NCBI RefSeq assembly: GCF_000716335.1
Contig: NZ_KL591010.1
Location: 233,105 to 297,104 of the forward strand
From: Streptomyces sp. NRRL S-118
GTDB taxonomy: Bacteria > Actinomycetota > Actinomycetes > Streptomycetales > Streptomycetaceae
DNA: 64,000 nt
Direction of reading: 5' to 3'
Each line of letters opens with the position of its first letter. The stretch's first letter is position 1. A program made the position numbers and the translations under genes. Shown one piece after another: positions 1 to 64,000 of the stretch. The notes beneath the pieces are model-generated. The model was not told where the DNA came from. It saw only the letters and a list, made by a program, of their open reading frames with translations, and ran no database searches.

Positions 1-264
1 GTGTTCCGGCGCAACGGCATGTGGCTGACGGCCGGCGAGTGGGGCGGTCCGAAGGACACCGAGACCGTCGAGAAGCGGCTCGTGCGCTACCGGACCGTGG
101 GCGACATGTCCTGCACCGGTGCGGTGGACTCCGGCGCCACCACGCTGGACGCCGTGATCGCCGAGATCGCCGCCTCCCGGCTCACCGAGCGGGGCGCCAC
201 GCGCGCCGACGACAAGCTGTCCGAGGCCGCGATGGAAGACCGCAAGCGCGAAGGGTACTTCTAA
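1..264 (+). CDS. cysD: Sulfate adenylyltransferase small subunit CysD, 3' part
   Basis: The last 87 residues of the small subunit of ATP sulfurylase, which with CysN activates sulfate to adenosine 5'-phosphosulfate in the cytoplasm. The 5' part lies outside the window, so the GTG at base 1 is only an internal codon. The C-terminal features GDMSCTGAV and the closing REGYF are typical of CysD. The stop is followed after 2 bases by the cysN start, so the two are co-transcribed and probably translationally coupled. Confidence 0.95.
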   Translation: MFRRNGMWLTAGEWGGPKDTETVEKRLVRYRTVGDMSCTGAVDSGATTLDAVIAEIAASRLTERGATRADDKLSEAAMEDRKREGYF

Positions 265-266
265 CC

Positions 267-1598
267 ATGACCAGCACCACCGAGCAGCTCAGCGCCACCA
301 CGCTGCTGCGCTTCGCGACCGCGGGCTCCGTCGACGACGGCAAGTCCACCCTCGTCGGACGGCTGCTGCACGACTCCAAGTCGGTGCTGGCGGACCAGCT
401 GGAGGCCGTGGAGCACGCCTCCCGGTCCCGCGGCCAGGAAGCCCCCGACCTCGCACTGCTGACCGACGGTCTGCGGGCCGAGCGCGAGCAGGGCATCACC
501 ATCGACGTGGCCTACCGCTACTTCGCCACGCCCCGGCGCCGGTTCATCCTGGCCGACACGCCCGGTCATGTGCAGTACACCCGGAACATGGTCACCGGCG
601 CCTCCACCGCCGAGCTGACGGTCGTCCTCGTCGACGCCCGCAACGGCGTGGTCGAGCAGACCCGCCGGCACGCGGCGATCGCGGCCCTGCTGCGGGTGCC
701 GCACGTCGTCCTGGCCGTCAACAAGATGGACCTGGTCGGCTACGAGGAGCCCGTCTTCGCGAAGATCGCCAAGGAGTTCACGGCGTACGCGAGCGAGCTG
801 GGCGTCCCGGAGATCACCGCGATCCCGATCTCGGCGCTCGCCGGTGACAACGTGGTGGAGCCGTCCGCGCACATGGACTGGTACGGCGGCCCGACCGTGC
901 TGGAGCACCTGGAGACCGTGCCGGTCAGCCATGACCTGACGGGCTGCCACGCGCGCTTCCCCGTGCAGTACGTGATCCGTCCGCAGACCGCCGAGCACCC
1001 CGACTACCGGGGCTACGCCGGGCAGATCGCGGCCGGGACGTTCCGGGTCGGCGAGCGGGTCACCGTCCTGCCGTCCGGCCGTACGTCCACGATCGCCGGG
1101 ATCGACCTGCTGGGCGAGCCGGTGGACGTGGCCTGGACGCCGCAGTCGGTGACGCTGCTGCTCGCCGACGACATCGACATCTCGCGCGGCGACCTGATCG
1201 TGCCGAGCGGCGACGCGCCCGCCACCACGCAGGACATCGAGGCCACGGTCTGCCACGTCGCCGACCAGCCGCTGGCGGTGGGCCAGCGGGTGCTGCTGAA
1301 GCACACCACCCGCACGGTCAAGGCGATCGTCAAGGAGATCCCGTCGAAGCTGACGCTGGACGACCTGTCCCAGCACCCGGCTCCCGGGCAGCTCGTCGCC
1401 AACGACATCGGCCGGGTCCGGGTGCGCACCGCCGAGCCGCTGGCGATGGACGCGTACGCCGACTCCCGCCGTACCGGATCCTTCCTGCTCATCGACCCCG
1501 CCGACGGCACCACCCTCGCGGCCGGGATGGCCGGCGAGTCCTTCGCCACCGCCCGGGCCGCCGCGCCCGAGGCGGACGACGAGGGCTGGGACTTCTGA
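267..1598 (+). CDS. cysN: Sulfate adenylyltransferase large (GTPase) subunit CysN
   Basis: A 443-residue GTPase subunit of ATP sulfurylase; GTP hydrolysis drives APS synthesis by CysD. An EF-Tu-like GTPase domain fills the first half: P-loop GSVDDGKST near residues 20-28, DTPGH followed by QYTRNM, and NKMD. Beta-barrel domains follow. The reading frame stays open upstream to base 21, but the ATG at 267, two bases after the cysD stop, matches the family N-terminus. There is no fused APS kinase domain, so this is the separate CysN form. Downstream lie 229 bases without a supportable gene, then the sulfonate importer. Confidence 0.96.
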   Translation: MTSTTEQLSATTLLRFATAGSVDDGKSTLVGRLLHDSKSVLADQLEAVEHASRSRGQEAPDLALLTDGLRAEREQGITIDVAYRYFATPRRRFILADTPGHVQYTRNMVTGASTAELTVVLVDARNGVVEQTRRHAAIAALLRVPHVVLAVNKMDLVGYEEPVFAKIAKEFTAYASELGVPEITAIPISALAGDNVVEPSAHMDWYGGPTVLEHLETVPVSHDLTGCHARFPVQYVIRPQTAEHPDYRGYAGQIAAGTFRVGERVTVLPSGRTSTIAGIDLLGEPVDVAWTPQSVTLLLADDIDISRGDLIVPSGDAPATTQDIEATVCHVADQPLAVGQRVLLKHTTRTVKAIVKEIPSKLTLDDLSQHPAPGQLVANDIGRVRVRTAEPLAMDAYADSRRTGSFLLIDPADGTTLAAGMAGESFATARAAAPEADDEGWDF

Positions 1599-1827
1599 CA
1601 TGACGCCGACCGATGTCTACGCGACCTTCGCGAAGGAGGGCGGCCGGGTCGGCAGCGGCGCCCTCGGCGCGGGGACCGGGGGTGTCGCGCGATGTGCCCG
1701 ATGACGCCGCGCCCGCTCCCGTACCACCCGCACCGACGAAGACACACACATGCCGACGACCCGGCCGCGCCACTGACGACGATCAGGAGGCCGTGAGCTC
1801 CGGGCCCGACGAGAGGAACACCCTCCC

Positions 1828-2937
1828 GTGCCTGCCACTTCCCGCACCACCGCCCTGCGCCGCGGCCTCGCCGCAGCCGCCGCACTCCCCCTGCTGATGG
1901 GGGCACTCGCCTCCTGCGGCTACGGATCGAAGGCCACCAAGGACACCACGGTCGAGGCCAAGGGCGAGAAGCTCTCGGCCGACGAGGTGCGGCTGGGGTA
2001 CTTCCCGAACCTGACCCACGCCACGGCGCTGGTGGGGGACCAGGAGGGCATCTTCCAGAAGGAACTGGGCGGCACCCGGCTGAAGGTGTCGACCTTCAAC
2101 GCCGGGCCGTCGGAGATCGAGGCGCTGAACGCCGACTCCCTCGACATCGGCTTCATCGGCCCCTCCCCCGCCATCAACGGCTACGTCAAGTCCAAGGGCA
2201 GCAACCTGCGGATCGTCGGCGGTGCGGCCTCCGGCGGGGTGAAGCTGGTCGTCAACCCCGACAAGATCAAGTCCCTGGCGGACGTCAAGGGCAAGCGCAT
2301 CGCCACCCCGCAGCACGGCAACACCCAGGACGTCGCCTTCCTCAACTGGGTCGCCGAGCAGGGCTGGACGGTCGACCCGCACAGCGGCAAGGGCGACGTC
2401 TCCGTGGTGCGCACGGAGAACAAGGTCGCCCCCGACGCCTACAAGTCCGGTTCGATCGACGGCGCGTGGGTGCCCGAGCCGACCGCGTCCAAGCTGGTGA
2501 GCGAGGGCGCGAAGGTGCTGCTGGACGAGGCGTCGCTGTGGCCCGGGAAGAAGTTCGTGATCACGAACATCATCGTGTCGCAGAAGTTCCTCGAGGCGCA
2601 CCCGGACGTGGTCGAGGCAGTGCTGCGCGGCTCGGTGCGGACCAACGCCTGGATCAACGCCAACCCCGAAAAGGCGAAGGCGTCCGCCAACGCCAAGCTG
2701 AAGGCCCTCACCGGCAAGCCGCTGGGTGACAAGGTGATCGGCCCGGCGTGGCCGTCCATCCGGTTCACCGACGACCCGCTGGCCGCCACGCTGCAGGCGC
2801 AGGCGGACCACGCGGTGAAGGCGGGCCTGCTGGAGAAGCCCGACCTCAAGGGCATCTACGACCTGAAGCCGCTCAACAAGGTCCTCAAGGCCGAGGGCCG
2901 GCCCGCGGTCGCCGACGCCGGTCTCGGCGTCGAGTAA
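1828..2937 (+). CDS. Sulfonate/nitrate-type ABC transporter substrate-binding lipoprotein (SsuA-like)
   Basis: A 369-residue extracellular binding protein. The GTG start is followed by a twin-Arg-poor signal peptide and a lipobox LASC, with Cys30 as the lipidated residue. The mature part has the SsuA/NMT1-like fold: LGYFPNLTHATALVG near the start, then FNAGPSEIEALNADSLDIGF and a conserved IGPSPAINGY segment. Substrate cannot be read from sequence. The location directly behind cysDN and ahead of an SsuB/SsuC pair points to a sulfur source, such as aliphatic sulfonates or taurine. It is the first gene of a binding protein, ATPase, permease operon. Confidence 0.88.
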   Translation: MPATSRTTALRRGLAAAAALPLLMGALASCGYGSKATKDTTVEAKGEKLSADEVRLGYFPNLTHATALVGDQEGIFQKELGGTRLKVSTFNAGPSEIEALNADSLDIGFIGPSPAINGYVKSKGSNLRIVGGAASGGVKLVVNPDKIKSLADVKGKRIATPQHGNTQDVAFLNWVAEQGWTVDPHSGKGDVSVVRTENKVAPDAYKSGSIDGAWVPEPTASKLVSEGAKVLLDEASLWPGKKFVITNIIVSQKFLEAHPDVVEAVLRGSVRTNAWINANPEKAKASANAKLKALTGKPLGDKVIGPAWPSIRFTDDPLAATLQAQADHAVKAGLLEKPDLKGIYDLKPLNKVLKAEGRPAVADAGLGVE

Positions 2938-2984
2938 CCGACCCGGCTCCCATCCATCCGCATCGCTCCCAGGAGGTGACGACC

Positions 2985-3776
2985 ATGGCCACCACGTTCG
3001 CCAAGGCCGAGGACCGTGCGTCGGTGTCGACGCACGCCGCCCGTCTCGAGCACGTCTCGAAGTCCTTCGCCACCCCGGCCGGGCAGCAGCTCGTCCTCGA
3101 CGACATCTCGCTCGACGTCGCGCCGGGCGAGTTCGTCACCCTCCTGGGCGCGTCGGGCTGCGGCAAGTCGACGCTGCTCAACCTGGTCGCCGGGCTCGAC
3201 CGGCCGTCCGCGGGGTCGATCGACACCCCGGGCGGCCGGCCCGCCCTGATGTTCCAGGAGCACGCGCTGTTCCCGTGGCTGACGGCGGGCAAGAACATCG
3301 AACTGGCGCTGCGGCTGCGCGGCGTCGCCAAGAACGCGCGGCGCGAGGAGGCGGAGCGGCTCCTGGAGCTGGTCCGGCTCAAGGGCTCGTACGGGAAGCG
3401 GGTGCACGAGCTGTCCGGCGGCATGCGGCAGCGCGTGGCGCTGGCCCGGGCTCTCGCCCAGGACAGCGACCTGCTGCTGATGGACGAGCCGTTCGCTGCG
3501 CTGGACGCCATCACCCGCGATGTGCTGCACGACGAGCTGACCCGGATCTGGCGGGAGACGCGCCTGTCGGTCCTGTTCGTCACGCACAACGTGCGCGAGG
3601 CCGTGCGGCTGGCCGAGCGCGTGGTCCTGCTGTCGTCCCGTCCGGGGCGGATCGCCCGGCAGTGGGAGATCGACATCCCGCAGCCGCGCCGTATCGAGGA
3701 CGCCGCGGTCGCGGAGCTGTCCGTCGAGATCACCGAAGAACTGCGTGGGGAGATCCGCCGTCATGGCCAGCACTGA
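2985..3776 (+). CDS. ABC transporter ATP-binding protein (SsuB-like)
   Basis: A 263-residue nucleotide-binding subunit of the sulfonate-type importer. Walker A is GASGCGKST, the Q-loop lies in MFQEHALFPW, the signature is LSGGMRQR and Walker B is LLLMDEPFAALD; the switch His is in FVTHNVREA. The ATG at 2985 was chosen because a strong AGGAGGTGA ribosome site precedes it by 6 bases, although the frame is open further upstream. The end overlaps the permease start by 14 bases, indicating coupled translation. The family usually energises import of sulfonate, nitrate or taurine. Confidence 0.93.
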   Translation: MATTFAKAEDRASVSTHAARLEHVSKSFATPAGQQLVLDDISLDVAPGEFVTLLGASGCGKSTLLNLVAGLDRPSAGSIDTPGGRPALMFQEHALFPWLTAGKNIELALRLRGVAKNARREEAERLLELVRLKGSYGKRVHELSGGMRQRVALARALAQDSDLLLMDEPFAALDAITRDVLHDELTRIWRETRLSVLFVTHNVREAVRLAERVVLLSSRPGRIARQWEIDIPQPRRIEDAAVAELSVEITEELRGEIRRHGQH

Positions 3777-4653
3777 TACGACGACCACGGCGAAGTCCGA
3801 CGACCTGGCCGGTCTGGAGGCGGGTCTCGACGCGCTCGACGCCGTGCAGGTGGCGCGCACCCCGGTGCGCGACGTCCTGCTGAAGAAGGTCCTGCCGCCG
3901 CTGGTGGCCGTCGCGCTGGTGCTGGTGGTGTGGCAGGTCCTGGTGTGGGCGAAGGTCACCGACGAGTACAAGCTGCCGCCGCCGTCCGCGGTGTGGGACA
4001 GCCTGACCACCATGTGGCTGGAGGGCACGCTCCTCGACGTGCTGTGGACGAGCGTGTCGCGGGCGCTGCTCGGCTTCCTGATGGCACTGGCCATCGGTAC
4101 GCCGCTGGGGCTGCTGGTCGCCCGGGTGAAGGTGGTGCGGGCGGCGATCGGCCCGATCCTGTCCGGGCTGCAGTCGCTGCCGTCGGTCGCCTGGGTGGCG
4201 CCCGCGGTGCTCTGGATCGGCCTCAACGACTCGATGATGTACGCGGTGATCCTGCTGGGTGCCGTCCCGTCGATCGCCAACGGCCTGGTGGCCGGGGTCG
4301 ACCAGGTGCCCCCGCTGTTCCTGCGGGCCGGGCGGACGCTCGGCGCGAGCGGGCTGCGGGGCGCCCGGCACATCGTGATGCCGGCCGCGCTGCCCGGCTA
4401 TCTGGCCGGTCTGAAGCAGGGCTGGGCGTTCTCGTGGCGGTCGCTGATGGCCGCCGAGATCATCGCCTCGTCGCCGGACCTGGGGCTGGGGCTGGGGCAG
4501 TTGCTGGAGAACGGCCGCAACAACATCGACATGCCGGGCATCTTCCTGGCGATCATCCTGATCCTGGTCGTCGGCATCGCCATCGACCTGCTGATCTTCA
4601 GCCCCCTTGAGCGGACGGTGCTGCGCCGCCGCGGTCTGCTGGTGAAGGGCTGA
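3763..4653 (+). CDS. ABC transporter permease (SsuC-like)
   Basis: A 296-residue inner-membrane subunit of the same importer. A hydrophilic N-terminal stretch of about 45 residues precedes five or six hydrophobic segments. The cytoplasmic EAA-type loop that docks on the ATPase is visible as RAGRTLGASGLRGARHIVMP. The ATG at 3763 overlaps the end of the ATPase gene. A GTG 18 bases upstream is an in-frame alternative. The chelatase gene follows after 8 bases, so all four genes may form one transcript. Confidence 0.92.
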   Translation: MASTDTTTTAKSDDLAGLEAGLDALDAVQVARTPVRDVLLKKVLPPLVAVALVLVVWQVLVWAKVTDEYKLPPPSAVWDSLTTMWLEGTLLDVLWTSVSRALLGFLMALAIGTPLGLLVARVKVVRAAIGPILSGLQSLPSVAWVAPAVLWIGLNDSMMYAVILLGAVPSIANGLVAGVDQVPPLFLRAGRTLGASGLRGARHIVMPAALPGYLAGLKQGWAFSWRSLMAAEIIASSPDLGLGLGQLLENGRNNIDMPGIFLAIILILVVGIAIDLLIFSPLERTVLRRRGLLVKG

Positions 4654-4661
4654 GCCGCACC

Positions 4662-5492
4662 ATGAACCGTCCCGCCCTCCCGTCACCCGCCACCGCCCTT
4701 TCGGGGAAGCGCTTCGCGCCCGCCCTTCCGTCGCCCGCCACCGCCCTGTCGGGGAAGCGCTTCGCGCCCGTGCTTGTGGTCATCGCCCACGGCAGCCGGG
4801 ACCCGCGGCACGCCGCGACCGTCCACGCCCTGGTGGGCGCGGCGGCCGCGCTGCGGCCGGGGCTGCGGGTGGAGACGGCGTTCCTGGACTTCAACGTCCC
4901 GGCGGTGCCTGCGGTGCTGGAGCGGCTGGCGGCGGAGGGGGTCCGCGACGTGGTCGCCCTCCCCCTGCTCCTGACCCGCGCCTTCCACGCCAAGGCCGAC
5001 ATCCCGGCCGTGCTGCGGGAGGCTCCTCCGTCGCTGCGCATCCGGCAGGCGGACGTGCTGGGACCGTCGCCGCTGCTGCTCGCGGCGGTGGAGCGGCGGT
5101 TGTACGAGGCGGGCCTGTCGCCCGCCGACAAGGGCTCGACCGGGGTCGTCCTGGCCTCGGCGGGTTCCACGGACCCGGAGGCGATCGCAGTGATCGCTGA
5201 AACGGCGCGGGAGCTGCGGCGCACTGGTTGGTGTGCCGTGCGGCCTGCGTTCGCCTCCGCATCTCTTCCCCGGACCGCCGACGCGGTACGGGCGCTGCGC
5301 GCCGACGGGGCCGCCCGCGTGGCGGTCGCGCCGTACGTGATCGCGCCCGGCCGCCTGCCGGACCGGATCGCCGAGGGCGCGGCCGGGGCGGACGTCCTCG
5401 CCGGCGTCCTCGGGCCGTCCCCGGAACTGGCGCGGCTGCTGCTTGAGCGGTACGACGGGGCGCGGCCCGGCGAGCGGGTGGCCGCGGCGTAG
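4662..5492 (+). CDS. Sirohydrochlorin chelatase (CbiX/SirB-like)
   Basis: A 276-residue class II chelatase that would insert Fe(II) into sirohydrochlorin to make sirohaem for sulfite reductase, or Co for cobalamin. The core begins at about residue 37 with VLVVIAHGSRDPRH, which carries the metal-binding His. The second half repeats the CbiX fold (VVLASAGSTDPEA). Its place after the sulfur assimilation and importer genes favours the sirohaem role. Oddly, the first 36 residues consist mainly of a 16-residue segment in two tandem copies that ordinary CbiX proteins lack (see the repeat entry). GTG or ATG starts inside this extension are absent, so the extension is probably translated. Confidence 0.88.
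   Translation: MNRPALPSPATALSGKRFAPALPSPATALSGKRFAPVLVVIAHGSRDPRHAATVHALVGAAAALRPGLRVETAFLDFNVPAVPAVLERLAAEGVRDVVALPLLLTRAFHAKADIPAVLREAPPSLRIRQADVLGPSPLLLAAVERRLYEAGLSPADKGSTGVVLASAGSTDPEAIAVIAETARELRRTGWCAVRPAFASASLPRTADAVRALRADGAARVAVAPYVIAPGRLPDRIAEGAAGADVLAGVLGPSPELARLLLERYDGARPGERVAAA
4671..4766 (+). repeat. 48-bp tandem duplication inside the chelatase 5' end
   Basis: Two head-to-tail 48-base units, 4671-4718 and 4719-4766, each encode PALPSPATALSGKRFA. They differ at three bases only, all in third codon positions and all synonymous. Each unit contains the palindrome AAGCGCTT. The units lie just after the start codon of the sirohydrochlorin chelatase. Confidence 0.95.
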
Positions 5493-5531
5493 GGCCCGGT
5501 GCGGGCGGGGCGCGCCGGTAGAGTCGGGCCC

Positions 5532-6386
5532 ATGACCACGGACACCTTCGTGCTCGGCGGCGACCTGACGGTACGCCGGCTGGGCTTCGGTACGGCGCAG
5601 TTGACCGGGCCCGGCTACTGGGGGCCGCGCGGTGCGCGGGCGGACGCGGTGGCGGTGCTGCGGCGCGCGGTGGAGCGAGGCGTCACGCTCGTCGACACGG
5701 CCGACAACTACGGCCCCGACCTCGCCGAGGAGCTGGTGGCCGAGGCGCTGCACCCGTACCCGGAGGGTCTGGTGGTGGCGACCAAGGGCGGGGTGGTGCG
5801 CACCAGCGACAGCGCCTGGCACATCGCGGGGCGCCCCGAGCAGTTGCGCGCGATGTGCGAGGCGAGCCTGCGCCGGCTGCGGACCGGGACGATCGACCTC
5901 TACCAGCTGCACCGGCTGGACCCCGAGGTCCCGGTGGCGGACCAGCTCGGCACGCTCATGGAGCTGCGACGCGAGGGGAAGATCCGGCACATCGGCCTGG
6001 ACACGGTGTCCGTGGCCCAGCTGGAGCAGGCGCTGGCGCTGGCGCCGGTGGTCTCGGTGCAGAACCGCTTCAACCTGCTCGACCGGGCGTCGGAGGACGT
6101 GCTGAAGGCGTGCGAGGCGCACGGGCTGGCGTTCCTGCCCTGGTTCCCGCTGGCGAACGGGGCGCTGACCGGTTCCGCGGCGGCGGAGCTGGACGCGGTC
6201 GCCACGCAGCACGGCGCGACCCGGGGGCAGATCGCGCTGGCATGGCTGCTGCACCGCTCACCGGTGCTGCTGCCCACGCCGGGGACCGGCTCCCTGGCGC
6301 ATCTGGAGGAGAACCTGGACGCCGCGTCCGTGCAGCTCGACGCGGACGACCTCGCCCGGCTGGAGGAGCTCAGCGGTCCTCGCTGA
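5532..6386 (+). CDS. Aldo/keto reductase
   Basis: A 284-residue NAD(P)H-dependent oxidoreductase of the aldo/keto reductase (TIM-barrel) family. The catalytic tetrad region is recognisable: Asp and Tyr in TLVDTADNYGPDLAE, Lys in VVATKGGVVR and His in LYQLHRLDP. The C-terminal cofactor-binding loop contains LLPTPGTGSLAHLEENL. The ATG at 5532 is preceded by a -10 box TAGAGT (5519-5524) and a 7-base gap, so the mRNA is probably leaderless. The gene is convergent with the DUF1697 gene. Substrate is unknown. Confidence 0.92.
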   Translation: MTTDTFVLGGDLTVRRLGFGTAQLTGPGYWGPRGARADAVAVLRRAVERGVTLVDTADNYGPDLAEELVAEALHPYPEGLVVATKGGVVRTSDSAWHIAGRPEQLRAMCEASLRRLRTGTIDLYQLHRLDPEVPVADQLGTLMELRREGKIRHIGLDTVSVAQLEQALALAPVVSVQNRFNLLDRASEDVLKACEAHGLAFLPWFPLANGALTGSAAAELDAVATQHGATRGQIALAWLLHRSPVLLPTPGTGSLAHLEENLDAASVQLDADDLARLEELSGPR

Positions 6387-6430
6387 ACGGCGTGCCCTGG
6401 TGGACGGCCGCCGCCACGGCGGGGGTGTGG

Positions 6431-6991
6431 TCAGTCACGGGTCATCTCCACCAGTTTGACGACGGTGTTCCAGTTGCGGGTGGTGCCGACGATGCCCTTG
6501 TTCAGGGCCGGGCGGGCGAGCGCCTCGGCGAGCTTGGAGCGGCCCAGCCCGTCGGGCGCGTAGAGGTACAGGGCCCGGTCGCCGAGCCTGAACTCCTCGG
6601 GGAGGAAGGCACCCTGGTCGAGCGAGGCGTAGCGCTCGGGGCCGACGGGCTCGGAGAAGAAGGTGACGTGGAGCTGCTTGCCCTCCAGCTCGGCGGCGGG
6701 GAAGGGGCAGGCGTCGGCGACGGCGCTCAGGTACGGGCCGCTGCGCACCAGGCAGTCGACACGGAAACCGAAGTGCTTCTCGATGGCCTGCTCCAGCTCG
6801 GCGCCGAGCGCCCGCTCGTCCCCGGCCCCGGTGCCGGCCGCGGCGGTGAAGACCGCGTTGCCGCTCTGGAGGTAGGTCTGTGCGTCGCCGTGCCCCAGCT
6901 CCGTGAGCAGCGCGCGCAGCTGCGCCATCGGGACCTTCTTGTGGCCGCCCACGTTGATGCCGCGCAGCAGCACGGCGTACCTGTTGGTCAT
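6431..6991 (-). CDS. DUF1697 family protein
   Basis: A 186-residue cytoplasmic protein of the DUF1697 family. The N-terminal signature YAVLLRGINVGGHKKVPM is diagnostic, followed by TYLQSGNAVF. No catalytic function is established for the family. On the minus strand the ATG is preceded by TATGGT (plus-strand 6998-7003) with a 6-base gap, so the gene is probably leaderless. An upstream in-frame start exists but would bury this promoter. Confidence 0.9.
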   Translation of the reverse strand: MTNRYAVLLRGINVGGHKKVPMAQLRALLTELGHGDAQTYLQSGNAVFTAAAGTGAGDERALGAELEQAIEKHFGFRVDCLVRSGPYLSAVADACPFPAAELEGKQLHVTFFSEPVGPERYASLDQGAFLPEEFRLGDRALYLYAPDGLGRSKLAEALARPALNKGIVGTTRNWNTVVKLVEMTRD

Positions 6992-7064
6992 GGTCACACC
7001 ATAAGGCGGCCGCCGCGCCCCGTGGGGGAGGGCACGGCGGCCGCCGGTCATGAGGCCCGGGCCG

Positions 7065-8258
7065 CTACTCGACGATCTTCAGCAGCTTGTTGGCCGTGCC
7101 CTGGCCCGGGTTGCTGATCCGGTCGGCCGTGGCACCATCGGTCAGCGCCTTGGCGACCTGCTCCGGGGTGGCGTCCTTGTGGCCCGCCAGGTAGACGGCG
7201 GCGGCACCGACGACATGGGGCGTCGCCATGGAGGTACCGGAGATGGTCTTGGTGCCCCCGTCGCTGTCGTTCCACGTCGAGGTGATGTCGGACCCCGGCG
7301 CGTAGAGGTCCACCGCCGCGCCGAAGTTGGAGAAGTCCGACTGCTGGTCGTCCTTGGTGGACGAGGCCACGGTGATGGCCTCCTGGACGCGTGACGGGGA
7401 GCCCTGGCCGGCGTCCTGGGACTCGTTGCCGGCGGCGACGCCGAAGGTGACGCCGGAGGCGATCGCCTTGCGGACGGCCTCGTCCAGGGCCTCGTCGGCG
7501 CCGCCACCGAGACTCATGTTGGCGACGGAGGGACCCTGGTGGTTCTTGGTGACCCAGTCGATGCCCGCGACGACCTGCTCGGTGGTGCCGGAGCCGTTGT
7601 CGTCGAGGACGCGCACGGCGACGATCCTGGCCTTCTTGGCCACGCCGTGCGCGGCGCCTGCGATGGTGCCGGCGACGTGCGTGCCGTGGCCGTTGCCGTC
7701 GGTGGCATCGTTGTCGTTGTCGACGGCGTCGAAGCCGGAGACGGCGCGGCCCTCGAAGTCCTTGTGGGTGACGCGCACGCCGGTGTCGATGACGTACGCG
7801 GTGACGCCCTCACCCCCGGAGTCGGGGTAGGTGTACGAGCTGTCGCCGGCCGTGTCGGCCTGGTCCACGCGGTCGAGACCCCAGGACGGAGGGTTCGCCT
7901 GGGTGGCGCTGATGGTGAACTTCTTGTTCTGCACGACCTTGGATACGGCCGGGTCGGCGGCGAGGCGCTTGGCCTCCGTCTGCGAAAGCCCGCTCGCCGA
8001 GAAGCCGTTGACGGCCGAGGTGTAGCTGCGTTCGAGTTCGCCGCCGTACTGCTCGGCGAGCTCGGCCTTGTCCGCCTTTTCGTCCAGCAGGACGATGTAG
8101 CTGCCGGCGACGGCACCTTCGGCGCCCAGGCCGTGAACGGTGCCTTCCGCGGGTGCGGGGGCCGCACCGGCGTGAGCGGGGCTGAGGACGGTCACGGTGG
8201 CGACCGCGGCTATGGCTGCTGCGAGCTGAAGTCCGCGGGCGCGCTGGTGAGTTGTCAT
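7065..8258 (-). CDS. Secreted S8 family serine protease (subtilisin-like)
   Basis: A 397-residue secreted protease. A signal peptide covers roughly residues 1-32 and ends near AHAGA. An inhibitor I9 propeptide follows (SYIVLLDEKAD ... KVVQNKKF). The catalytic domain begins near SWGLDRVDQ. The triad is visible: Asp158 in VIDTG, His191 in GHGTHVAG and Ser343 in GTSMATPHV, with oxyanion Asn278 in AAGNES. No C-terminal binding domain is present. The start at 8258 was chosen for the GAGGAG ribosome site upstream; a second in-frame ATG at 8279 lacks one. The promoter region holds a perfect palindrome at 8397-8409. Confidence 0.94.
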   Translation of the reverse strand: MTTHQRARGLQLAAAIAAVATVTVLSPAHAGAAPAPAEGTVHGLGAEGAVAGSYIVLLDEKADKAELAEQYGGELERSYTSAVNGFSASGLSQTEAKRLAADPAVSKVVQNKKFTISATQANPPSWGLDRVDQADTAGDSSYTYPDSGGEGVTAYVIDTGVRVTHKDFEGRAVSGFDAVDNDNDATDGNGHGTHVAGTIAGAAHGVAKKARIVAVRVLDDNGSGTTEQVVAGIDWVTKNHQGPSVANMSLGGGADEALDEAVRKAIASGVTFGVAAGNESQDAGQGSPSRVQEAITVASSTKDDQQSDFSNFGAAVDLYAPGSDITSTWNDSDGGTKTISGTSMATPHVVGAAAVYLAGHKDATPEQVAKALTDGATADRISNPGQGTANKLLKIVE

Positions 8259-8396
8259 GAAGAGGGAGCTCCTCGTCATCTTTTTGTGGGGGGATCGGCC
8301 TCCGGACGGAAGATCTCCGGGGCCTGGTCCGAAACCCTTGCCGATTGACGCGCCCAGATCAAGACCTTCATACGCCTGTGACTTACTCAACAAGTC

Positions 8397-8409
8397 TTCG
8401 TAATACGAA
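8397..8409. promoter_or_regulatory. Palindromic operator candidate upstream of the protease
   Basis: TTCGTAATACGAA is a perfect 6+1+6 inverted repeat about 140 bases upstream of the protease start. It has the T-N11-A layout of LysR-type binding sites, and a LysR gene lies immediately upstream on the same strand. Which regulator binds it is an inference. Confidence 0.4.
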
Positions 8410-8446
8410 AACGGCGTCAACCCGCCCAAGCCGGAAGGGCGTTGGA

Positions 8447-9379
8447 TCACCAGGTGGGGCCCGCCTCGAGGAGCCGGGCGCGCACCCGGTCCACGTGGGG
8501 GTTGTCCGGGGCGCCGGGCCGCTGGACGAGGTAACCGGTGTTGATGGGCGGGTCGTCCGGCTCGTGGAGGGCGACGAGGGTGCCGTCGGCGAGCTCGTCC
8601 TGGCACAGGTAGCGCGGCAGCACGGTGAAGCCGGCCCCGGCGACGACCGCGGCCAGGACGCCGCGCAGGTCGGGCACGGTCACGGCGGCCCGGCGCGTGA
8701 GGCGCCCGCCGAAGACGTGGCGCCAGTAGCGGCGCGCGATGGGCAGGTCCTCGGCGTACGTGACCAGTGGCGCGGCGTGCAGCGCGGCGGCGCCTTCGGC
8801 CGCCAGGCGGGGGGCGAGGCGCTCGGCCCAGGAGGGTGCCGCCACCAGGACGAACTCCTCGTCCGCCAGCGGCACCGCCACCAGCGTCCGGCCGCGCGGG
8901 CGGTGGGTGGAGACGACCAGGTCGTGGCGGCCGGCCCGGAGCTCGTCGAGGAGCGCGTCGGTCAGCCCGGTGGCCACGCGCAGCTGCACCCCGTCGGCGA
9001 CGAGCGGGGCCAGGGCGGGCAGGGCGCGGGTGCACAGCAGCTCGGCGGGCCCGGCGAGGTGGACGGGAGCGGCGCGGCTCTCGTCGGGGACGCCGGGCCC
9101 CGTGGCGGCGGCGAGCGCGTCGAGGGGGGCCGCGACGCGGGCGGCGAGCTCGTCGGCGACCGGGGTCGGGCGCACCCCGCGCGGCAGCCGCTCGAACAGC
9201 TCGCGTCCCGTCTGGCGTTCCAGGGTGCGGATCTGGGTGGTCACCGTGGGCTGGGAGAGCCCGAGCAGCTGGGCGGCCGCGGTGAAGGAACCGGAGCGGT
9301 GGACGGCGAGGAAAGTGCGCAGCAGATTGAGATCCGGCTGCGCCATGGGGGCAGGGCCATCGGGATTCCTATGGATCAC
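8447..9379 (-). CDS. LysR family transcriptional regulator
   Basis: A 310-residue LysR regulator. The N-terminal winged HTH is clear (LNLLRTFLAVHRSGSFTAAA, then LSQPTVTTQIRTLE). An effector-binding domain follows from about residue 95. The GTG at 9379 is preceded on the minus strand by TAGACT and 7 bases, suggesting a leaderless start; an ATG 33 bases inside (9346) is the alternative. It is divergent from the PfpI-family gene, and three related near-palindromes in and beside the shared control region suggest that it regulates itself and that gene. Confidence 0.92.
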   Translation of the reverse strand: MIHRNPDGPAPMAQPDLNLLRTFLAVHRSGSFTAAAQLLGLSQPTVTTQIRTLERQTGRELFERLPRGVRPTPVADELAARVAAPLDALAAATGPGVPDESRAAPVHLAGPAELLCTRALPALAPLVADGVQLRVATGLTDALLDELRAGRHDLVVSTHRPRGRTLVAVPLADEEFVLVAAPSWAERLAPRLAAEGAAALHAAPLVTYAEDLPIARRYWRHVFGGRLTRRAAVTVPDLRGVLAAVVAGAGFTVLPRYLCQDELADGTLVALHEPDDPPINTGYLVQRPGAPDNPHVDRVRARLLEAGPTW

Positions 9380-9474
9380 GCGCCGGAGTCTACGGTCTCC
9401 CGATGGGACGGGCCGCCGGTCGACCCATGCGATTCCCGATGGCTGCCATTGGCTGTTCCATTGGATCCCTATGG
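9357..9474. promoter_or_regulatory. Divergent control region with three CCAT-N9/10-ATGG sites
   Basis: Three related near-palindromes: CCATCGGGATTCCTATGG (9357-9374), CCATGCGATTCCCGATGG (9425-9442, similar when read on the other strand) and CCATTGGATCCCTATGG (9458-9474). The third overlaps a -35-like TTGGAT (9461-9466) that stands 18 bases before TACCGT (9485-9490), the probable promoter of the PfpI gene. The first lies just inside the LysR 5' end. The arrangement suits LysR autoregulation and activation. Confidence 0.5.
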
Positions 9475-9552
9475 CGGATCGGCCTACCGTCGAGGACGTA
9501 ACCGCACCACCGACCCGGGCCCGGCGGGGGCCCGCTCCCCCGGAGGAACACC

Positions 9553-10266
9553 ATGTCGAAGATCCTTTTCGTGATGACGGGCGCCACCCACTGGACGCTC
9601 ACGGACGGCACCGAGCACCCCACCGGCTTCTGGGCCGAGGAGGCCGTCGCCCCGTACGAGGCCTTCAGGGCGGCGGGCCACGAGATCGTGGTCGCCACGC
9701 CCGGCGGCGTCGTGCCGCAGGCGGACGCCGGCAGCCTGACGGCCGAGGCCAACGGCGGCCAGGAGAACGCCGACCGGATCGCCGGGGCCCTCGCCGCCAT
9801 GGACGAACTGCGCAGCCCGATCGCCCTGGAGGACGTCTCCCTCGACGACTACGCGGCCGTCTTCTACCCCGGCGGCCACGGCCCGATGGAGGACCTCGCC
9901 GTCGACGCCGGCTCCGGCCGGCTGCTCACCCTCGCCCTGCGCTCCGGCACGCCGCTCGGAGTCGTCTGCCACGGCCCGGCCGCCCTGCTCGCCGCGGTCG
10001 CGGAGGACGGCTCGAACGCGTTCGCCGGGTACCGGCTGACGGGCTTCACCAACGCCGAGGAGACCCAGGCCGGGCTCGCCGACAAGGCGCCGTGGCTGCT
10101 GCAGGACCGGCTCGTCGCGGCGGGCGCGGACTTCCAGGAGGGCGAGCCGTGGGCCCCGAACGTGGTGGTCGACCGGAACCTGGTCACCGGGCAGAACCCG
10201 GCCTCCTCCGCGTCGGTCGCCACCGAACTGCTCGCACTGCTCAAGCAGTCGGCCGTACGAGCCTGA
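9553..10266 (+). CDS. DJ-1/PfpI family protein
   Basis: A 237-residue protein of the type 1 glutamine amidotransferase-like superfamily, resembling HSP31/glyoxalase III-like members. The nucleophile elbow GVVCHGPAA gives Cys139 with His140 next to it, and an upstream acidic residue sits in [14 protein letters not shown]. Such proteins are linked to reactive aldehyde or electrophile stress; the actual activity here is inferred. A ribosome site GGAGG precedes the ATG. Its 3' end overlaps the convergent glycosyltransferase gene by 26 bases. Confidence 0.88.
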
Positions 10267-11452
10267 GCTCCGCCTCGATGAGGTCCGCCGCACGCCGGGT
10301 ACCGCCCTCGGCGGCCATCCGCAGCCGCAGCTCCGCCGACCTCCGGGCGACCTCGGGGTCGGCGGTCAGTTCCAGGACGGCCGTGCGCAGGGCGTCGGCG
10401 GTGGCCTCCTCCCTCGGGAGGTGGCGCGCGACGCCGAGCGACGCCAGCATCCCGGCGTTGCCGAACTGGTCGACCGCCTGCGGTACGGCGACCATCGGCG
10501 TCCCCGTGGCGAGGCCCTCCTGGCAGCCGCCCGCGCCCGCGTGCGTGATGAAGGCGTCGGCCTTGCGCAGGATCGCCGGCTGGGGCACCCAGTCGTGGAC
10601 CTCGATGTTCCCGGGCACGTCGCCGAGCTCGGCGGGATCGACGTGCTTGCCGATCTGGAGCACGACGTGCCACCCGGGCAGGTCGCCGAACGCCTCGACG
10701 CACTCGCGGTAGAAGCCGGGCTGCTTGGTGAAGGTGGAGCCGAGCGAGACGAGCAGCACCTTCCCGGCGCCGGGCGGACGCCGCCACTCCCCCTGTTCGG
10801 CGCGGTCGCCCTGACAGGCGCCGACGAAGGCGTAGACGGACTCGTCCACGCGGTCCGCGTTCGGCTGGAGCGCCTTGGGGATCAGCACGACGGCCTTGCG
10901 CGGCCGGGCGATCAGCCGGTCGGGGTGGGTGTCGATGCCGTTCTCCGCGAGCCACGCCTCGAAGCGCGCGTAGTACGCCCTGCCGCGCTCGGATGCCTTG
11001 AGGTCCGCGTACATCGGGTCGAGGACCTCTTCCTCGTACCCCTCCCAGGGCACCAGGTTCGGCCAGAGGGATACGGCGGGGACACCCCACCGGTGGGCGA
11101 GGACGGGCGCCGGGTAGGCGGTGATGTCGTGCAGGACGAGGTCGGGTTCGTCGCCCTCGAACGCCGCCGCGAGCTGTGGCAGCACCTGGACGGCATCGCT
11201 CAGGAACGGCTCGATGTTGTCGATCAGCTCCGTCCCCCACGCATCCGGGTCGTCGTCCGTCGGCAGGGTCGAGGTGTAGATCACCGGTTCCGCGCCGGTG
11301 GCGGCGACCTTGTCGGCGAAAGAGGCGGGGATCGCGTAGCTGACGCGGTGCCCGCGGGCGACGAGCTCCCGGATGACGTCGAGGCTCGGGTTCACGTGCC
11401 CATGGGCGGCGATGGAGAACATGGCGATATGGGCACGGTCTGCTGTGGTCAT
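10241..11452 (-). CDS. Macrolide-type UDP-glycosyltransferase (MGT/OleD-like)
   Basis: A 403-residue GT-B, family 1 glycosyltransferase. The N-terminal acceptor domain starts with [20 protein letters not shown], carrying the catalytic His; [13 protein letters not shown] follows. The C-terminal donor domain has the sugar-nucleotide signature [20 protein letters not shown]. Streptomyces homologues glucosylate and inactivate macrolides, so resistance or detoxification is likely, but the acceptor cannot be read from sequence. The promoter is unusually clear and the mRNA probably leaderless (see 11459-11487). Confidence 0.92.
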
Positions 11453-11458
11453 GATCCG

Positions 11459-11487
11459 AGGCTAACGAGACGAGACGTCTCGTGCAA
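11459..11487 (-). promoter_or_regulatory. Promoter with operator palindrome for the glycosyltransferase
   Basis: On the minus strand: -35 TTGCAC (plus 11482-11487), a 17-base spacer, -10 TAGCCT (plus 11459-11464), then 6 bases to the ATG. The spacer contains the perfect 14-base palindrome ACGAGACGTCTCGT (11470-11483). A repressor, perhaps TetR-like, bound there would block RNA polymerase. No such regulator gene is adjacent. Confidence 0.65.
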
Positions 11488-11505
11488 TCAATATTCCGTC
11501 GAGCG

Positions 11506-12807
11506 TCAGCGCTGATAGCGGGCGAGCACCAGGTTCCCGTCCTCGACCAGCCGCTCCTCCAGTTCGCCGGCGTCGATGGCACCGCTGTAGTACTCCTGGA
11601 ACGCCGGTGTGGCGACCTTGTCCTTCCACTCCGGGTAGCCCCGCACGGACTGCGCCGGAGCGGGGCGCAGGTGCCCGGCCAGCGCCACGCCGGTCGCCCA
11701 GCCGTGTTCGGTCGTGCGCAGCGACGGATCGGCGAGCGCCCGCTTCCCGGTCGGCAGCATCCAGTCGCCGCGCGCGAGGCGGACCATGTTGCGCGGCTGG
11801 AGCAGGAAGTCGAGGAACCGTGCGGCCTCCTTCTTGTACGGGCTGGCCTCGGCGATCGAGAGGGTCTGCGGGCTGACGCCCTGGGCGAGGCCCTCCTCGC
11901 CCGCGGGTGCGGGCAGCACCGTCCAGGCGAAGTCCTCGGGTGCCTGCTGCACGATCTGCTGGCGGTACGAGAAGCCGAGCGGGACCATCGCGTACCGGCC
12001 GCCGAAGAGACCGGGCAGCGTGTCGGAGCCGCCCATGCCGAGGGTGGAGCGGGACGCGGTGCCGTCGGTGCCGATCTGCTCGCGGACGGTCCGGGGCACC
12101 ACGGCGTCGCCGTCCGTGAACCGGATGCGGACCTTGCCGTCGTCCCCCTGGTGGAAGAGGCGGCCGCCCGCCGAGAGCCCGAGGTTGAGCGAGACGGAGA
12201 CGGGCTCCTTCAGCGGCCAGGCGACGGCGTGGGCCCCCTTCCCCATCACGGCCTGCATCCGGCGCGCGGCGTGCCGGAACTCCGGCCACGTCCACGGCTC
12301 CTCCGGGGTCGGGATGCGGACCCCGGACTTCTCCAGCACCCTCTTGTCGGCGATGACGACGCGCGGCTCCTGGAGGAACGGCACGCCGTACACGCCCTCC
12401 CCGAAGGTGGTGGTCCGCCAGCTGTGCTCGGGGATGTCGGCCTTCAGCCGGGCGGACAGCAGGCCGCGCAGATCGGCGAGGTGGCCCCCGTGGGCGAAGT
12501 CGGCGAGGTCGTCGGAGGCGTCATGGATGATGTCGGGCGCCTCGCCGCCCTCGAAGGAGGTGAGGAGCTGGTCGTGGACGCTGTCCCAGCTGCCCTGCAC
12601 GTACTGCACCCGGATGTCGGGGTGGGCGGCGTTCCACTCCGCGACGAGCTCCTTGTTGGCATCGACGGACTCCTTCTGCCAGGCGAGCGACTGGAAGCGC
12701 AGGACGGTCCGGCCGTCCTGCCCCCCGCCCCCGTCGCCGGAGCATCCGGTGCCGGGGAGCAGCAGGGCGAAGGCGGCGGCCACGGCGGCGAAGCGGGCGG
12801 CGCGCAT
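11506..12807 (-). CDS. Sugar ABC transporter substrate-binding lipoprotein
   Basis: A 433-residue extracellular solute-binding protein of family 1. The signal peptide ends in a lipobox-like GTGC, with Cys22 as the lipidation site. The mature domain shows features of sugar binders such as VEWNAAHPDIRVQYVQG-like text and PWTWPEF. It is the last gene of a permease, permease, binding protein operon; its ATG overlaps the preceding stop by one base (TGATG). No ATPase gene is present, as is common in Streptomyces, where one MsiK-type ATPase serves many sugar importers. The sugar is unknown. Confidence 0.9.
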   Translation of the reverse strand: MRAARFAAVAAAFALLLPGTGCSGDGGGGQDGRTVLRFQSLAWQKESVDANKELVAEWNAAHPDIRVQYVQGSWDSVHDQLLTSFEGGEAPDIIHDASDDLADFAHGGHLADLRGLLSARLKADIPEHSWRTTTFGEGVYGVPFLQEPRVVIADKRVLEKSGVRIPTPEEPWTWPEFRHAARRMQAVMGKGAHAVAWPLKEPVSVSLNLGLSAGGRLFHQGDDGKVRIRFTDGDAVVPRTVREQIGTDGTASRSTLGMGGSDTLPGLFGGRYAMVPLGFSYRQQIVQQAPEDFAWTVLPAPAGEEGLAQGVSPQTLSIAEASPYKKEAARFLDFLLQPRNMVRLARGDWMLPTGKRALADPSLRTTEHGWATGVALAGHLRPAPAQSVRGYPEWKDKVATPAFQEYYSGAIDAGELEERLVEDGNLVLARYQR

Positions 12808-13661
12808 CAGGACTTCACCGCCCCGGCGAGCATGCCGCCCGTGATCCACTTCTGGATGAGCGCGAAGACGACCAGCGACGGAAGCGTGGCGAGGAACGCG
12901 GCCGCGGCGAGCGGGCCGAGGTCCGCGACGCCCTCCGCGCCCAGGAAATGGGTGAGGACGACCGGCAAGGTCTGCTTCTCCGGGGTCTTGAGCAGGACGA
13001 GCGCGAAGAAGAACTCGTTCCATGCGGTGATGAAGGCGAAGAGCGCGGTGGCGGCGATACCGGGCGCGAGCAGCGGCGCGGTGACCGACAGGAGCGTACG
13101 GAGCCGGCCCGCGCCGTCGACCGCCGCGGCCTCCTCCAGCTCGGCCGGGACGGCCCGTACGTACCCCATGAGCATCCACAGCGCGAACGGCAGCGACCAC
13201 ACGACGTACACCATGACCAGCCCGGACAGCGTGTTGATCAGATGCAGGTTCTTCAGGACCAGGAACAGCGGGATGATCACCAGGACGAACGGGAACGCCT
13301 GGCTGACCACGACCCACGCGCCGGCGGCGGCGGACAGCCTCCCCCGGCGCCGCGCCGTCACATAGGCCATGGGGGTCGCGACGACGACGGCGATCAGCGC
13401 CGCGCTCGCCGCCGCCACCAGGCTGTTGGCCGCGGCGCCGAGCAGCGGCTGTTCACCGAAGGCCTGGCGGAAGTTGGCGAGGGTGGGCTCGTCGGGGATC
13501 CAGGCGGGGTGCAGGGAGGCGAGCTCCCGGGCGGGCTTGAAGGCGGTGGAGACCAGCCAGAGGAACGGGAAGGCGAGGAAGGCCAGGTACCCGAGGAGGG
13601 CCAGGTACTGGCCGGCCCGGGCCGGCCCGCGGGCGCGCGGCCCGGTGCGGACACCGCTCAC
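12807..13661 (-). CDS. Sugar ABC transporter permease (MsmG/MalG-like)
   Basis: A 284-residue membrane subunit with six predicted helices. The EAA loop for ATPase docking is ELEEAAAVDGAGRLRTLL. The GTG start was chosen because a strong GAAAGGAGG site precedes it and because it overlaps the upstream stop in a GTGA arrangement. It is the second permease of the sugar importer operon. Confidence 0.91.
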   Translation of the reverse strand: MSGVRTGPRARGPARAGQYLALLGYLAFLAFPFLWLVSTAFKPARELASLHPAWIPDEPTLANFRQAFGEQPLLGAAANSLVAAASAALIAVVVATPMAYVTARRRGRLSAAAGAWVVVSQAFPFVLVIIPLFLVLKNLHLINTLSGLVMVYVVWSLPFALWMLMGYVRAVPAELEEAAAVDGAGRLRTLLSVTAPLLAPGIAATALFAFITAWNEFFFALVLLKTPEKQTLPVVLTHFLGAEGVADLGPLAAAAFLATLPSLVVFALIQKWITGGMLAGAVKS

Positions 13662-14611
13662 CGGTCCCCGCCTCCTTTCAGTCGTCCCACCAGGTACAGG
13701 GCGAGGAGTACGGAGATCACGGCGACCATCACGCAGCCCATCGCCGCCGCGTAGCCGAACTGGCCGTACCGGAAGGCCTCCTCGTAGGCGAAGAGCATCG
13801 GCAGCCGGGTGCGCCCGCCGGGCCCGCCGCTGGTCAGCACGTACACCAGGGCGAAGGCGTTGAAGTTCCAGATGAAGTTGAGCGCCGTGATGGCGAGGGC
13901 GACCGGCTTGAGCGCGGGCCAGGTGACGGTACGGAACCGGCGCCACGCGCCCGCGCCGTCCAGTGCCGCGGCCTCGTGCAGTTCCTGCGGGGTGTTCTGG
14001 AGCCCGGCCAGCAGCGCCACGGTGGTCTGCGGCATGCCCGCCCAGACGCCGACGACGATCACGGCGGGCAGGGCGGTGGCGAGTCCGGTGAGCCAGGCGT
14101 GCCCGCCGCCGAGGCCCAGATCGCGCAGGGTCTCGTTGAGGACGCCGGCGTCGGGGTGGTAGACGAGCCGCCACATGATGCCGACGACCACCTCGGGCAT
14201 GGCCCAGGGGATGATGGCCAGGGCCCGTACCGGCCAGCGGAGACGGAGGTCCTGGTTCAGCAGCAGCGCCAGGCCCAGCGCCAGGACGAACTGCGGGACG
14301 GTGACACCGGCCGCCCAGAGCAGGCCGATGCGGAAGGACTCCCAGAACAGCGTGTCGTGCGCCAGGTCCTGGAAATTGAGCGTGCCGATCCACCGGGTGG
14401 ACGTGGTGCGCCCCGACTGGGCGTCCGTGAAGGCCAGCGCGATGCCGTACAGCAGCGGGCCGACACTGAGCACCAGGATGGGCAGCAGGGCGGGCAGCAC
14501 GAGGAACCACGCCCCGTGGTCCACCGGCAGCCGCTCGGGCCGCCGCACCGGCCGGCCCGGGGGCCCGCCGGCCTTCCCGCCGGTCCCCCGCACTGCGGTT
14601 GCCGATGTCAA
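13658..14611 (-). CDS. Sugar ABC transporter permease (MsmF/MalF-like)
   Basis: A 317-residue membrane subunit, first gene of the importer operon. Six or so hydrophobic segments begin near residue 28 (FLVLPALLPILVLSVGPLLY). The docking loop is ELHEAAALDGAGAWRRF. I chose a TTG start at 14611 because GGGGG stands 7 bases upstream; no ATG or GTG with a ribosome site lies near. The 134 bases to the divergent kinase gene should hold both promoters. Confidence 0.87.
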   Translation of the reverse strand: MTSATAVRGTGGKAGGPPGRPVRRPERLPVDHGAWFLVLPALLPILVLSVGPLLYGIALAFTDAQSGRTTSTRWIGTLNFQDLAHDTLFWESFRIGLLWAAGVTVPQFVLALGLALLLNQDLRLRWPVRALAIIPWAMPEVVVGIMWRLVYHPDAGVLNETLRDLGLGGGHAWLTGLATALPAVIVVGVWAGMPQTTVALLAGLQNTPQELHEAAALDGAGAWRRFRTVTWPALKPVALAITALNFIWNFNAFALVYVLTSGGPGGRTRLPMLFAYEEAFRYGQFGYAAAMGCVMVAVISVLLALYLVGRLKGGGDR

Positions 14612-14745
14612 GGAATCGCCCCCTTTGTCAAGGTGAGCCGGCCTGGCGTCATCGTCCTGACGGGTCGTCGGTTCGTCAAGCAGCCGTGCGCGGATGGGAG
14701 ACTTGGCCGGATGGGCTGACGGACACGTGTGTGCGGAGGGACGCG

Positions 14746-15606
14746 ATGGACGAGGCGCGGGCGCGGGAGGTCCTGGCCGCCGCCGGGGTGGAGCCGGTGC
14801 GCTCCGGGGCGGCACTGCTGGCCCTCGGCGAGAACGCGGTCTTCGCCGCCGGCGACCTGGTCGTCAAGGTCGGCCGCGGCGCGGAGCTGCTGGAGCGCGC
14901 CGAGCGGGAGGTGGCCGTCGCCGCCTGGCTGGAGGAGTCCGGCATCCCGGCCGTCCGGGCCGCCGAGCCCAAGCCGCGGCTGGTGGACGGCCACCCGGTG
15001 ACCGTGTGGCACCGGCTGCCCGCTGCCGTGCGCCCGGCCGAGCCGCGGGACCTGGCCCCGCTGCTGCGCCGCGTCCACGCCCTGCCCGAGCCGTCCTTCG
15101 CGCTGCCGCGCCGGGACCTGCTGGGCGGTGTGGAGCGCTGGCTGCGCCTCGCGGGCGAGGCGATCGACCCGGCGGACGCGGCGTTCCTGCGGGAACGGCG
15201 CGACGGCTTCGCCGCGGCGGCCGCCGCGCTCACCCCGCACCTGACGCCGGGCCCTCTCCACGGCGACGCGCTGCCCCGCAACGTCCACATCGGCCCGGAC
15301 GGGCCCGTCCTGGTCGACCTGGAGACGTTCTCCTCGGACCTCAGGGAGCACGATCTGGTGGTGCTGGCGCTCTCCCGGGACAGGTACGGACTCGACCCGG
15401 CGGCCTACGACGCGTTCACCGCGGCGTACGGGTGGGACGTGCGCGCGTGGGAGGGCTGTGCCGTGCTGCGCGGCGCCCGCGAGACCGCGAGCTGCGCGTG
15501 GGTGGCGCAGCACGCCCCCACGAACCCGAAGGCGCTCGCCGAGTTCCGCCGCCGGGTGGCCTCCCTGCGCGACGGCGACCCGGCGGTGCGCTGGTACCCG
15601 TTCTGA
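14746..15606 (+). CDS. APH-type phosphotransferase family protein
   Basis: A 286-residue protein with the aminoglycoside phosphotransferase/choline kinase-like fold. The catalytic loop is LHGDALPRNVHI (HGD....N) and the metal-binding motif appears as DLE rather than the usual DFD/DWE. A nucleotide-binding N-lobe contains DLVVKVGRG. The ATG at 14746 has GGAGGG 5 bases before it. These proteins phosphorylate small molecules or antibiotics; the substrate is unknown. It is divergent from the sugar importer. Confidence 0.85.
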   Translation: MDEARAREVLAAAGVEPVRSGAALLALGENAVFAAGDLVVKVGRGAELLERAEREVAVAAWLEESGIPAVRAAEPKPRLVDGHPVTVWHRLPAAVRPAEPRDLAPLLRRVHALPEPSFALPRRDLLGGVERWLRLAGEAIDPADAAFLRERRDGFAAAAAALTPHLTPGPLHGDALPRNVHIGPDGPVLVDLETFSSDLREHDLVVLALSRDRYGLDPAAYDAFTAAYGWDVRAWEGCAVLRGARETASCAWVAQHAPTNPKALAEFRRRVASLRDGDPAVRWYPF

Positions 15607-15647
15607 CGTCGTGGAGCTCCCTGCCCGTCCGCCGCAGGAGGACCGAG

Positions 15648-16549
15648 ATGCGCATGGAGACCGGTGACGTCACGCTCGAGGTGCGGGACAGCGGGACCGG
15701 CGGTGAGGCTGTCCTGCTGGTGCACGGCTTCCCCGACACCCATGCGCTCCGCGCCCCCAGGTGGCGGCGCTGAACGCCGCCGGGTACCGCACGATCGCCC
15801 CGACCTGCGCGGGTTCGGCGGCTCCGGCCGCCCGGTGGACACCGCGGCGTACGCCCCCGACCGCTCCGTGGCCGATCTGCTGGAGCTGCTCGACCGGCTG
15901 GGGATCGAGCGCGCTCACCTGGTCGGGCACGACTGGGGATCCGCCGTCGTGCAGGGCCTGGCGAGGACCGCCCCGGAGCGGGCAGCCGGCCTGTCCCTGC
16001 TGTCGGCGGGGCACCTGGGCGGCTGCTGTCGGCGGCTGGGAGCAGCGCGAGCGCTCCTGGTACGTGCTGCTGTTCCAGCTCGCGGGGCTCGCCGAGGAGT
16101 GGCTGTCCCACGACGACGTCGCGAACCTGCGGGAGATACTGGCGGAGCATCCGGACGCCGAGGAGGTTGTGGAGCGGATGCGGGAACCGGGCGCACTGAC
16201 CGCCGCACTGGCGGTGTACCGCGCGGGCCTGCCGCCCGAGGCGCTCTGCGGCCCTCCGGTGCCGCTGCCGCCGCTGCCGGGTCCGGTCCTGGGCGTGGGG
16301 AGCTCGGGCGACCGGTTGCTCACCGAACAGTCGATGACCGGCACGGAGAAGCACGTCGACGGTCCGTGGCGCTACGAGCGGGTGGAGAACGCCGGGCACT
16401 GGCTGCCGCTGGAGGCGCCGGAGCGTGTGAACGGGCTGCTGCTCGACTTCCTCGCCGAGTGCCGGGCGTCGGCACAGGCCGGGGGCCGGTACCGGACGGG
16501 ACGAGGACCGGGCGAGGGACGGCTCCCGGTGGGCACCCGGGGAGCCTGA
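15648..16549 (+). pseudogene. Frameshifted alpha/beta hydrolase (epoxide hydrolase-like)
   Basis: Homologous segments of one alpha/beta hydrolase lie in changing frames. Frame 1 from ATG 15648 gives VLLVHGFPDTHAL to about 15752. A second frame gives VAALNAAGYRTIAP to about 15805. A third gives DLRGFGGSGRPVD through the nucleophile elbow GHDWGSA (Asp) to about 16020. The second frame then returns with WEQRERSWYVLLFQLAGLAEEW and the His region ENAGHWLPLE to a stop at 16549. Three frame changes are needed, so it is either inactive or the assembly has indel errors. A ribosome site AGGAGG-like run precedes the ATG. Confidence 0.8.
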
Positions 16550-16556
16550 CGCGGCC

Positions 16557-17291
16557 TCAGCCGGCTGCCTGGGTCACCGCGGGCGTCAGCTCACGCAGGG
16601 GCCAGGCCGGGTCTATGACCGCGTCCGGGGTGCCCTTGCGGCGCAGGAAGCTCTGGAAGTCGGCGGCCCACTGCGCGTACCACCCGATCTGCCGCTCGTG
16701 CAGCTCCCCCGCCGTCAGCGCGCCGACCGAGGCGTGCCGCTCGGCTATGGCACGGGCCACCTGGACCGCGGCGAGCGCGTCGGCGGCCGCCTGGTGCGCG
16801 CCGTCGAGCACGACGCCGTACTCGCCGCACACCGCCTCCAGGTTCCGCTTGCCCCGCCGGTAGCGGTCGACGGCCCGGTCGATGGTGTACGGGTCGACGA
16901 CCGGCCCGATCGCCGCGCCGCCCAGCCGCTCGCTCAGGCCCGGCAGCCCGTGGCGCCGCAACTCCGCCGTGAGCAGCGTCAGGTCGAAGGCGGCGTTGTA
17001 GGCGACGACCGGCACGCCGCGCTCCCAGTACCCGACGAGGGTGCCGGCGAGCTCGTCGGCGACCTCCCGGGCGGGGCGGCCCTCGGCCGCGGCGCGCTCG
17101 CTGCTGATGCCGTGGATCGCCGAGGCCTGCGCGGGGATGAGGATGCCCGGATCGGCCAGCCACTCGCGGCGCACCACCGTCTCCCCGCCCCGTACCTCGA
17201 TGACCGCGGCCGTCACGATGCGCGCTTCGAGCGGCTCCGTGCCCGTCGTCTCCAGGTCGAAGCCGACCAGCGTCTCCCCGTGCCAGCCCAT
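16557..17291 (-). CDS. DnaQ-like 3'-5' exonuclease
   Basis: A 244-residue DEDDh exonuclease of the DNA polymerase III epsilon/RNase T superfamily. ExoI is VGFDLETTG (Asp, Glu), ExoII is PVVAYNAAFDLTLL (Asp), and ExoIII is GAHQAAADALAA (His, Asp). There is no fused BRCT or UvrC domain. An AAGGAGG ribosome site lies 6 bases before the ATG. Likely roles are DNA repair or nucleic acid turnover, by family inference. Confidence 0.92.
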   Translation of the reverse strand: MGWHGETLVGFDLETTGTEPLEARIVTAAVIEVRGGETVVRREWLADPGILIPAQASAIHGISSERAAAEGRPAREVADELAGTLVGYWERGVPVVAYNAAFDLTLLTAELRRHGLPGLSERLGGAAIGPVVDPYTIDRAVDRYRRGKRNLEAVCGEYGVVLDGAHQAAADALAAVQVARAIAERHASVGALTAGELHERQIGWYAQWAADFQSFLRRKGTPDAVIDPAWPLRELTPAVTQAAG

Positions 17292-17402
17292 GCTGAACCT
17301 CCTTGTGGTGCGGTGGTGCGCCCCCCGTTCGGTGCACTCCCCCGTTGGCTCTTCACCTTCGCACGCACCACTGACAATCGGTCCCGCACGCCGGGACGGG
17401 GC

Positions 17403-18644
17403 TCACGAGACCGGCCGGGAGTCGGCCCACACCGACTCGAACTCCTCGCGGTACGTCTCGAACAGCCCGTGGTCGGGTTCGGGTCCCGAGGTGACGACCG
17501 GCCGTCTGCCGCCGCGCAGCACCAGCACCGGCGCCTCCATCCCGCGGGCCCGGCGCAGATAGCTCTGCACGACGGCAACGCCGTCCGGTCCGTCCCCGTC
17601 CACCAGATAGGCGGTGAAGCGGGGGGTCTCGTCGAAGACCTGGATCTCGAAGGCGCCGGGGTCGCGCAGCCGGGAGCGGACGCGTCGCATGTGGAGGATG
17701 TTCATCTCCACAGAGCGGCTCAATTCACCCTTTTTGATCCCGAGTTCCCTTTCGCGCCGTTTCACGGCGCTACTGGCTGGATTGAGGAAGAGCAGCCGTA
17801 TCCGGCAGCCGGACTCGGCGAGCCGCACCAGCCGCCGCCCGGAGAAGTTCTGCACCAGCAGGTTCAGGCCTATGCCGATCGCGTCGAGGCGCCGCGCCCC
17901 GCCGAAGAGGTCCTCGGCGGGCAGCTGCCGCTGCAGCCGCACCCGGTCGGGGTGGACGGAGACCACGTCCGCGTACCGGTCCCCGACGAGGTCCTCCACC
18001 GCGTCGACCGGCAGCCGGTGCGCGGACGGCACGCCCGCGCCTCCCCCCAGGATCTCCAGCAGACGTGCGGAGGCCCGTTCCGACTGGTCGAGCACGGTAC
18101 GCGACAGGGCACGGTTGCGGGAGACCACGTTGCGGGTGACCTCCAGCTCGTCCAGGGCCAGCTCCACCTCGCGCCGGTCGTCGAAGTAGGGCTCGAAGCA
18201 GGGCCAGTGCTGGACCATCAGCTCGCGCAGCTGGGGCAGGGTGAGGAAGCTGAGCACATTGTCGTCGGCGGGGTCCAGGAGGTAGCCCTTGCGCCGCGAC
18301 ACCTCCCGTACGGCGACGGCCCGCTGCACCCACTCCTGTCCGGCGGGGCCGGCCGCGGCCACCACCCAGTCCTCGCCGTGGACCGGCTCGTAGATGGGCC
18401 GCAGCACGGCGGCCACCACGGCCCGCAGCCGCTGTTCGACCAGATTCAGCCAGATGTACGCGCGCCCGGCCCGCTGGGCGCGGGTGCGCACCTCGCTCCA
18501 GGCCTCCGCGTCCCAGTCCAGCTCCGCACCGATCTCCATCGGCCGGGCGAGTGAGACCGCGCCGGGCGGGACATCAGCGGGGTCAGTGGAGTCCCCCTCA
18601 TGACCTGCGTCACCTGGGGGCAGCTCCAGCCCTCCCGAGCTCAC
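17403..18644 (-). CDS. SAV2148 family HEPN domain-containing protein
   Basis: A 413-residue cytoplasmic protein that I recognise as the conserved Streptomyces SAV2148-type family with a HEPN-like region. The body (ELDWDAEAWSEVRTRAQRAG onward) is strongly conserved in the genus from memory, as is the closing SVWADSRPVS. No transmembrane segments are evident. HEPN domains are often RNases or nucleotide-binding helical bundles; no canonical RxxxxH motif was confidently assigned here. The GTG at 18644 was chosen over an ATG at 18683 because it matches the family N-terminus. Confidence 0.85.
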   Translation of the reverse strand: MSSGGLELPPGDAGHEGDSTDPADVPPGAVSLARPMEIGAELDWDAEAWSEVRTRAQRAGRAYIWLNLVEQRLRAVVAAVLRPIYEPVHGEDWVVAAAGPAGQEWVQRAVAVREVSRRKGYLLDPADDNVLSFLTLPQLRELMVQHWPCFEPYFDDRREVELALDELEVTRNVVSRNRALSRTVLDQSERASARLLEILGGGAGVPSAHRLPVDAVEDLVGDRYADVVSVHPDRVRLQRQLPAEDLFGGARRLDAIGIGLNLLVQNFSGRRLVRLAESGCRIRLLFLNPASSAVKRRERELGIKKGELSRSVEMNILHMRRVRSRLRDPGAFEIQVFDETPRFTAYLVDGDGPDGVAVVQSYLRRARGMEAPVLVLRGGRRPVVTSGPEPDHGLFETYREEFESVWADSRPVS

Positions 18645-19055
18645 CCGCGCACCGCCTTCAGTCCTCCGGACACCCGTCTTCAACGATCAAGGAAGGGTAC
18701 TCCGGGAGCGGGAGGCGGTGCAGCCGGATGCACAGGCTCCTTCGCCAACCTGCTTGATGCGCCGGGCCGTTCCCGTCACCGGTATGCGGCGGAGTGAGCG
18801 GATTCATAATGGCTGCGCCCCTGCGGCGGCTCCGTCCGGCCCCCGGCGCCGCTCCGCGCGGCCCGCCGGCGGGCCCCGGCACCCCGGGCGACGCGCCGGA
18901 ACGCGAGGTTGACCGGGGCAACCGGGCGGGCGGCGGAGGATGGCCGAGGGTGGCCGGACACGGGCACCTCAGTCCTAGGAGCTCGCGCCACTTTCGTGGA
19001 GGATCTGGCTCGAACAACCCCCAGAACCCGGATCAGAAGTGGAAGAGTCTTATCT
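18645..19055. other. Intergenic region between the HEPN gene and glgX
   Basis: About 410 bases separate two divergent genes. It contains TTGACC near 18909 as a possible -35 for glgX and a short dyad GTGCA-N6-TGCAC around 18718-18733. Open frames here have no recognisable protein character. I see no tRNA or other RNA gene. Confidence 0.5.
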
Positions 19056-21176
19056 ATGCAGGTCTGGCCGGGACAGGCGTATCCGCTCGGCGCCACGTAC
19101 GACGGCGCCGGAACCAACTTCGCGGTCTTCTCCGAGGCCGCCGACCGGGTCGAGTTGTGCCTTCTGCACGACGACGGCTCAGAAACCGCGGTGGAACTGC
19201 GCGAGACCGACGCGTTCGTACGGCACGCGTACCTGCCCGGCGTGATGCCGGGGCAGCGGTACGGGTTCCGGGTCCACGGGCCGTACGCGCCGGAGCACGG
19301 GCAGCGCTGCAACTCCGCGAAACTGCTCCTCGACCCGTACGCGCGGGCGGTCGCCGGCGCCGTCGACTGGGGTGAGGCGGTGTACGGCTACCACTTCGGC
19401 AGACCGGACTCCCGCAACGACCTCGACTCGGCGCCGCACATGATGGCCTCCGTCGTGGTCAACCCCTACTTCGACTGGGGCGACGACCGCCCGCCCCGTA
19501 CGGACTACCACCGGACCGTGATCTACGAGGCCCACGTCAAGGGCCTGACGATGCTCCATCCGGCCCTGCCGGACGAGCTGCGCGGGACGTACGCGGGCCT
19601 CGCCCATCCGGCGGTGATCGAGCACCTGACCGAACTGGGGGTGACGGCGCTCGAATTGATGCCGGTCCACCAGTTCGTCAACGACCACCGGCTGGTGGAC
19701 ACGGGCCTGGCGAACTACTGGGGCTACAACACCATCGGCTTCTTCGCCCCCCACAACGCGTACGCGTCCTGGGGAGACCGGGGCCAGCAGGTGCTGGAGT
19801 TCAAGTCGGCGGTGCGCGCGCTGCACCAGGCGGGCATCGAGGTCATCCTGGACGTGGTCTACAACCACACCGCCGAGGGCAACCACCTGGGCCCGACACT
19901 CTCCTTCCGGGGCCTGGACAACGCCTCGTACTACCGCCTCGCCGACAATCCCCGGTACTACATGGACACCACCGGAACCGGGAACTCGCTGCTCATGCGG
20001 TCGCCGCACGTGCTGCAGCTGATCATGGACTCGCTGCGGTACTGGGTGACGGAGATGCACGTCGACGGATTCCGCTTCGACCTGGCGGCGACCCTCGCCC
20101 GCCAGTTCCACGAGGTGGACCGGCTGTCGTCCTTCTTCGACCTGGTGCAGCAGGACCCGGTGGTCAGCCAGGTCAAGCTGATCGCGGAGCCGTGGGACGT
20201 CGGCGAGGGCGGCTACCAGGTGGGCAACTTCCCGCCCCTGTGGACCGAGTGGAACGGCAAGTACCGGGACACCGTGCGCGACCTGTGGCGGGGCGAGCCG
20301 CGCACACTCGCCGAGTTCGCCTCGCGGCTCACCGGCTCCTCGGACCTGTACCAGGACGACGGGCGGCGCCCCCTCGCCTCGGTGAACTTCGTGACCTGCC
20401 ACGACGGCTTCACGCTGCGCGACCTGGTCTCGTACAACGACAAGCACAACGAGGCGAACGGCGAGGGCAACCGCGACGGCGAGAGCTACAACCGCTCGTG
20501 GAACTGCGGCACGGAGGGCGACACCGACGACGAGGGCGTGCGCGAGCTGCGGATGCGGCAGATGCGCAACTTCATCGCCACCCTGATGCTGTCGCAGGGC
20601 GTGCCGATGCTGAGCCACGGCGACGAGTTCGGGCGCACCCAGGGCGGCAACAACAACGCGTACTGCCAGGACAACGAGATCGCCTGGGTGCACTGGCCCG
20701 ACCAGGACGCGGACGAGGCCAGGTCGCTGCTGGAGTTCACCCGTTCGATGGTGTGGCTGCGGCGCGACCACCCGGTCTTCCGGCGGCGCCGCTTCTTCCA
20801 CGGGCGGCCGGTGGAGGGTACGCACGACGAGCTGTCGGACATCTCCTGGTTCACCCCGGAGGGTGAGGAGATGGGCGTACGGGACTGGCAGGCGGCGCAC
20901 GCGAAGGCCCTGTCGGTGTTCCTGAACGGGAGCGCGATCTCCGAGCCGGGCCCGCGCGGGGAGCGCATCGCGGACGACTCGTTCCTGCTGATGTTCAACG
21001 CCAGCGCCGAGGATCTGGAGTTCGTCGTTCCGGTGAACCACGGGCGCCAGTGGCAGGTGGTGGTCGACACGGCCGTCCCCGAGGGCATCGAGCCCGGACA
21101 GGGCGCGAAGGTGGCGGCCGGCGACCGGCTCACGCTGATCGGCCGCAGCCTGACGGTCCTGCGCCGTCCCGGTTAG
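19056..21176 (+). CDS. glgX: Glycogen debranching enzyme GlgX (TreX)
   Basis: A 706-residue GH13 isoamylase-type enzyme that hydrolyses alpha-1,6 branches in glycogen. An N-terminal carbohydrate-binding-like domain (QAYPLGATYDGAGTNFAVFS) precedes the barrel. Catalytic motifs are DVVYNHTAEG, DGFRFDLA (nucleophile Asp), AEPWDVGEGGYQ (acid/base Glu) and FVTCHDGFTL (transition-state Asp). The ATG at 19056 matches the family start; the frame is open 147 bases further upstream. Together with treY and treZ nearby it supplies linear chains for trehalose formation. A strong terminator follows. Confidence 0.95.
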   Translation: MQVWPGQAYPLGATYDGAGTNFAVFSEAADRVELCLLHDDGSETAVELRETDAFVRHAYLPGVMPGQRYGFRVHGPYAPEHGQRCNSAKLLLDPYARAVAGAVDWGEAVYGYHFGRPDSRNDLDSAPHMMASVVVNPYFDWGDDRPPRTDYHRTVIYEAHVKGLTMLHPALPDELRGTYAGLAHPAVIEHLTELGVTALELMPVHQFVNDHRLVDTGLANYWGYNTIGFFAPHNAYASWGDRGQQVLEFKSAVRALHQAGIEVILDVVYNHTAEGNHLGPTLSFRGLDNASYYRLADNPRYYMDTTGTGNSLLMRSPHVLQLIMDSLRYWVTEMHVDGFRFDLAATLARQFHEVDRLSSFFDLVQQDPVVSQVKLIAEPWDVGEGGYQVGNFPPLWTEWNGKYRDTVRDLWRGEPRTLAEFASRLTGSSDLYQDDGRRPLASVNFVTCHDGFTLRDLVSYNDKHNEANGEGNRDGESYNRSWNCGTEGDTDDEGVRELRMRQMRNFIATLMLSQGVPMLSHGDEFGRTQGGNNNAYCQDNEIAWVHWPDQDADEARSLLEFTRSMVWLRRDHPVFRRRRFFHGRPVEGTHDELSDISWFTPEGEEMGVRDWQAAHAKALSVFLNGSAISEPGPRGERIADDSFLLMFNASAEDLEFVVPVNHGRQWQVVVDTAVPEGIEPGQGAKVAAGDRLTLIGRSLTVLRRPG

Positions 21177-21203
21177 GCGGGAGGCGGGGCACGGAGGCGG
21201 GGC

Positions 21204-21245
21204 GGGGGCGTGCGCGGACGGGCCGGACGGGCCGCGCACGCCCCC
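21204..21245 (+). terminator. Hairpin after glgX
   Basis: A perfect 14-bp stem, GGGGGCGTGCGCGG (21204-21217) against CCGCGCACGCCCCC (21232-21245), with a 14-base loop. It lies 28 bases after the glgX stop and has no T-run, as is common in GC-rich actinomycetes. Confidence 0.75.
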
Positions 21246-21354
21246 CGCTGCTGTCCCCGGTCCCGCCGAACACCATGCGAACGCGACGTAGCGACAGGCG
21301 TAAATCGCATGAAGTGATGACACGGAAGCCGCCCAAGCGGGTACGTACGTTCGC

Positions 21355-23700
21355 ATGACGCCCAACTCGACCTATCGGCTCCAGATCCAGCCGGACTTCC
21401 CCTTCCCGGCAGCCGGGGAAGCGGTGCCGTACCTCGCCTCGCTCGGGGTGTCGCACCTCCACCTGTCGCCCGTCCTGGAAGCGGTACCCGGCTCGACGCA
21501 CGGGTACGACGTCACCGACCACAGCCGGGTGCGGGAGGAGCTGGGCGGCGAGGAGGGGCTGCGGGCCCTCGCGCGCACCGCCCGCGCGCACGGCCTCGGC
21601 CTGGTGGTGGACCTGGTCCCCAACCACATGGCCGCCGCGCCGCGCCACAACCGAGCACTGTGGGAGGTACTGCGGGAGGGTCCGGCGTCCCCGTACGCCC
21701 GCTGGTTCGACATCGACTGGACGGCGGGCGGCGGCAAGGTACTGCTGCCGGTCCTGGGCGGGCGGATCGGCGACGAGCTGGCCCGGATGCGCGTCGAGGA
21801 CGGCGCACTGCACTACGGGGAGCAGCGGTTCCCCCTGCGGCCCGGTACGGAGGGCCTGGCGCTGCCGGAGCTGCTGGACGCCCAGTGGTACCGGCTCGGG
21901 TGGTGGCGGCTGGCGCGCACGGAGCTCAACTACCGGCGGTTCTTCACCATCTCGGACCTCATCGGGGTGCGGGTGGAGGACCCTGAGGTCTTCGCCGCGA
22001 CCCACGCCAAGATCCTGGAGCTGGTGCGGGACGGGGTGGTCGAGGGGCTGCGGATCGACCATCCGGACGGCCTCGCGGACCCGGAGGGCTATCTGCGGGA
22101 GCTGGCGGAGGCGACCGGCGGGGCGTGCTGGACGGTCGTCGAGAAGATCCTCACCGGTGACGAGCGGCTGCCCGCGTCCTGGCCGGTGGCGGGCACCACG
22201 GGGTACGACGCGCTGTACCGCGTCGACGGGCTCTTCGTCGACCCGGCCGGCGCGGCGGAGATGGCGGATCTGTACCGGCGGTACGCGAACCCGGCCGGCG
22301 ACCGGGGCGGCCACTGGGAGCCCACGGCGCGCCGCGCCGCCTACAAGGTGGTGACGCACGCGCTCGCCGCGGAGGTGGCCTTCCTGACCCGGACGGCCGG
22401 CCGGATCTGCGCCGCCGACCCGGCGCTGCGCGACCACGCCCCCTGGGCTCTGCGCGCGGCGGTCCGGGAGCTGCTCATCCGGGTGCCGGTCTACCGGCCG
22501 TACGGGACCGGAGCCGAGGACGTGCTGAGCGCGGAGGCGGCCCGCGAGGCCAGGGAGACCTTCACGGTCCCGGAGGAGGCCGACGCGGTGGACGTCGTGC
22601 GCGACCTGGCGCTGGGGCGGCTCGGGGACGGGCCGGACCACCGCGCGTTCCGCACCCGGTTCGCGCAGACGTCGTCGGCGCTGCGGGCCAAGTCCGTGGA
22701 GGACACGGCCTTCTACCGGTACACGCCCCTGGTATCGGCGAACGAGGTGGGCGGCGAGCCGGGCAGGCCGGCCGTGGGGCCGGACGACTTCCACGCGTAC
22801 TGCGCCCGCCTCGCCCGCGACTGGCCGGCCACCGGAACGGTGCTGTCCACGCACGACACCAAGCGCAGCGCGGACGTGCGGGCGCGGATCGCGGTGCTGT
22901 CCGAGTGCCCGCAGCGGTGGGCGAAGCTCCTCGACGACGTGGCCGGGAGGACGGCGGTGCCCGCCCCGGACGGACAGCTGGCGTGGGTGGGGTGGCAGAC
23001 GGCTTTCGGCCTCGGGCCGGCCGGTCCGGAACGACTGGGGCAGGCCCTGCTGAAGTCCGTGCGGGAGGCGGGGCTGCACACCGGCTGGACGGAGCCCGAC
23101 CCGGCCTACGAGCAGGCCGTCGCGGACTTCACGGCCGCGGGTCCCGCCGGGCCGCCGCAGTACACGGTGGACCTGCTGGCGCGTGAACTGGACCCCTGCG
23201 TCCGGGCCAACGTACTGGGCGCGGCGCTGGTCCACCTGACCATGCCGGGCGTGCCGGACGTCTACCAGGGCTCCGAGCGGGAGTACCGGGCGCTGGTCGA
23301 CCCGGACAACCGCGATCCGTTCCGGGAGGGCCCGCCCGACGAGAAGACGGCACTCACGCGGGCGGCGCTGGGGCTGCGGCGCCGTCTCCCGGAGGTGTTC
23401 GGCGCGGCGGGGACGTACGAGCCGCTGGTCGCGTCGGGTCCGGCGGCGGGGCACTGCGTGGCGTTCTGCCGCTCCGGGCGGGTGGTCACCGCGGTGACCC
23501 GGCTGTCGCTGCGGCTGGCGGAGGGCGGGGGCTGGGCCGGCACGACGCTGCGGCTGCCGCCGGGGCGGTGGTACGACGCCCTGGACACCTCCTCCGGGAC
23601 GGGGTTCGGCGGGGCCGTGGAGCTGGAGGAGTTGTTCGCCGAGCGGCCGGTGGCGCTGCTGACGCGGGATCAGCAGGCGGAGCCGGGGTCAGCGGGCTGA
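21355..23700 (+). CDS. treY: Malto-oligosyltrehalose synthase TreY
   Basis: A 781-residue GH13 enzyme that isomerises the reducing-end alpha-1,4 bond of maltodextrins to an alpha,alpha-1,1 bond. The N-terminal motif STYRLQIQPDFPFPAA is typical of TreY. Catalytic regions are VVDLVPNHMA, LRIDHPDGL (nucleophile Asp), TVVEKILTGDE (Glu) and STHDTKRS (Asp). Length fits the family. The 178-base gap after the glgX terminator implies its own promoter. No ribosome site is obvious before the ATG. The 3' end overlaps the convergent FHA gene by 12 bases. Confidence 0.95.
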   Translation: MTPNSTYRLQIQPDFPFPAAGEAVPYLASLGVSHLHLSPVLEAVPGSTHGYDVTDHSRVREELGGEEGLRALARTARAHGLGLVVDLVPNHMAAAPRHNRALWEVLREGPASPYARWFDIDWTAGGGKVLLPVLGGRIGDELARMRVEDGALHYGEQRFPLRPGTEGLALPELLDAQWYRLGWWRLARTELNYRRFFTISDLIGVRVEDPEVFAATHAKILELVRDGVVEGLRIDHPDGLADPEGYLRELAEATGGACWTVVEKILTGDERLPASWPVAGTTGYDALYRVDGLFVDPAGAAEMADLYRRYANPAGDRGGHWEPTARRAAYKVVTHALAAEVAFLTRTAGRICAADPALRDHAPWALRAAVRELLIRVPVYRPYGTGAEDVLSAEAAREARETFTVPEEADAVDVVRDLALGRLGDGPDHRAFRTRFAQTSSALRAKSVEDTAFYRYTPLVSANEVGGEPGRPAVGPDDFHAYCARLARDWPATGTVLSTHDTKRSADVRARIAVLSECPQRWAKLLDDVAGRTAVPAPDGQLAWVGWQTAFGLGPAGPERLGQALLKSVREAGLHTGWTEPDPAYEQAVADFTAAGPAGPPQYTVDLLARELDPCVRANVLGAALVHLTMPGVPDVYQGSEREYRALVDPDNRDPFREGPPDEKTALTRAALGLRRRLPEVFGAAGTYEPLVASGPAAGHCVAFCRSGRVVTAVTRLSLRLAEGGGWAGTTLRLPPGRWYDALDTSSGTGFGGAVELEELFAERPVALLTRDQQAEPGSAG

Positions 23701-24246
23701 GCGCGCGGTGAGGCGGAACCCCATCCGCCCGAACGTCACCAGGTCGCCGTCCTGGACGGCGACCGTGCCGGTGACGCGACGGCCGTTGACGGTGGTGCCG
23801 TTGGTGGAGCCGAGGTCCCGCAGCACCCACAGGCCGTCCTGGAGCCGCAGTTCGGCGTGCATGCGGGAGACCGTCTCGTGGCTGAGCCGCAGCCCGTTGG
23901 CCGGGTCGCGGCCTATGCGCAGTGGAGTGGGGCCGGGCTCGGGCAGCAGCAGCTTCGGCAGCCGCTCCGCCTGCCACGCCCGCCCCAGCCGCGCGGTGAA
24001 GCGGGACATCCGCTCGACGGCGCCGAACACCCGATCGACCCACCGGCCGTCGGAGGGCAGGTCGGCGGTGAGCGCGGCCAGTTCGTCGGCACGGCGGGCG
24101 GTCAGGACCAGTTCCATGCGCCGCAGGAACGTGTCGTGCGAGAGCATGCCCTGCGCGGCGCCCTCACGGAGCATCCCCAGCGCACGGTCCCGTTCGGCGT
24201 CGGTCGGCCGGGCGGGGTACGGCTGGAACTCGAAGGACGACGTCAC
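23689..24246 (-). CDS. DUF1707 and FHA domain protein
   Basis: A 185-residue cytoplasmic protein. An N-terminal DUF1707-like motif (PTDAERDRALGMLREGAAQGMLSHDTFLRRMEL) is followed by a short linker and a C-terminal FHA domain: RIGRDPANGLRLSHETVSRMHAEL and DLGSTNGTTVNGRRV carry the phosphothreonine-binding Arg, Ser and Asn. FHA domains read Ser/Thr kinase signals. The GTG at 24246 fits the DUF1707 start. It is divergent from treZ and convergent with treY, so it may connect kinase signalling to the trehalose genes; this is inference only. Confidence 0.88.
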   Translation of the reverse strand: MTSSFEFQPYPARPTDAERDRALGMLREGAAQGMLSHDTFLRRMELVLTARRADELAALTADLPSDGRWVDRVFGAVERMSRFTARLGRAWQAERLPKLLLPEPGPTPLRIGRDPANGLRLSHETVSRMHAELRLQDGLWVLRDLGSTNGTTVNGRRVTGTVAVQDGDLVTFGRMGFRLTARSAR

Positions 24247-24469
24247 AGGGGCGATTGTCCGCCCGGGCGGCCCGGGGTGTCCAGACAGGGCTCCGTTGTC
24301 GGACCCCGTTGGTACGGTCTTGGAACGTGCGGGGCCGGGGCTCGGTGTCCGGCGCGTGCGGGGGTGCACCGACCGCGACGCGACCGGGGCGTTCGGCCAA
24401 GTGTCGTGCTTCCCGTTCTGGATCTTGCCAGGATGGGAGTACCGGGGGACGACGACGAGGGGATCGCCA

Positions 24470-26224
24470 GTGCTGTTCGACGTATGGGCGCCTGAGGCGG
24501 AGGAACGGGTCGAGCTCCATGTGGAAGGTGCCCTGCACCCCATGGCGCGCGATGCGCAGCGGGACGGCTGGTGGACCGTCGAGGCCGAGGCGGGTCCGGG
24601 CGCGCGGTACGGGTTCGCGCTGGACGGCGGGCCGGTGCTGCCGGATCCGCGCTCGCGCCGCCAGCCGGACGGCCCCGACGGGCGGAGCGCCGTGGTGGAC
24701 CTCGGCGCGTACGCGTGGCGGCACCCGTCGCCGTCGCGCGGACTGCGCGGTGCCGTGCTGTACGAGCTGCACGTCGGCACGTACACCCGCGAGGGCACCC
24801 TGGACGCGGCGGCCGGGCGGCTGGCCCACCTCGTCGACCTGGGCGTCACCCATGTGGAGCTGATGCCGCTCTGTCCCTTCCCCGGCCGTCACGGCTGGGG
24901 GTACGAGGGGGTGTCGCTGTGGGCGGTGCACGAGCCGTACGGGGGGCCGGAGGCGCTGCAGCGCTTCGTCGACACGGCGCACGGCCTCGGCCTCGGCGTG
25001 GTGCTGGACGTGGTCCACAACCACCTGGGCCCCTCGGGCAATTACCTGCCGGCCTTCGGCCCCTACTTCACCGACACGCACCACACCCCGTGGGGGGCCG
25101 CGGTGAACCTGGACGCGCCCGGCTCGGACGAGGTCCGGGCGTACCTGCTGGGCAGCGCCCTGGGCTGGCTGCGCGACTTCCGGATCGACGGGCTGCGGCT
25201 GGACGCGGTGCACGCGCTCGCCGACACGCGGGCGCTGCCGTTCCTGGAGGAGCTGTCGGCCGCCGTGGACGAGCTCGCCGCCGAGCAGGGCCGTGAGCTG
25301 TTCCTGATCGCCGAGTCGGACCTGTGCGATCCGCGGACGACCACACCGCGGGAGGAGGGCGGCCTCGGCCTGCACGCCCAGTGGAACGACGACTTCCACC
25401 ACGCCCTGCACACCGCGCTCACGGGCGAGGCCCAGGGCTACTACGCGGACTTCGCGCGGGCCCCGCTCGCGGCGCTCGCCAAGACGGTCCAGCACGTCTT
25501 CTTCCACGACGGCACGTACTCCACCTTCCGGGGCCGTACGCACGGCCGGCCGGTCGACCGCGAGCGGACGCCCGCCCACCGCTTCCTGGGGTACGCGCAG
25601 AACCACGACCAGATCGGCAACCGTGCCACCGGCGACCGGCTGTCGGCCTCCTGCTCCCCCGGTCTCCTCGCGTGCGCGGCGGCGGTGGTACTGACCGGGC
25701 CGTCCACGCCGATGCTGTTCATGGGCGAGGAGTGGGGCGCGGGCACGCCCTGGCAGTTCTTCACCGACCACACGGACCCGGGGCTCGCCGAGGCCGTACG
25801 GCGCGGCCGCCGGCGGGAGTTCGCGGCGCACGGGTGGGCGGAGGAGGACGTCCCCGATCCGCAGGACCCGGCGACGCGAGAGCGGTCCTGCCTGGACTGG
25901 TCGGAGCCGGAGCGGGACCCGCACGCGCGGCTGCTGGCCTGGCACCGCGAGCTGATCGCGCTGCGCGCCGCCCAGCCCGATCTGACCGATCCGGACCTGG
26001 CGGCGATCCGTGTCTCCTTCGACGAGTCGGCGCGCCTGCTGGCGTACCGGCGGGGCGACCTGCGGGTCGTGGTCAACTTCGCGAAGGAACCGGCGGAGGT
26101 GCCGCTGGGCGCTCCGGCGCGGGTGCTGGCGGCGTGGGAGCCGGTCGAGGCCCCGGACGGCGAGGGCGTGCTGCGGCTCCCGCCGGAGTCCTGCGTGGTC
26201 CTGACGGACGCCATGGAGCGGTGA
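24470..26224 (+). CDS. treZ: Malto-oligosyltrehalose trehalohydrolase TreZ
   Basis: A 584-residue GH13 enzyme releasing trehalose from the TreY product. An N-terminal E-set domain (VLFDVWAPEAEERVELHVEG) precedes the barrel. Catalytic motifs are DVVHNHLGPSGNY, GLRLDAVHAL (nucleophile Asp), LIAESDL (Glu) and YAQNHDQIGNR (Asp). The GTG start is preceded by GAGGGG at a 7-base spacing. It completes the GlgX-TreY-TreZ route with its neighbours. Confidence 0.95.
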   Translation: MLFDVWAPEAEERVELHVEGALHPMARDAQRDGWWTVEAEAGPGARYGFALDGGPVLPDPRSRRQPDGPDGRSAVVDLGAYAWRHPSPSRGLRGAVLYELHVGTYTREGTLDAAAGRLAHLVDLGVTHVELMPLCPFPGRHGWGYEGVSLWAVHEPYGGPEALQRFVDTAHGLGLGVVLDVVHNHLGPSGNYLPAFGPYFTDTHHTPWGAAVNLDAPGSDEVRAYLLGSALGWLRDFRIDGLRLDAVHALADTRALPFLEELSAAVDELAAEQGRELFLIAESDLCDPRTTTPREEGGLGLHAQWNDDFHHALHTALTGEAQGYYADFARAPLAALAKTVQHVFFHDGTYSTFRGRTHGRPVDRERTPAHRFLGYAQNHDQIGNRATGDRLSASCSPGLLACAAAVVLTGPSTPMLFMGEEWGAGTPWQFFTDHTDPGLAEAVRRGRRREFAAHGWAEEDVPDPQDPATRERSCLDWSEPERDPHARLLAWHRELIALRAAQPDLTDPDLAAIRVSFDESARLLAYRRGDLRVVVNFAKEPAEVPLGAPARVLAAWEPVEAPDGEGVLRLPPESCVVLTDAMER

Positions 26225-26301
26225 GCGCGCGGGGGGTGTCTTCCCGCACGCGGCCGGGCGACCGGCAGGGGAGCGCCTTCCGCCCGGGCGGACCGGCTCC
26301 C

Positions 26302-26307
26302 TATGAT
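26302..26307 (+). promoter_or_regulatory. -10 box of the propeller lipoprotein gene
   Basis: TATGAT, one base from the vegetative consensus, stands 67 bases before the ATG at 26375. A weak -35-like TTCCGC lies 18 bases upstream. Confidence 0.45.
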
Positions 26308-26374
26308 GATCGCCGCCGAGGAACGCGGGATGTCCTGTGGACCGTCGACGGCGACACGCACGGGGGAAGCAGGC

Positions 26375-27730
26375 ATGACTGCGCAGGTGAACGACGTGCC
26401 GTCCGGCAGACGGACCAGGCGCACCCGGTCGACGACGGTGGCGGCCCTGGTCGCCCTCTGCGCACTCGCCGCCGGATGCTCCTCCGAGGCCGAGGACCTG
26501 GGCGTCGTCTGGGACACCCCCGTGGACCGCGAGGCCGAACAGCAGGGCAACGGGGCCTGGCTGTCCGGCGACACGCTGGTCCACAGCCGCTTCGACACGG
26601 TGCGCGGGTACGACGCCCGTACCGGAAAGCGGAGTTGGGAGTACGTGCCACCCGGCCGCTCGGCGGTCTGCCACGCCACCGCCGACACCGACAGCTCGGT
26701 CGTCATCCTCACCCGGGACGGGGAGGGCGCTCCCGCCTCCGCCAAGAGCGAGCTCTGCACCACCGCCGTCGCGATCGACGGGAAGAACGGCCGTGAGCTC
26801 TGGCAGCTCTCCCTTTCCGCAGGCGAGTTCGGTCTCCACGGCCTCGACCCCTCTCCGCTGTCCGCGGGTGGCGGGATCGCCGTGCTCCTGACGAAGGACG
26901 AGCTGCACGCCGTGGAGGTACGCAGCGGAAAGCCGCGCTGGAAGGCGGCCGTGCCCCAGGGATGCGTCCCACGCCGGGCCGCGGTGGCCCAGCGCCAGGT
27001 CGCAGCTCTCCTCGCCTGCGGCGGCACCGAGCGGTACGAGGGTGACAAGATCCCCGGCGACGCCGAGCTGCACACGGCCGCCTTCGCCCCGGCTTCCGGC
27101 GCGCTGCTGTGGTCCGCTCCGCTCGGGGGCCGGAGCACTGTCCCCTGGGACGCCCGCGCGGACTTCGTCTCGGCCGACCCGGTGGTCGTGGCAGCCTCGT
27201 CATCGGGCGACTCCGAGTCCGGGGCCTACTTCTCCTTCGGCGGGAACGGCCGCCCGAACCCGCCGATCGACTTCAGCGGTCCCTATGGCGAGATCAAGCT
27301 TGCCGGACGACTCACGGCGGCGGTGGACGACCACAGGCTCTACGCCTTGCCCCTCCACCGGGTGCGGAACAGCCGTGTCGACCCCCACCGTCTCACCGCG
27401 TTCGACCTGGCCACCGGAGACCCTGTCTGGGGCGGCACCGTGGACGACGACCGCCTCGACGGCGACACCGGCTATCACATCATTCCCCAGGACGGGAAGA
27501 TCACCGTCCTCACCTCACGCCACGAGACGTCCTTCTCCGGCGACCGCAGCTCCTCGTTCAGCCTGCGGGTCCTCGACGGTGCCACGGGCGAGCAGCGCGA
27601 AGTCCGCAGCTTCCCCGAGGACGACGATCCGGTGGACACGTTCTTCGTGTACGAGGGCCGGCTCATCGGCGCCCGCTACGATTCGTACGGGTCACGGAGC
27701 AAGCCCTTCACGGCCTACGAACGCCGCTGA
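26375..27730 (+). CDS. PQQ-like beta-propeller lipoprotein
   Basis: A 451-residue surface lipoprotein. A basic N-terminus (RRTRRTR) and a hydrophobic core end in a lipobox LAAGC, with Cys35 as the anchor. The rest shows repeated propeller blades of the PQQ-binding-like type: GYDARTGKRSWEY, AIDGKNGRELWQL, AVEVRSGKPRWKA, AFDLATGDPVWGG and VLDGATGEQREV. No enzymatic residues are recognisable, so a scaffold or sensing role is more likely than a dehydrogenase. The ATG at 26375 was preferred over an ATG at 26303, which sits inside the -10 box. Confidence 0.87.
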   Translation: MTAQVNDVPSGRRTRRTRSTTVAALVALCALAAGCSSEAEDLGVVWDTPVDREAEQQGNGAWLSGDTLVHSRFDTVRGYDARTGKRSWEYVPPGRSAVCHATADTDSSVVILTRDGEGAPASAKSELCTTAVAIDGKNGRELWQLSLSAGEFGLHGLDPSPLSAGGGIAVLLTKDELHAVEVRSGKPRWKAAVPQGCVPRRAAVAQRQVAALLACGGTERYEGDKIPGDAELHTAAFAPASGALLWSAPLGGRSTVPWDARADFVSADPVVVAASSSGDSESGAYFSFGGNGRPNPPIDFSGPYGEIKLAGRLTAAVDDHRLYALPLHRVRNSRVDPHRLTAFDLATGDPVWGGTVDDDRLDGDTGYHIIPQDGKITVLTSRHETSFSGDRSSSFSLRVLDGATGEQREVRSFPEDDDPVDTFFVYEGRLIGARYDSYGSRSKPFTAYERR

Positions 27731-27789
27731 CCCGTCGACCGCGCGGCCGTCACCGGGCGTCGCTCCTGACAACCGCCTCCAGGTTCCGT

Positions 27790-27985
27790 CGTCACATGTC
27801 ACGCCCGCATCGCGGTGCTTGTGCCCCTCGCGGTCGAAGGCTGCGGGCGGCCTCCTCGGCTGCCGCGCCGGGCCCGCTCGCGGACCTGGTCGGCCCGCTC
27901 GGTAAGGGGCGGCTGATGCCCTTGCAGCGGAGCCATGCGCGGATCGCTTTCCGCCGCAGCCCTTGGCGCTGACGCCGCTCATGCC
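27790..27985 (-). pseudogene. Degenerate IS5-type transposase fragment
   Basis: On the minus strand, transposase-like text continues over at least two frames. One frame reads LRRKAIRAWLRCKGIS and then the other ERADQVRERARRGSRGGRP and AFDREGHKHRD. This is the familiar C-terminal part of IS5-family DDE transposases (RxLRxRGI, then RGGRPxxFDxExYKxRN). Neither the N-terminal part nor the end was found, and no inverted repeats were seen. It abuts the frameshifted MarR gene and marks an insertion that has decayed. Confidence 0.7.
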
Positions 27986-28026
27986 GAGTTGAGAGCGTTC
28001 CGGGCACGAGCGCGTGTCGGCTCGTT

Positions 28027-28462
28027 GTGCGGATGAGGATGCTCCAGCAGAGCTTCGACGCCTTCGACGAAGCGGCCGCGACTCTGCTGGGGCTGAACCG
28101 CACCGACCTGCGCTGCCTGGACCTGATCCTGGCCAAGGACCCGATGTCGGCCGGAGAACTCACCACCGCGGCACAAGCTCAGCCCAGCCGCGACGACGAC
28201 CGCCATCGACCGCCTCGAACGAGCGGGCTTCGTCACCCGCAGCCGGGACGCCGCCAACCGGCGGCGGGTCTTGGTCGCCGCCACCGAGGCTGCCCGCGCT
28301 GCCGAGCGCAAGGTGTACGGTCCCCTCGGCGAGGCGGGGAAGTCGGCGCTCCAGCACTATGGCGAGGAGCAGCTCGCGGTGATCATCGACTTCCTGGAGA
28401 CAGCCCGCCGGGTCCAGGAAGAGCAGACGGCGCGCCTGAAGGGGCTGCCGGGCCGTGGATGA
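28027..28462 (+). pseudogene. MarR family regulator, frameshifted
   Basis: The first frame gives MLQQSFDAFDEAAATLLGL and RTDLRCLDLILAKDPMSAGELTTAA to about 28170. One extra base then moves the recognition helix into another frame: LSPAATTTAIDRLERAGF and VTRSRDAANRRRVLV, ending with a coiled tail at 28462. Repairing the insertion restores a typical MarR winged helix of about 145 residues. No good start is visible upstream, where the IS5 remnant begins 42 bases away, so the 5' end may be lost too. A sequencing error could also explain the indel. Confidence 0.78.
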
Positions 28463-28528
28463 ACGCGGGCATCGATGGGCTTCAGCATGTCCAACTGGCC
28501 GTTGGTGAATTGGCTGCGCAAACCTGGC

Positions 28529-29196
28529 GAGGGTGTCCAGAGTCAGTTGGTGACGACCGACCTGGACACCCTCGCGACCGCACTCCACGTGCAGATCGAC
28601 GGCCTGCCGAAAGCAGCACCGCACCTGGCCCCGTGGCGTCCACGGGTTGGCATCACACCCAAGCTCGGCGACGCCGAACTGGTCACCCTCGCGGTGATGC
28701 AGGCCCTGCTCGGCTTCGTCTCCGGGGCCCGCTGGCTGCGCCACTGCCACGCGCACCTGCGACACCTGTTCCTGTACCTGCCGCAGCAGAGCGGCCACAG
28801 CAAGCGCCTGCGCCGGGCTGCCGGGCCGGGCCGGGCCCGCGCTCGTCCGCGACAGGCCGGGCCAGACCTTGCTCGCCGACCAGAACTACTACGGCCGGGA
28901 GTTCCAGCGGCAGTCGGCGGACCTGGGCATCGAGCTGCTGCGGCCCGCAAGGGAGAATCCGAGCGGGCCGGATCGCACCTGTTCAAGCCGCTGCGGCAGT
29001 TGATCGAGTCGGTCAATGACACGCTCAAGGGCCAGTTGGACCTGGAACAGCACGGTGGGCGCACGCCCGGCGGCGTCGCCGTCCGCATCCTGCAACGGCT
29101 CCTCGCGCTGACTGCCGCCATCCGGCACAACCACACGTCAGGCGCACCGGTCGTCCGATCACTGACCGCCTACGACCACTGACCCTGGACTCCTTC
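28529..29196 (+). mobile_element. IS982-family element with internal deletion
   Basis: Terminal inverted repeats of 19 bases match at 16 positions: GAGGGTGTCCAGAGTCAGT from 28529 on the left, and GAAGGAGTCCAGGGTCAGT read inward from 29196 on the right. Between them lies a defective IS982-type transposase gene. Total length about 668 bases is short for the family, because the middle of the gene is missing. No flanking target duplication is evident. The right end lies 2 bases from the stop codon of the M24 peptidase gene. Confidence 0.75.
28550..29182 (+). pseudogene. IS982-family transposase, internally deleted
   Basis: From the GTG at 28550 the N-terminal part is intact: VTTDLDTLATALHVQIDGL, then LGDAELVTLAVMQALLGF and a run to YLPQQSGHSKRLR. 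The central DDE region is missing. Text resumes in another frame with TLLADQNYYGREFQRQ and ADLGIELLRPAR, then returns to the first frame for LFKPLRQLIESVNDTLKGQ and the closing VVRSLTAYDH. About 210 codons remain of a usual 270-290. Loss of catalytic residues makes it inactive, although the frame is open end to end. Confidence 0.8.
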
Positions 29197-29198
29197 AT

Positions 29199-30353
29199 CT
29201 AGTCGACGAGGGCGAGCTCGCGCGGGGTGGTGTTGAAGCGGCGGACGCCGTCCCCGGTGACCGTGACGATGTCCTCGATGCGCACGCCGAAACGGCCCGG
29301 GAGGTAGATCCCGGGCTCGACGGAGAAGCACATGCCGGGCACGAGCGGCTGCTCCTCCCCCTCGATCATGTACGGGGGCTCGTGCGTGGTGACGCCGATG
29401 CCGTGGCCCGTGCGGTGGATGAAGTACTCGCCGTACCCGGCGTCGGTGATCACCGAACGGGCGGCCCGGTCCACCTCCTGGCAGGTCGCGCCCGGCCGGA
29501 CCGCGGCGACGCCGGCACGCTGCGCCTCGCGTACGACGTCGTGGACGCGGCGCTCCTCGGCCGTCGGCTCGCCGACGTGGACGGTACGGGTGGTGTCGGA
29601 GCCGTACCCGTGCTTCAGGCCGCCGAAATCGAGGACGACCATGTCGCCGTGGGCGATGGTGCGGTCGCCCGCCTCGTGGTGCGGGTTGGCGCCGTTGGGG
29701 CCCGAGCCGACGACGGTGAAGTCCACCTGGGAGTGCCCGAAGCCCAGCAGCAGTGCGGCCAGGTCCGCGGCGATGTCGGTCTCCTTGCGCCCGGCGAAGC
29801 GCACCCGGAGGATCTCGCGGTACGCGGCGTCGGCGGCCGCGCCGGCCGCCGCCAGGCGCTCCACTTCCCGCGCGTCCTTGACGGCGCGCAGCATGGGCAG
29901 GGCCTCGGTGAGCGCGGTGTACGCGCTGTCCGGCAACTGCCGCTGCAGCCCGAGCAGGTGCATCGCCCAGGCGTTGTCGCTCACACCGAAGCGGCCCCGG
30001 GCGTCGAGGAGCGGGGCGGTGACGGCGTACGGGTCGGTGCCGTCGGTCCAGTCCCGCAGGGTGAGCGCGGCGGCCCCGGCGGCCCGCGCGGCGTCGGGCG
30101 CCTCCAGCGCCGGTACGACGAGCACCGGGTCGCGGCCGGGCGTGAGGACCAGGAGCGTGAGCCGCTCGGTGTCGGCGGGGACGCGGTACCCGGTGAAGTA
30201 CACCAGGTCGGGCCCGGGCGCGACGAGCAGCCCCGCGAGCCCGGCCTCGCCCGCCGCCTCGGCGGCACGGACCATGCGGGCGCGGTAGTCGTCGGCGGTG
30301 AAGGGCGCGGGGGCCACCGCGGGGGTGCCGGACGCCGCCGGTGTGCTGGACAT
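29199..30353 (-). CDS. M24 family metallopeptidase (Xaa-Pro aminopeptidase-like)
   Basis: A 384-residue cytoplasmic pita-bread peptidase. A creatinase-like N-terminal domain (LAGLLVAPGPDLVYFTGY) precedes the catalytic domain. The five metal ligands are seen in VVLDFGG (Asp), GSDTTRTVHV (Asp), TGHGIG (His), SVEPGIYLPG (Glu) and RIEDIVTVT (Glu). This pattern suits proline-specific aminopeptidases; a dipeptidase is possible. The ATG at 30353 has GAGGAGG upstream; an ATG 36 bases further up is less likely. The stop codon lies 2 bases from an IS remnant, yet the C-terminus appears intact. Confidence 0.92.
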   Translation of the reverse strand: MSSTPAASGTPAVAPAPFTADDYRARMVRAAEAAGEAGLAGLLVAPGPDLVYFTGYRVPADTERLTLLVLTPGRDPVLVVPALEAPDAARAAGAAALTLRDWTDGTDPYAVTAPLLDARGRFGVSDNAWAMHLLGLQRQLPDSAYTALTEALPMLRAVKDAREVERLAAAGAAADAAYREILRVRFAGRKETDIAADLAALLLGFGHSQVDFTVVGSGPNGANPHHEAGDRTIAHGDMVVLDFGGLKHGYGSDTTRTVHVGEPTAEERRVHDVVREAQRAGVAAVRPGATCQEVDRAARSVITDAGYGEYFIHRTGHGIGVTTHEPPYMIEGEEQPLVPGMCFSVEPGIYLPGRFGVRIEDIVTVTGDGVRRFNTTPRELALVD

Positions 30354-30528
30354 GCGGTGCTGCCTCCTCGGCTCCTCGACCCCGGTCATCCTCCGCGGCG
30401 GACGCCAGGCCGCGCAACCGGGACGCGCGAGCCGGCCGGAACCGCGGCGCCGGAACCGGGGCTCCGGTGGGCTCCGACAGGGCGCCGGAATCGCGGAACA
30501 GGACGGAGGCCGGGCGGCCGGTGCACGG

Positions 30529-31170
30529 TCAGGGCATCCGGACGACCAGGTCCGCGCGGTCGCGCCCGGGGGCGACGAGGCGGGCGTTGGGCTCGTCCGA
30601 CCCGTGCACCCACCGCTCGGCGTGCTCGCGGTCCTTGCCGAAGCGGACGTGACGGTCGATCAGGCGGTGGAGCCGCCGGCGGTCGTCGAGTTCGAGGAAC
30701 CACACCTCGTCCAGGAGTGGGGCGACGCGTGCCCAGGGGCCCTCGCCGTCGTCGTACAGCAGGTAGTTGCCCTCGGTGATGACGAGCGGGACGTCCGGGG
30801 CGACGGGGATGCTGCCGGCGACGGGCTCCTCCAGCGTGCGGTCGAAGGCGGGCGCGTAGACGGTCGTGCCCGGTTCGGGGGTGCGCAGCCGGGTGAGCAG
30901 TGCCGTGTACCCGGCGGTGTCGAAGGTGTCGGGCGCGCCCTTGCGGCCGGCGCGGCCGAGGCGGCGCAGTTCGGCCCCGGCGAGGTGGAAGCCGTCCATG
31001 GGGACGAGGACGGCGATCCCCCGCAGGTCCTCGACCAGGCGCTCCGCGAGTGTGGACTTGCCCGCTCCGGGGGCGCCGGCGATGCCGAGGATGCGGCGGC
31101 CGCCGGGCACGGCGAGGCGGCGGGCGCGGGCGGTGAGCCGGGTGAGCTGCTGCGGGTCCATGGACGGCAT
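30529..31170 (-). CDS. P-loop nucleoside/nucleotide kinase family protein
   Basis: A 213-residue kinase of the uridine kinase/pantothenate kinase-like family. Walker A is GIAGAPGAGKSTLAE, followed by VPMDGFHLAGAELRRLGR, a substrate-binding stretch typical of the group, and PLVITEGNYLLYD. Homologues phosphorylate uridine, fructose-like sugars or pantothenate, so the substrate is open. The promoter has TATGAT on the minus strand (plus 31197-31202), divergent from and overlapping the VOC promoter. Confidence 0.87.
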   Translation of the reverse strand: MPSMDPQQLTRLTARARRLAVPGGRRILGIAGAPGAGKSTLAERLVEDLRGIAVLVPMDGFHLAGAELRRLGRAGRKGAPDTFDTAGYTALLTRLRTPEPGTTVYAPAFDRTLEEPVAGSIPVAPDVPLVITEGNYLLYDDGEGPWARVAPLLDEVWFLELDDRRRLHRLIDRHVRFGKDREHAERWVHGSDEPNARLVAPGRDRADLVVRMP

Positions 31171-31196
31171 TGTTCCCAGGTGCTTGGACGCTCTCT

Positions 31197-31213
31197 CATC
31201 ATACGTATAACGT
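31197..31213. promoter_or_regulatory. Overlapping divergent promoters with palindrome ATACGTAT
   Basis: On the minus strand TATGAT (31197-31202) serves the kinase gene. On the plus strand TAACGT (31208-31213) stands 7 bases before the VOC start. The palindrome ATACGTAT (31200-31207) lies between and overlaps the minus -10. Only 50 bases separate the two start codons. Confidence 0.55.
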
Positions 31214-31220
31214 GGCGCTC

Positions 31221-31610
31221 ATGCCCTACATCGCCCTGATCACCCTGGTCGTCCGTGACTACGACGAAGCCATCGCCTTCTACACCGGCGCGCTCGGTTT
31301 CGAGCTGGTGGAGGACAGTCCGCGGGAGGACGGCGGCCGCTGGGTCGTCGTCCGGCCGCGCGGCGCGGGCGCCGGTACGGCGCTGCTCCTGGCACGCGCC
31401 GCCGACGGGCGGCAGGAGGCGAGCGTGGGGGCCCAGACCGGCGGGCGCGTCGGCTTCTTCCTGCACACCGGGGACTTCGCGGGCGACCACGCCCGGATGA
31501 GCGCGGCGGGCGTGCGCTTCCTGGAGGAGCCCCGCCACGAGCCGTACGGGACGGTCGCGGTCTTCGAGGACCTGTACGGCAACCGCTGGGACCTGCTGCA
31601 GCCCGCGTGA
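31221..31610 (+). CDS. VOC (glyoxalase/bleomycin resistance-like) family protein
   Basis: A 129-residue protein with the paired beta-alpha-beta-beta-beta fold: ITLVVRDYDEAIAFYTGALGF opens the domain and FEDLYGNRWDLLQP closes it with the second-module metal Glu or Asp positions. Members are dioxygenases, isomerases or drug-binding proteins; no specific role can be assigned. It is probably leaderless from the ATG at 31221, with TAACGT 7 bases upstream. A GC-rich hairpin follows the stop. Confidence 0.88.
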   Translation: MPYIALITLVVRDYDEAIAFYTGALGFELVEDSPREDGGRWVVVRPRGAGAGTALLLARAADGRQEASVGAQTGGRVGFFLHTGDFAGDHARMSAAGVRFLEEPRHEPYGTVAVFEDLYGNRWDLLQPA

Positions 31611-31619
31611 GGGCTGCGC

Positions 31620-31641
31620 GGGGCCGGCTCCGGCCGGCCCC
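31620..31641 (+). terminator. Hairpin after the VOC gene
   Basis: A perfect 9-bp stem, GGGGCCGGC (31620-31628) against GCCGGCCCC (31633-31641), with a TCCG loop, 9 bases after the stop codon. Confidence 0.6.
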
Positions 31642-31681
31642 TGCCCGGGTCCCCCGGGGCTTTCGCCCGGATCGGGCCACG

Positions 31682-31711
31682 AGCCCGGCAGGATCCGGAA
31701 GGCGGGCCCTA
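31682..31711. repeat. 30-bp dispersed repeat, copy 1
   Basis: Matches 61780-61809 at 27 of 30 positions. It lies between convergent genes, and its right end includes the msrB stop codon (TAG read on the minus strand). Conserved blocks are AGCCCGGCA, GATCCG, AAGGC and GGCCCTA. Confidence 0.85.
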
Positions 31712-32122
31712 GCCCTGCTCGCCGGCCGGCTCCAGCCGGAGCGAGACGGAGTTGATGCAGTACCGCTGGTCCGTCGGGGTCGGGTAGCCCTCGCCCTCGA
31801 AGACATGGCCGAGGTGCGAGCCGCAGCGGGCGCAGCGCACCTCGGTGCGGACCATGCCGTACGACCGGTCCTCGATCAGTTCGACGGCGTCGCTGTCCTT
31901 CGGGTCGTAGAAGGACGGCCAGCCGCAGTGCGACGCGAACTTGGTCTCGGAGGTGAACAGTTCGGCACCGCAGGCGCGGCAGGAGTAGACACCCTTGGTC
32001 TTGGTGTCGGTGTACTCACCGGTGAAGGCGGGCTCGGTGCCGGCCTCGCGCAGGACGTGGTACTCCTCGGGGGACAGCTCCGCCCGCCACTGCTCGTCCG
32101 GCTTCTCGACGTCGTACGGCAT
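31709..32122 (-). CDS. msrB: Peptide-methionine (R)-S-oxide reductase MsrB
   Basis: A 137-residue repair enzyme that reduces methionine-R-sulfoxide in proteins using thioredoxin. Zinc ligands are Cys48/Cys51 (SCRACG) and Cys97/Cys100 (RCARCG). The catalytic Cys122 is in RYCINS, and HCGWPSF carries a family motif. Length is normal for a stand-alone MsrB. It is 9 bases downstream of murC on the same strand and probably co-transcribed. Confidence 0.96.
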   Translation of the reverse strand: MPYDVEKPDEQWRAELSPEEYHVLREAGTEPAFTGEYTDTKTKGVYSCRACGAELFTSETKFASHCGWPSFYDPKDSDAVELIEDRSYGMVRTEVRCARCGSHLGHVFEGEGYPTPTDQRYCINSVSLRLEPAGEQG

Positions 32123-32131
32123 GGGGTCTCC

Positions 32132-33523
32132 TCAGTTCGACAGGCGGGCGAGGATCTCCGGTCCGAGGTCCGTGACGTCACCCGCGCCCATCGTGAGAAC
32201 GAGATCGCCGGGCCGCGCCATTCCCGCGACGACGCCGGCGACGGCGTCCTTGTCGGAGACCGGGGTGACGTCGGCGCCCGCCGCCCGGGCGGCGTCGATG
32301 ATCAGGGCGCTGGTGACGCCGGGGATCGGGTCCTCGCGGGCCGGGTAGATGTCCAGCACCACGGAGGAGTCCGCCAGGGCGAGCGCCCGGCCCATCTCGG
32401 CGCCGAGCTCCTGGGTGCGGGAGAAGAGGTGCGGCTGGAAGACCACCAGCAGGCGGGCGGAGCCGGCGGCGGAGCGCATCGCCTCGAGGTCGGCGGTCAT
32501 CTCGGTGGGGTGGTGCGCGTACGAGTCGATGACCTGCACGCCCGCGGCCTCGCCCTTGAGCTGGAGGCGGCGGCCCACCCCGGTGTACGCGGTGAGGGCC
32601 CGGGCCAGCGCGGCCGGGTCGATGCCGGTGCGGGCGCCGGCGGCGAGCGCCGCGGCGGCGTTGTGCGCGTAGTGGCGGCCGGGCACGGAGACGGTGAAGG
32701 TGTGCTCGGCGCCGTCGAGGACGACGCTCACCTCGCTCGTCATGCCCTTGGGCGTGATCCTGCGGATCCACACGTCGGACGTCTCCGCCTCGCCGACGGT
32801 GACCACGTGCAGGTCCGGACGGCCCGAGACGCGGCCCGCGAGCTCCCGGGCGCCCGCGTGCTCGCCGACGACCAGCGTGCCGCCGGGCCGGATCCTGGCG
32901 ACGAAGGCCTCGAAGGACTCGTAGATCTCGTCCATGGAGGCGTAGTTCGCGTGGTGGTCCAGCTCGACGTTGAGGACGATCGCGACCTCGGGGTCGTACT
33001 TCTGGAAGCTGCGGTCGCTCTCGTCGGCCTCGGCGACGAAGAGGTCGCCCTCGCCGTGGCGGGCGTTGGTGCCGGGCCCGGCCAGGTCGCCGCCGATGGC
33101 GTACGACGGGTCGAGACCGAGCTCGGTGAGGGCGACGGCGAGCATCGACGTGGTGGTCGTCTTGCCGTGCGTGCCGGCCACGGCGATGGAGCGCAGGCCG
33201 GTCATGAGCGCGGCCAGCGCGTCGGAGCGGTGGACCACGGGGACCGACAGCTCGGTGGCGCGGGCCAGCTCGGGGTTGTCCGCGCGGATGGCGCTGGAGA
33301 CCACGACGCAGGTGGTGTCGTCGGCGAGGTGCGCGGCGGCGTGCCCGATGTGGACGGTGGCGCCGAGGGCGCGCAGGGCGGCGGCGGTCTCCGAGTCGCG
33401 CGCGTCACTGCCGGCGACCTTGGCGCCGCGCTGGGCGAGGATCTTCGCGATGCCCGACATACCGGCGCCGCCGATGCCGATGAAGTGCGGCCGTTCCATG
33501 GCAGCAGGGATGGCGGGTGCCAT
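32132..33523 (-). CDS. murC: UDP-N-acetylmuramate-L-alanine ligase MurC
   Basis: A 463-residue Mur ligase adding L-alanine to UDP-MurNAc in peptidoglycan synthesis. The N-terminal UDP-binding motif is FIGIGGAGMSGIAKIL, the ATP loop is GTHGKTTT (residues 117-124), and ADESDRSF and NVELDHHANY follow. The C-terminal ligase domain contains DSYAHHPTEM. It stands alone, away from the dcw division cluster, as in other Streptomyces. msrB follows within 9 bases. Confidence 0.97.
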   Translation of the reverse strand: MAPAIPAAMERPHFIGIGGAGMSGIAKILAQRGAKVAGSDARDSETAAALRALGATVHIGHAAAHLADDTTCVVVSSAIRADNPELARATELSVPVVHRSDALAALMTGLRSIAVAGTHGKTTTTSMLAVALTELGLDPSYAIGGDLAGPGTNARHGEGDLFVAEADESDRSFQKYDPEVAIVLNVELDHHANYASMDEIYESFEAFVARIRPGGTLVVGEHAGARELAGRVSGRPDLHVVTVGEAETSDVWIRRITPKGMTSEVSVVLDGAEHTFTVSVPGRHYAHNAAAALAAGARTGIDPAALARALTAYTGVGRRLQLKGEAAGVQVIDSYAHHPTEMTADLEAMRSAAGSARLLVVFQPHLFSRTQELGAEMGRALALADSSVVLDIYPAREDPIPGVTSALIIDAARAAGADVTPVSDKDAVAGVVAGMARPGDLVLTMGAGDVTDLGPEILARLSN

Positions 33524-33566
33524 GCGTGTGTCTCCCCGGGGTGTGACGTACGTGAGCGGCCCCAGC

Positions 33567-34052
33567 CTATTCGGTCCCGGCCTCGTCGTTGTGCGCGAAG
33601 AGCTTGAGCACCGGTACGCCGACCTTGTGGCGGGCCCGGGAGGCCCAGTCGCGGTGGAAGAACTCCTCCACGTAGTGGGGTGCCGTGAGCACGATGACCT
33701 CGTCCGCCCGGGCCTCCTCCACGACGGCCCTCAGCTTGTCCAGCGGGTGGTCCTCGACGACCTGGCCCACGGCCTGGCAGCCGGCGTCGCGCAGGGCCTG
33801 CAGGGAGTGCTCCAGGGCAGCCTGGGCGGGCGGTCTCGCCGCCCGGCCCTCCGGCTCCTCGCCTTCGTGGACGGCTTCCTTGATCTCGCCGATGGCGACG
33901 TCGTCGATGGCGCGCAGCAGGACGGCGGACTGGTCGCCGCGGGGCTGCATGAGCACGATGAACGAGATCTCCTCGTCCCCGTGGAGAGTGGTGACGAATT
34001 CCACGTCGACCCGGGACAGGGGCTTCTCGATCATGAGAACGCTTGTGAACAC
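33567..34052 (-). CDS. Conserved actinobacterial protein, UspA-like fold possible
   Basis: A 161-residue soluble protein. Homologues in Streptomyces are often labelled indole-3-glycerol phosphate synthase, but no catalytic motif of that enzyme is present here. The C-terminal half, LDKLRAVVEEARADEVIVLT followed by APHYVEEFFHRDWASRARHK, resembles a nucleotide-binding alpha/beta fold like universal stress proteins. I therefore give no function. The GTG at 34052 has a GAAGGG-type site upstream; an ATG 18 bases inside is the alternative. Confidence 0.7.
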   Translation of the reverse strand: MFTSVLMIEKPLSRVDVEFVTTLHGDEEISFIVLMQPRGDQSAVLLRAIDDVAIGEIKEAVHEGEEPEGRAARPPAQAALEHSLQALRDAGCQAVGQVVEDHPLDKLRAVVEEARADEVIVLTAPHYVEEFFHRDWASRARHKVGVPVLKLFAHNDEAGTE

Positions 34053-34081
34053 CTCAAAAGCCCTTCTGCGGAAACCATCCT

Positions 34082-34101
34082 TCCCCGTGCCCGCACGGGG
34101 A
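34082..34101 (-). terminator. Inverted repeat between the RibD-like gene and the UspA-like gene
   Basis: TCCCCGTGC and GCACGGGGA form a perfect 9-bp stem with a 2-base centre. On the minus strand it lies about 100 bases after the RibD-like stop and 30 bases before the next start, so it could end the upstream transcript or sit in the leader of the downstream gene. A second inverted repeat, AAGCGGAA (34131-34138) and TTCCGCTT (34146-34153), lies nearby. Confidence 0.5.
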
Positions 34102-34204
34102 CTGCGAGATAAGTCTGCCCAGCGGAAGTGAAGCGGAACGACTTATTCCGCTTATTGCCCGGACCGGTCGTGTCCGTGCCCCGGCCGGTCGGGCGGCGCC
34201 CGGG

Positions 34205-34999
34205 TCAGGCCCGCCGGTACCGGGTGAAGAGGAACCCGTCCTCCTCCAGGATCGACGCGAGCGCGTACCGCTCCGGCACCTCGAGGGACGGCCCGCCCGC
34301 GATCCGCTGGGCCCCGCCCGCCGTGAGCAGCGGCGAGACCGTCAGGCACAGCTCGTCGAGCACCCCGGCCGCCACCAGCTGCCCGAGCAGCCGCGGTCCG
34401 CCCTCGGTCAGCTGGCGGGTCAGCCCGCGCGCGGCCAGCGCCCGCACCGCCCGGGCCGGCTCCACGCCCGGCCCGTCGCCCGCGACGACCACCTCGGCGC
34501 CCGCCCGCTCGGCCTCGCGCACCCGCTCCGGCGGCGCGGCGGCTCCCGTGAGCAGCAGCGTCGGCACCAGCGGCTCGGTGAACAGCGGCAGCGAGAAGTC
34601 CAGGTCCAGCGAGGCGCTGACGACCGCGATCGCGGGCGCGGGGCCCTGTCCGGCCGCCTGCCGCCGCGCCGCGAAGGCCTCCCGCGCGCGGGCCGGGCGA
34701 TAGCCCTCCATGCGGACCGTCTCGGCGCCGACGACCACGACGTCGGCCAGCGCCCGCAGGGTGCCGAAGATGCGCATGTCCGTCCCGGACGAGATGGGCT
34801 CGGAGCGCCCGTCGTGCTGGGCGGCCCCGTCCAGGGAGGACACCATGTTGGCGCGCAGCCAGGCCCCGGCCGGGGCGGCCGGATCCGCGCCGGGGGACGG
34901 CTCCGGGTACGCGTAGGCCTCGGCCAGCTCGTCGAGGGACCACTCGCGGGGCCCGGCTGCCGCGGATGTCTGGTCGGTCACAGGGAACAGGCGTCGCAT
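34205..34999 (-). CDS. RibD C-terminal domain reductase (pyrimidine reductase family)
   Basis: A 264-residue NADPH-dependent reductase with a DHFR-like fold related to the RibD C-terminal domain. The family motif is ANMVSSLDGAAQHDGRSEPIS, followed by VVGAETVRMEGYRPA and LTEGGPRLLGQLVAAG. There is no deaminase domain, so a role in riboflavin synthesis is uncertain. The ATG at 34999 is 36 bases from the divergent ZapE-like gene start. Confidence 0.88.
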   Translation of the reverse strand: MRRLFPVTDQTSAAAGPREWSLDELAEAYAYPEPSPGADPAAPAGAWLRANMVSSLDGAAQHDGRSEPISSGTDMRIFGTLRALADVVVVGAETVRMEGYRPARAREAFAARRQAAGQGPAPAIAVVSASLDLDFSLPLFTEPLVPTLLLTGAAAPPERVREAERAGAEVVVAGDGPGVEPARAVRALAARGLTRQLTEGGPRLLGQLVAAGVLDELCLTVSPLLTAGGAQRIAGGPSLEVPERYALASILEEDGFLFTRYRRA

Positions 35000-35022
35000 G
35001 CCGTGCAGTCTGACACGGCCCT

Positions 35023-35028
35023 TACAGT
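35023..35028 (+). promoter_or_regulatory. -10 box of the ZapE-like gene, leaderless start
   Basis: TACAGT followed by 7 bases and the GTG at 35036. Confidence 0.55.
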
Positions 35029-35035
35029 GGGAAAC

Positions 35036-36118
35036 GTGTCCACCACTGCCTCCCGCGCCATGACGACCGAAGCGGTCCCGCTGTCCCTGTGCGCCCGTGA
35101 GCCGCACGTCCCCGCCGAGCGGCTGGTCGCCGAGATGGTGCCGCCGCCGCGCTTCGACGCGGTGCGCTTCGACACGTACATCCCCGACCCGAACCAGCCC
35201 AGCCAGACCGAGGCGGTCAAGGTGCTGAGCACGTTCGCGTCCGGGCTGGGCGGCGCGCACGCGACCGGCTCCGGCCGGCGCCGCTGGTTCGCGAAGAAGC
35301 CGGCCGCCCCGGCCGCGCCGCGCGGGGTGTACCTGGACGGCGGGTACGGCGTGGGCAAGACGCACCTGCTCGCGTCGCTGTGGCACGCCACTCCGGCCGA
35401 GCCGGCGCTCAAGGCGTTCGGCACGTTCGTCGAGCTGACCAACCTGGTCGGCGCGCTCGGCTTCCAGCAGACCGTCGCCACGCTGAGCGGCCACCGGCTG
35501 CTGTGCATCGACGAGTTCGAGCTGGACGACCCGGGCGACACGGTGCTGGTGTCCACCCTGCTGGGCAAGCTGGTCGACGCGGGCGTCGCCCTGGCGGCCA
35601 CCTCCAACACGCTGCCGGGCAAGCTCGGCGAGGGCCGGTTCGCCGCCGCGGACTTCCTGCGCGAGATCCAGGGCCTTTCCGCCCATTTCCGCCCGCTGCG
35701 CATCGACGGCGAGGACTACCGCCACCGCGGGCTGCCCGAGGCCCCGCCGCCGTACCCCGCCGAGCAGGTGACCAGGGCGGCGCACGCCACGCCGGGCGCG
35801 TCGCTGGACGCGTTCCCCGACCTGCTGGAACACCTTGCCCGGGTGCACCCCAGCCGGTACGGCGCCCTGACCGACGGCCTGGCCGCGGTCTGCCTGACCG
35901 GTGTGGAGCCGGTGCCCGACCAGTCGACCGCGCTGCGGCTGGTCGTCCTCGCCGACCGGTTGTACGACCGGGAGGTGCCGGTCCTCGCCTCCGGGCTGCC
36001 GTTCGACAGGCTCTTCAGTGACGAGATGCTGAACGGCGGGTACCGGAAGAAGTACTTCCGGGCGATCTCACGGCTCACGGCGCTGGCGCGCGACGCCAAG
36101 AGGCTGGTCGACCAGTAG
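35036..36118 (+). CDS. zapE: ZapE/AFG1-like cell division ATPase
   Basis: A 360-residue AAA-type ATPase of the AFG1/ZapE family, which in E. coli interacts with FtsZ at the constricting ring. Walker A is LDGGYGVGKTHLLASLW, Walker B is LLCIDEFELDDPGD, and sensor text is LAATSNTLPGKLGEGRF. The C-terminal part contains FSDEMLNGGYRKKYFRAISR. Length is normal. The GTG start appears leaderless. It is divergent from the RibD-like gene; function in a mycelial actinomycete is inferred. Confidence 0.9.
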   Translation: MSTTASRAMTTEAVPLSLCAREPHVPAERLVAEMVPPPRFDAVRFDTYIPDPNQPSQTEAVKVLSTFASGLGGAHATGSGRRRWFAKKPAAPAAPRGVYLDGGYGVGKTHLLASLWHATPAEPALKAFGTFVELTNLVGALGFQQTVATLSGHRLLCIDEFELDDPGDTVLVSTLLGKLVDAGVALAATSNTLPGKLGEGRFAAADFLREIQGLSAHFRPLRIDGEDYRHRGLPEAPPPYPAEQVTRAAHATPGASLDAFPDLLEHLARVHPSRYGALTDGLAAVCLTGVEPVPDQSTALRLVVLADRLYDREVPVLASGLPFDRLFSDEMLNGGYRKKYFRAISRLTALARDAKRLVDQ

Positions 36119-36169
36119 GTTGGGGTGCCGTACCCATCCGGGTCGTACACCGTCCGAAGGGAATGCGGC

Positions 36170-36595
36170 ATGGCCACCACGCGTCACGCGCACACCGTCT
36201 GGGAAGGCAATCTCACCGAGGGCACGGGCACCGTGTCCCTCGACTCGTCCGGTATCGGCCGCTACCCGGTCTCGTGGCCGGCGCGCGCCGAGGAGCCGAA
36301 CGGCAAGACGAGCCCGGAGGAGCTCATCGCGGCCGCCCATTCCAGCTGCTTCTCGATGTTCCTCTCCGGCTCCCTGACCAAGGCCGGGAACCCGCCGGCG
36401 CGGCTGAACACCCAGGCCGACGTGACCTTCCAGCCCGGCAAGGGCATCACCGGCATCCACATCACCGTGGAGGGCGAGGTGCCGGGTCTGGACGAGGCCG
36501 GCTTCGTCAAGGCGGCCGAGGACGCCAAGGCGGGCTGCCCGGTCAGCCAGGCGCTCACGGGCACGGAGATCACCCTCACCGCCCGGCTCGCCTGA
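36170..36595 (+). CDS. OsmC family peroxiredoxin-like protein
   Basis: A 141-residue OsmC/Ohr superfamily protein that would reduce organic hydroperoxides. The two redox Cys regions are present: AAAHSSCFSM near residue 62 and AKAGCPVSQAL near residue 125. The start TRHAHTVWEGNLTEGTG is typical of the OsmC subgroup. A GAAGGG site lies 8 bases before the ATG at 36170. Confidence 0.93.
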   Translation: MATTRHAHTVWEGNLTEGTGTVSLDSSGIGRYPVSWPARAEEPNGKTSPEELIAAAHSSCFSMFLSGSLTKAGNPPARLNTQADVTFQPGKGITGIHITVEGEVPGLDEAGFVKAAEDAKAGCPVSQALTGTEITLTARLA

Positions 36596-36648
36596 CCCGT
36601 CCCGGATCCCTCGTGGCCCGGCGGCCACATGAGGCGACGTGGCCCGCA

Positions 36649-36681
36649 CCGTCCGCACGGTTCACCTGTCACCACACCGCG
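36649..36681 (+). promoter_or_regulatory. Candidate PHO box upstream of the phosphatase
   Basis: Three consecutive 11-base units resemble the PhoP-binding direct repeats of Streptomyces. The central unit, GTTCACCTGTC at 36660-36670, has a perfect GTTCACC core; the flanking units at 36649 and 36671 are weaker. It lies about 100 bases before the PhoX-like gene. Confidence 0.4.
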
Positions 36682-36775
36682 TGATACACACGTGCGGGTC
36701 ACGTCACATCTCCTGTCTCCTGTCCTCCCCATGCCCTTCGGGCCGGGGTTTCCCCAGCAGGAAGCGAGTTGCCTC

Positions 36776-38134
36776 ATGTCCGCGACACGACGTCAGCTCC
36801 TGGCCCGTACCGGCGCCTCCGTCGCCGGTATCGCCTTCACCGGGGCACTGTCCGAACTCTTCGCCGGGACCGCCGCCGCACGCGGCCACGCCGGTCACGG
36901 CCCCCTGGTGCCCGACCCCGCCGGTCTGCTCGACCTGCCCGAGGGCTTCCGCTACAAGGTCCTCTCCCGGGAGGGGCTGCGGCTCCGGTCCGACGAGGGG
37001 GAAGTACCGAGCAACCACGACGGCATGGGCGCCCTCCGCGGGCGGCGCGGCCGCGTCCTCCTCGTCCGGAACCACGAGAACCGCCCCTCCGCCCGCATAG
37101 GGGTACCGGCCGTCGAGGGCCTCACCTACGACCCGGCCGGCAAGGGCGGCTGCACGGTTCTCGAACTGGACGGCCGCAACGAGGTCCTGGGCGAGCGGGT
37201 CGGCGTCGCCGGAACCGCCGTCAACTGCGCGGGCGGACCGACCCCGTGGAACACCTGGCTCACCTGCGAGGAGACCGAGGACAAGGCCGGCACCAACGGC
37301 TACGCCAAGGACCACGGCTTCGTCTTCGAGGTCGACCCCGTCGACCCGCGCCGCACCGGAGCCGTACCGCTGACCGCGATGGGCCGCTTCCAGCACGAGG
37401 CGGTCGCCGTCGACCCGCGCACCGGGATCGTGTACGAGACGGAGGACGCCTTCCAGCGGCCGTTCGGGCTCTTCTACCGCTTCCTGCCCGAGAAGCCGCT
37501 CGGCGGCACCGGTTCGCTGCGGGCGGGCGGGGCGCTGGAGGCGATGCGGGTGCCGGGCGTGGCGGACCTCTCCGCCGTCCAGGAGACCGGAGCGGTCTTC
37601 GAGGGCGTCGAGTGGGTGCCCGTGCCCGACCCGCAGGCCCGGCAGACTCCCATCCGGCTCCAGGACTTCGGGCCGAAGGGCATCACGCACGCCCAGAAGC
37701 TGGAGGGCTGCTACTGGAACGGCCGGTCCGTCTTCTTCGTGTCCAGTTTCGCGCGCTCGGCGGAGGGCTCGGCGGCCGACCACTACGGGCAGGTGTGGCG
37801 GTACGAGCCGCAGCGGCGCCGGCTGACGCTGATCGTCGTGTTCGGGCCGAGCTCCGACATCCGGCTGCCCGGCGAGTCCCCCGACAACATCTGCCTGGCG
37901 CCCGGCGGCAGGCTGATGGTGTGCGAGGACGGCAACGGCGCGCAGCACGTGTACGGACTGACCAAGCGCGGCGAGGTGTACCCGGTGGCGCGCAACGCGC
38001 AGAACACCGGCACGGAGGACGAGCCGGAGTGGGGCGAGTTCGCGGGCGTCACCTTCTCCCCGGACGGGGGGACGATGTACGTGAACTGCTACACGCCGGG
38101 GACGACCTTCGCGGTGACCGGCCCCTGGCACTGA
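36776..38134 (+). CDS. PhoX-like phosphatase family protein (DUF839)
   Basis: A 452-residue exported protein. The N-terminus has a Tat-type signal (TRRQLLARTGASVAGIAF). The rest is a PhoX/DUF839 six-bladed propeller: LPEGFRYKVLSREG, VLLVRNHENRP, CAGGPTPWNTWLTCEE, GRFQHEAVAVDP and YETEDA supply the acidic and His ligands that hold Fe and Ca in PhoX. The closing GVTFSPDGGTMYVNCYTPG is typical. Phosphate-ester scavenging is likely, and a PHO-box-like sequence lies upstream. No strong ribosome site precedes the ATG. Confidence 0.9.
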   Translation: MSATRRQLLARTGASVAGIAFTGALSELFAGTAAARGHAGHGPLVPDPAGLLDLPEGFRYKVLSREGLRLRSDEGEVPSNHDGMGALRGRRGRVLLVRNHENRPSARIGVPAVEGLTYDPAGKGGCTVLELDGRNEVLGERVGVAGTAVNCAGGPTPWNTWLTCEETEDKAGTNGYAKDHGFVFEVDPVDPRRTGAVPLTAMGRFQHEAVAVDPRTGIVYETEDAFQRPFGLFYRFLPEKPLGGTGSLRAGGALEAMRVPGVADLSAVQETGAVFEGVEWVPVPDPQARQTPIRLQDFGPKGITHAQKLEGCYWNGRSVFFVSSFARSAEGSAADHYGQVWRYEPQRRRLTLIVVFGPSSDIRLPGESPDNICLAPGGRLMVCEDGNGAQHVYGLTKRGEVYPVARNAQNTGTEDEPEWGEFAGVTFSPDGGTMYVNCYTPGTTFAVTGPWH

Positions 38135-38275
38135 GGCCCGCTGACTCCGGGCGGCGGGCGGTCACGGCCCGCCTGCCGCCCGGGGCAGGCGCTCGTGCCC
38201 GTGCCCGTGCCGGCGCCTGTTCCACGGCACGGCTACGCCGGACGGATGCGCCCGCTCGCCGGCGCAAAATATTCA

Positions 38276-38281
38276 TATAGT
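38276..38281 (+). promoter_or_regulatory. -10 box of the deacetylase gene, leaderless start
   Basis: TATAGT stands 8 bases before the GTG at 38290 within an AT-rich patch (AAAATATTCATATAG) that contrasts with the surroundings. Confidence 0.55.
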
Positions 38282-38289
38282 TTCACCAT

Positions 38290-39255
38290 GTGATCATTTC
38301 TGTACGCCATGCCACGCGGAGACGGGCCGCGCGGCAGCTGTCGCTGCTGACCGTCCTCGCCGCCGCGCTGACCGGCTGCGCCGGCGGCGCCGGGAGCCCC
38401 GGCGGCGGCGAGCGCGGCGGTGCCGGCATCGCGCACGCCCCCGGCAAGACCACCGTGTCGCCGCGCCCCGCGCACCCCTCCCCCGCCCGGAAGCCGCCGA
38501 CGATGGCACCCGGACCCGGTGGTCTCACCCCCGTCTTCACCCGGGGCCCCGCCTCGGGCGGCAAGACCGTCGCCCTCACCTTCGACGCCGACATGACGGC
38601 CGACCAGGGACCGCGGGCGGCGGGCGGCGAGCGGTTCGACAACCCGGCCCTGATCGCCACGCTGAAGCGGCTGGAGGTCGACGCGACGATCTTCATGACC
38701 GGCCGCTGGGCCGAGGAGTACCCCGACCAGGCGAAGGCCATCGGCAGCGATCCGCGCTTCGAGGTGGCCAACCACTCCTACAGCCACCACGCCTTCACCA
38801 CGCCCTGCTACGGCCTGCCGGCCCTGGACCGCCCGGCGATGGCGGCCGACGTGCGCCGCGCCTTCGACGCGTTCCGCGCGGCGGGCGTGCGCAATGTCGT
38901 GCCCTACTTCCGCTTCCCCGGCGGCTGCTACGACGACGCGGCGCTGCGCGCGCTCGCGCCGGCGAAGGTGACGGCCGTGCAGTGGGACGTCGTCAGCGGC
39001 GACGCCTTCGCGACCGACGCCGGCGCCGTCGCCGAGCAGGTCCTCGCGGGCGTGAAACCCGGCTCACTGGTGGTGCTGCACTGCACCCGCAGCGCGGCAC
39101 CGGTCACCGAGGAGGCCGTCCGCACGATCGTCCCGGAGCTGCGCAGGCGGGGCTACCGCTTCGTCAAGGTCTCCGAGCTGATGAGCGGCCGCGGCGGGCC
39201 GGCCCCGGCCCGGTCGGGGCAGCCGTCGGGGCACCCGTCCGCACAGGCGGGGTGA
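38290..39255 (+). CDS. Polysaccharide deacetylase lipoprotein
   Basis: A 321-residue secreted NodB-type deacetylase. The signal peptide ends in a lipobox LTGC with Cys30. A proline-rich linker leads to the catalytic domain: motif 1 TFDADMT, motif 2 NHSYSHHAF (His ligands), motif 3 FRFPGGCYDD, motif 4 QWDVVSGDAF and motif 5 LVVLHCT. It may remove acetyl groups from peptidoglycan or an exopolysaccharide at the cell surface. The GTG start is leaderless by its promoter. Confidence 0.92.
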   Translation: MIISVRHATRRRAARQLSLLTVLAAALTGCAGGAGSPGGGERGGAGIAHAPGKTTVSPRPAHPSPARKPPTMAPGPGGLTPVFTRGPASGGKTVALTFDADMTADQGPRAAGGERFDNPALIATLKRLEVDATIFMTGRWAEEYPDQAKAIGSDPRFEVANHSYSHHAFTTPCYGLPALDRPAMAADVRRAFDAFRAAGVRNVVPYFRFPGGCYDDAALRALAPAKVTAVQWDVVSGDAFATDAGAVAEQVLAGVKPGSLVVLHCTRSAAPVTEEAVRTIVPELRRRGYRFVKVSELMSGRGGPAPARSGQPSGHPSAQAG

Positions 39256-39325
39256 GCGGCCGGGGCAGGCCGGCCCCGCGCCGGAGGGTGTTCCGGCGGT
39301 CAGGCCGGATCAGCGGGGCATCTCC

Positions 39326-39520
39326 CTAGCCGGAGCAGGCGGTGCGCTCCGCCTCCCGCCACTCGCAGACCGGGCACAGCGTGATGCCCTTCGTCGACTC
39401 GGGGTACTCGGTCGGCTCCTGGCACAGGACGCAGGCCGCGTACGGCGGGCCTTCGGCGGGCCTGCGCCCGGGTGCGCCGGCCCCGGGCGCCGGTGTCGCG
39501 TCGCAGTACGGATCGTCCAT
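39326..39520 (-). CDS. Small zinc-ribbon-like protein
   Basis: A 64-residue protein with CVLC and CPVC pairs (AACVLCQEPTEY ... ITLCPVCEW) spaced like a zinc ribbon, and a final Cys in RTACSG. Function unknown. The start at 39520 (MDDPYC) is supported by TAGGCT on the minus strand, 7 bases upstream (plus 39528-39533), which indicates a leaderless mRNA. I recognise it as a conserved Streptomyces small protein. Confidence 0.82.
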   Translation of the reverse strand: MDDPYCDATPAPGAGAPGRRPAEGPPYAACVLCQEPTEYPESTKGITLCPVCEWREAERTACSG

Positions 39521-39534
39521 GCGTACGAGCCTAC

Positions 39535-40203
39535 TCACTCACGCCGCGCCGTGAGCCGGCAGGCGAGGGCGACCGCCACCGCCGCGACGGCCGCGGCGCA
39601 CGCGAGCGCGGTCCAGGGGTGGTCGACGCTGCCGGTGCGGGACCCCGTGACCAGCGCGGTGACGGCCTGCCGCGCGGGCGAACCGGTGGTGACCAGGGCC
39701 AGCAGCGCGGCCACGGCGATCACGGCGATGGACCACGCCCGGGCGCGCACCAGCGGCCGGGTGCCCAGGGCGCCGACGGCGGTGCCGAGCAGGACGCACA
39801 CCGCCGCGGTGACGAGTCCGGCGAGGGCGGCGGGCAGCCGGGGCACCAGAACCGCACGGCCGGCGTTCACGGGAGCGCCGAGGGCGGTCACGGCCGCGAC
39901 TGCCGCGGCTCCCAGCAGGGCCGCGCACACCGTGGCGGCCCCGATCGCGGCCAGGTGGCCCCGCTCCCGGCCGGCCGCCGCGGCCGTGACGTGGCGCGCG
40001 GCCGGGGGCTCCTGGTTCAGGCAGACGCGCACCAGCCAGGCGGTCGCCGGCAGCAGGCCCGCGGCCGTCCAGCCGAGGGCGCCGAGGACGGGCTCGCCGG
40101 AGCGCACGCCGATGCCGAGGAACACCACGTACAGCAGGACCGGGGGCAGCCAGCGCTGCGAGCGCAGCAGCAGGGCGGTGTGGTAGCGCAGGAGGGCGGT
40201 CAT
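39535..40203 (-). CDS. ABC transporter membrane protein, export-type
   Basis: A 222-residue integral membrane protein with about six hydrophobic segments, for example LPPVLLYVVFLGIGV, TVCAALLGAAAVAAV, GLVTAAVCVLLGTAVGAL and SIAVIAVAALLALV. Its ATG overlaps the stop of the upstream ATPase gene by 4 bases (ATGA). Together they form a small exporter of unknown substrate. No characteristic family name is evident beyond this context. Confidence 0.78.
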   Translation of the reverse strand: MTALLRYHTALLLRSQRWLPPVLLYVVFLGIGVRSGEPVLGALGWTAAGLLPATAWLVRVCLNQEPPAARHVTAAAAGRERGHLAAIGAATVCAALLGAAAVAAVTALGAPVNAGRAVLVPRLPAALAGLVTAAVCVLLGTAVGALGTRPLVRARAWSIAVIAVAALLALVTTGSPARQAVTALVTGSRTGSVDHPWTALACAAAVAAVAVALACRLTARRE

Positions 40204-41084
40204 CGCGCGGGGCTCCCGGTGTCGGCGGAGGCCGGGGCCACCGCGTGGATGTGCCAGGGCGGGCGGGCCGTCAGCAGCTCCCGCAGCAGCGCGTCGGAGT
40301 GCGCGGCGCCCACGGTGAACGTCACGCACGCCACGCCCCCGTCCGTGCTCGCCGTGTGCGCGGGCGCCCCGGGCAGCCCCGCGTCGGGCAGCCGGCCGCC
40401 GGACGCCGTGATCCGCACCAGCCGCCCGTCGCCGCCCGGGCCCGTGGAGCCGGTGCGGTCCGCCGGCGGCGCGGCGGCCCGCACGCGCGTCCCGGTCACC
40501 GCGTACACCGCGTGGGCCGCGCCCGCGAGGCGGCGGGGGTCGTGGTCGACGAAGACCACCGTCGCGCCCGCCGCGACCCGCTCCCCCACCGCGCGGTCCA
40601 GCTCGGCACGGGCCGCCGTGTCGAGGCCGGTCCACGCCTCGTCCAGGACCAGCAGTCCGGGGTCGGCGAGGAGGGCCTGCGCCACGGCGACCTTCTGGCT
40701 GCTCCCCTTGGACAGTTCGTGCAGCGGGGTACGGGCGTGCTGCGCGGCGCCGAAGCGGTCCAGCCACTCGGCGGCCCGTGCCGCCGCCACGGCCCGACCC
40801 AGTCCCTGGACCCGCCCGAGGTGCACGAGGTAGCCGGCGGCCGTGAACGGCAGGGCGGCCGGGAAGCGTTCGGGGACGTAGGCCGTACGCCGCGGCCGGC
40901 CGGTGACGCGGCCCTCGGTCGGGGCGTCGATCCCGGCGATCAGCCGCAGCAGCGTCGACTTGCCGCTGCCGTTGGCGCCTTCGACGCGGACCAGGGTGCG
41001 CGGGGGCAGCTCCAGGTCGACACCGCGCAGCGCCCAGGATCCGCCGGGGCCGCCGTAACGGCGGCCCACCCCGTGGAGGTTCAG
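40200..41084 (-). CDS. ABC transporter ATP-binding protein, export-type
   Basis: A roughly 294-residue ATPase. Walker A is VEGANGSGKSTLLRLIAG, the signature is degenerate (HELSKGSSQKVAVAQALL), Walker B is LLVLDEAWTGLD and the switch His lies in VVFVDHDPRRLA. A C-terminal extension of about 90 residues follows. No ATG fits the start. The CTG at 41084 overlaps the AIM24 stop in a CTGA arrangement with GAAGGG 9 bases upstream; a GTG at 41069 lacks a ribosome site. It pairs with the overlapping membrane gene downstream. Confidence 0.8.
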   Translation of the reverse strand: MNLHGVGRRYGGPGGSWALRGVDLELPPRTLVRVEGANGSGKSTLLRLIAGIDAPTEGRVTGRPRRTAYVPERFPAALPFTAAGYLVHLGRVQGLGRAVAAARAAEWLDRFGAAQHARTPLHELSKGSSQKVAVAQALLADPGLLVLDEAWTGLDTAARAELDRAVGERVAAGATVVFVDHDPRRLAGAAHAVYAVTGTRVRAAAPPADRTGSTGPGGDGRLVRITASGGRLPDAGLPGAPAHTASTDGGVACVTFTVGAAHSDALLRELLTARPPWHIHAVAPASADTGSPAR

Positions 41085-41758
41085 CTCTGCGCGCCCTTCT
41101 GAGCGGTGAGCTCGCTCGGCCGGACGATCACGAATCCCTCGCCCTGGAGCATCAGCTGCACCGCCTCGCCCGAACCGCCGCGGAGCATCGACCCGAGGGA
41201 CTGCGAGCGGTGCAGCGAGGTGCTGAGGGCGGCGCTCCAGCCGACGACCGCGTCGGTGTCCACGTACACGGGCTGGTGCGTGGTGACGGGGATGACGACG
41301 GGGTTGCCCTCGCATATCACGGCGAGCTTGCCGTGCCCGCTGAAGACGCTGTTGAAGAGACCGCCGCCGGCCATGCCGGCCCCCTTCACGGTCGTGATCT
41401 CGTACGCGAGCGTCGCGTCGAAGCACAGCACGTTGCGGCCGTTGACGGTGAGCGCGTCCCCCGGCTCCAGGTCGACGATGAAGCAGTTCTGCGCCTCGTG
41501 CGCGAACCACGCCTCGCCCTGGCCGCGCACGGCCATCAGCGGCAGACCCTCGCCGGTGACGGCCCGTTTGAGCATGCCGCCCAGGCCCTGCCCCTTGCGC
41601 TCGAACCGCAGGTTGCCGCGGAAGGCGATCATCGAGCCCTGACGGGCGTGCATCTCGCCGTTGACCGCGTACTTGACCGACTTGGCGTTCTGCAGCGTCA
41701 TGCCGGGCACCGTCGCCTGCTGTGCCATGTTCCCGGAGGCGAAAAGATCGCTCTTCAT
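41081..41758 (-). CDS. AIM24 family protein
   Basis: A 225-residue protein of the AIM24 (TRAP-like) family, a beta-rich fold named for a yeast mitochondrial protein. Recognisable parts are VNGEMHARQGSMIAFRGNLRF, the Gly-rich MLKRAVTGEGLPLM and FIVDLEPGDALTVNGRNVL. Function in bacteria is not established. It heads a three-gene operon with the ABC pair. The -10 CAGGAT is 6 bases before the ATG at 41758, close to a leaderless arrangement. Confidence 0.88.
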   Translation of the reverse strand: MKSDLFASGNMAQQATVPGMTLQNAKSVKYAVNGEMHARQGSMIAFRGNLRFERKGQGLGGMLKRAVTGEGLPLMAVRGQGEAWFAHEAQNCFIVDLEPGDALTVNGRNVLCFDATLAYEITTVKGAGMAGGGLFNSVFSGHGKLAVICEGNPVVIPVTTHQPVYVDTDAVVGWSAALSTSLHRSQSLGSMLRGGSGEAVQLMLQGEGFVIVRPSELTAQKGAQS

Positions 41759-41828
41759 ACGGGCATCCTGTCCCGGAACGCCCCCTTCCGCCAAGAAGGG
41801 CTTCCGTGCGGGCTGGCAGACTGTCCTG

Positions 41829-42497
41829 GTGAGCAGCCTTGACGCCCCCCAGTTCGTCCTCCCCCTCGTCGTACGCGTCGAGCGCGCCGAACCCCCGGCC
41901 CGTACCGACGCGCTGGAGACCGCCGCGCGCGCCGTGCTGGTGATGCTCACCGACGACCGGTCGACCGGCGACGGGGAGTGGGCGCAGGCCGTGCGCGACT
42001 GGCAGGACGCCCGGATCCGCAAGGTGGTGCGGCGTGCGCGCGGCGCGGAGTGGCGGCGGGCCGCGGAGCTGCCCGGCATCACGGTCACCGGTGGCACCGC
42101 GGAGGTACGGGTCTTCCCGCCGGTACCGCTGGACGGCTGGCCCAAGGAGCTCGCCAAGCTCCAGGTCTCCGGCACGGAGCTGGAGGACACCGGCGAGGTC
42201 CCCGACACCCGGCCCGGGCAGGCCCTGCTGTGGCTCAACCCGGATCTGCACATGTCCACCGGCAAGGAGATGGCGCAGGTCGGGCACGGTGCGCAGCTGC
42301 TGTGGTGGGCGATGACGGACGAGGACCGCGCGGCCTGGCGGGAGGCCGGATTCCCGCTCGCCGTGCGCACCGCCCACCCCGACCGGTGGGCCGAACTCAC
42401 CGCGAGCGGGCTGCCGGTGGTGCGGGACGCGGGCTTCACGGAGATCGCCCCCGGCTCCTGCACGGTCGTCTCCGACTTTCCCGTACAGGTGAACTGA
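41829..42497 (+). CDS. Peptidyl-tRNA hydrolase, Pth2 family
   Basis: A 222-residue Pth2-type peptidyl-tRNA hydrolase, which recycles tRNA from stalled translation. The N-terminal part begins FVLPLVVRVERAEPP. The Pth2 active region is LNPDLHMSTGKEMAQVGHGAQLLWW, where the family normally has KMSxGKxAAQ. The C-terminal stretch GFTEIAPGSCTVV matches the Pth2 end. A CAGACT box stands 6 bases before the GTG, suggesting a leaderless start. It is divergent from the AIM24 operon. Confidence 0.87.
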   Translation: MSSLDAPQFVLPLVVRVERAEPPARTDALETAARAVLVMLTDDRSTGDGEWAQAVRDWQDARIRKVVRRARGAEWRRAAELPGITVTGGTAEVRVFPPVPLDGWPKELAKLQVSGTELEDTGEVPDTRPGQALLWLNPDLHMSTGKEMAQVGHGAQLLWWAMTDEDRAAWREAGFPLAVRTAHPDRWAELTASGLPVVRDAGFTEIAPGSCTVVSDFPVQVN

Positions 42498-42557
42498 ACG
42501 TTCCGGTACCGGTATACGTACCTCCCAGTACTGCCATTCTGTTCGGGAGGCACCACC

Positions 42558-43325
42558 TTGTTGTTGCGACGCATCAACGGCACGGCACTCATCATCGCGG
42601 CGCTGGTCGCCACGGTCGGCGCACTGGCGTTCCCGGTCTGGTCGTACGCCGACCGCTCCGGCACCGGCCAGGCCAACCTCAACGCGTCGACGGTGGCCAC
42701 GCAGTGGGGCCCGCTGTCGGCCACGGACCGCGACTTCCTGGTGAAGGTGCGGCTGGCGGGCCTGTGGGAGCTGCCGGCCGGCCAGCAGGCGATCGAGCGG
42801 GCGCCGAGCCAGGCCATCAAGGACGCGGGCGACCACCTCGTGGTCGGCCACACCGACCTGGACCAGCGGGCCCGGGACGTGGCCGCGAAGCTGGGCGTGG
42901 AGCTGCCGAACCAGCCGTCGGAGCAGCAGCAGGGCTGGCTGCGGGAGCTGTCCGCGGCGAGCGGCGAGGAGTACGAGCGGAAGTTCGCCAACCTGCTGCG
43001 CAACGCGCACGGCAAGGTCTTCGCACTCGTCGCCCAGGTGCGGCACACCACCCGCAACACGCTGATACGCCAGCTGGCGACCGACGCCAACCAGACGGTG
43101 CTGGACCACATCACGATGCTGGAGCAGACCGGCAAGGTGGACTTCGACGCCATCGCCAACGAGGCGGCGGGGCAGGCGACCGCCAGCCCGTCCGGCCCGC
43201 CGGCGCCCAACGGCAACCTGCCGCCCGCGCCGTCGCCCGCCGTGCCGTCCGGCGACCAGCAGTTCACGTCCCGGCCCTCGACGCAGCCGGGACCGCCGAC
43301 GGCGATCAACACCAACCGCCCGTGA
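42558..43325 (+). CDS. DUF4142 domain-containing exported protein
   Basis: A 255-residue protein with an N-terminal signal or anchor (LLRRINGTALIIAALVATVGALAFPVWSYA). DUF4142 follows, a helical ferritin-like or haemerythrin-like domain: LSATDRDFLVKVRLAGLWEL, QAIERAPSQAIKDAGDHLVV and HITMLEQTG. A Pro-rich low-complexity tail closes it. The TTG start at 42558 has GGGAGG 7 bases before it. Function unknown; it directly precedes the DUF692 pair but a hairpin separates them. Confidence 0.85.
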   Translation: MLLRRINGTALIIAALVATVGALAFPVWSYADRSGTGQANLNASTVATQWGPLSATDRDFLVKVRLAGLWELPAGQQAIERAPSQAIKDAGDHLVVGHTDLDQRARDVAAKLGVELPNQPSEQQQGWLRELSAASGEEYERKFANLLRNAHGKVFALVAQVRHTTRNTLIRQLATDANQTVLDHITMLEQTGKVDFDAIANEAAGQATASPSGPPAPNGNLPPAPSPAVPSGDQQFTSRPSTQPGPPTAINTNRP

Positions 43326-43341
43326 CGTGACCGGCGCGTCC

Positions 43342-43366
43342 GAACCTCAAATCAACCTCTGAGTCT
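43342..43366 (+). promoter_or_regulatory. ECF-sigma-type promoter candidate for the DUF692 operon
   Basis: GAAC (43342-43345), a 17-base spacer and GTCT (43363-43366) fit the -35/-10 layout of ECF sigma factors such as SigE-type. It stands 67 bases before the DUF692 start. The match is by eye. Confidence 0.4.
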
Positions 43367-43368
43367 CC

Positions 43369-43399
43369 CCCCGGCGGGATTGCCCGGGGTCCGCCGGGG
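43369..43399 (+). terminator. Hairpin between DUF4142 gene and DUF692 operon
   Basis: CCCCGGCGG (43369-43377) pairs with CCGCCGGGG (43391-43399) in a 9-bp stem. It may terminate the DUF4142 transcript. If the ECF-like promoter is used, it would instead form at the 5' end of the DUF692 mRNA. Confidence 0.55.
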
Positions 43400-43432
43400 C
43401 CATCACCCCTCCACACGACGGAGGAGGGGGAC

Positions 43433-44848
43433 ATGGGGGACACGCGGCAACTCGGCATGGGCATCGGCTGGCGTCCGGAGATCGCGGACGCGGTGGAGGG
43501 GCTGCCCGGTGTGGACTGGGTGGAGGTGGTCGCGGAGAACCTCTGCGCCGGCCACCTCCCCGACTCCCTGCTGCGGCTGCGCGAGCGGGGCGTCACCGTG
43601 GTGCCGCACGGCGTGTCGCTCGGCCTGGGCGGCGCGGACCGGCCGGACGCGGGGCGGCTGGCGGATCTGGCCGCCAAGGCGACGGCGCTCGGCGCGCCGC
43701 TGGTCACCGAGCACATCGCCTTCGTACGGGCCGCGGGCCCGGCCGGGGCGCTGGAGGCCGGGCACCTGCTGCCGGTGCAGCGCACCTGGGACGCGCTGGA
43801 GGTGCTGTGCGAGAACGTGCGCATCGCGCAGGACGCGCTGCCGGTGCCGCTGGCCCTGGAGAACATAGCGGCGCTGATCTCCTGGCCGGGCGAGGAGCTG
43901 ACGGAGGGGCAGTTCCTCGCGGAGCTCGTCGAGCGCACCGGGGTGCGGCTGCTGATCGACGTGGCCAACCTGCACACCAACCACGTCAACCGCGGCGAGG
44001 ACCCGTCGAAGGCGCTGGACGAACTGCCGGTCGAGGCCATCGCGTACGTCCACGTGGCGGGCGGCGTCGAGCGGGACGGCGTCTGGCACGACACCCACGC
44101 GCACCCCGTGCCGCGCCCGGTCCTCGACATCCTCGCCGACCTGTCGTCCCGCGTCGCGCCGCCGGGTGTCCTGCTGGAGCGGGACGACGACTTCCCCCCG
44201 GCACCGGCCCTGGCCGCGGAGCTGACGGCGATCCGCGACACGCTCAGGCGGTCGGCACCGGTGCGCCTCGGGTCCGTGAGGTCCGCGGGGGCCGCGCCGG
44301 TGGCCGTCCCGGCTGGGGCCGCGGCGCCGGCCACGTGCGGGGGGCCGGCCGGCCCGGCCGGCGCGACGACCGCTGTGCGCGCGGAGGCCGCGCCCGCCGC
44401 GGCGGGGCCGGGACCGGTCCGCGCCGCGGACGAGGAGGCACGGCAGCGGGTGTGGGTGGCGCAGGCAGCGCTGCTGTCCGCGCTCGTCGCCGGGGCCCCG
44501 GTGCCCGAGGGGTTCGACCGCGCGCGGGTACGGGTGCAGAGCCGGGCGCTGGCCGCCAAGCGCGCCGGGGTGGTGGCCAGGATCGCGCCGGAGCTCCCGC
44601 GGATCCTCGGGGGCGGGTACCGCGCCGCGTTCCTGGCGTACGCCATGGCCCGGCCCATGCGGGACGGCTACCGGCGCGACGCGCTCGACTTCGCCGAGCA
44701 CCTACTCGTGGCCGGGGAGCCCGCGGATCCGGGCGCGCGGCGCAGGCTGGCCCGATGGTGGGAGGAGCGCGCCGGGGAACGGCCGCCCGGCCCGGTCGCA
44801 CGGCTCCTGCACGCCGTCCGCACCGCGCTGCGGGGGGTGAAGCCGTGA
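43433..44848 (+). CDS. DUF692 (MNIO superfamily) protein with C-terminal partner domain
   Basis: A 471-residue protein. Residues 1-260 are a DUF692 TIM barrel of the multinuclear non-haem iron oxidase family. Candidate iron ligands are all present: His59 (VPHGVS), His94 (TEHIAF), Glu143 (LEN), Asp176/His181/His184 (DVANLHTNH), His207 (YVHVAG), Asp220/His222 (DTHAH) and Glu249 (ERDDDFP). A low-complexity Ala/Pro linker (about 275-325) leads to a helical C-terminal domain ([20 protein letters not shown] ... LDFAEHLL), possibly a substrate-recognition partner fused in cis. It overlaps the next gene as GTGA. Relatives such as MbnB, TglH and ChrH modify Cys in peptides. Ribosome site GGAGGAGGGG precedes the ATG. 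Confidence 0.9.
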
Positions 44849-45837
44849 ACGTCCTCGCCGTCCTGATCGACCTCGGTGTCGTCGTCTCGTCCGTGGTGCT
44901 CGTCTGCGGGATCGCCGCCTCCCGGCGCCGCGGCCCGGGCGGGTCCGTCCACGACCGGACGGAGGCCGCCTTCCTGAACGGCGGCCCCGGCCTCGTCGTG
45001 GACGCGGCGATCACCGCCCTGCACGCCGACGGGCGCCTCGTCGTCGCCGGTCCCGGGATCGTCGCCGTACCGCGGCCCGTCGGGTACGACCCCGTCGAGC
45101 GTGCCGTGATCGCGGAGCACGCCGCCGCCCCCAGCGGCGCCCTGCACCGGCTGCGGCTCGCCGTGATGCGCCACCCCGCCGTGCAGGAGGTCGGCGACGG
45201 CCTCGCGGCACGGGGCCTGATCACACCGGCCGGCGCCGGGCGCAGGTGGCGCCGCTGGGGCGTCGCCCAGGGGATCGTGTGCCTGCTGCTGCTCTTCGCC
45301 TCGGTACCGCTGACCGTGGTGGAGCTGACGCGGTACGGAGCGGCCGACTGGCCCTTCCCGTTCATCGGCAAGGTCGGCCCGGTCCTGCTGGTCGGCGGGG
45401 TCGTCGCCCTCGTGTGCGCGGGCACCGCGGGGGCCCGGCTGACCCGGGCGGGCCGCGACGCGCTCGCGGCGTACCGCTGGTCCCGCACCCGTCCCGACGA
45501 CCCCGCCGAACTGGTGGCGGTGCACGGGCTGCGGGCGCTGCCCGACCGGGCCCTGTGGGAGCAGCTGACCACCGCGGCCGGGAGGAACCGCGGCGGCACA
45601 CCGGCGTCCGATGGGGCCGCGCCCGTGGTGTGGTGCGCCGGCGCGGACCCGGGCGGCTCCGGATCCGGCTGCGGCGGCGGCTCCTGCGGGGGCGGGGCGG
45701 GCTGCGGAGGCGGCGGCGGTTCCTGCGGCAGCTCCGGCGGAGGGTCGAGCTGCGCGGGCAGCAGCAGCTCCGGTTGCGGGAGCAGCAGCAGCAGCTCCAG
45801 CTGCGGCGGCGGATCGAGCTGCGGCAGCAGCTCCTAG
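44845..45837 (+). CDS. TIGR04222-type membrane protein with Cys-rich tail
   Basis: A 330-residue membrane protein. A helix at about residues 3-24 is followed by a cytoplasmic or extracellular domain ([20 protein letters not shown] ... [13 protein letters not shown]). Two more helices lie near 135-155 and 165-188. From Cys264 to the end runs a Gly/Ser/Cys tail with nine cysteines, mostly as GCGG, SCGG and SCGS motifs. TIGR04222 proteins are defined by a domain next to such low-complexity tails. The GTG start overlaps the DUF692 stop, so the two are made together. The tail is a possible DUF692 substrate (inference). Confidence 0.85.
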
Positions 45838-46030
45838 AGGGCAAGCGGATCGCCGTCGCCGAGACGGTTCCGAAGGGACAGGACCCGCGTGCCCAGGTGG
45901 TGTCCGGGGGGCAACCCCCGCCACCCGTAAGGGTTGTCGGCGGCGACACCGGGTGGAGGTCCTTCCCCGGCACCGCCGCACCGCGAAGGATTCGTGCGTT
46001 CTGCGTCCGCACGCCGACGAAGGGACCGCG

Positions 46031-47620
46031 ATGAGAGCCGCCACCCGGTACGGACTGCTCGGAGCCGTCGGCTCCCTGGTGCTGTCCGCGCTCGCCGTCG
46101 CGCCCGCCGGGGGCCTCACCCCCGGCTCCGCCGCGTCCTCCGGTGCCGCTCGCGCCGCCGAACGAGCGGCCGCCGCCGGCATCGCCTTCGGGCCCTGCCC
46201 GGCGGCCGAGGAGCTGCCCTCCTCCGTCGAATGCGGCACCGTCCGGGTGCCGCTCGACTACGCCCGCCCCGACGGCCGCCGGATCGAACTGACCGTCAGC
46301 CGGGCCGCGGCGCTGGGCGAACCGGCCGAACGACAGGGCGCCCTGGTGTTCAACCCCGGCGGTCCCGGCTCCGGTTCCCTGTGGTTCCCCATGGCCGCCG
46401 AGCTGCCCGAGTGGCAGCGCCTCGCCCGCGCCTACGACCTGGTGGGGTACGCCCCGCGGGGCGTCGGTCCTTCCGCGCCGCTCAGCTGCCAGGACCCGGC
46501 CGACTTCACCAGGGCACCGACACCCGCGCCGGCCGAGCCGTCGGAGTCGTACAAGAAGGAGCGCATCGCCGCGGCGCAGGCGTACGCGCGGGGCTGCGAA
46601 CGCCACGCGGGTCCCTCGTTGCGCCACTACTCGTCCCTGAACAACGCCCGGGACCTGGAGGTGCTGCGGGCCGCGCTGGGCGAGGAGAAGCTGACCTACC
46701 TGGGTGCGTCGTACGGCACCTACCTGGGCGCGCTGTACGCGACGATGTTCCCCTCGCACGTGCGCCGGATGGTCTTCGACTCGGCGGTCGACCCCTCCCC
46801 CGACCGGATCTGGTACCGCAACAACCTGGCCCAGTCGCGCGCCTTCGAGCGGCGCTGGCTGGACTTCCGCACCTGGGTGGCCCGGCACGACGCCACCTAC
46901 CACCTGGGGACGGACGCCGCGGCGGTGCTCGGCGCGTACGAGAAGGCCGCCGCCGAGCTGGCGCACCGTCCGGCGGGCGGGACGGTGGGCCCCGGGCAGT
47001 TGCAGGCCGCGTTCCTCCAGGCCGGCTACTACGACGATCTGTGGCCGGCGCGGGCGACGGCGCTCTCGGAGTTCCTGCGGGGCGACCCCGGGCCGCTGGT
47101 CCGGCAGGCGGCGCCGCGTGAGGAGGCCGCGAAGGAGGCGGAGAACGGCCACGCCGTCTACACGGCGGTGGAGTGCAACGACGCGCCCTGGCCCACGGAC
47201 TGGCGGGTCTGGGACCGCGACAACACGGCCCTGGCGAAGGAGGCGCCGTTCGAGACGTGGGCCAACGTGTGGCTGAACCTGCCGTGCGCGTACTGGCCCG
47301 CGCCGCGGCAGCGGCCGCTCGACGTGCGCGCGGAGCCGGGTGCGCTGCCCCCGACGCTGATCCTGGCGGCCGAGCGGGACGCCGCCACGCCGTACGAGGG
47401 AGCGCTGGAGCTCGAACGGCGGCTGAGCGGCTCGGTGCTGGTCACCGAGCGGGGCGCCGGTACGCACGGGGTCGCGGGCGGGCCCAACGCGTGCGTGAAC
47501 GGCCATCTGGAGGCGTACCTGCTCCAGGGGAGGACACCGGTGCGGCGCGCGTCGTGCGCGCCGCACCCGGAGCCGGACCCGGTGTCGCTGGAGCGGCGGG
47601 CACACCTGCCCGCCGTCTGA
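46031..47620 (+). CDS. Secreted alpha/beta hydrolase (tripeptidyl aminopeptidase-like)
   Basis: A 529-residue secreted hydrolase resembling the Streptomyces Tap/SlpD group. A signal peptide covers about residues 1-30. The oxyanion region is LVFNPGGPGSGS, the nucleophile Ser is in GASYGTYLG, the acid Asp in LAAERDAATP, and the His in GAGTHGVAGG. A C-terminal TAP-like domain is included. It probably cleaves peptides outside the cell. The ATG at 46031 follows GAAGGGACC. It lies 193 bases after the Cys-rich protein gene, so co-transcription is uncertain. Confidence 0.9.
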   Translation: MRAATRYGLLGAVGSLVLSALAVAPAGGLTPGSAASSGAARAAERAAAAGIAFGPCPAAEELPSSVECGTVRVPLDYARPDGRRIELTVSRAAALGEPAERQGALVFNPGGPGSGSLWFPMAAELPEWQRLARAYDLVGYAPRGVGPSAPLSCQDPADFTRAPTPAPAEPSESYKKERIAAAQAYARGCERHAGPSLRHYSSLNNARDLEVLRAALGEEKLTYLGASYGTYLGALYATMFPSHVRRMVFDSAVDPSPDRIWYRNNLAQSRAFERRWLDFRTWVARHDATYHLGTDAAAVLGAYEKAAAELAHRPAGGTVGPGQLQAAFLQAGYYDDLWPARATALSEFLRGDPGPLVRQAAPREEAAKEAENGHAVYTAVECNDAPWPTDWRVWDRDNTALAKEAPFETWANVWLNLPCAYWPAPRQRPLDVRAEPGALPPTLILAAERDAATPYEGALELERRLSGSVLVTERGAGTHGVAGGPNACVNGHLEAYLLQGRTPVRRASCAPHPEPDPVSLERRAHLPAV

Positions 47621-47647
47621 TCTTCCGGGTCGATCGGGCGGCGGGGC

Positions 47648-48361
47648 TCAGGCGAGCCCTGCCACCAGGTCCGCGACCGACTTGCGGCGGCCGGTGTAGA
47701 AGGGCACCTCTTCCCGTACGTGCATACGGGCCTCGGAGCCGCGCAGGTGGCGCATCAGGTCCACGATGCGGTACAGCTCGTCGGCCTCGAAGGCGAGGAT
47801 CCACTCGTAGTCGCCGAGCGAGAACGAGGCGACGGTGTTCGCGCGCACGTCCGGGAAGCCGCGGGCCATCTTGCCGTGGTCGGCGAGCATGCGCCGCCGC
47901 TCCTCGTCGGGCAGCAGGTACCAGTCGTAGGAGCGGACGAAGGGGTACACCGAGACGTAGTCGCGCGGCGTCTCGTCGGCGAGGAACGCCGGGATGTGCG
48001 ACCGGTTGAACTCGGCCGGGCGGTGCAGCGCCATGTTGGACCACACCGGCTCCAGCGCGCGGCCCAGCCGGGTGCGGCGGAAGAGGTTGTACGCCTCCTG
48101 GAGCGCGTCCGCGGTCTCGGCGTGCCACCAGATCATCAAGTCGGCGTCGGCACGCAGACCGGACACGTCGTAGGTGCCGCGGACGGTGACGTCCTTGGCG
48201 GCGAGCTGGTCGAACAGCTCCTGGACCTCGTCGGCGTAGCCGGTCCGGTCCTCGGGCAGCACGTCGCGCAGCTTGAAGACGGACCACAGGGTGTAGCGGA
48301 TGACCTCGTTGAGGTCCTTCGCCTTCTTACCGGCGTTCGGGATCTTTTCGGGCGCACTCAT
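47648..48361 (-). CDS. hemQ: Coproheme decarboxylase HemQ (chlorite dismutase family)
   Basis: A 237-residue enzyme that converts coproheme to haem b in the coproporphyrin-dependent pathway of actinobacteria. Family motifs are [13 protein letters not shown] at the N-terminus, [19 protein letters not shown] (with the catalytic Tyr) and the proximal-His region [12 protein letters not shown]. The ATG at 48361 lies 5 bases past the hemG stop; a GTG at 48382 overlapping hemG is the alternative. The pair is translationally linked. Confidence 0.93.
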
Positions 48362-48365
48362 AGGG

Positions 48366-49808
48366 CTATTCTCGCTCGTCACTCGGGGTGGCCTGCGCCA
48401 GGGTCGGCGTGGCGAGGATCTCGTCCGCCGCGCGGCGGGCGCTCGCGACGCAGGCGGGGATGCCGACGCCGTCGTACGCCGCTCCGCAGACCCGCAGGGC
48501 GGGCAGCGCCGCGACGGCGTCGCGGATGCGGGCGACCCGGGCGAGGTGCCCGACGGGGTACTGCGGCAGGCCGCCGATCCAGCGGGTGACCGCGGAGGCG
48601 ACCGGCCGGGCGGTGAGCCCGGTCGCGGCGGCGAGGTCCCGCAGGGAGACGGAGACGAGGTCGGCGTCGTCCCGTTCCAGGTGCTCCTCCTCGCCGTACC
48701 GGCCGACGGAGGTGCGCAGCAGGACGAGGTCGCCCGCGCTCTCGTCGGTCCAGCGCCACTTCTGCGAGGAGAAGGTGGAGGCCTTGATGGTGCGGCCGTC
48801 GACGGGCGGGACGAGGAAGCCCGAACCGGCGGGCAGCCCGGCCGTGTCCGTGCGCCGGAACGCGAGGGTGACCAGGGCCATGGAGGCGTACTCGACGGCG
48901 GCGAGTTCGGCCGCGGCGGCCGGGGACGCGGCCGAGAGCAGCGCGGCGGCGGACCAGGCCGGGGTGGCGAGGACGACGGCGTCGGCCTCGATGACGCGCC
49001 GGCCGGTCCGCACGTGCCAGCCGGCCGGTCCGCGGGTGAGTTCCTGGACGGGCGTGTCGGTGAGGATCTCGCCGCCGTGCGCGGTGACGGCGCCGGCGAC
49101 GGCGCCGGGCAGGGTGCCGATGCCGCCCTCGATGCCCATGAAGGCGGGGCCCGTCTGCCCGGGGGTGGCCCGCTGGACCGCGCGGACGGCCTCGGTGAGG
49201 GTGCCGTGGGCGCGGGCGGCCTCGAACAGCTTCGGTACGGCGGCCCGCATCGAGATCCGGTAGGCGTCGCCCGCGTAGACGCCGCCGAGGAGGGGCTCGA
49301 CGAGCCGGTCGACGACCTCGCGGCCGAGGCGTTCGGCGACGTACGCGCCGACGGCGACGTCCTCCCCGAGGGCTTCGGGACGGGCGGGCGGCAGGTCGCG
49401 CTCGTGGGCGATGCGGGCGAGGCCCTCGGCGGAGAGCAGTCCGGAGAGGGCGGCGGCGTCGCCGGGGACGCCCATGACGTGGCCCTTGGGCATGGGCCGC
49501 AGGGCGTCGCGGGTCCACACGGACGCGGTGGTGGTGGCGGGAGGCTGGAGGCGGTCGCCGAGACCGACGGCCCGGGCGAGGTCGACCGCCTCGGGGCGGC
49601 GGGCGAGCACCGACTCGGCGCCGAGGTCGACGGGGGCGCCGGCGATCTCGCCCGCGTGGAGCTTGCCGCCGAGGCGGCCGGTGGCCTCCAGCAGGGTCAC
49701 GCGCCGCCCGGCGGTGGCGAGCCGGTGGGCGGCGGCGAGACCGGCGATGCCGCCGCCGATGACGACGACGTGGCCGCCCCGCGTGCCCTGGAGTGTGTCC
49801 GCGTTCAT
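48366..49808 (-). CDS. hemG: Protoporphyrinogen/coproporphyrinogen oxidase
   Basis: A 480-residue flavoprotein that oxidises coproporphyrinogen III in actinobacteria (HemY/CgoX type). The dinucleotide fold [17 protein letters not shown] lies near residues 14-30, followed by the typical [14 protein letters not shown]. The C-terminal FAD part has [24 protein letters not shown]. The symbol hemG is used here loosely; hemY or cgoX would also fit. It precedes hemQ, which acts two steps later. Confidence 0.94.
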
Positions 49809-49933
49809 GGCACCACTCTCTCAAATGCCATTTCGAGTCCCGACCGTGACCGGTTCGGAACCGTACGGGGCAACCTTCACCGGGGCCTCGACCGTCGAAG
49901 GGGCACCATTGATCGCGCATCCCAGGGGGGACC

Positions 49934-50842
49934 ATGCGTACACGACGACACGCCGTCGCGGCGGTGCTGCTCACCGCCGCGCTGGCGCTGGCGGGCTGCG
50001 GCTCGGCGGACGAGGGCGCGGGCGACACGAAGGAGGCGGCCGCCGAGCGGGGCGTCGCCGCCGACCAGCCCGCGAACGGCTCGGCCGCCGCGCCGGAGCC
50101 AGGCCGGCCGGGTGAGCGGGGCAAGCCGCAGCAGAAGCCCGCGGGCCCGCAGCAGCACGTCATCCGGACCGCCGAGTTGTCGGTGCGGGTGGCGGACGCG
50201 GCGAAGGCGCTGGGCACGGCCCGTACCGCCGCCACGGCCGCCGGCGGGCACGTCGCCGAGGAGACGACCGAGCGGGTCGACGACGACCACGTGACCTCGC
50301 GGATCGTGCTGCGCGTGCCGCAGGCCGCGTACGACGCGGTGCTGGCCAGGCTCGCGGGTACGGGGAAGCTGCTGTCGCGGACGGCCGAGTCCAAGGACGT
50401 CACCGACCAGGTGGTCGACGTGGAGAGCCGCGTCGCCACGCAGCGGGCCAGCGTCGCGCGGGTGCGGGCGCTGATGGACGAGGCGACGGAGCTCGGCGAC
50501 GTGGTGACGCTGGAGGGCGAGTTGAGCCGCCGTCAGGCGGACCTGGAGTCGCTGCTGGCGCAGCAGGCGGCGCTGAAGGACCGTACGACCCTGGCCACGA
50601 TCACCCTGGAGCTGAGCGAGACCGAGGACGAGGAGGGCCGGGAGGACGACGACGGCCCCGGCTTCCTCGACGCACTGTCCGGTGGCTGGAACGCCCTGGT
50701 GACGGCGGCGACATGGGCCGGGATCGCCCTGGCGGCGGTGGCGCCGTGGCTGGCCGTGCTGCTGGTGGGGTACGCGGTGTGGCGGTGGCTGCTGCGGCCC
50801 AGGCTGCCCCGGCGGACGGGATCGGACACCCCCGCGCCGTAG
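49934..50842 (+). CDS. DUF4349 domain-containing lipoprotein
   Basis: A 302-residue lipoprotein with lipobox LAGC (Cys22). DUF4349 follows: IRTAELSVRVADAAKALGTA, GGHVAEETTERVDDDHV, RVPQAAYDAVLARLAGTGKL and a coiled-coil-like stretch LEGELSRRQADLESLLAQQA. A transmembrane segment near the C-terminus (WAGIALAAVAPWLAVLLVGY) anchors it a second time. Function unknown. AGGGGGG lies close before the ATG. Confidence 0.88.
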   Translation: MRTRRHAVAAVLLTAALALAGCGSADEGAGDTKEAAAERGVAADQPANGSAAAPEPGRPGERGKPQQKPAGPQQHVIRTAELSVRVADAAKALGTARTAATAAGGHVAEETTERVDDDHVTSRIVLRVPQAAYDAVLARLAGTGKLLSRTAESKDVTDQVVDVESRVATQRASVARVRALMDEATELGDVVTLEGELSRRQADLESLLAQQAALKDRTTLATITLELSETEDEEGREDDDGPGFLDALSGGWNALVTAATWAGIALAAVAPWLAVLLVGYAVWRWLLRPRLPRRTGSDTPAP

Positions 50843-50851
50843 CGTGTCGGT

Positions 50852-52237
50852 ATGACACGGCAACGATTGGTGATCATCGGCGGCGACGCGGCGGGCATGT
50901 CCGCCGCGTCGCAGGCCCGCAGGCTGAAGGGCCCGGACGAGCTGGAGATCGTCGCCTTCGAGCGGGGGAACTTCACGTCGTACTCCGCGTGCGGCATCCC
51001 GTACTGGGTCGGCGGCGACGTCGAGGGACCGGACCGGCTCGTCGCGCGCTCTCCCGAGGAGCACCGCGCGCGGGACATCGACGTACGGCTGCGCAGCGAG
51101 GTGACCGAGCTCGACCTGGACGGGCAGCGGGTGCGCGTGCGGGACCTGGCATCGGGCGGCACGTCATGGACGGGGTACGACCGGCTGGTGATCGCGACCG
51201 GCGCCCGTCCGGTGCGGCCGGCGCTGCCGGGCATCGACGCACCGGGCGTGCACGGGGTGCAGACCCTGGACGACGGGCAGGCGCTGCTGGACACGCTGGG
51301 CGCGGTGAACGGGGCGGCGGAGCGGCGCGCCGTGGTCGTGGGCGCCGGGTACATCGGCGTGGAGATGGCGGAGGCCCTGCTCAACCGGGGCTACGAGGTG
51401 ACGGTGCTGAACCGGGGCGAGCAGCCGATGTCGACGCTGGACCCGGACATGGGGCGGCTGGTGCACGAGGCGATGGACGGCCTCGGCATCACCACGGTCG
51501 GCGGCGCCGGGGTGACCAAGATCCTCACGGGCGGCGACGGCCGGGTGCGGGCGGTGGCGACCGAGGACGCCGAGTACCCGGCGGACGTCGTGGTGCTGGG
51601 CATGGGCGTGGAGCCCGAGACGGCGCTGGCGCGCGCCGCGGGGCTGCCGGTCGGGGCGTCCGGCGGTCTGCTCACCGATCTGTCGATGCGGGTGCGCGGC
51701 CGGGCGGACGTGTGGGCGGGCGGCGACTGCGTGGAGGTCCTGGACCTGGTGTCGGGCCGTGAGCGGCACATCCCGCTGGGCACGCACGCCAACAAGCACG
51801 GCCAGGTCATCGGCGCGAACGTGGCCGGCGGGTACGGCACGTTCCCCGGTGTCGTGGGTACGGCGGTGAGCAAGGTGTGCTCGCTGGAGATCGCCCGCAC
51901 GGGCCTGCGCGAGCGGGACGCGGAGGCGGTGGGGCTGCGGTTCGTGACGGTGACGGTCGAGTCGACGAGCCGCGCCGGCTACTACCCCGGCGCGGCGCCG
52001 ATGACGGTGAAGATGCTGGCCGAGCGCCGCACGGGCCGGCTCCTCGGTGTGCAGATCGTGGGCCGCGAGGGGGCCGCGAAGCGCGTGGACATCGCGGCGG
52101 TCGCCCTCACGGCGGGGCTGACGGTGGAGCAGGTCGCGGCCCTCGACCTGGGCTACGCCCCGCCGTTCTCCCCGGTGTGGGACCCCGTCCAGGTGGCGGC
52201 CCGCAAGGCGGTGACGGCGGTGCGGGCCGCCGGCTGA
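50852..52237 (+). CDS. FAD-dependent pyridine nucleotide-disulfide oxidoreductase (CoA-disulfide reductase-like)
   Basis: A 461-residue single-Cys flavoprotein. The FAD motif is IIGGDAAGMSAASQARR, the redox Cys is in SYSACGIPYW near residue 49, the NAD(P)H motif is VVGAGYIGVEMAEAL, and the second FAD motif ends in VWAGGDCVEV. The C-terminal dimerisation domain contains PPFSPVWDPVQVAA. This matches CoA-disulfide or NADH-oxidase type enzymes in thiol redox balance. TAGCGT stands 6 bases before the ATG (50840-50845), so the mRNA is probably leaderless. Confidence 0.92.
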   Translation: MTRQRLVIIGGDAAGMSAASQARRLKGPDELEIVAFERGNFTSYSACGIPYWVGGDVEGPDRLVARSPEEHRARDIDVRLRSEVTELDLDGQRVRVRDLASGGTSWTGYDRLVIATGARPVRPALPGIDAPGVHGVQTLDDGQALLDTLGAVNGAAERRAVVVGAGYIGVEMAEALLNRGYEVTVLNRGEQPMSTLDPDMGRLVHEAMDGLGITTVGGAGVTKILTGGDGRVRAVATEDAEYPADVVVLGMGVEPETALARAAGLPVGASGGLLTDLSMRVRGRADVWAGGDCVEVLDLVSGRERHIPLGTHANKHGQVIGANVAGGYGTFPGVVGTAVSKVCSLEIARTGLRERDAEAVGLRFVTVTVESTSRAGYYPGAAPMTVKMLAERRTGRLLGVQIVGREGAAKRVDIAAVALTAGLTVEQVAALDLGYAPPFSPVWDPVQVAARKAVTAVRAAG

Positions 52238-52239
52238 CG

Positions 52240-53313
52240 TCAGCGGGCGGTCTGCGTGTGGACGTACTCGACCAGGCGGGTCAGGGCGTCCGGGTCGGTG
52301 GTCGGCAGGACGCCGTGGCCGAGGTTGAAGACGTGGCCCTCCAGGCCGGCCGCGGCGTCCAGCACCTCGCGGGTCTTGGCCTCGACCGCCTCGGGCGTGG
52401 AGAACAGGACCGCCGGGTCGAGGTTGCCCTGGAGCGCCTTGCCGGGGCCGACGCGGCGGGCCGCCTCGTCCAGCGGGACGCGCCAGTCGACGCCGACGAC
52501 GTCCGCGCCGGCCTCGCCCATGAGGCCCAGCAGCTCGCCGGTGCCGACGCCGAAGTGGATGCGCGGCACGCCGTACCCTTCGACGGCCCGGAAGACCTTC
52601 GCCGAGGCGGGCATGACCGAGCGGCGGTAGTCGGCGGGGGCCAGCGCGCCCACCCAGGAGTCGAAGAGCTGGACGGCGGAGGCGCCGGCCTCGATCTGGA
52701 CCTTCAGGAAGGCCGCGGTGATCTCGGCGAGCCGGTCCAGCAGGTCGGCCCACAGCCCGGGGTCGCCGTACATGAGGGCCTTGGTGTGCTCGTGGTTGCG
52801 CGACGGGCCGCCCTCGACGAGGTAGCTCGCGAGGGTGAAGGGCGCGCCCGCGAAGCCGATCAGCGGGGTGGCGCCGAGCTCGCCGGTGAGCATGCCGATG
52901 GCCTCGGTGACGTACGCGACGTCGTCGGGCGTGAGGTCGCGCAGCCGCGCCAGGTCCTCGCGGCGGCGGATCGGCTCGGCGACGACCGGGCCGACGCCCG
53001 GCTTGATGTCGAGGTCGATGCCGATGGCCTTGAGGGGGACGACGATGTCGCTGAAGTAGATCGCGGCGTCGACCTTGTGCCGGCGCACCGGCTGCAGGGT
53101 GATCTCGGTGACCAGCTCGGGCAGCATGCACGACTCGAGCATGGGAATGCCCTCGCGGACCTTCAGGTACTCCGGCAGCGAGCGTCCCGCCTGGCGCATG
53201 AACCAGACCGGCGTGTGCGGCACGGGTTCGCGCCGGCACGCCTTGAGGAAGGCTGACTCTGCGACGGCGGTGGTCTTCGGCTGCTGGCCCATAAGGCGAT
53301 GGTTGGCACTCAC
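52240..53313 (-). CDS. hemE: Uroporphyrinogen decarboxylase HemE
   Basis: A 357-residue haem biosynthesis enzyme making coproporphyrinogen III. Signature [20 protein letters not shown] opens the barrel, and [20 protein letters not shown] and [14 protein letters not shown] are family motifs. The GTG start at 53313 matches the usual N-terminus and has an AAGATT box 6 bases upstream, almost the leaderless pattern. The stop faces the FAD oxidoreductase stop only 2 bases away. It supplies the substrate for the HemG/HemQ steps encoded 2.5 kb away. Confidence 0.96.
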
Positions 53314-53404
53314 GCCCAGAATCTTCGCATGCGCGGGCAAGCCGCTCGGCCGGTGCGGGTGTCCCTCCCTGCACGCGGGGCTCCTTCCGCCTACTCTTCC
53401 CCGC

Positions 53405-54061
53405 ATGGCTGCGGCTCAGGGACAGTTTTCCGATCACTCCGCTCACTCCGAAGGCACCGAGGGTGTCCCGTCCGCCTTCGCGACGGCGGTCGAGGCCCTG
53501 CGCTCGGCGCGGCTGCGGCCGGAGGTCGAGGTGGAACCGACGCGCCCGCCGCAGCGGCTCGCCCCGTACGCGTACGCGCTGGAGGCGGCGGTCGTCGAGG
53601 ACGACGAGGACCTGGCGGACGGGCGCCTCGTGCTGCTGCACGAACCGGCGGGCCACGACGCCTGGCAGGGCACCTTCCGGCTGGTGACGCTGGTACGGGC
53701 GGAGCTGGAGCCGGAGATGGCCGCGGACCCGCTGCTGCCGGAGGTGTGCTGGTCGTGGCTGACCGGCGCGCTGGAGGCGCGGGGGCTGTCGTACGGGGAG
53801 GCGAGCGGCACCGTCACCCGTGCGGGGTCTCACTACTTCGGTGGACTCGCGGAGCGCCGCCCGGCGACGCAGATCGAGATCCGTGCGTCGTGGACGCCGC
53901 GCGAGGACCGGCGCGGCGTGCCGGACGCGGCGGCGCACCTGGCGGCCTGGTGCGACCTGCTGTGCCAGGTCGCGGGGCTTCCGCCCACGAGCCCCGGACC
54001 GCTGGACGCGGGCGCCGGGGTGGTCTCCCTCCCCCAGCGCCGGGGACCGCAGCACCCGTAA
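53405..54061 (+). CDS. DUF3000 domain-containing protein
   Basis: A 218-residue cytoplasmic protein of actinobacterial family DUF3000. Recognisable stretches are [37 protein letters not shown] and [20 protein letters not shown]. The gene is divergent from hemE, a common order in Streptomyces. TACTCT 7 bases before the ATG suggests a leaderless start. Function unknown. Confidence 0.9.
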
Positions 54062-54399
54062 CCTCACCCGGGGCGCGGCACGCGCCCGGCACGTGCGGCG
54101 GCGGGCCGTCCCCCGGGACGTCCGGCGTGCCCGCGGGCGCACGGGCGGGAGGCCCGCACCCCGGGGGCCCGGACGGCACGGGCGGCGCCGGAGCGCGAAG
54201 GCGCGGCGGGGCGGCACGAGGGGGCGCTCGTAGGATGATCGATCACCCGTCCGAATTGCCCCAATTGTTACTCACCAAATCGTGATCTTCCCCTAAAGGC
54301 GGACGGACGGGCTGCCGAAGAGGTCTGTGACCCTTCAAACACGGTTCGCCCGGCTTCTTCCCCGAGCCGGCTGTGTCCCGCACCTTCCCAGGAGGCCTG
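54062..54399. other. Intergenic region before the response regulator gene
   Basis: About 340 bases, mostly GC-rich to 54230, then an AT-richer stretch near 54235-54300 that probably carries the regulator promoter. It contains AATTG-CCCC-CAATTG-like dyad text around 54254-54268. No open frame here has coding character. I see no RNA gene. Confidence 0.45.
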
Positions 54400-55059
54400 G
54401 TGTCCGTTCTCCTCGAGCAGCCCGCAAGCCTGGTCGCCTACCGCCCGAACAAGCCGACGGCCATGGTCGTCGTGGCCGACCCGCGCGTCCGCTCCACCGT
54501 GACCCGCCACTTGTGGGCCCTCGGAGTGCGTGACGTCATCGAGGCGTCGTCCATCGCGGAGGCCCGCCCCCGCATCGGCAACCCGCGCGACATCTGCGTT
54601 GCCGATGTCCACCTGCCCGACGGTTCCGGGCTGACCCTGCTGTCCGAGACCCGCGCCGCCGGCTGGCCCAATGGCCTGGCCCTCTCGGCGGCGGACGACA
54701 TCGGCGCCGTACGCAACGCCCTCGCCGGTGGCGTCAAGGGCTACGTCGTCACCGGTACCCGCACCAACATCGGCCACCCCACCCGTCCCGGTGCCGCACC
54801 CATCGGCGCCGCCGCCCGGCTGCACCGCCGTCCTCCCGGCACCCCGAGCCACCCGGGCGGCTACCGCGAGCTCTCCGGCCGTGAGGTCGAGGTGCTGCGG
54901 CTGGTGGCGGAGGGCCAGTCGAACAAGGCCATCGGCGTCTCGATGGGCCTGTCGGCCCTGACCGTCAAGAGCCACCTCGCCCGCATCGCCCGCAAGCTCG
55001 GCACCGGCGACCGGGCGGGAATGGTCGCCGTGGCACTTCGTACGGGAATCATCCACTGA
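54400..55059 (+). CDS. Orphan response regulator, LuxR/NarL family
   Basis: A 219-residue regulator. The receiver domain occupies residues 20-125; the likely phosphoacceptor is Asp69 in CVADVHLPDGSG. A basic linker leads to a LuxR HTH: ELSGREVEVLRLVAEGQSNK followed by AIGVSMGLSALTVKSHL. There is no histidine kinase gene beside it. The GTG start at 54400 is preceded by AGGAGG at 4 bases. RNase D follows 27 bases later but has its own leaderless promoter. Confidence 0.9.
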   Translation: MSVLLEQPASLVAYRPNKPTAMVVVADPRVRSTVTRHLWALGVRDVIEASSIAEARPRIGNPRDICVADVHLPDGSGLTLLSETRAAGWPNGLALSAADDIGAVRNALAGGVKGYVVTGTRTNIGHPTRPGAAPIGAAARLHRRPPGTPSHPGGYRELSGREVEVLRLVAEGQSNKAIGVSMGLSALTVKSHLARIARKLGTGDRAGMVAVALRTGIIH

Positions 55060-55086
55060 CCGGTTTGCAGGACATACCCTTGACAG

Positions 55087-56379
55087 GTGACCGACGCCCA
55101 AGAGACCGCAGCAGAGACAGTACTGCGCACCGCCGGGGGCGGCCCTCCGGACGACGGCGTCGCAGACGGCGTCATCGACGGGACGCCGATCCCCTTGCTC
55201 GAGCCCCGCGAGGGCGTACCGCCCGTGGTGGCCGACGAGCATGCCCTCGCCGAGGTGATCGCCGCCTTCGCGGCGGGCACCGGACCCGTCGCCGTGGACG
55301 CGGAGCGCGCCTCCGGCTACCGCTACGGGCAGCGCGCCTATCTGGTGCAGCTGCGCCGGGAGGGCGCGGGTACGGCGCTGATCGACCCGGTCGGCTGCCC
55401 GGACCTGTCCGCGCTCGGCGACGCCCTCGCCGGCGCCGAGTGGATCCTGCACGCCGCCACCCAGGACCTGCCGTGCCTGCGGGAAATAGGCATGGTGCCG
55501 ACCCGCCTCTTCGACACCGAGCTGGCCGGGCGCCTCGCGGGCTTCCCCCGCGTCGGGCTCGGCGCGATGGTCGAGTCGGTGCTGGGGTACGCCCTGGAGA
55601 AGGGGCACTCCGCGGTGGACTGGTCCACCCGCCCGCTGCCCGAGCCCTGGCTCCGGTACGCCGCGCTGGACGTCGAGCTGCTCGTCGACCTGCGTGACGC
55701 ACTGGAGAAGGACCTGGACCGGCAGGGCAAGCTGGACTGGGCCCACCAGGAGTTCGACGCCATCGCCTCGGCCCCGCCGCCCCCTCCCCGCAAGGACCCC
55801 TGGCGCCGTACGTCCGGGATGCACAAGGTGCGCAGGCGCCGCCAGATGGCGGTGGTGCGGGAGCTGTGGACCGCCCGCGACCGGATCGCCCAGCGGCGCG
55901 ACGTGTCGCCGGGCAAGGTCCTCAGCGACGCCGCGATCGTAGAGGCGGCCCTCGCCCTTCCGGCGAACGTGCACGCGCTGACCGCACTGCCCGGGTTCGG
56001 GCACCGCATGGGCCGCCGCCAGCTGGAGCAGTGGCAGGCGGCCGTGGACCGCGCCAAGGCGCTGCCGGACGCCGAGCTGCCCCAGCCGGGGCAGCCGCTG
56101 CAGGGTCCGCCGCCGCCGCGCGCATGGGCGGACAAGGACCCGGTCGCCGCGGCCCGGCTCTCGGCGGCCCGGGCGGCGGTCTCGGCCCTCGCCGAGTCGC
56201 TGAACCTGCCGCAGGAGAACCTGATCACGCCCGACACCGTGCGGCGGGTGTGCTGGGAGCCGCCGAAGGAGGTCACGCCGGAGACGGTCGCGGGCGCGCT
56301 CGCCGGGTTCGGGGCGCGGCCCTGGCAGATCGAGCAGGTCGCACCGGTGCTCGCGGACGCCCTGACCTCGGCGTCCTGA
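55087..56379 (+). CDS. rnd: Ribonuclease D
   Basis: A 430-residue DEDDy 3'-5' exoribonuclease. Exo motifs are GPVAVDAERASGYRY (Asp, Glu), ILHAATQDLPCL (Asp) and LRYAALDVELLVDL (Tyr, Asp). An HRDC domain near residues 245-330 contains ARDRIAQRRDVSPGKVL. A further C-terminal helical domain follows. TACCCT stands 6 bases before the GTG at 55087, so the gene is probably leaderless. A strong terminator follows the stop. Confidence 0.93.
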   Translation: MTDAQETAAETVLRTAGGGPPDDGVADGVIDGTPIPLLEPREGVPPVVADEHALAEVIAAFAAGTGPVAVDAERASGYRYGQRAYLVQLRREGAGTALIDPVGCPDLSALGDALAGAEWILHAATQDLPCLREIGMVPTRLFDTELAGRLAGFPRVGLGAMVESVLGYALEKGHSAVDWSTRPLPEPWLRYAALDVELLVDLRDALEKDLDRQGKLDWAHQEFDAIASAPPPPPRKDPWRRTSGMHKVRRRRQMAVVRELWTARDRIAQRRDVSPGKVLSDAAIVEAALALPANVHALTALPGFGHRMGRRQLEQWQAAVDRAKALPDAELPQPGQPLQGPPPPRAWADKDPVAAARLSAARAAVSALAESLNLPQENLITPDTVRRVCWEPPKEVTPETVAGALAGFGARPWQIEQVAPVLADALTSAS

Positions 56380-56407
56380 CCGGGGTCCGCGGAGCGCCCC
56401 GGTTTCC

Positions 56408-56436
56408 GAACCCCCGGCCCCTCCGGCCGGGGGTTC
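56408..56436 (+). terminator. Hairpin after the RNase D gene
   Basis: A perfect 12-bp stem, GAACCCCCGGCC (56408-56419) and GGCCGGGGGTTC (56425-56436), with a 5-base loop. Confidence 0.8.
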
Positions 56437-56639
56437 GGCCGTGCCCGGGGCGGGGACGAGAAGGCCGTGACCGGCTGCGCCGCCCCTTCCGGGGGTGCGC
56501 CACGGGTGTGACCTTCAACGCTCCGGGCGGGGGGACTGGGCAGTCTGGTTACCCGTAAGTAGCATGTGGGCAAGCAAGCACGCGCTTAGCCGCGCGTCGC
56601 AGCAGTGCAGTGCCATCCCGCACCTGGAGGAGAGCCATC

Positions 56640-57860
56640 GTGCCTCGTACCGTCAGGGACGTCGTCTTCGTCGACGGCGTCCGCACCCCGTTCGGCAAGG
56701 CGGGCCCGAAGGGCATCTACCACGAGACCCGCGCCGACGATCTCGTCGTGAAGGCGATCCGGGAGCTGCTGCGCCGCAACCCGGACCTCGACCCCGCGAA
56801 GATCGACGAGGTCGCCATCGCGGCGACCACCCAGATCGGTGACCAGGGTCTGACCCTCGGGCGCACGGCCGGCATCCTGGCGGGCCTGCCGCAGTCGGTG
56901 CCCGGCTACTCGATCGACCGCATGTGCGCGGGCGCCCTCACCGCGGTGACCTCGGTCGCCGGCTCCATCGCCTTCGGCGCGTACGACGCCGTCATCGCGG
57001 GCGGTGTCGAGCACATGGGCCGCCACCCGATGGGCGAGGGCGTGGACCCGAACCCGCGGTTCGTCAGCGAGAAGCTGGTCGACGAGTCGGCCCTGTTCAT
57101 GGGCATGACCGCGGAGAACCTGCACGACCGGTACCCGCAGATCACCAAGCTCCGCGCCGACGAGTACGCCGTGCGCTCGCAGGAGAAGGCCGCCAAGGCG
57201 TACGCCAACGGCAAGATCCAGGCCGACCTGGTGCCGATCTCGGTGCGCCGCACCAACGCCGAGGCCGGCGAGACCGGCTGGGGCCTGGTCACCGCCGACG
57301 AGCCGATGCGCCCGGGCACGACCCTGGAGTCGCTGGCGAACCTGAAGACGCCGTTCCGCGTCCACGGCAACGTCACCGCCGGCAACGCCGCGGGCCTCAA
57401 CGACGGCGCCACCGCGTCGATCATCGCGTCCGAGGACTTCGCCCGCGAGAACGGCCTGCCGGTCAAGATGCGCCTCGTCTCGTACGCCTTCGCCGGCGTC
57501 GAGCCGGAGGTCATGGGCTACGGCCCGATCCCCGCGACCGAGAAGGCCCTGGCCAAGGCCGGTCTCTCGATCGAGGACATCAACCTCTTCGAGATCAACG
57601 AGGCCTTCGCCGTCCAGGTGCTGGCCTTCCTCGACCACTACGGCATCGCCGACGACGACGCGCGCGTCAACCAGTACGGCGGCGCCATCGCGTTCGGCCA
57701 CCCGCTCGCCTCCTCCGGCGTCCGCCTGATGACGCAGCTGGCGCGGCAGTTCGAGGAGCAGCCGGAGGTCCGTTACGGCCTCACCACCATGTGCGTCGGC
57801 TTCGGCATGGGCGCCACGGTCATCTGGGAGAACCCCCACTTCGACGGAGGCAGCAAGTGA
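56640..57860 (+). CDS. fadA: Thiolase (acetyl-CoA C-acyltransferase) FadA
   Basis: A 406-residue thiolase for the last step of beta-oxidation. The nucleophile Cys96 is in DRMCAGAL; EINEAFAVQ, GHPLASSG (usually GHPLGASG) and the second Cys in TTMCVGFGMG complete the site. The GTG at 56640 has GGAGGAG upstream. Its stop overlaps the fadB start (GTGA), forming an operon. A dyad AAGC-N4-GCTT at 56574-56587 in the leader might be an operator. The -10 candidate is TAGCAT (56560-56565). Confidence 0.94.
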   Translation: MPRTVRDVVFVDGVRTPFGKAGPKGIYHETRADDLVVKAIRELLRRNPDLDPAKIDEVAIAATTQIGDQGLTLGRTAGILAGLPQSVPGYSIDRMCAGALTAVTSVAGSIAFGAYDAVIAGGVEHMGRHPMGEGVDPNPRFVSEKLVDESALFMGMTAENLHDRYPQITKLRADEYAVRSQEKAAKAYANGKIQADLVPISVRRTNAEAGETGWGLVTADEPMRPGTTLESLANLKTPFRVHGNVTAGNAAGLNDGATASIIASEDFARENGLPVKMRLVSYAFAGVEPEVMGYGPIPATEKALAKAGLSIEDINLFEINEAFAVQVLAFLDHYGIADDDARVNQYGGAIAFGHPLASSGVRLMTQLARQFEEQPEVRYGLTTMCVGFGMGATVIWENPHFDGGSK

Positions 57861-59986
57861 GCACCACCGCTGAGCTTTTGAAGGGTGCGGCCGAGCTGTT
57901 CCCGGACGAGGTCGTCACCAGCGCCCACGTACGGCACTTCGACCTGCCGTTCGGCGCGGGCCGGTTCGCGCTGATCACGCTGGACAACGGCTTCGACCAC
58001 ACCAAGCCGACCACCTTCGGCCCGCAGTCGCTGGCGAACCTCAACACCGCCATCGACCAGGTCGAGAAGGAGGCGGCCGAGGGCACCATCGTCGGTGTCG
58101 GCATCACCGGCAAGCCGTTCATCTTCGCCGTCGGCGCCGACCTCAAGGGCGTGGAGCTGCTCAAGCGCCACGAGGACGCGCTGGCCATCGGCAAGGGCGG
58201 CCACGACGTCTTCAAGCGCCTGTCCTCGCTGGGCGTGCCGACCTTCGCGTACTACAACGGCGCGGCCATGGGCGGCGGTGTCGAGGTCGGTCTGCACTGC
58301 ACCTACCGCACCGTGTCGGCGGCCCTGCCGGCGTTCTCGCTGCCCGAGGTCTTCCTGGGCCTGGTCCCCGGCTGGGGCGGCTGCACCATCCTGCCGAACC
58401 TGATCGGCGCCGACCGCGCGGTCTCGGTCATCATCGAGAACTCGCTCAACCAGAACAAGCAGCTCAAGGGCAAGCAGGTCTTCGAGCTCGGGATCGCCGA
58501 CGCGATCTTCGAGGGCGCGGACTTCCTGGAGCAGTCGCTGCTGTGGACGGCCTCCGTCCTCAAGGGCGAGATCGTGGTCGAGCGCGCCGACGTCGACCGC
58601 GGCGAGGCCTGGGACCAGGCCGTCGCCCGCGGCCGGTTCATCGCCGACTCCAAGGTGCACGGTGCGGCCCCGGCCGCGTACCGCGCCCTGGACATCATCG
58701 AGGCGTCCAAGGACGGCGACCTCCAGAAGGGCTTCGACGCCGAGGACACCGCGCTCGCCGACCTCATCATGGGCGGCGAACTGCGCTCCGGCATCTACGC
58801 CTTCAACCTGGTCCAGAAGCGCGCCAAGCGCCCGGCCGGCGCCCCGGACAAGAGCCTGGCCCGCCCGGTCACCAAGGTCGGCGTCGTCGGCGCCGGTCTG
58901 ATGGCCTCCCAGCTCGCGCTGCTGTTCCTGCGCCGCCTGGAGGTGCCGGTCGTCCTGACCGACATCGACCAGGAGCGCGTCGACAAGGGTGTGGGCTACG
59001 TCCACGCCGAGATCGACAAGCTGCTCGGCAAGGGCCGCATCAACCAGGACAAGGCCAACCGTCTCAAGGGCCTGGTCTCCGGTGTGCTGGACAAGGCCGA
59101 GGGCTTCGCCGACGCGGACTTCATCATCGAGGCCGTGTTCGAGGAGATGTCGGTCAAGCAGAAGGTGTTCGCGGAGGTCGAGGCGGTCGCCCCAGCGCAC
59201 GCGATCCTCGCCACCAACACCTCCTCGCTGTCGGTGTCGGAGATGGCCTCCAAGCTCCAGCACCCGGAGCGCGTGGTCGGCTTCCACTTCTTCAACCCGG
59301 TCGCGATCCTGCCGCTGCTGGAGATCGTCCGCGGTGAGCAGACCGACGACGCGTCCCTGGCCACGGCCTTCGGTGTCGCGAAGAAGCTGAAGAAGACCGC
59401 CGTTCTGACGAAGGACGCCCCGGCGTTCGTCGTGAACCGCATCCTCACCCGCTTCATGGGCGAGATCCAGAACGTCATCGACGAGGGCACCCCGGTCGAG
59501 ACCGCGGAGAAGGCCATCGAGCCGCTCGGCCTGCCGATGTCGCCGCTGGTGCTGCTGGAGCTGGTCGGCCCGGCGATCGGTCTGCACGTCTCCGAGACCC
59601 TGAACCGCGCCTTCCCGGAGCGCTTCAAGGTCTCCCCCAACCTCAAGGCCGTCGTCGAGGCGGGCAAGCGCGGCTTCTACGTCTACGACTCGGGCAAGCC
59701 CGAGCTGGACCCCGAGGTCGCGGCACTGCTGAAGCAGGGCGACGTCGTCCTGACGGAGCAGCAGGTGCGGGACCGCGTCCTGGACGCGGTGGCGCAGGAG
59801 ATCGGTCTCATGCTGGACGAGGGCGTCGTCGCCGAGGCCCAGGACATCGACCTGTGCCTGATCACGGGCGCCGGCTGGCCCTTCCACCTGGGCGGCATCA
59901 CGCCGTACCTGGACCGCGAGGGCGTCTCGGAGCGCGTCAACGGCAAGCGTTTCCTGCCGCAGGGCGTGGCGAGCGTCCCGGCGTAA
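57857..59986 (+). CDS. fadB: Multifunctional enoyl-CoA hydratase/3-hydroxyacyl-CoA dehydrogenase FadB
   Basis: A 709-residue beta-oxidation protein. An N-terminal crotonase domain (about residues 30-220) has the CoA-binding Gly-rich AVGADLKG and GAAMGGGVEVGLH. The dehydrogenase domain begins near residue 338 with VGVVGAGLMASQLAL; the dehydrogenase His is in VGFHFFNPV and DAPAFVVNRI follows. A C-terminal dimerisation domain closes it. Translation is coupled to fadA. A stem-loop and a second longer hairpin lie downstream. Confidence 0.94.
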   Translation: MSTTAELLKGAAELFPDEVVTSAHVRHFDLPFGAGRFALITLDNGFDHTKPTTFGPQSLANLNTAIDQVEKEAAEGTIVGVGITGKPFIFAVGADLKGVELLKRHEDALAIGKGGHDVFKRLSSLGVPTFAYYNGAAMGGGVEVGLHCTYRTVSAALPAFSLPEVFLGLVPGWGGCTILPNLIGADRAVSVIIENSLNQNKQLKGKQVFELGIADAIFEGADFLEQSLLWTASVLKGEIVVERADVDRGEAWDQAVARGRFIADSKVHGAAPAAYRALDIIEASKDGDLQKGFDAEDTALADLIMGGELRSGIYAFNLVQKRAKRPAGAPDKSLARPVTKVGVVGAGLMASQLALLFLRRLEVPVVLTDIDQERVDKGVGYVHAEIDKLLGKGRINQDKANRLKGLVSGVLDKAEGFADADFIIEAVFEEMSVKQKVFAEVEAVAPAHAILATNTSSLSVSEMASKLQHPERVVGFHFFNPVAILPLLEIVRGEQTDDASLATAFGVAKKLKKTAVLTKDAPAFVVNRILTRFMGEIQNVIDEGTPVETAEKAIEPLGLPMSPLVLLELVGPAIGLHVSETLNRAFPERFKVSPNLKAVVEAGKRGFYVYDSGKPELDPEVAALLKQGDVVLTEQQVRDRVLDAVAQEIGLMLDEGVVAEAQDIDLCLITGAGWPFHLGGITPYLDREGVSERVNGKRFLPQGVASVPA

Positions 59987-60005
59987 GCGCGCACACCGCG
60001 GCCTC

Positions 60006-60041
60006 ACTGCCCCGCACCGCCGTCCGGTGGTGCGGGGCAGT
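60006..60041 (+). terminator. First hairpin after fadB
   Basis: A perfect 13-bp stem, ACTGCCCCGCACC (60006-60018) and GGTGCGGGGCAGT (60029-60041), 20 bases past the stop. Confidence 0.75.
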
Positions 60042-60068
60042 CGTCGTCACGGGGGGCGGGTACGGAGA

Positions 60069-60109
60069 AACGCCGGAGGGGCTGACGCGTGGTCAGCCCC
60101 TCCGGCGTT
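60069..60109. terminator. Bidirectional hairpin between fadB and the propeller gene
   Basis: A perfect 18-bp stem, AACGCCGGAGGGGCTGAC (60069-60086) against its complement (60092-60109), with a 5-base loop. A-rich and T-rich ends allow use from both strands, and the convergent gene ends at 60134. Confidence 0.85.
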
Positions 60110-60133
60110 CAGCGGGCCCCGCGGGCCCCGGTG

Positions 60134-61246
60134 TCAGACGCGGCGCCATGCCTCCAGGGCCAGGCCCGGCTCGGGCTTCTGGCGGGTGATCCGCAGGGCG
60201 CCGTCCGTGCCGATGGCGGCGATGACGACGCGGCCCTGCGCGTCGAGGTTCATCGCCGGGGCGCCGAGGACGGGCTCGCCGGTGGTGGACCAGTTGGCGC
60301 CGGACTCCTCGGCGCCGGTGGGGCAGGCCGCGACGGAGAGGCGGCCGTCCCGGCCGCGTACGGCGAGGACCGTGCAGTCGTGGCCGTCGATGACCGTGCG
60401 CACGGCGGCGGGCGGGCCACCGGCCGGGGTGAGGCCCAGCGCGACCGTGTCGCCACCGGGGCGGTGCACGACCAGCTCGCCGGTCCTGGCATCGGTGCCG
60501 TACAGGCTCAGCCGGTCCGGGGCGGTCTCCAGCGGGGTCACCGAGCCGCCGGCCAGGCCCACCGGGTAGGCGTCGGACGGCTCCAGGGCGCCGGCCGGCT
60601 CGGTCTGCGCCCAGTGCCGGACGGCACCGGGGCCGACGGCCAGTACGTGGACCCTGCCGGAGGCGCTGGTGAGGGCCGTGAGCGACGTGTGGGAGCCGTC
60701 GCCGGCCAGTTCGACCCAGGCGCCCCACCTGCCGTCGCGCTGCTCGGCGCGCACGCTGATGCGGCCGCCCGGGTTGAGCGGGAGCACGTACAGGGAGCCG
60801 TTGTGGTCGACGGTGGCGGCGGGCTGTCCCAGGCTGCCGCCGTGCTCGACGTCGGCGAAGGGGCAGCCGAGCGGGTGCCACGGCGTGGTGCGGCGGCCCG
60901 ACTGGTACTGGGTGGCGTGTGCGAGACCGACGTCGATCAGGCCGTCGTCGCGGACCGCACGGCGCTGCGCGACCAGGTGCACGTAGCCGTTGGGCCCCTG
61001 GCCGAGGGCGAAGTGCTGGGCCTCCGGCATCTCGAAGAGCAGCGGCTGCGACCACTCGGGGCCGCCGGGGCGGCGCTCGGTCCAGCACAGCATGCCGCCG
61101 TCGGCCGCTGCGTACGCGCCGAGCCGGCCGTCCTTGCCGATGAGCAGCCAGCCGCTGGTCGCGGGGGCGTGAGCGGGGTGTGTGACCGGGGCCGGGAGAA
61201 GAGCCGTCGCCTTCTTCTTGGACCTGCGCAGGGGCCGCAATGCCAT
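60134..61246 (-). CDS. Beta-propeller-like protein of unknown function
   Basis: A 370-residue protein without a clear signal peptide; the N-terminus is basic (MALRPLRRSKKKATALL). Repeated units suggest a lectin-like or seven-bladed propeller: GWLLIGKDGRLGAYAAAD, PNGYVHLVAQRRAVRDDG, HNGSLYVLPLNPGGR, ASGRVHVLAVG and AQGRVVIAAIGTDGALRI. No catalytic residues can be assigned. Weak AAGG precedes the ATG at 61246. It is convergent with fadB and divergent from the NYN-like gene. Confidence 0.72.
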   Translation of the reverse strand: MALRPLRRSKKKATALLPAPVTHPAHAPATSGWLLIGKDGRLGAYAAADGGMLCWTERRPGGPEWSQPLLFEMPEAQHFALGQGPNGYVHLVAQRRAVRDDGLIDVGLAHATQYQSGRRTTPWHPLGCPFADVEHGGSLGQPAATVDHNGSLYVLPLNPGGRISVRAEQRDGRWGAWVELAGDGSHTSLTALTSASGRVHVLAVGPGAVRHWAQTEPAGALEPSDAYPVGLAGGSVTPLETAPDRLSLYGTDARTGELVVHRPGGDTVALGLTPAGGPPAAVRTVIDGHDCTVLAVRGRDGRLSVAACPTGAEESGANWSTTGEPVLGAPAMNLDAQGRVVIAAIGTDGALRITRQKPEPGLALEAWRRV

Positions 61247-61358
61247 GCCTTGGGGGGACCCTTCCCTGACCGTGGTTCCGGTGGTGTCCGGACACCTCAC
61301 GGACTGACCGTAGTTGGACCGACGATAACACTTCCCCCGCAGGTGGGAGGCTGGGCCC

Positions 61359-61781
61359 ATGACCTCTGCACGCAGCGTACTGGTGGTCGTCGACGCGGCC
61401 AACGTGGTGGGTTCCGTCCCCGACGGCTGGTGGCGCGACCGCCGTGCCGCCACCGAGCGGCTGCGGGACCGGCTGCTGCCGTTCGCCGACTCCGGCGTGG
61501 CCGGCCACGCGGGGCCGGTCGAGATCGTGCTCGTCGTCGAGGGGCGGGCACGGGGCGTGGAGTCGGTGCCCGGGGACGCCGCCGGCGGGGGCGGGGTACG
61601 GGTCGTCCCGGCCCCCGGCAGCGGGGACGACCTCGTCGTCGAGCTGGTCCGCGAGGAGCGGGAGACGACCGGCCGGCCGTGCCTGGTGGTCACGGCCGAC
61701 CGGGAGCTGCGGCGGCGGGTGGAGCAGTACGGCGCCGAGTGCGCCGGGCCGGGCGCGGTGCGCCAGGGGACACCCCCCTAG
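61359..61781 (+). CDS. NYN/PIN-like small protein (YacP-like)
   Basis: A 140-residue cytoplasmic protein with VLVVVDAANVVGSVPDGWWR at the N-terminus and LVVTADRELRRRVEQYGAE near the end, the pattern of acidic clusters seen in NYN/PIN-like nucleases. Some homologues carry the label NTP pyrophosphohydrolase, which I cannot support. GGGAGG lies 9 bases before the ATG. The stop codon is inside the second copy of the 30-bp repeat. Confidence 0.72.
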   Translation: MTSARSVLVVVDAANVVGSVPDGWWRDRRAATERLRDRLLPFADSGVAGHAGPVEIVLVVEGRARGVESVPGDAAGGGGVRVVPAPGSGDDLVVELVREERETTGRPCLVVTADRELRRRVEQYGAECAGPGAVRQGTPP

Positions 61782-61810
61782 CCCGGCACGATCCGAAAGG
61801 CAGGCCCTAA
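61780..61810. repeat. 30-bp dispersed repeat, copy 2
   Basis: Matches 31682-31711 at 27 of 30 positions. The left end overlaps the NYN-like stop codon and the right end supplies the stop codon of the convergent amino acid permease, as copy 1 does for msrB. Confidence 0.85.
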
Positions 61811-63324
61811 GTGCCCCGGGTGCCGAGCGATGCCGTGCGGCGGCCCAGACGGCTGTGGGAGCGGCCGTAGAGGAAGTACACGACGAAGCCGGCCGCCATC
61901 CAGACGGCGAAGCGGAACCAGGTCTCGCCCGGCAGGTTGAGCATCAGCCACAGCGAGGCGGCCACCGACAGGATCGGGACGACCGGCACCCACGGGGTGC
62001 GGAACGCGCGGTGCAGGTCGGGGCGGGTCCGTCGCAGGATGATCACGCCGATCGCGACGACCACGAAGGCGAAGAGGGTGCCGATGTTCACCAGGGTCGC
62101 CAGCTCGTCGATGCTGGTGAAGCCGGAGACGAAGGCGATGATCACGCCGAGCAGGATGGTCGGGCGGTACGGGGTGCGGAACTTCGGGTGCGTCACGGAG
62201 AAGAACCGGGGCAGCAGCCCGTCGCGGCTCATCGCGAAGAAGACCCGGGTCTGGCCGAGGAGCAGGATGAGGCACACGGTCGTGAGGCCGACCGCCGCCC
62301 CGAAGCTGATGACACCGGCGTAGAAGGGGTGCCCGACGGATTTGAACGCGTCGGCGAGCGGGGCGCTGGTCGACAGCTCGGAGTAGTGCTGCATACCGGT
62401 CACGACCAGCGCGACCGCCACGTACAGCACGGTGCAGATGAGTAGCGAGCCGAGGATGCCGCGCGGCATGTCGCGCTGCGGCAGCTTGGTCTCCTCGGCG
62501 GCGGTGGCGACGACGTCGAAGCCGATGAAGGCGAAGAAGACGACGGACGCGGCGGTGAAGATGCCCATGACGCCGAAGTTGGTCGGCTCGTACCCGAAGA
62601 TCGTCGAGACCAGTGCGGCGTCCCAGCCGGAGGAGGTCTCCGGGGTCACCTTCTTGGGGATGAACGGCGAGTAGTTGTCGCCCACGACGAAGAACAGACC
62701 CGCGATGATCACGATCATGACCACCGTCACCTTGATCGCCACGACGATCGCGGTGATGCGGGCCGACAGCTTCATGCCGATGACCAGGACCGCGGTGAGC
62801 ACCAGGACGAGGATGAAGGCCAGCAGGTCGAAGGTGCCGCCCTCCACGTCCGGCCCTTGGAGCCAGGCGGGCAGGTGCCAGTCGACGTTGTCCATCAGTG
62901 AGCGGACGTAGCCGGACCAGCCGACGGCCACGACGGCCGTGCCGAGGGCGAACTCCAGGACCAGGTCCCAGCCGATGATCCAGGCCGGCAGCTCGCCGAG
63001 GGAGGCGTACGCGAAGGTGTACGCCGAGCCGGCCACGGGGACGGTGGAGGCGAACTCCGCGTAGCAGAGGGCGGCCAGGGCGCAGACGATGCCGGCGGCG
63101 ACGAACGCCAGCGCGGTCGCGGGGCCCGCGTTCTCCTTCGCCACCTTGCCGGTCAGCACGAAGATGCCCGTGCCGATGATGACGCCGACGCCGAAGACCG
63201 TCAGGTCCCAGGCGGAGAGTGACTTCTTGAGCGCGTGCTCGGGCTCCTCGGTGTCCTGGATCGACTGTTCGACGCTCTTCGTCCGGAACATTCCCGTATC
63301 GCGTGACTGCTGGCCTGTGCTCAC
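61807..63324 (-). CDS. APC family amino acid permease
   Basis: A 505-residue membrane transporter of the cationic amino acid transporter-like group. About twelve to fourteen helices are visible, starting with LTVFGVGVIIGTGIFVLTG, the substrate-binding unwound helix, then AFVAAGIVCALAALCYAEFA. FFAFIGFDVVATAAEETKLP is the family signature. The GTG at 63324 was chosen because GGAGGT lies 6 bases before it; an ATG 36 bases upstream is the alternative. Substrate unknown. It lies downstream of dxs with a hairpin between. Confidence 0.92.
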   Translation of the reverse strand: MSTGQQSRDTGMFRTKSVEQSIQDTEEPEHALKKSLSAWDLTVFGVGVIIGTGIFVLTGKVAKENAGPATALAFVAAGIVCALAALCYAEFASTVPVAGSAYTFAYASLGELPAWIIGWDLVLEFALGTAVVAVGWSGYVRSLMDNVDWHLPAWLQGPDVEGGTFDLLAFILVLVLTAVLVIGMKLSARITAIVVAIKVTVVMIVIIAGLFFVVGDNYSPFIPKKVTPETSSGWDAALVSTIFGYEPTNFGVMGIFTAASVVFFAFIGFDVVATAAEETKLPQRDMPRGILGSLLICTVLYVAVALVVTGMQHYSELSTSAPLADAFKSVGHPFYAGVISFGAAVGLTTVCLILLLGQTRVFFAMSRDGLLPRFFSVTHPKFRTPYRPTILLGVIIAFVSGFTSIDELATLVNIGTLFAFVVVAIGVIILRRTRPDLHRAFRTPWVPVVPILSVAASLWLMLNLPGETWFRFAVWMAAGFVVYFLYGRSHSRLGRRTASLGTRGT

Positions 63325-63413
63325 CGGCGTACCTCCGTACCCATCGGCCTCTATGGCCATGATCGAGAGAGGTGGGGGGTGGCGCCCGCCCTCAGGCCGC
63401 TGTTCACACGAAA

Positions 63414-63451
63414 GGACCGGCCGGAAACCCCTGGGGTACTCCGACCGGCCC
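63414..63451 (-). terminator. Hairpin after dxs
   Basis: GGACCGGCCGG (63414-63424) pairs with CCGACCGGCCC (63441-63451), with two mismatched positions that can form G-U pairs, and a nested ACCCC/GGGGT. It lies 31 bases past the dxs stop. On the minus strand TTTC follows. Confidence 0.6.
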
Positions 63452-63481
63452 TATGCGGTGCGCCGCGGCGACGCGGCGGCG

Positions 63482-64000
63482 TCAGTCGCGGGCGGGCTCC
63501 ATCTCCGCGTCGTAGCGGCCGTCCAGCGTGGCGACCAGACCGGTGACCTGCCGGGCGATGTCGGGAGCGGTCAGGCCGATCTCCGCCATGACCTCCGCGC
63601 GCGAGGCGTGGTCCAGGAAGCGCGGCGGGATGCCGAAGTCGCGCAGCGGTACGTCGACGCCCGCGTCGCGCAGCGCCTGGGCGATCGCGGAGCCGACACC
63701 GCCGACACGGCCGTTGTCCTCGACGGTGACGACGACGCGGTGCTGCTCGGCGAGCGGTGCCAGCGCCTCGTCGACCGGCTTGACCCACCGCGGGTCCACG
63801 ACGGTGGTGGAGATGCCCTGCTGGTCGAGCAGTCCGGCGATCTCCAGGCACATGGGCGCCAGGGCGCCTACCGAGACCAGGAGTACGTCGGGCGTGTCGG
63901 TGCCGGCCTTGCGCAGGACGTCCATGCCGCCGACGCGGCCCACGGCCTGGACGGCCGGGCCGACCGCGCCCTTGGAGTAGCGGACGACGGTCGGTGCGTC
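63482..64000 (-). CDS. dxs: 1-deoxy-D-xylulose-5-phosphate synthase, 3' part
   Basis: The C-terminal 172 residues of Dxs, the TPP enzyme that starts the MEP isoprenoid pathway; the 5' part lies beyond the window. Visible are the transketolase C-terminal domain motifs DVLLVSVGALAPMCLEIA, VVDPRWVKPVDEAL, VTVEDNGRVGGVGSAIAQ and the end FGIPPRFLDHASRAEVMAE. Streptomyces often has more than one dxs copy. The frame is open to the window edge. Confidence 0.95.
   Translation of the reverse strand, partial: DAPTVVRYSKGAVGPAVQAVGRVGGMDVLRKAGTDTPDVLLVSVGALAPMCLEIAGLLDQQGISTTVVDPRWVKPVDEALAPLAEQHRVVVTVEDNGRVGGVGSAIAQALRDAGVDVPLRDFGIPPRFLDHASRAEVMAEIGLTAPDIARQVTGLVATLDGRYDAEMEPARD

Follow-up and report, generated by a model that had tools for sequence, protein, structure and literature searches.

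MNIO enzymes are known chiefly for their work on small peptides. Among the described systems, those closest to the locus analysed here come from Antoine et al. 2025 (PMC12452194), the accessible portion of which reports TIGR04222 proteins whose C-terminal tails are rich in Cys and whose genes often neighbour MNIO genes, and proposes subsets of these Cys-tailed proteins as MNIO substrates. By predicted topology, the tails are taken there to be likely periplasmic. PME-type 2 partners are given for at least 10% of the TIGR04222 clusters, and in many clusters that contain both genes a partner gene is apparently lacking. The pairing of MNIO and TIGR04222 genes as such is not new, since the association, the Cys tails and the substrate idea are all present in the accessible text of that paper. 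What the present analysis adds is a probable partner domain that is fused to the enzyme or encoded next to it, and a tail that is predicted to face inward; the main complication is a group of Streptomyces loci whose TIGR04222 protein has no Cys tail. In the open PubMed Central literature, with subscription papers mostly outside its scope, we found neither this fused partner domain nor a cytoplasmic location of the tail mentioned.

The locus lies in a stretch of 64,000 nucleotides from Streptomyces sp. NRRL S-118, which is referred to as the window and whose positions are used throughout. Its features are the following:

41661-42497, plus strand: upstream gene, PTH2-like protein (peptidyl-tRNA hydrolase family), PF01981 with 35.9 bits, start codon approximate
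42558-43325, plus strand: upstream gene, DUF4142 protein, PF13628 with 75.1 bits, start codon approximate
43433-44848, plus strand: MNIO (DUF692) gene, complete ORF, 471 aa
43433-44242, plus strand: catalytic part of the MNIO, aa 1-270, PF05114 with 261.8 bits over aa 8-270 (cut-off 25)
44417-44845, plus strand: helical domain at the C-terminus of the MNIO, fused to it, aa 329-471, PF26136 (SCO6045-like C-terminal domain), probably a domain of the partner-protein kind
44845-44848, plus strand: GTGA overlap of the MNIO stop and the TIGR04222 start, read from the sequence
44845-45837, plus strand: TIGR04222 membrane-protein gene, 330 aa, GTG start
44845-45633, plus strand: membrane domain and linker of the TIGR04222 protein, aa 1-263, with an N-terminal TM helix, a soluble domain and a TM hairpin
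45634-45834, plus strand: low-complexity Gly/Ser-rich tail of the TIGR04222 protein, aa 264-330, with nine Cys

The two-gene observation, an MNIO gene together with a gene for a Cys-tailed TIGR04222 protein, is confirmed. A first-pass annotation of this DNA had claimed an overlap of 4 bases between the two genes and nine cysteines in the last 67 residues of the membrane protein; both were borne out, the former as GTGA at 44845-44848 and the latter by a count over residues 264-330. Against the NCBIfam model TIGR04222, the 330-aa protein scores 139.4 bits over aa 12-233 (cut-off 43). The nearest relatives of the window MNIO, taken as the best 80 matches listed to an alignment led by it, come from 80 named loci that all belong to Streptomyces, and a few of these are the same strains as genomes of the survey described below. 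The 4-base overlap recurs in 44 of the 46 loci with a linked Cys-tailed TIGR04222 gene among the matches listed (37 GTGA, 7 ATGA). The 7.9-Mb genome of the window strain encodes one MNIO and four TIGR04222 matches. Of the three matches other than the window protein, two have no MNIO beside them and carry cysteines in a Gly/Ser tail, five in region L181 (5369-6505) and three in region L103 (298-1150, minus strand), where the gene directly follows one that looks protein-kinase-like when read from the sequence. These two proteins could be substrates in trans. The third has no Cys tail.

The enzyme belongs to the Pfam MNIO family, scoring above its cut-off and containing the conserved His/Glu/Asp iron-ligand candidates. 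Its closest NCBIfam model is BufB, although the 179.8 bits obtained lie below the equivalog cut-off of 310. The full set of ten candidate iron ligands listed in the first-pass annotation holds for eight residues that are invariant or nearly so in an alignment of 73 MNIO domains: E143, D176, H207, D220, H222 and E249 are kept in 73/73, while H59 and H94 are His in 72 with one gap. H181 and H184 are not universal, because position 181 is His in only 51/73 and position 184 in only 23/73 of the domains.

The enzyme has an extra C-terminal domain, which is homologous to a separate gene found directly after the MNIO at other loci. Among 54 TIGR04222-linked MNIOs, that is, MNIOs with a TIGR04222 gene in the same stretch, the domain is fused in 31, encoded by the next gene in 21 and not found in 2; the corresponding numbers for 19 other MNIOs are 6 fused, 9 separate and 4 not found. 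The fusion is seen in 78 of the 80 named Streptomyces loci among the matches listed, and contig ends truncate the other two. The PF26136 label was taken from precomputed labels on relatives of the domain. In our local library, aa 301-471 gave no Pfam family at E <= 1, hence no DUF2063 signature as used for type 1 partners. PME-type 2 partners are encoded right after the MNIO or fused to it, and this is the arrangement found here. An AF2 model of aa 301-471 (pLDDT 80, pTM 0.59) has structural matches led by TglI and MbnC, with weak scores. A search of PDB sequences with the partner-domain profile returned two rows, the best (E 0.013) being a short match to FixJ, which is not a partner protein. 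According to the accessible text of PMC13419390, HvfB and HvfC fused artificially in this order are active. We infer that the extra domain is probably the partner protein of the MNIO. The proposal of the first-pass annotation that the fused domain guides the tail is supported in so far as the domain is probably a partner, given its fused or adjacent position in 52/54 cases and the weak resemblance of its model to TglI and MbnC. If so, this would answer, for the sampled actinobacteria, why many TIGR04222-MNIO clusters seemed to be partner-less, and it would provide an enzyme in one chain that could easily be expressed and tested.

The association of the two families was surveyed in 296 genomes of the class, using search profiles built from 29 strong hits each. 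TIGR04222 was found over the cut-off in 84/296 genomes and MNIO in 76/296; the TIGR04222 counts are lower bounds, with up to 9 candidates scored per genome. The regions fetched comprised the places over the cut-off and some MNIO-only places, with nearly all sub-cut-off TIGR04222 matches left out. A TIGR04222 gene was called linked if an MNIO lay on the same strand within the fetched stretch (a few kb), and a tail counted as a Cys tail if it held three or more [GSA]C[GSA] sites. By these definitions 105 TIGR04222 proteins were scored; the window genome's own paralogue L004 was left out of the 105 rows, and regions L132 and L140 had no profile match. Among the 105, the linked proteins comprise 43 Cys-tailed and 18 Cys-poor ones, the unlinked proteins 9 and 35.

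Outside Streptomyces, Cys tails and MNIO linkage go together: 33 linked proteins have a Cys tail and 1 does not, as against 7 and 26 of the unlinked ones (Fisher p = 3.7e-11, kinship ignored). The single MNIO-linked protein with a Cys-free tail lies in region L136 (genome G160). Across the survey, 51 of the 52 Cys tails occur in MNIO genomes and the last one (region L115) has an MNIO fragment at the contig edge, so that Cys tails track the MNIO closely, in 52/52 cases if this fragment is included, which supports the co-occurrence proposed in the first-pass annotation. In the regions fetched from the 296 genomes, no Cys tail was found in any genome without an MNIO. The annotation had named tails being as frequent without the MNIO as with it as evidence against its reading. 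This is refuted outside Streptomyces (33/34 linked vs 7/33 unlinked proteins with a Cys tail), but within Streptomyces linkage and Cys tail are not associated (10 linked proteins with and 17 without a Cys tail, 2 and 9 unlinked; p = 0.44).

The Streptomyces loci differ by a Cys-less TIGR04222 paralogue with an EPDLRAAF-like end, subsequently referred to as T0, which often replaces or follows the Cys-tailed gene. It follows the MNIO, frequently with a DUF4142 gene directly ahead of it, in regions L065, L066, L075, L084, L087 and others. An alignment of 18 copies shows a C-x-x-x-C pair at the end of the first TM helix in most of them. Of the 23 Streptomyces survey genomes with a linked MNIO-TIGR04222 pair, 13 have T0 as the sole linked gene; none of the TIGR04222 matches examined in these 13 genomes has a Cys tail. 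The 80 named loci among the matches listed comprise 46 with a linked Cys tail and 52 with T0 within 4 kb, and 30 have both. The enzymes from loci with T0 only or no TIGR04222 gene have intact ligands in 16/16 cases. At the loci without a linked Cys tail (27 among the matches listed), median pairwise dN/dS is 0.117 for the MNIO catalytic domain and 0.399 for the C-terminal part; at those with one (46 among the matches listed), the values are 0.163 and 0.343. These values indicate that MNIOs without a linked Cys tail are under purifying selection. Because the Cys-less loci keep the ligands and this selection, their MNIO probably has another substrate besides the linked tail. We looked for a Cys-rich precursor within 6 kb of the MNIO at 16 Streptomyces loci (13 with T0 only, 3 without a TIGR04222 gene beside the MNIO), clustering ORFs of 20-260 aa with at least 3 Cys and inspecting the 14 largest clusters, and found none. 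The sole cluster of these 14 with coding-like base composition, 1.4-3.7 kb downstream, was taken to be antisense to a hemQ-like gene.

It is conceivable, then, that the tail is not the (main) substrate at all, and that the MNIO modifies an unlinked protein while the cysteines of the tail stay unmodified, as thiols or metal ligands, and the two genes are simply neighbours. The 13/23 Streptomyces genomes with T0 and no Cys tail among the matches examined point this way, as does the conservation of the MNIO regardless of the tail; so does the MNIO tree, on which a linked Cys tail is gained or lost 6 times, with well-supported branches forcing at least 4 of these changes. However, the dependence is one-way, with no Cys tail in an MNIO-free survey genome, and this fits a substrate better than a bystander; the 4-base overlap in 44/46 of the loci among the matches listed also speaks against mere cohabitation. 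We consider this explanation rather unlikely, though the most serious of the alternatives. The tail as a substrate of the MNIO, the reading that we prefer and that the first-pass annotation had put forward, stands in so far as Cys tails track the MNIO. With no association within Streptomyces, and with 13/23 Cys-less neighbours whose MNIO ligands are kept, it cannot be the whole function of the enzyme, and a second MNIO substrate must be sought for the Cys-less Streptomyces loci.

A further question is on which side of the membrane the tail lies. Helices at 2-26, 133-164 and 173-195 are among those in an AF2 model of the TIGR04222 protein (pLDDT 78.5); a Foldseek search found nothing similar to this fold at E <= 0.001 (best E 0.78). 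Net charge is positive on both flanks of the TM hairpin and low in its loop. In an uncalibrated positive-inside test by K+R count, 42 of 45 three-helix proteins, with or without a Cys tail, favour a cytoplasmic tail (71 tested). A likewise uncalibrated net-charge test gave a flank above the loop in 77 of the 80 Cys-tailed proteins with a detected hairpin (93 examined); the net-charge sets, which share a few species, favour a cytoplasmic tail in 10/10 (12 examined), 21/24 (35 examined) and 46/46 (46 examined) proteins. Judged from this charge bias, the Cys tail is probably cytoplasmic, a prediction that contradicts the extra-cytoplasmic one in the accessible text of PMC12452194. A cytoplasmic tail would be reachable by a cytosolic enzyme at any time.

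The published direction of thought would instead have the tail modified and then facing outside the membrane, binding copper there as bufferins do. This agrees with the extra-cytoplasmic topology predicted in the available part of PMC12452194 and with a bufferin maturase as the enzyme's closest NCBIfam model, but it is at odds with the positive charges on the tail side of the hairpin in 77/80 Cys-tailed proteins and with the 42/45 three-helix proteins above, and it seems unlikely to us.

Returning to the tail as a substrate on the cytoplasmic side, we noticed that its first Cys follows a Trp, and that W263 and C264 are kept in all 31 proteins of an alignment that includes the window protein. 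The residue before Cys in the Cys tails is Ser 240 times, Gly 82 times and Trp 46 times; after it come Gly (230), Ser (108) and Ala (43). Cys is enriched beyond what drift in a Gly/Ser tail would give. It is very improbable that slippage in a Gly/Ser-rich repeat produced the Cys tail as a side effect without specific function: the tail is of low complexity and a GGC or AGC codon becomes TGC by one change, but in 46 named Streptomyces tails among the matches listed Cys accounts for 12.3% of the last 55 residues, as against 1.2% for the next most frequent residue apart from Gly and Ser; at least 3 Cys occur in 48/51 Gly/Ser-rich survey tails of MNIO genomes and in 0/6 of MNIO-free genomes (a small sample; tails with X or under 30 aa dropped); and Ser precedes Cys about three times as often as Gly, though the two are about equally common.

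The surroundings of the pair give few hints to its role. In 33 loci (32 from outside Streptomyces and L083), the further genes that recur, besides TIGR04222, MNIO and partner, vary from family to family and indicate no pathway; they are mostly housekeeping-like by eye (pheT, argC, argJ, PEP carboxykinase, undecaprenyl diphosphate synthase), and one other gene family recurs in 6 loci. Since it sits among different genes in different families, the MNIO-TIGR04222 module looks like a stand-alone unit. In the window, two genes on the opposite strand just downstream (47648-49808) are presumably hemQ and hemY, of heme biosynthesis; of 21 Streptomyces gene sets, 12 have a relative of the former near the MNIO and 15 a relative of the latter. 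A small six-Cys protein at 39326-39538 on the minus strand is zinc-ribbon-like by eye, and the cluster to which it belongs is found near the MNIO in 9 of the 21 sets. The DUF4142 gene is a possible member of the unit: a single-sequence search found a relative in 50 of the 80 named Streptomyces loci among the matches listed, and these relatives sit upstream of the MNIO or between the MNIO and T0. The PTH2-like gene is perhaps the neighbour in Adjamnio-II - MNIO - TIGR04222 of Antoine et al. (Table 2 in the accessible text of PMC12452194), although the match is by description only, with PF01981 here and peptidyl-tRNA hydrolase given as PF01195 there.

SCO6045 of S. coelicolor is the namesake of the C-terminal domain family PF26136, and judged by this name it may be the fused MNIO. 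In the available text of PMC4991794, H2O2 raises its expression 3.01-fold in the wild type, where cysteine-biosynthesis genes rise too, while no up-regulated gene is recorded for a mutant lacking HbpS-SenS-SenR. A thiol, peroxide or metal role is a guess, because the neighbours indicate no pathway.

The observation is real, selected and partly explained, and we favour, with modest confidence, a self-contained unit in which an enzyme with a fused partner domain oxidises cysteines in a cytosolic, membrane-tethered tail. The MNIO would carry the partner domain on its own C-terminus, and the TIGR04222 protein would be made by translational coupling. Three helices would hold the latter in the membrane, with the Cys-rich Gly/Ser tail toward the cytoplasm, and the partner domain may help to position this tail. 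The iron centre would then oxidise some of the cysteines, at W-C and S-C-G sites, the products most likely being thiooxazole-like or related. The outcome may be a membrane-tethered, inward-facing device for metal binding or thiol/redox chemistry. A possible but doubtful extension is that the MNIO product is a full-size integral membrane protein on whose cytoplasmic tail the fused-partner enzyme puts several oxidised Cys-derived groups, kept inside as a membrane-tethered metal- or peroxide-responsive sink. If true, a membrane-protein tail that never leaves the cytoplasm would extend the reach of MNIO enzymes.

Compared with known systems, the window enzyme resembles TglH-TglI and MbnB-MbnC in that the model of its C-terminal domain matches TglI and MbnC best, if weakly. 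Unlike the window enzyme, both of these have partners that are separate proteins and substrates that are short peptides. MovX, as described in the accessible parts of PMC12452194 and PMC13419390, is also an MNIO with an extra C-terminal domain and possible partner, but that domain is of the winged-helix/RRE type, whereas the one found here is helical and most like TglI and MbnC. The bufferin and oxazolin systems (BufB-BufC, HvfB-HvfC) share an MNIO with a helical partner and Cys-rich substrates, and BufB is the closest model to our enzyme. According to the available text of PMC12452194, their precursors have Sec signal peptides and their partners have DUF2063; here the candidate substrate is an integral membrane protein, and the extra domain is fused and without a DUF2063 signature. 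The TIGR04222 protein starts with a TM helix, and its charge pattern predicts a tail kept inside. With the clusters of Antoine et al., as far as their accessible text describes them, the locus has in common the two families, the Cys-rich Gly/Ser tails and the idea of the tail as substrate; it differs in the extra domain, fused or adjacent in 52/54 cases, and in a charge pattern that places the tail inside. The apparent fused helper and the probably inward-facing tail sharpen how the published pairing could work.
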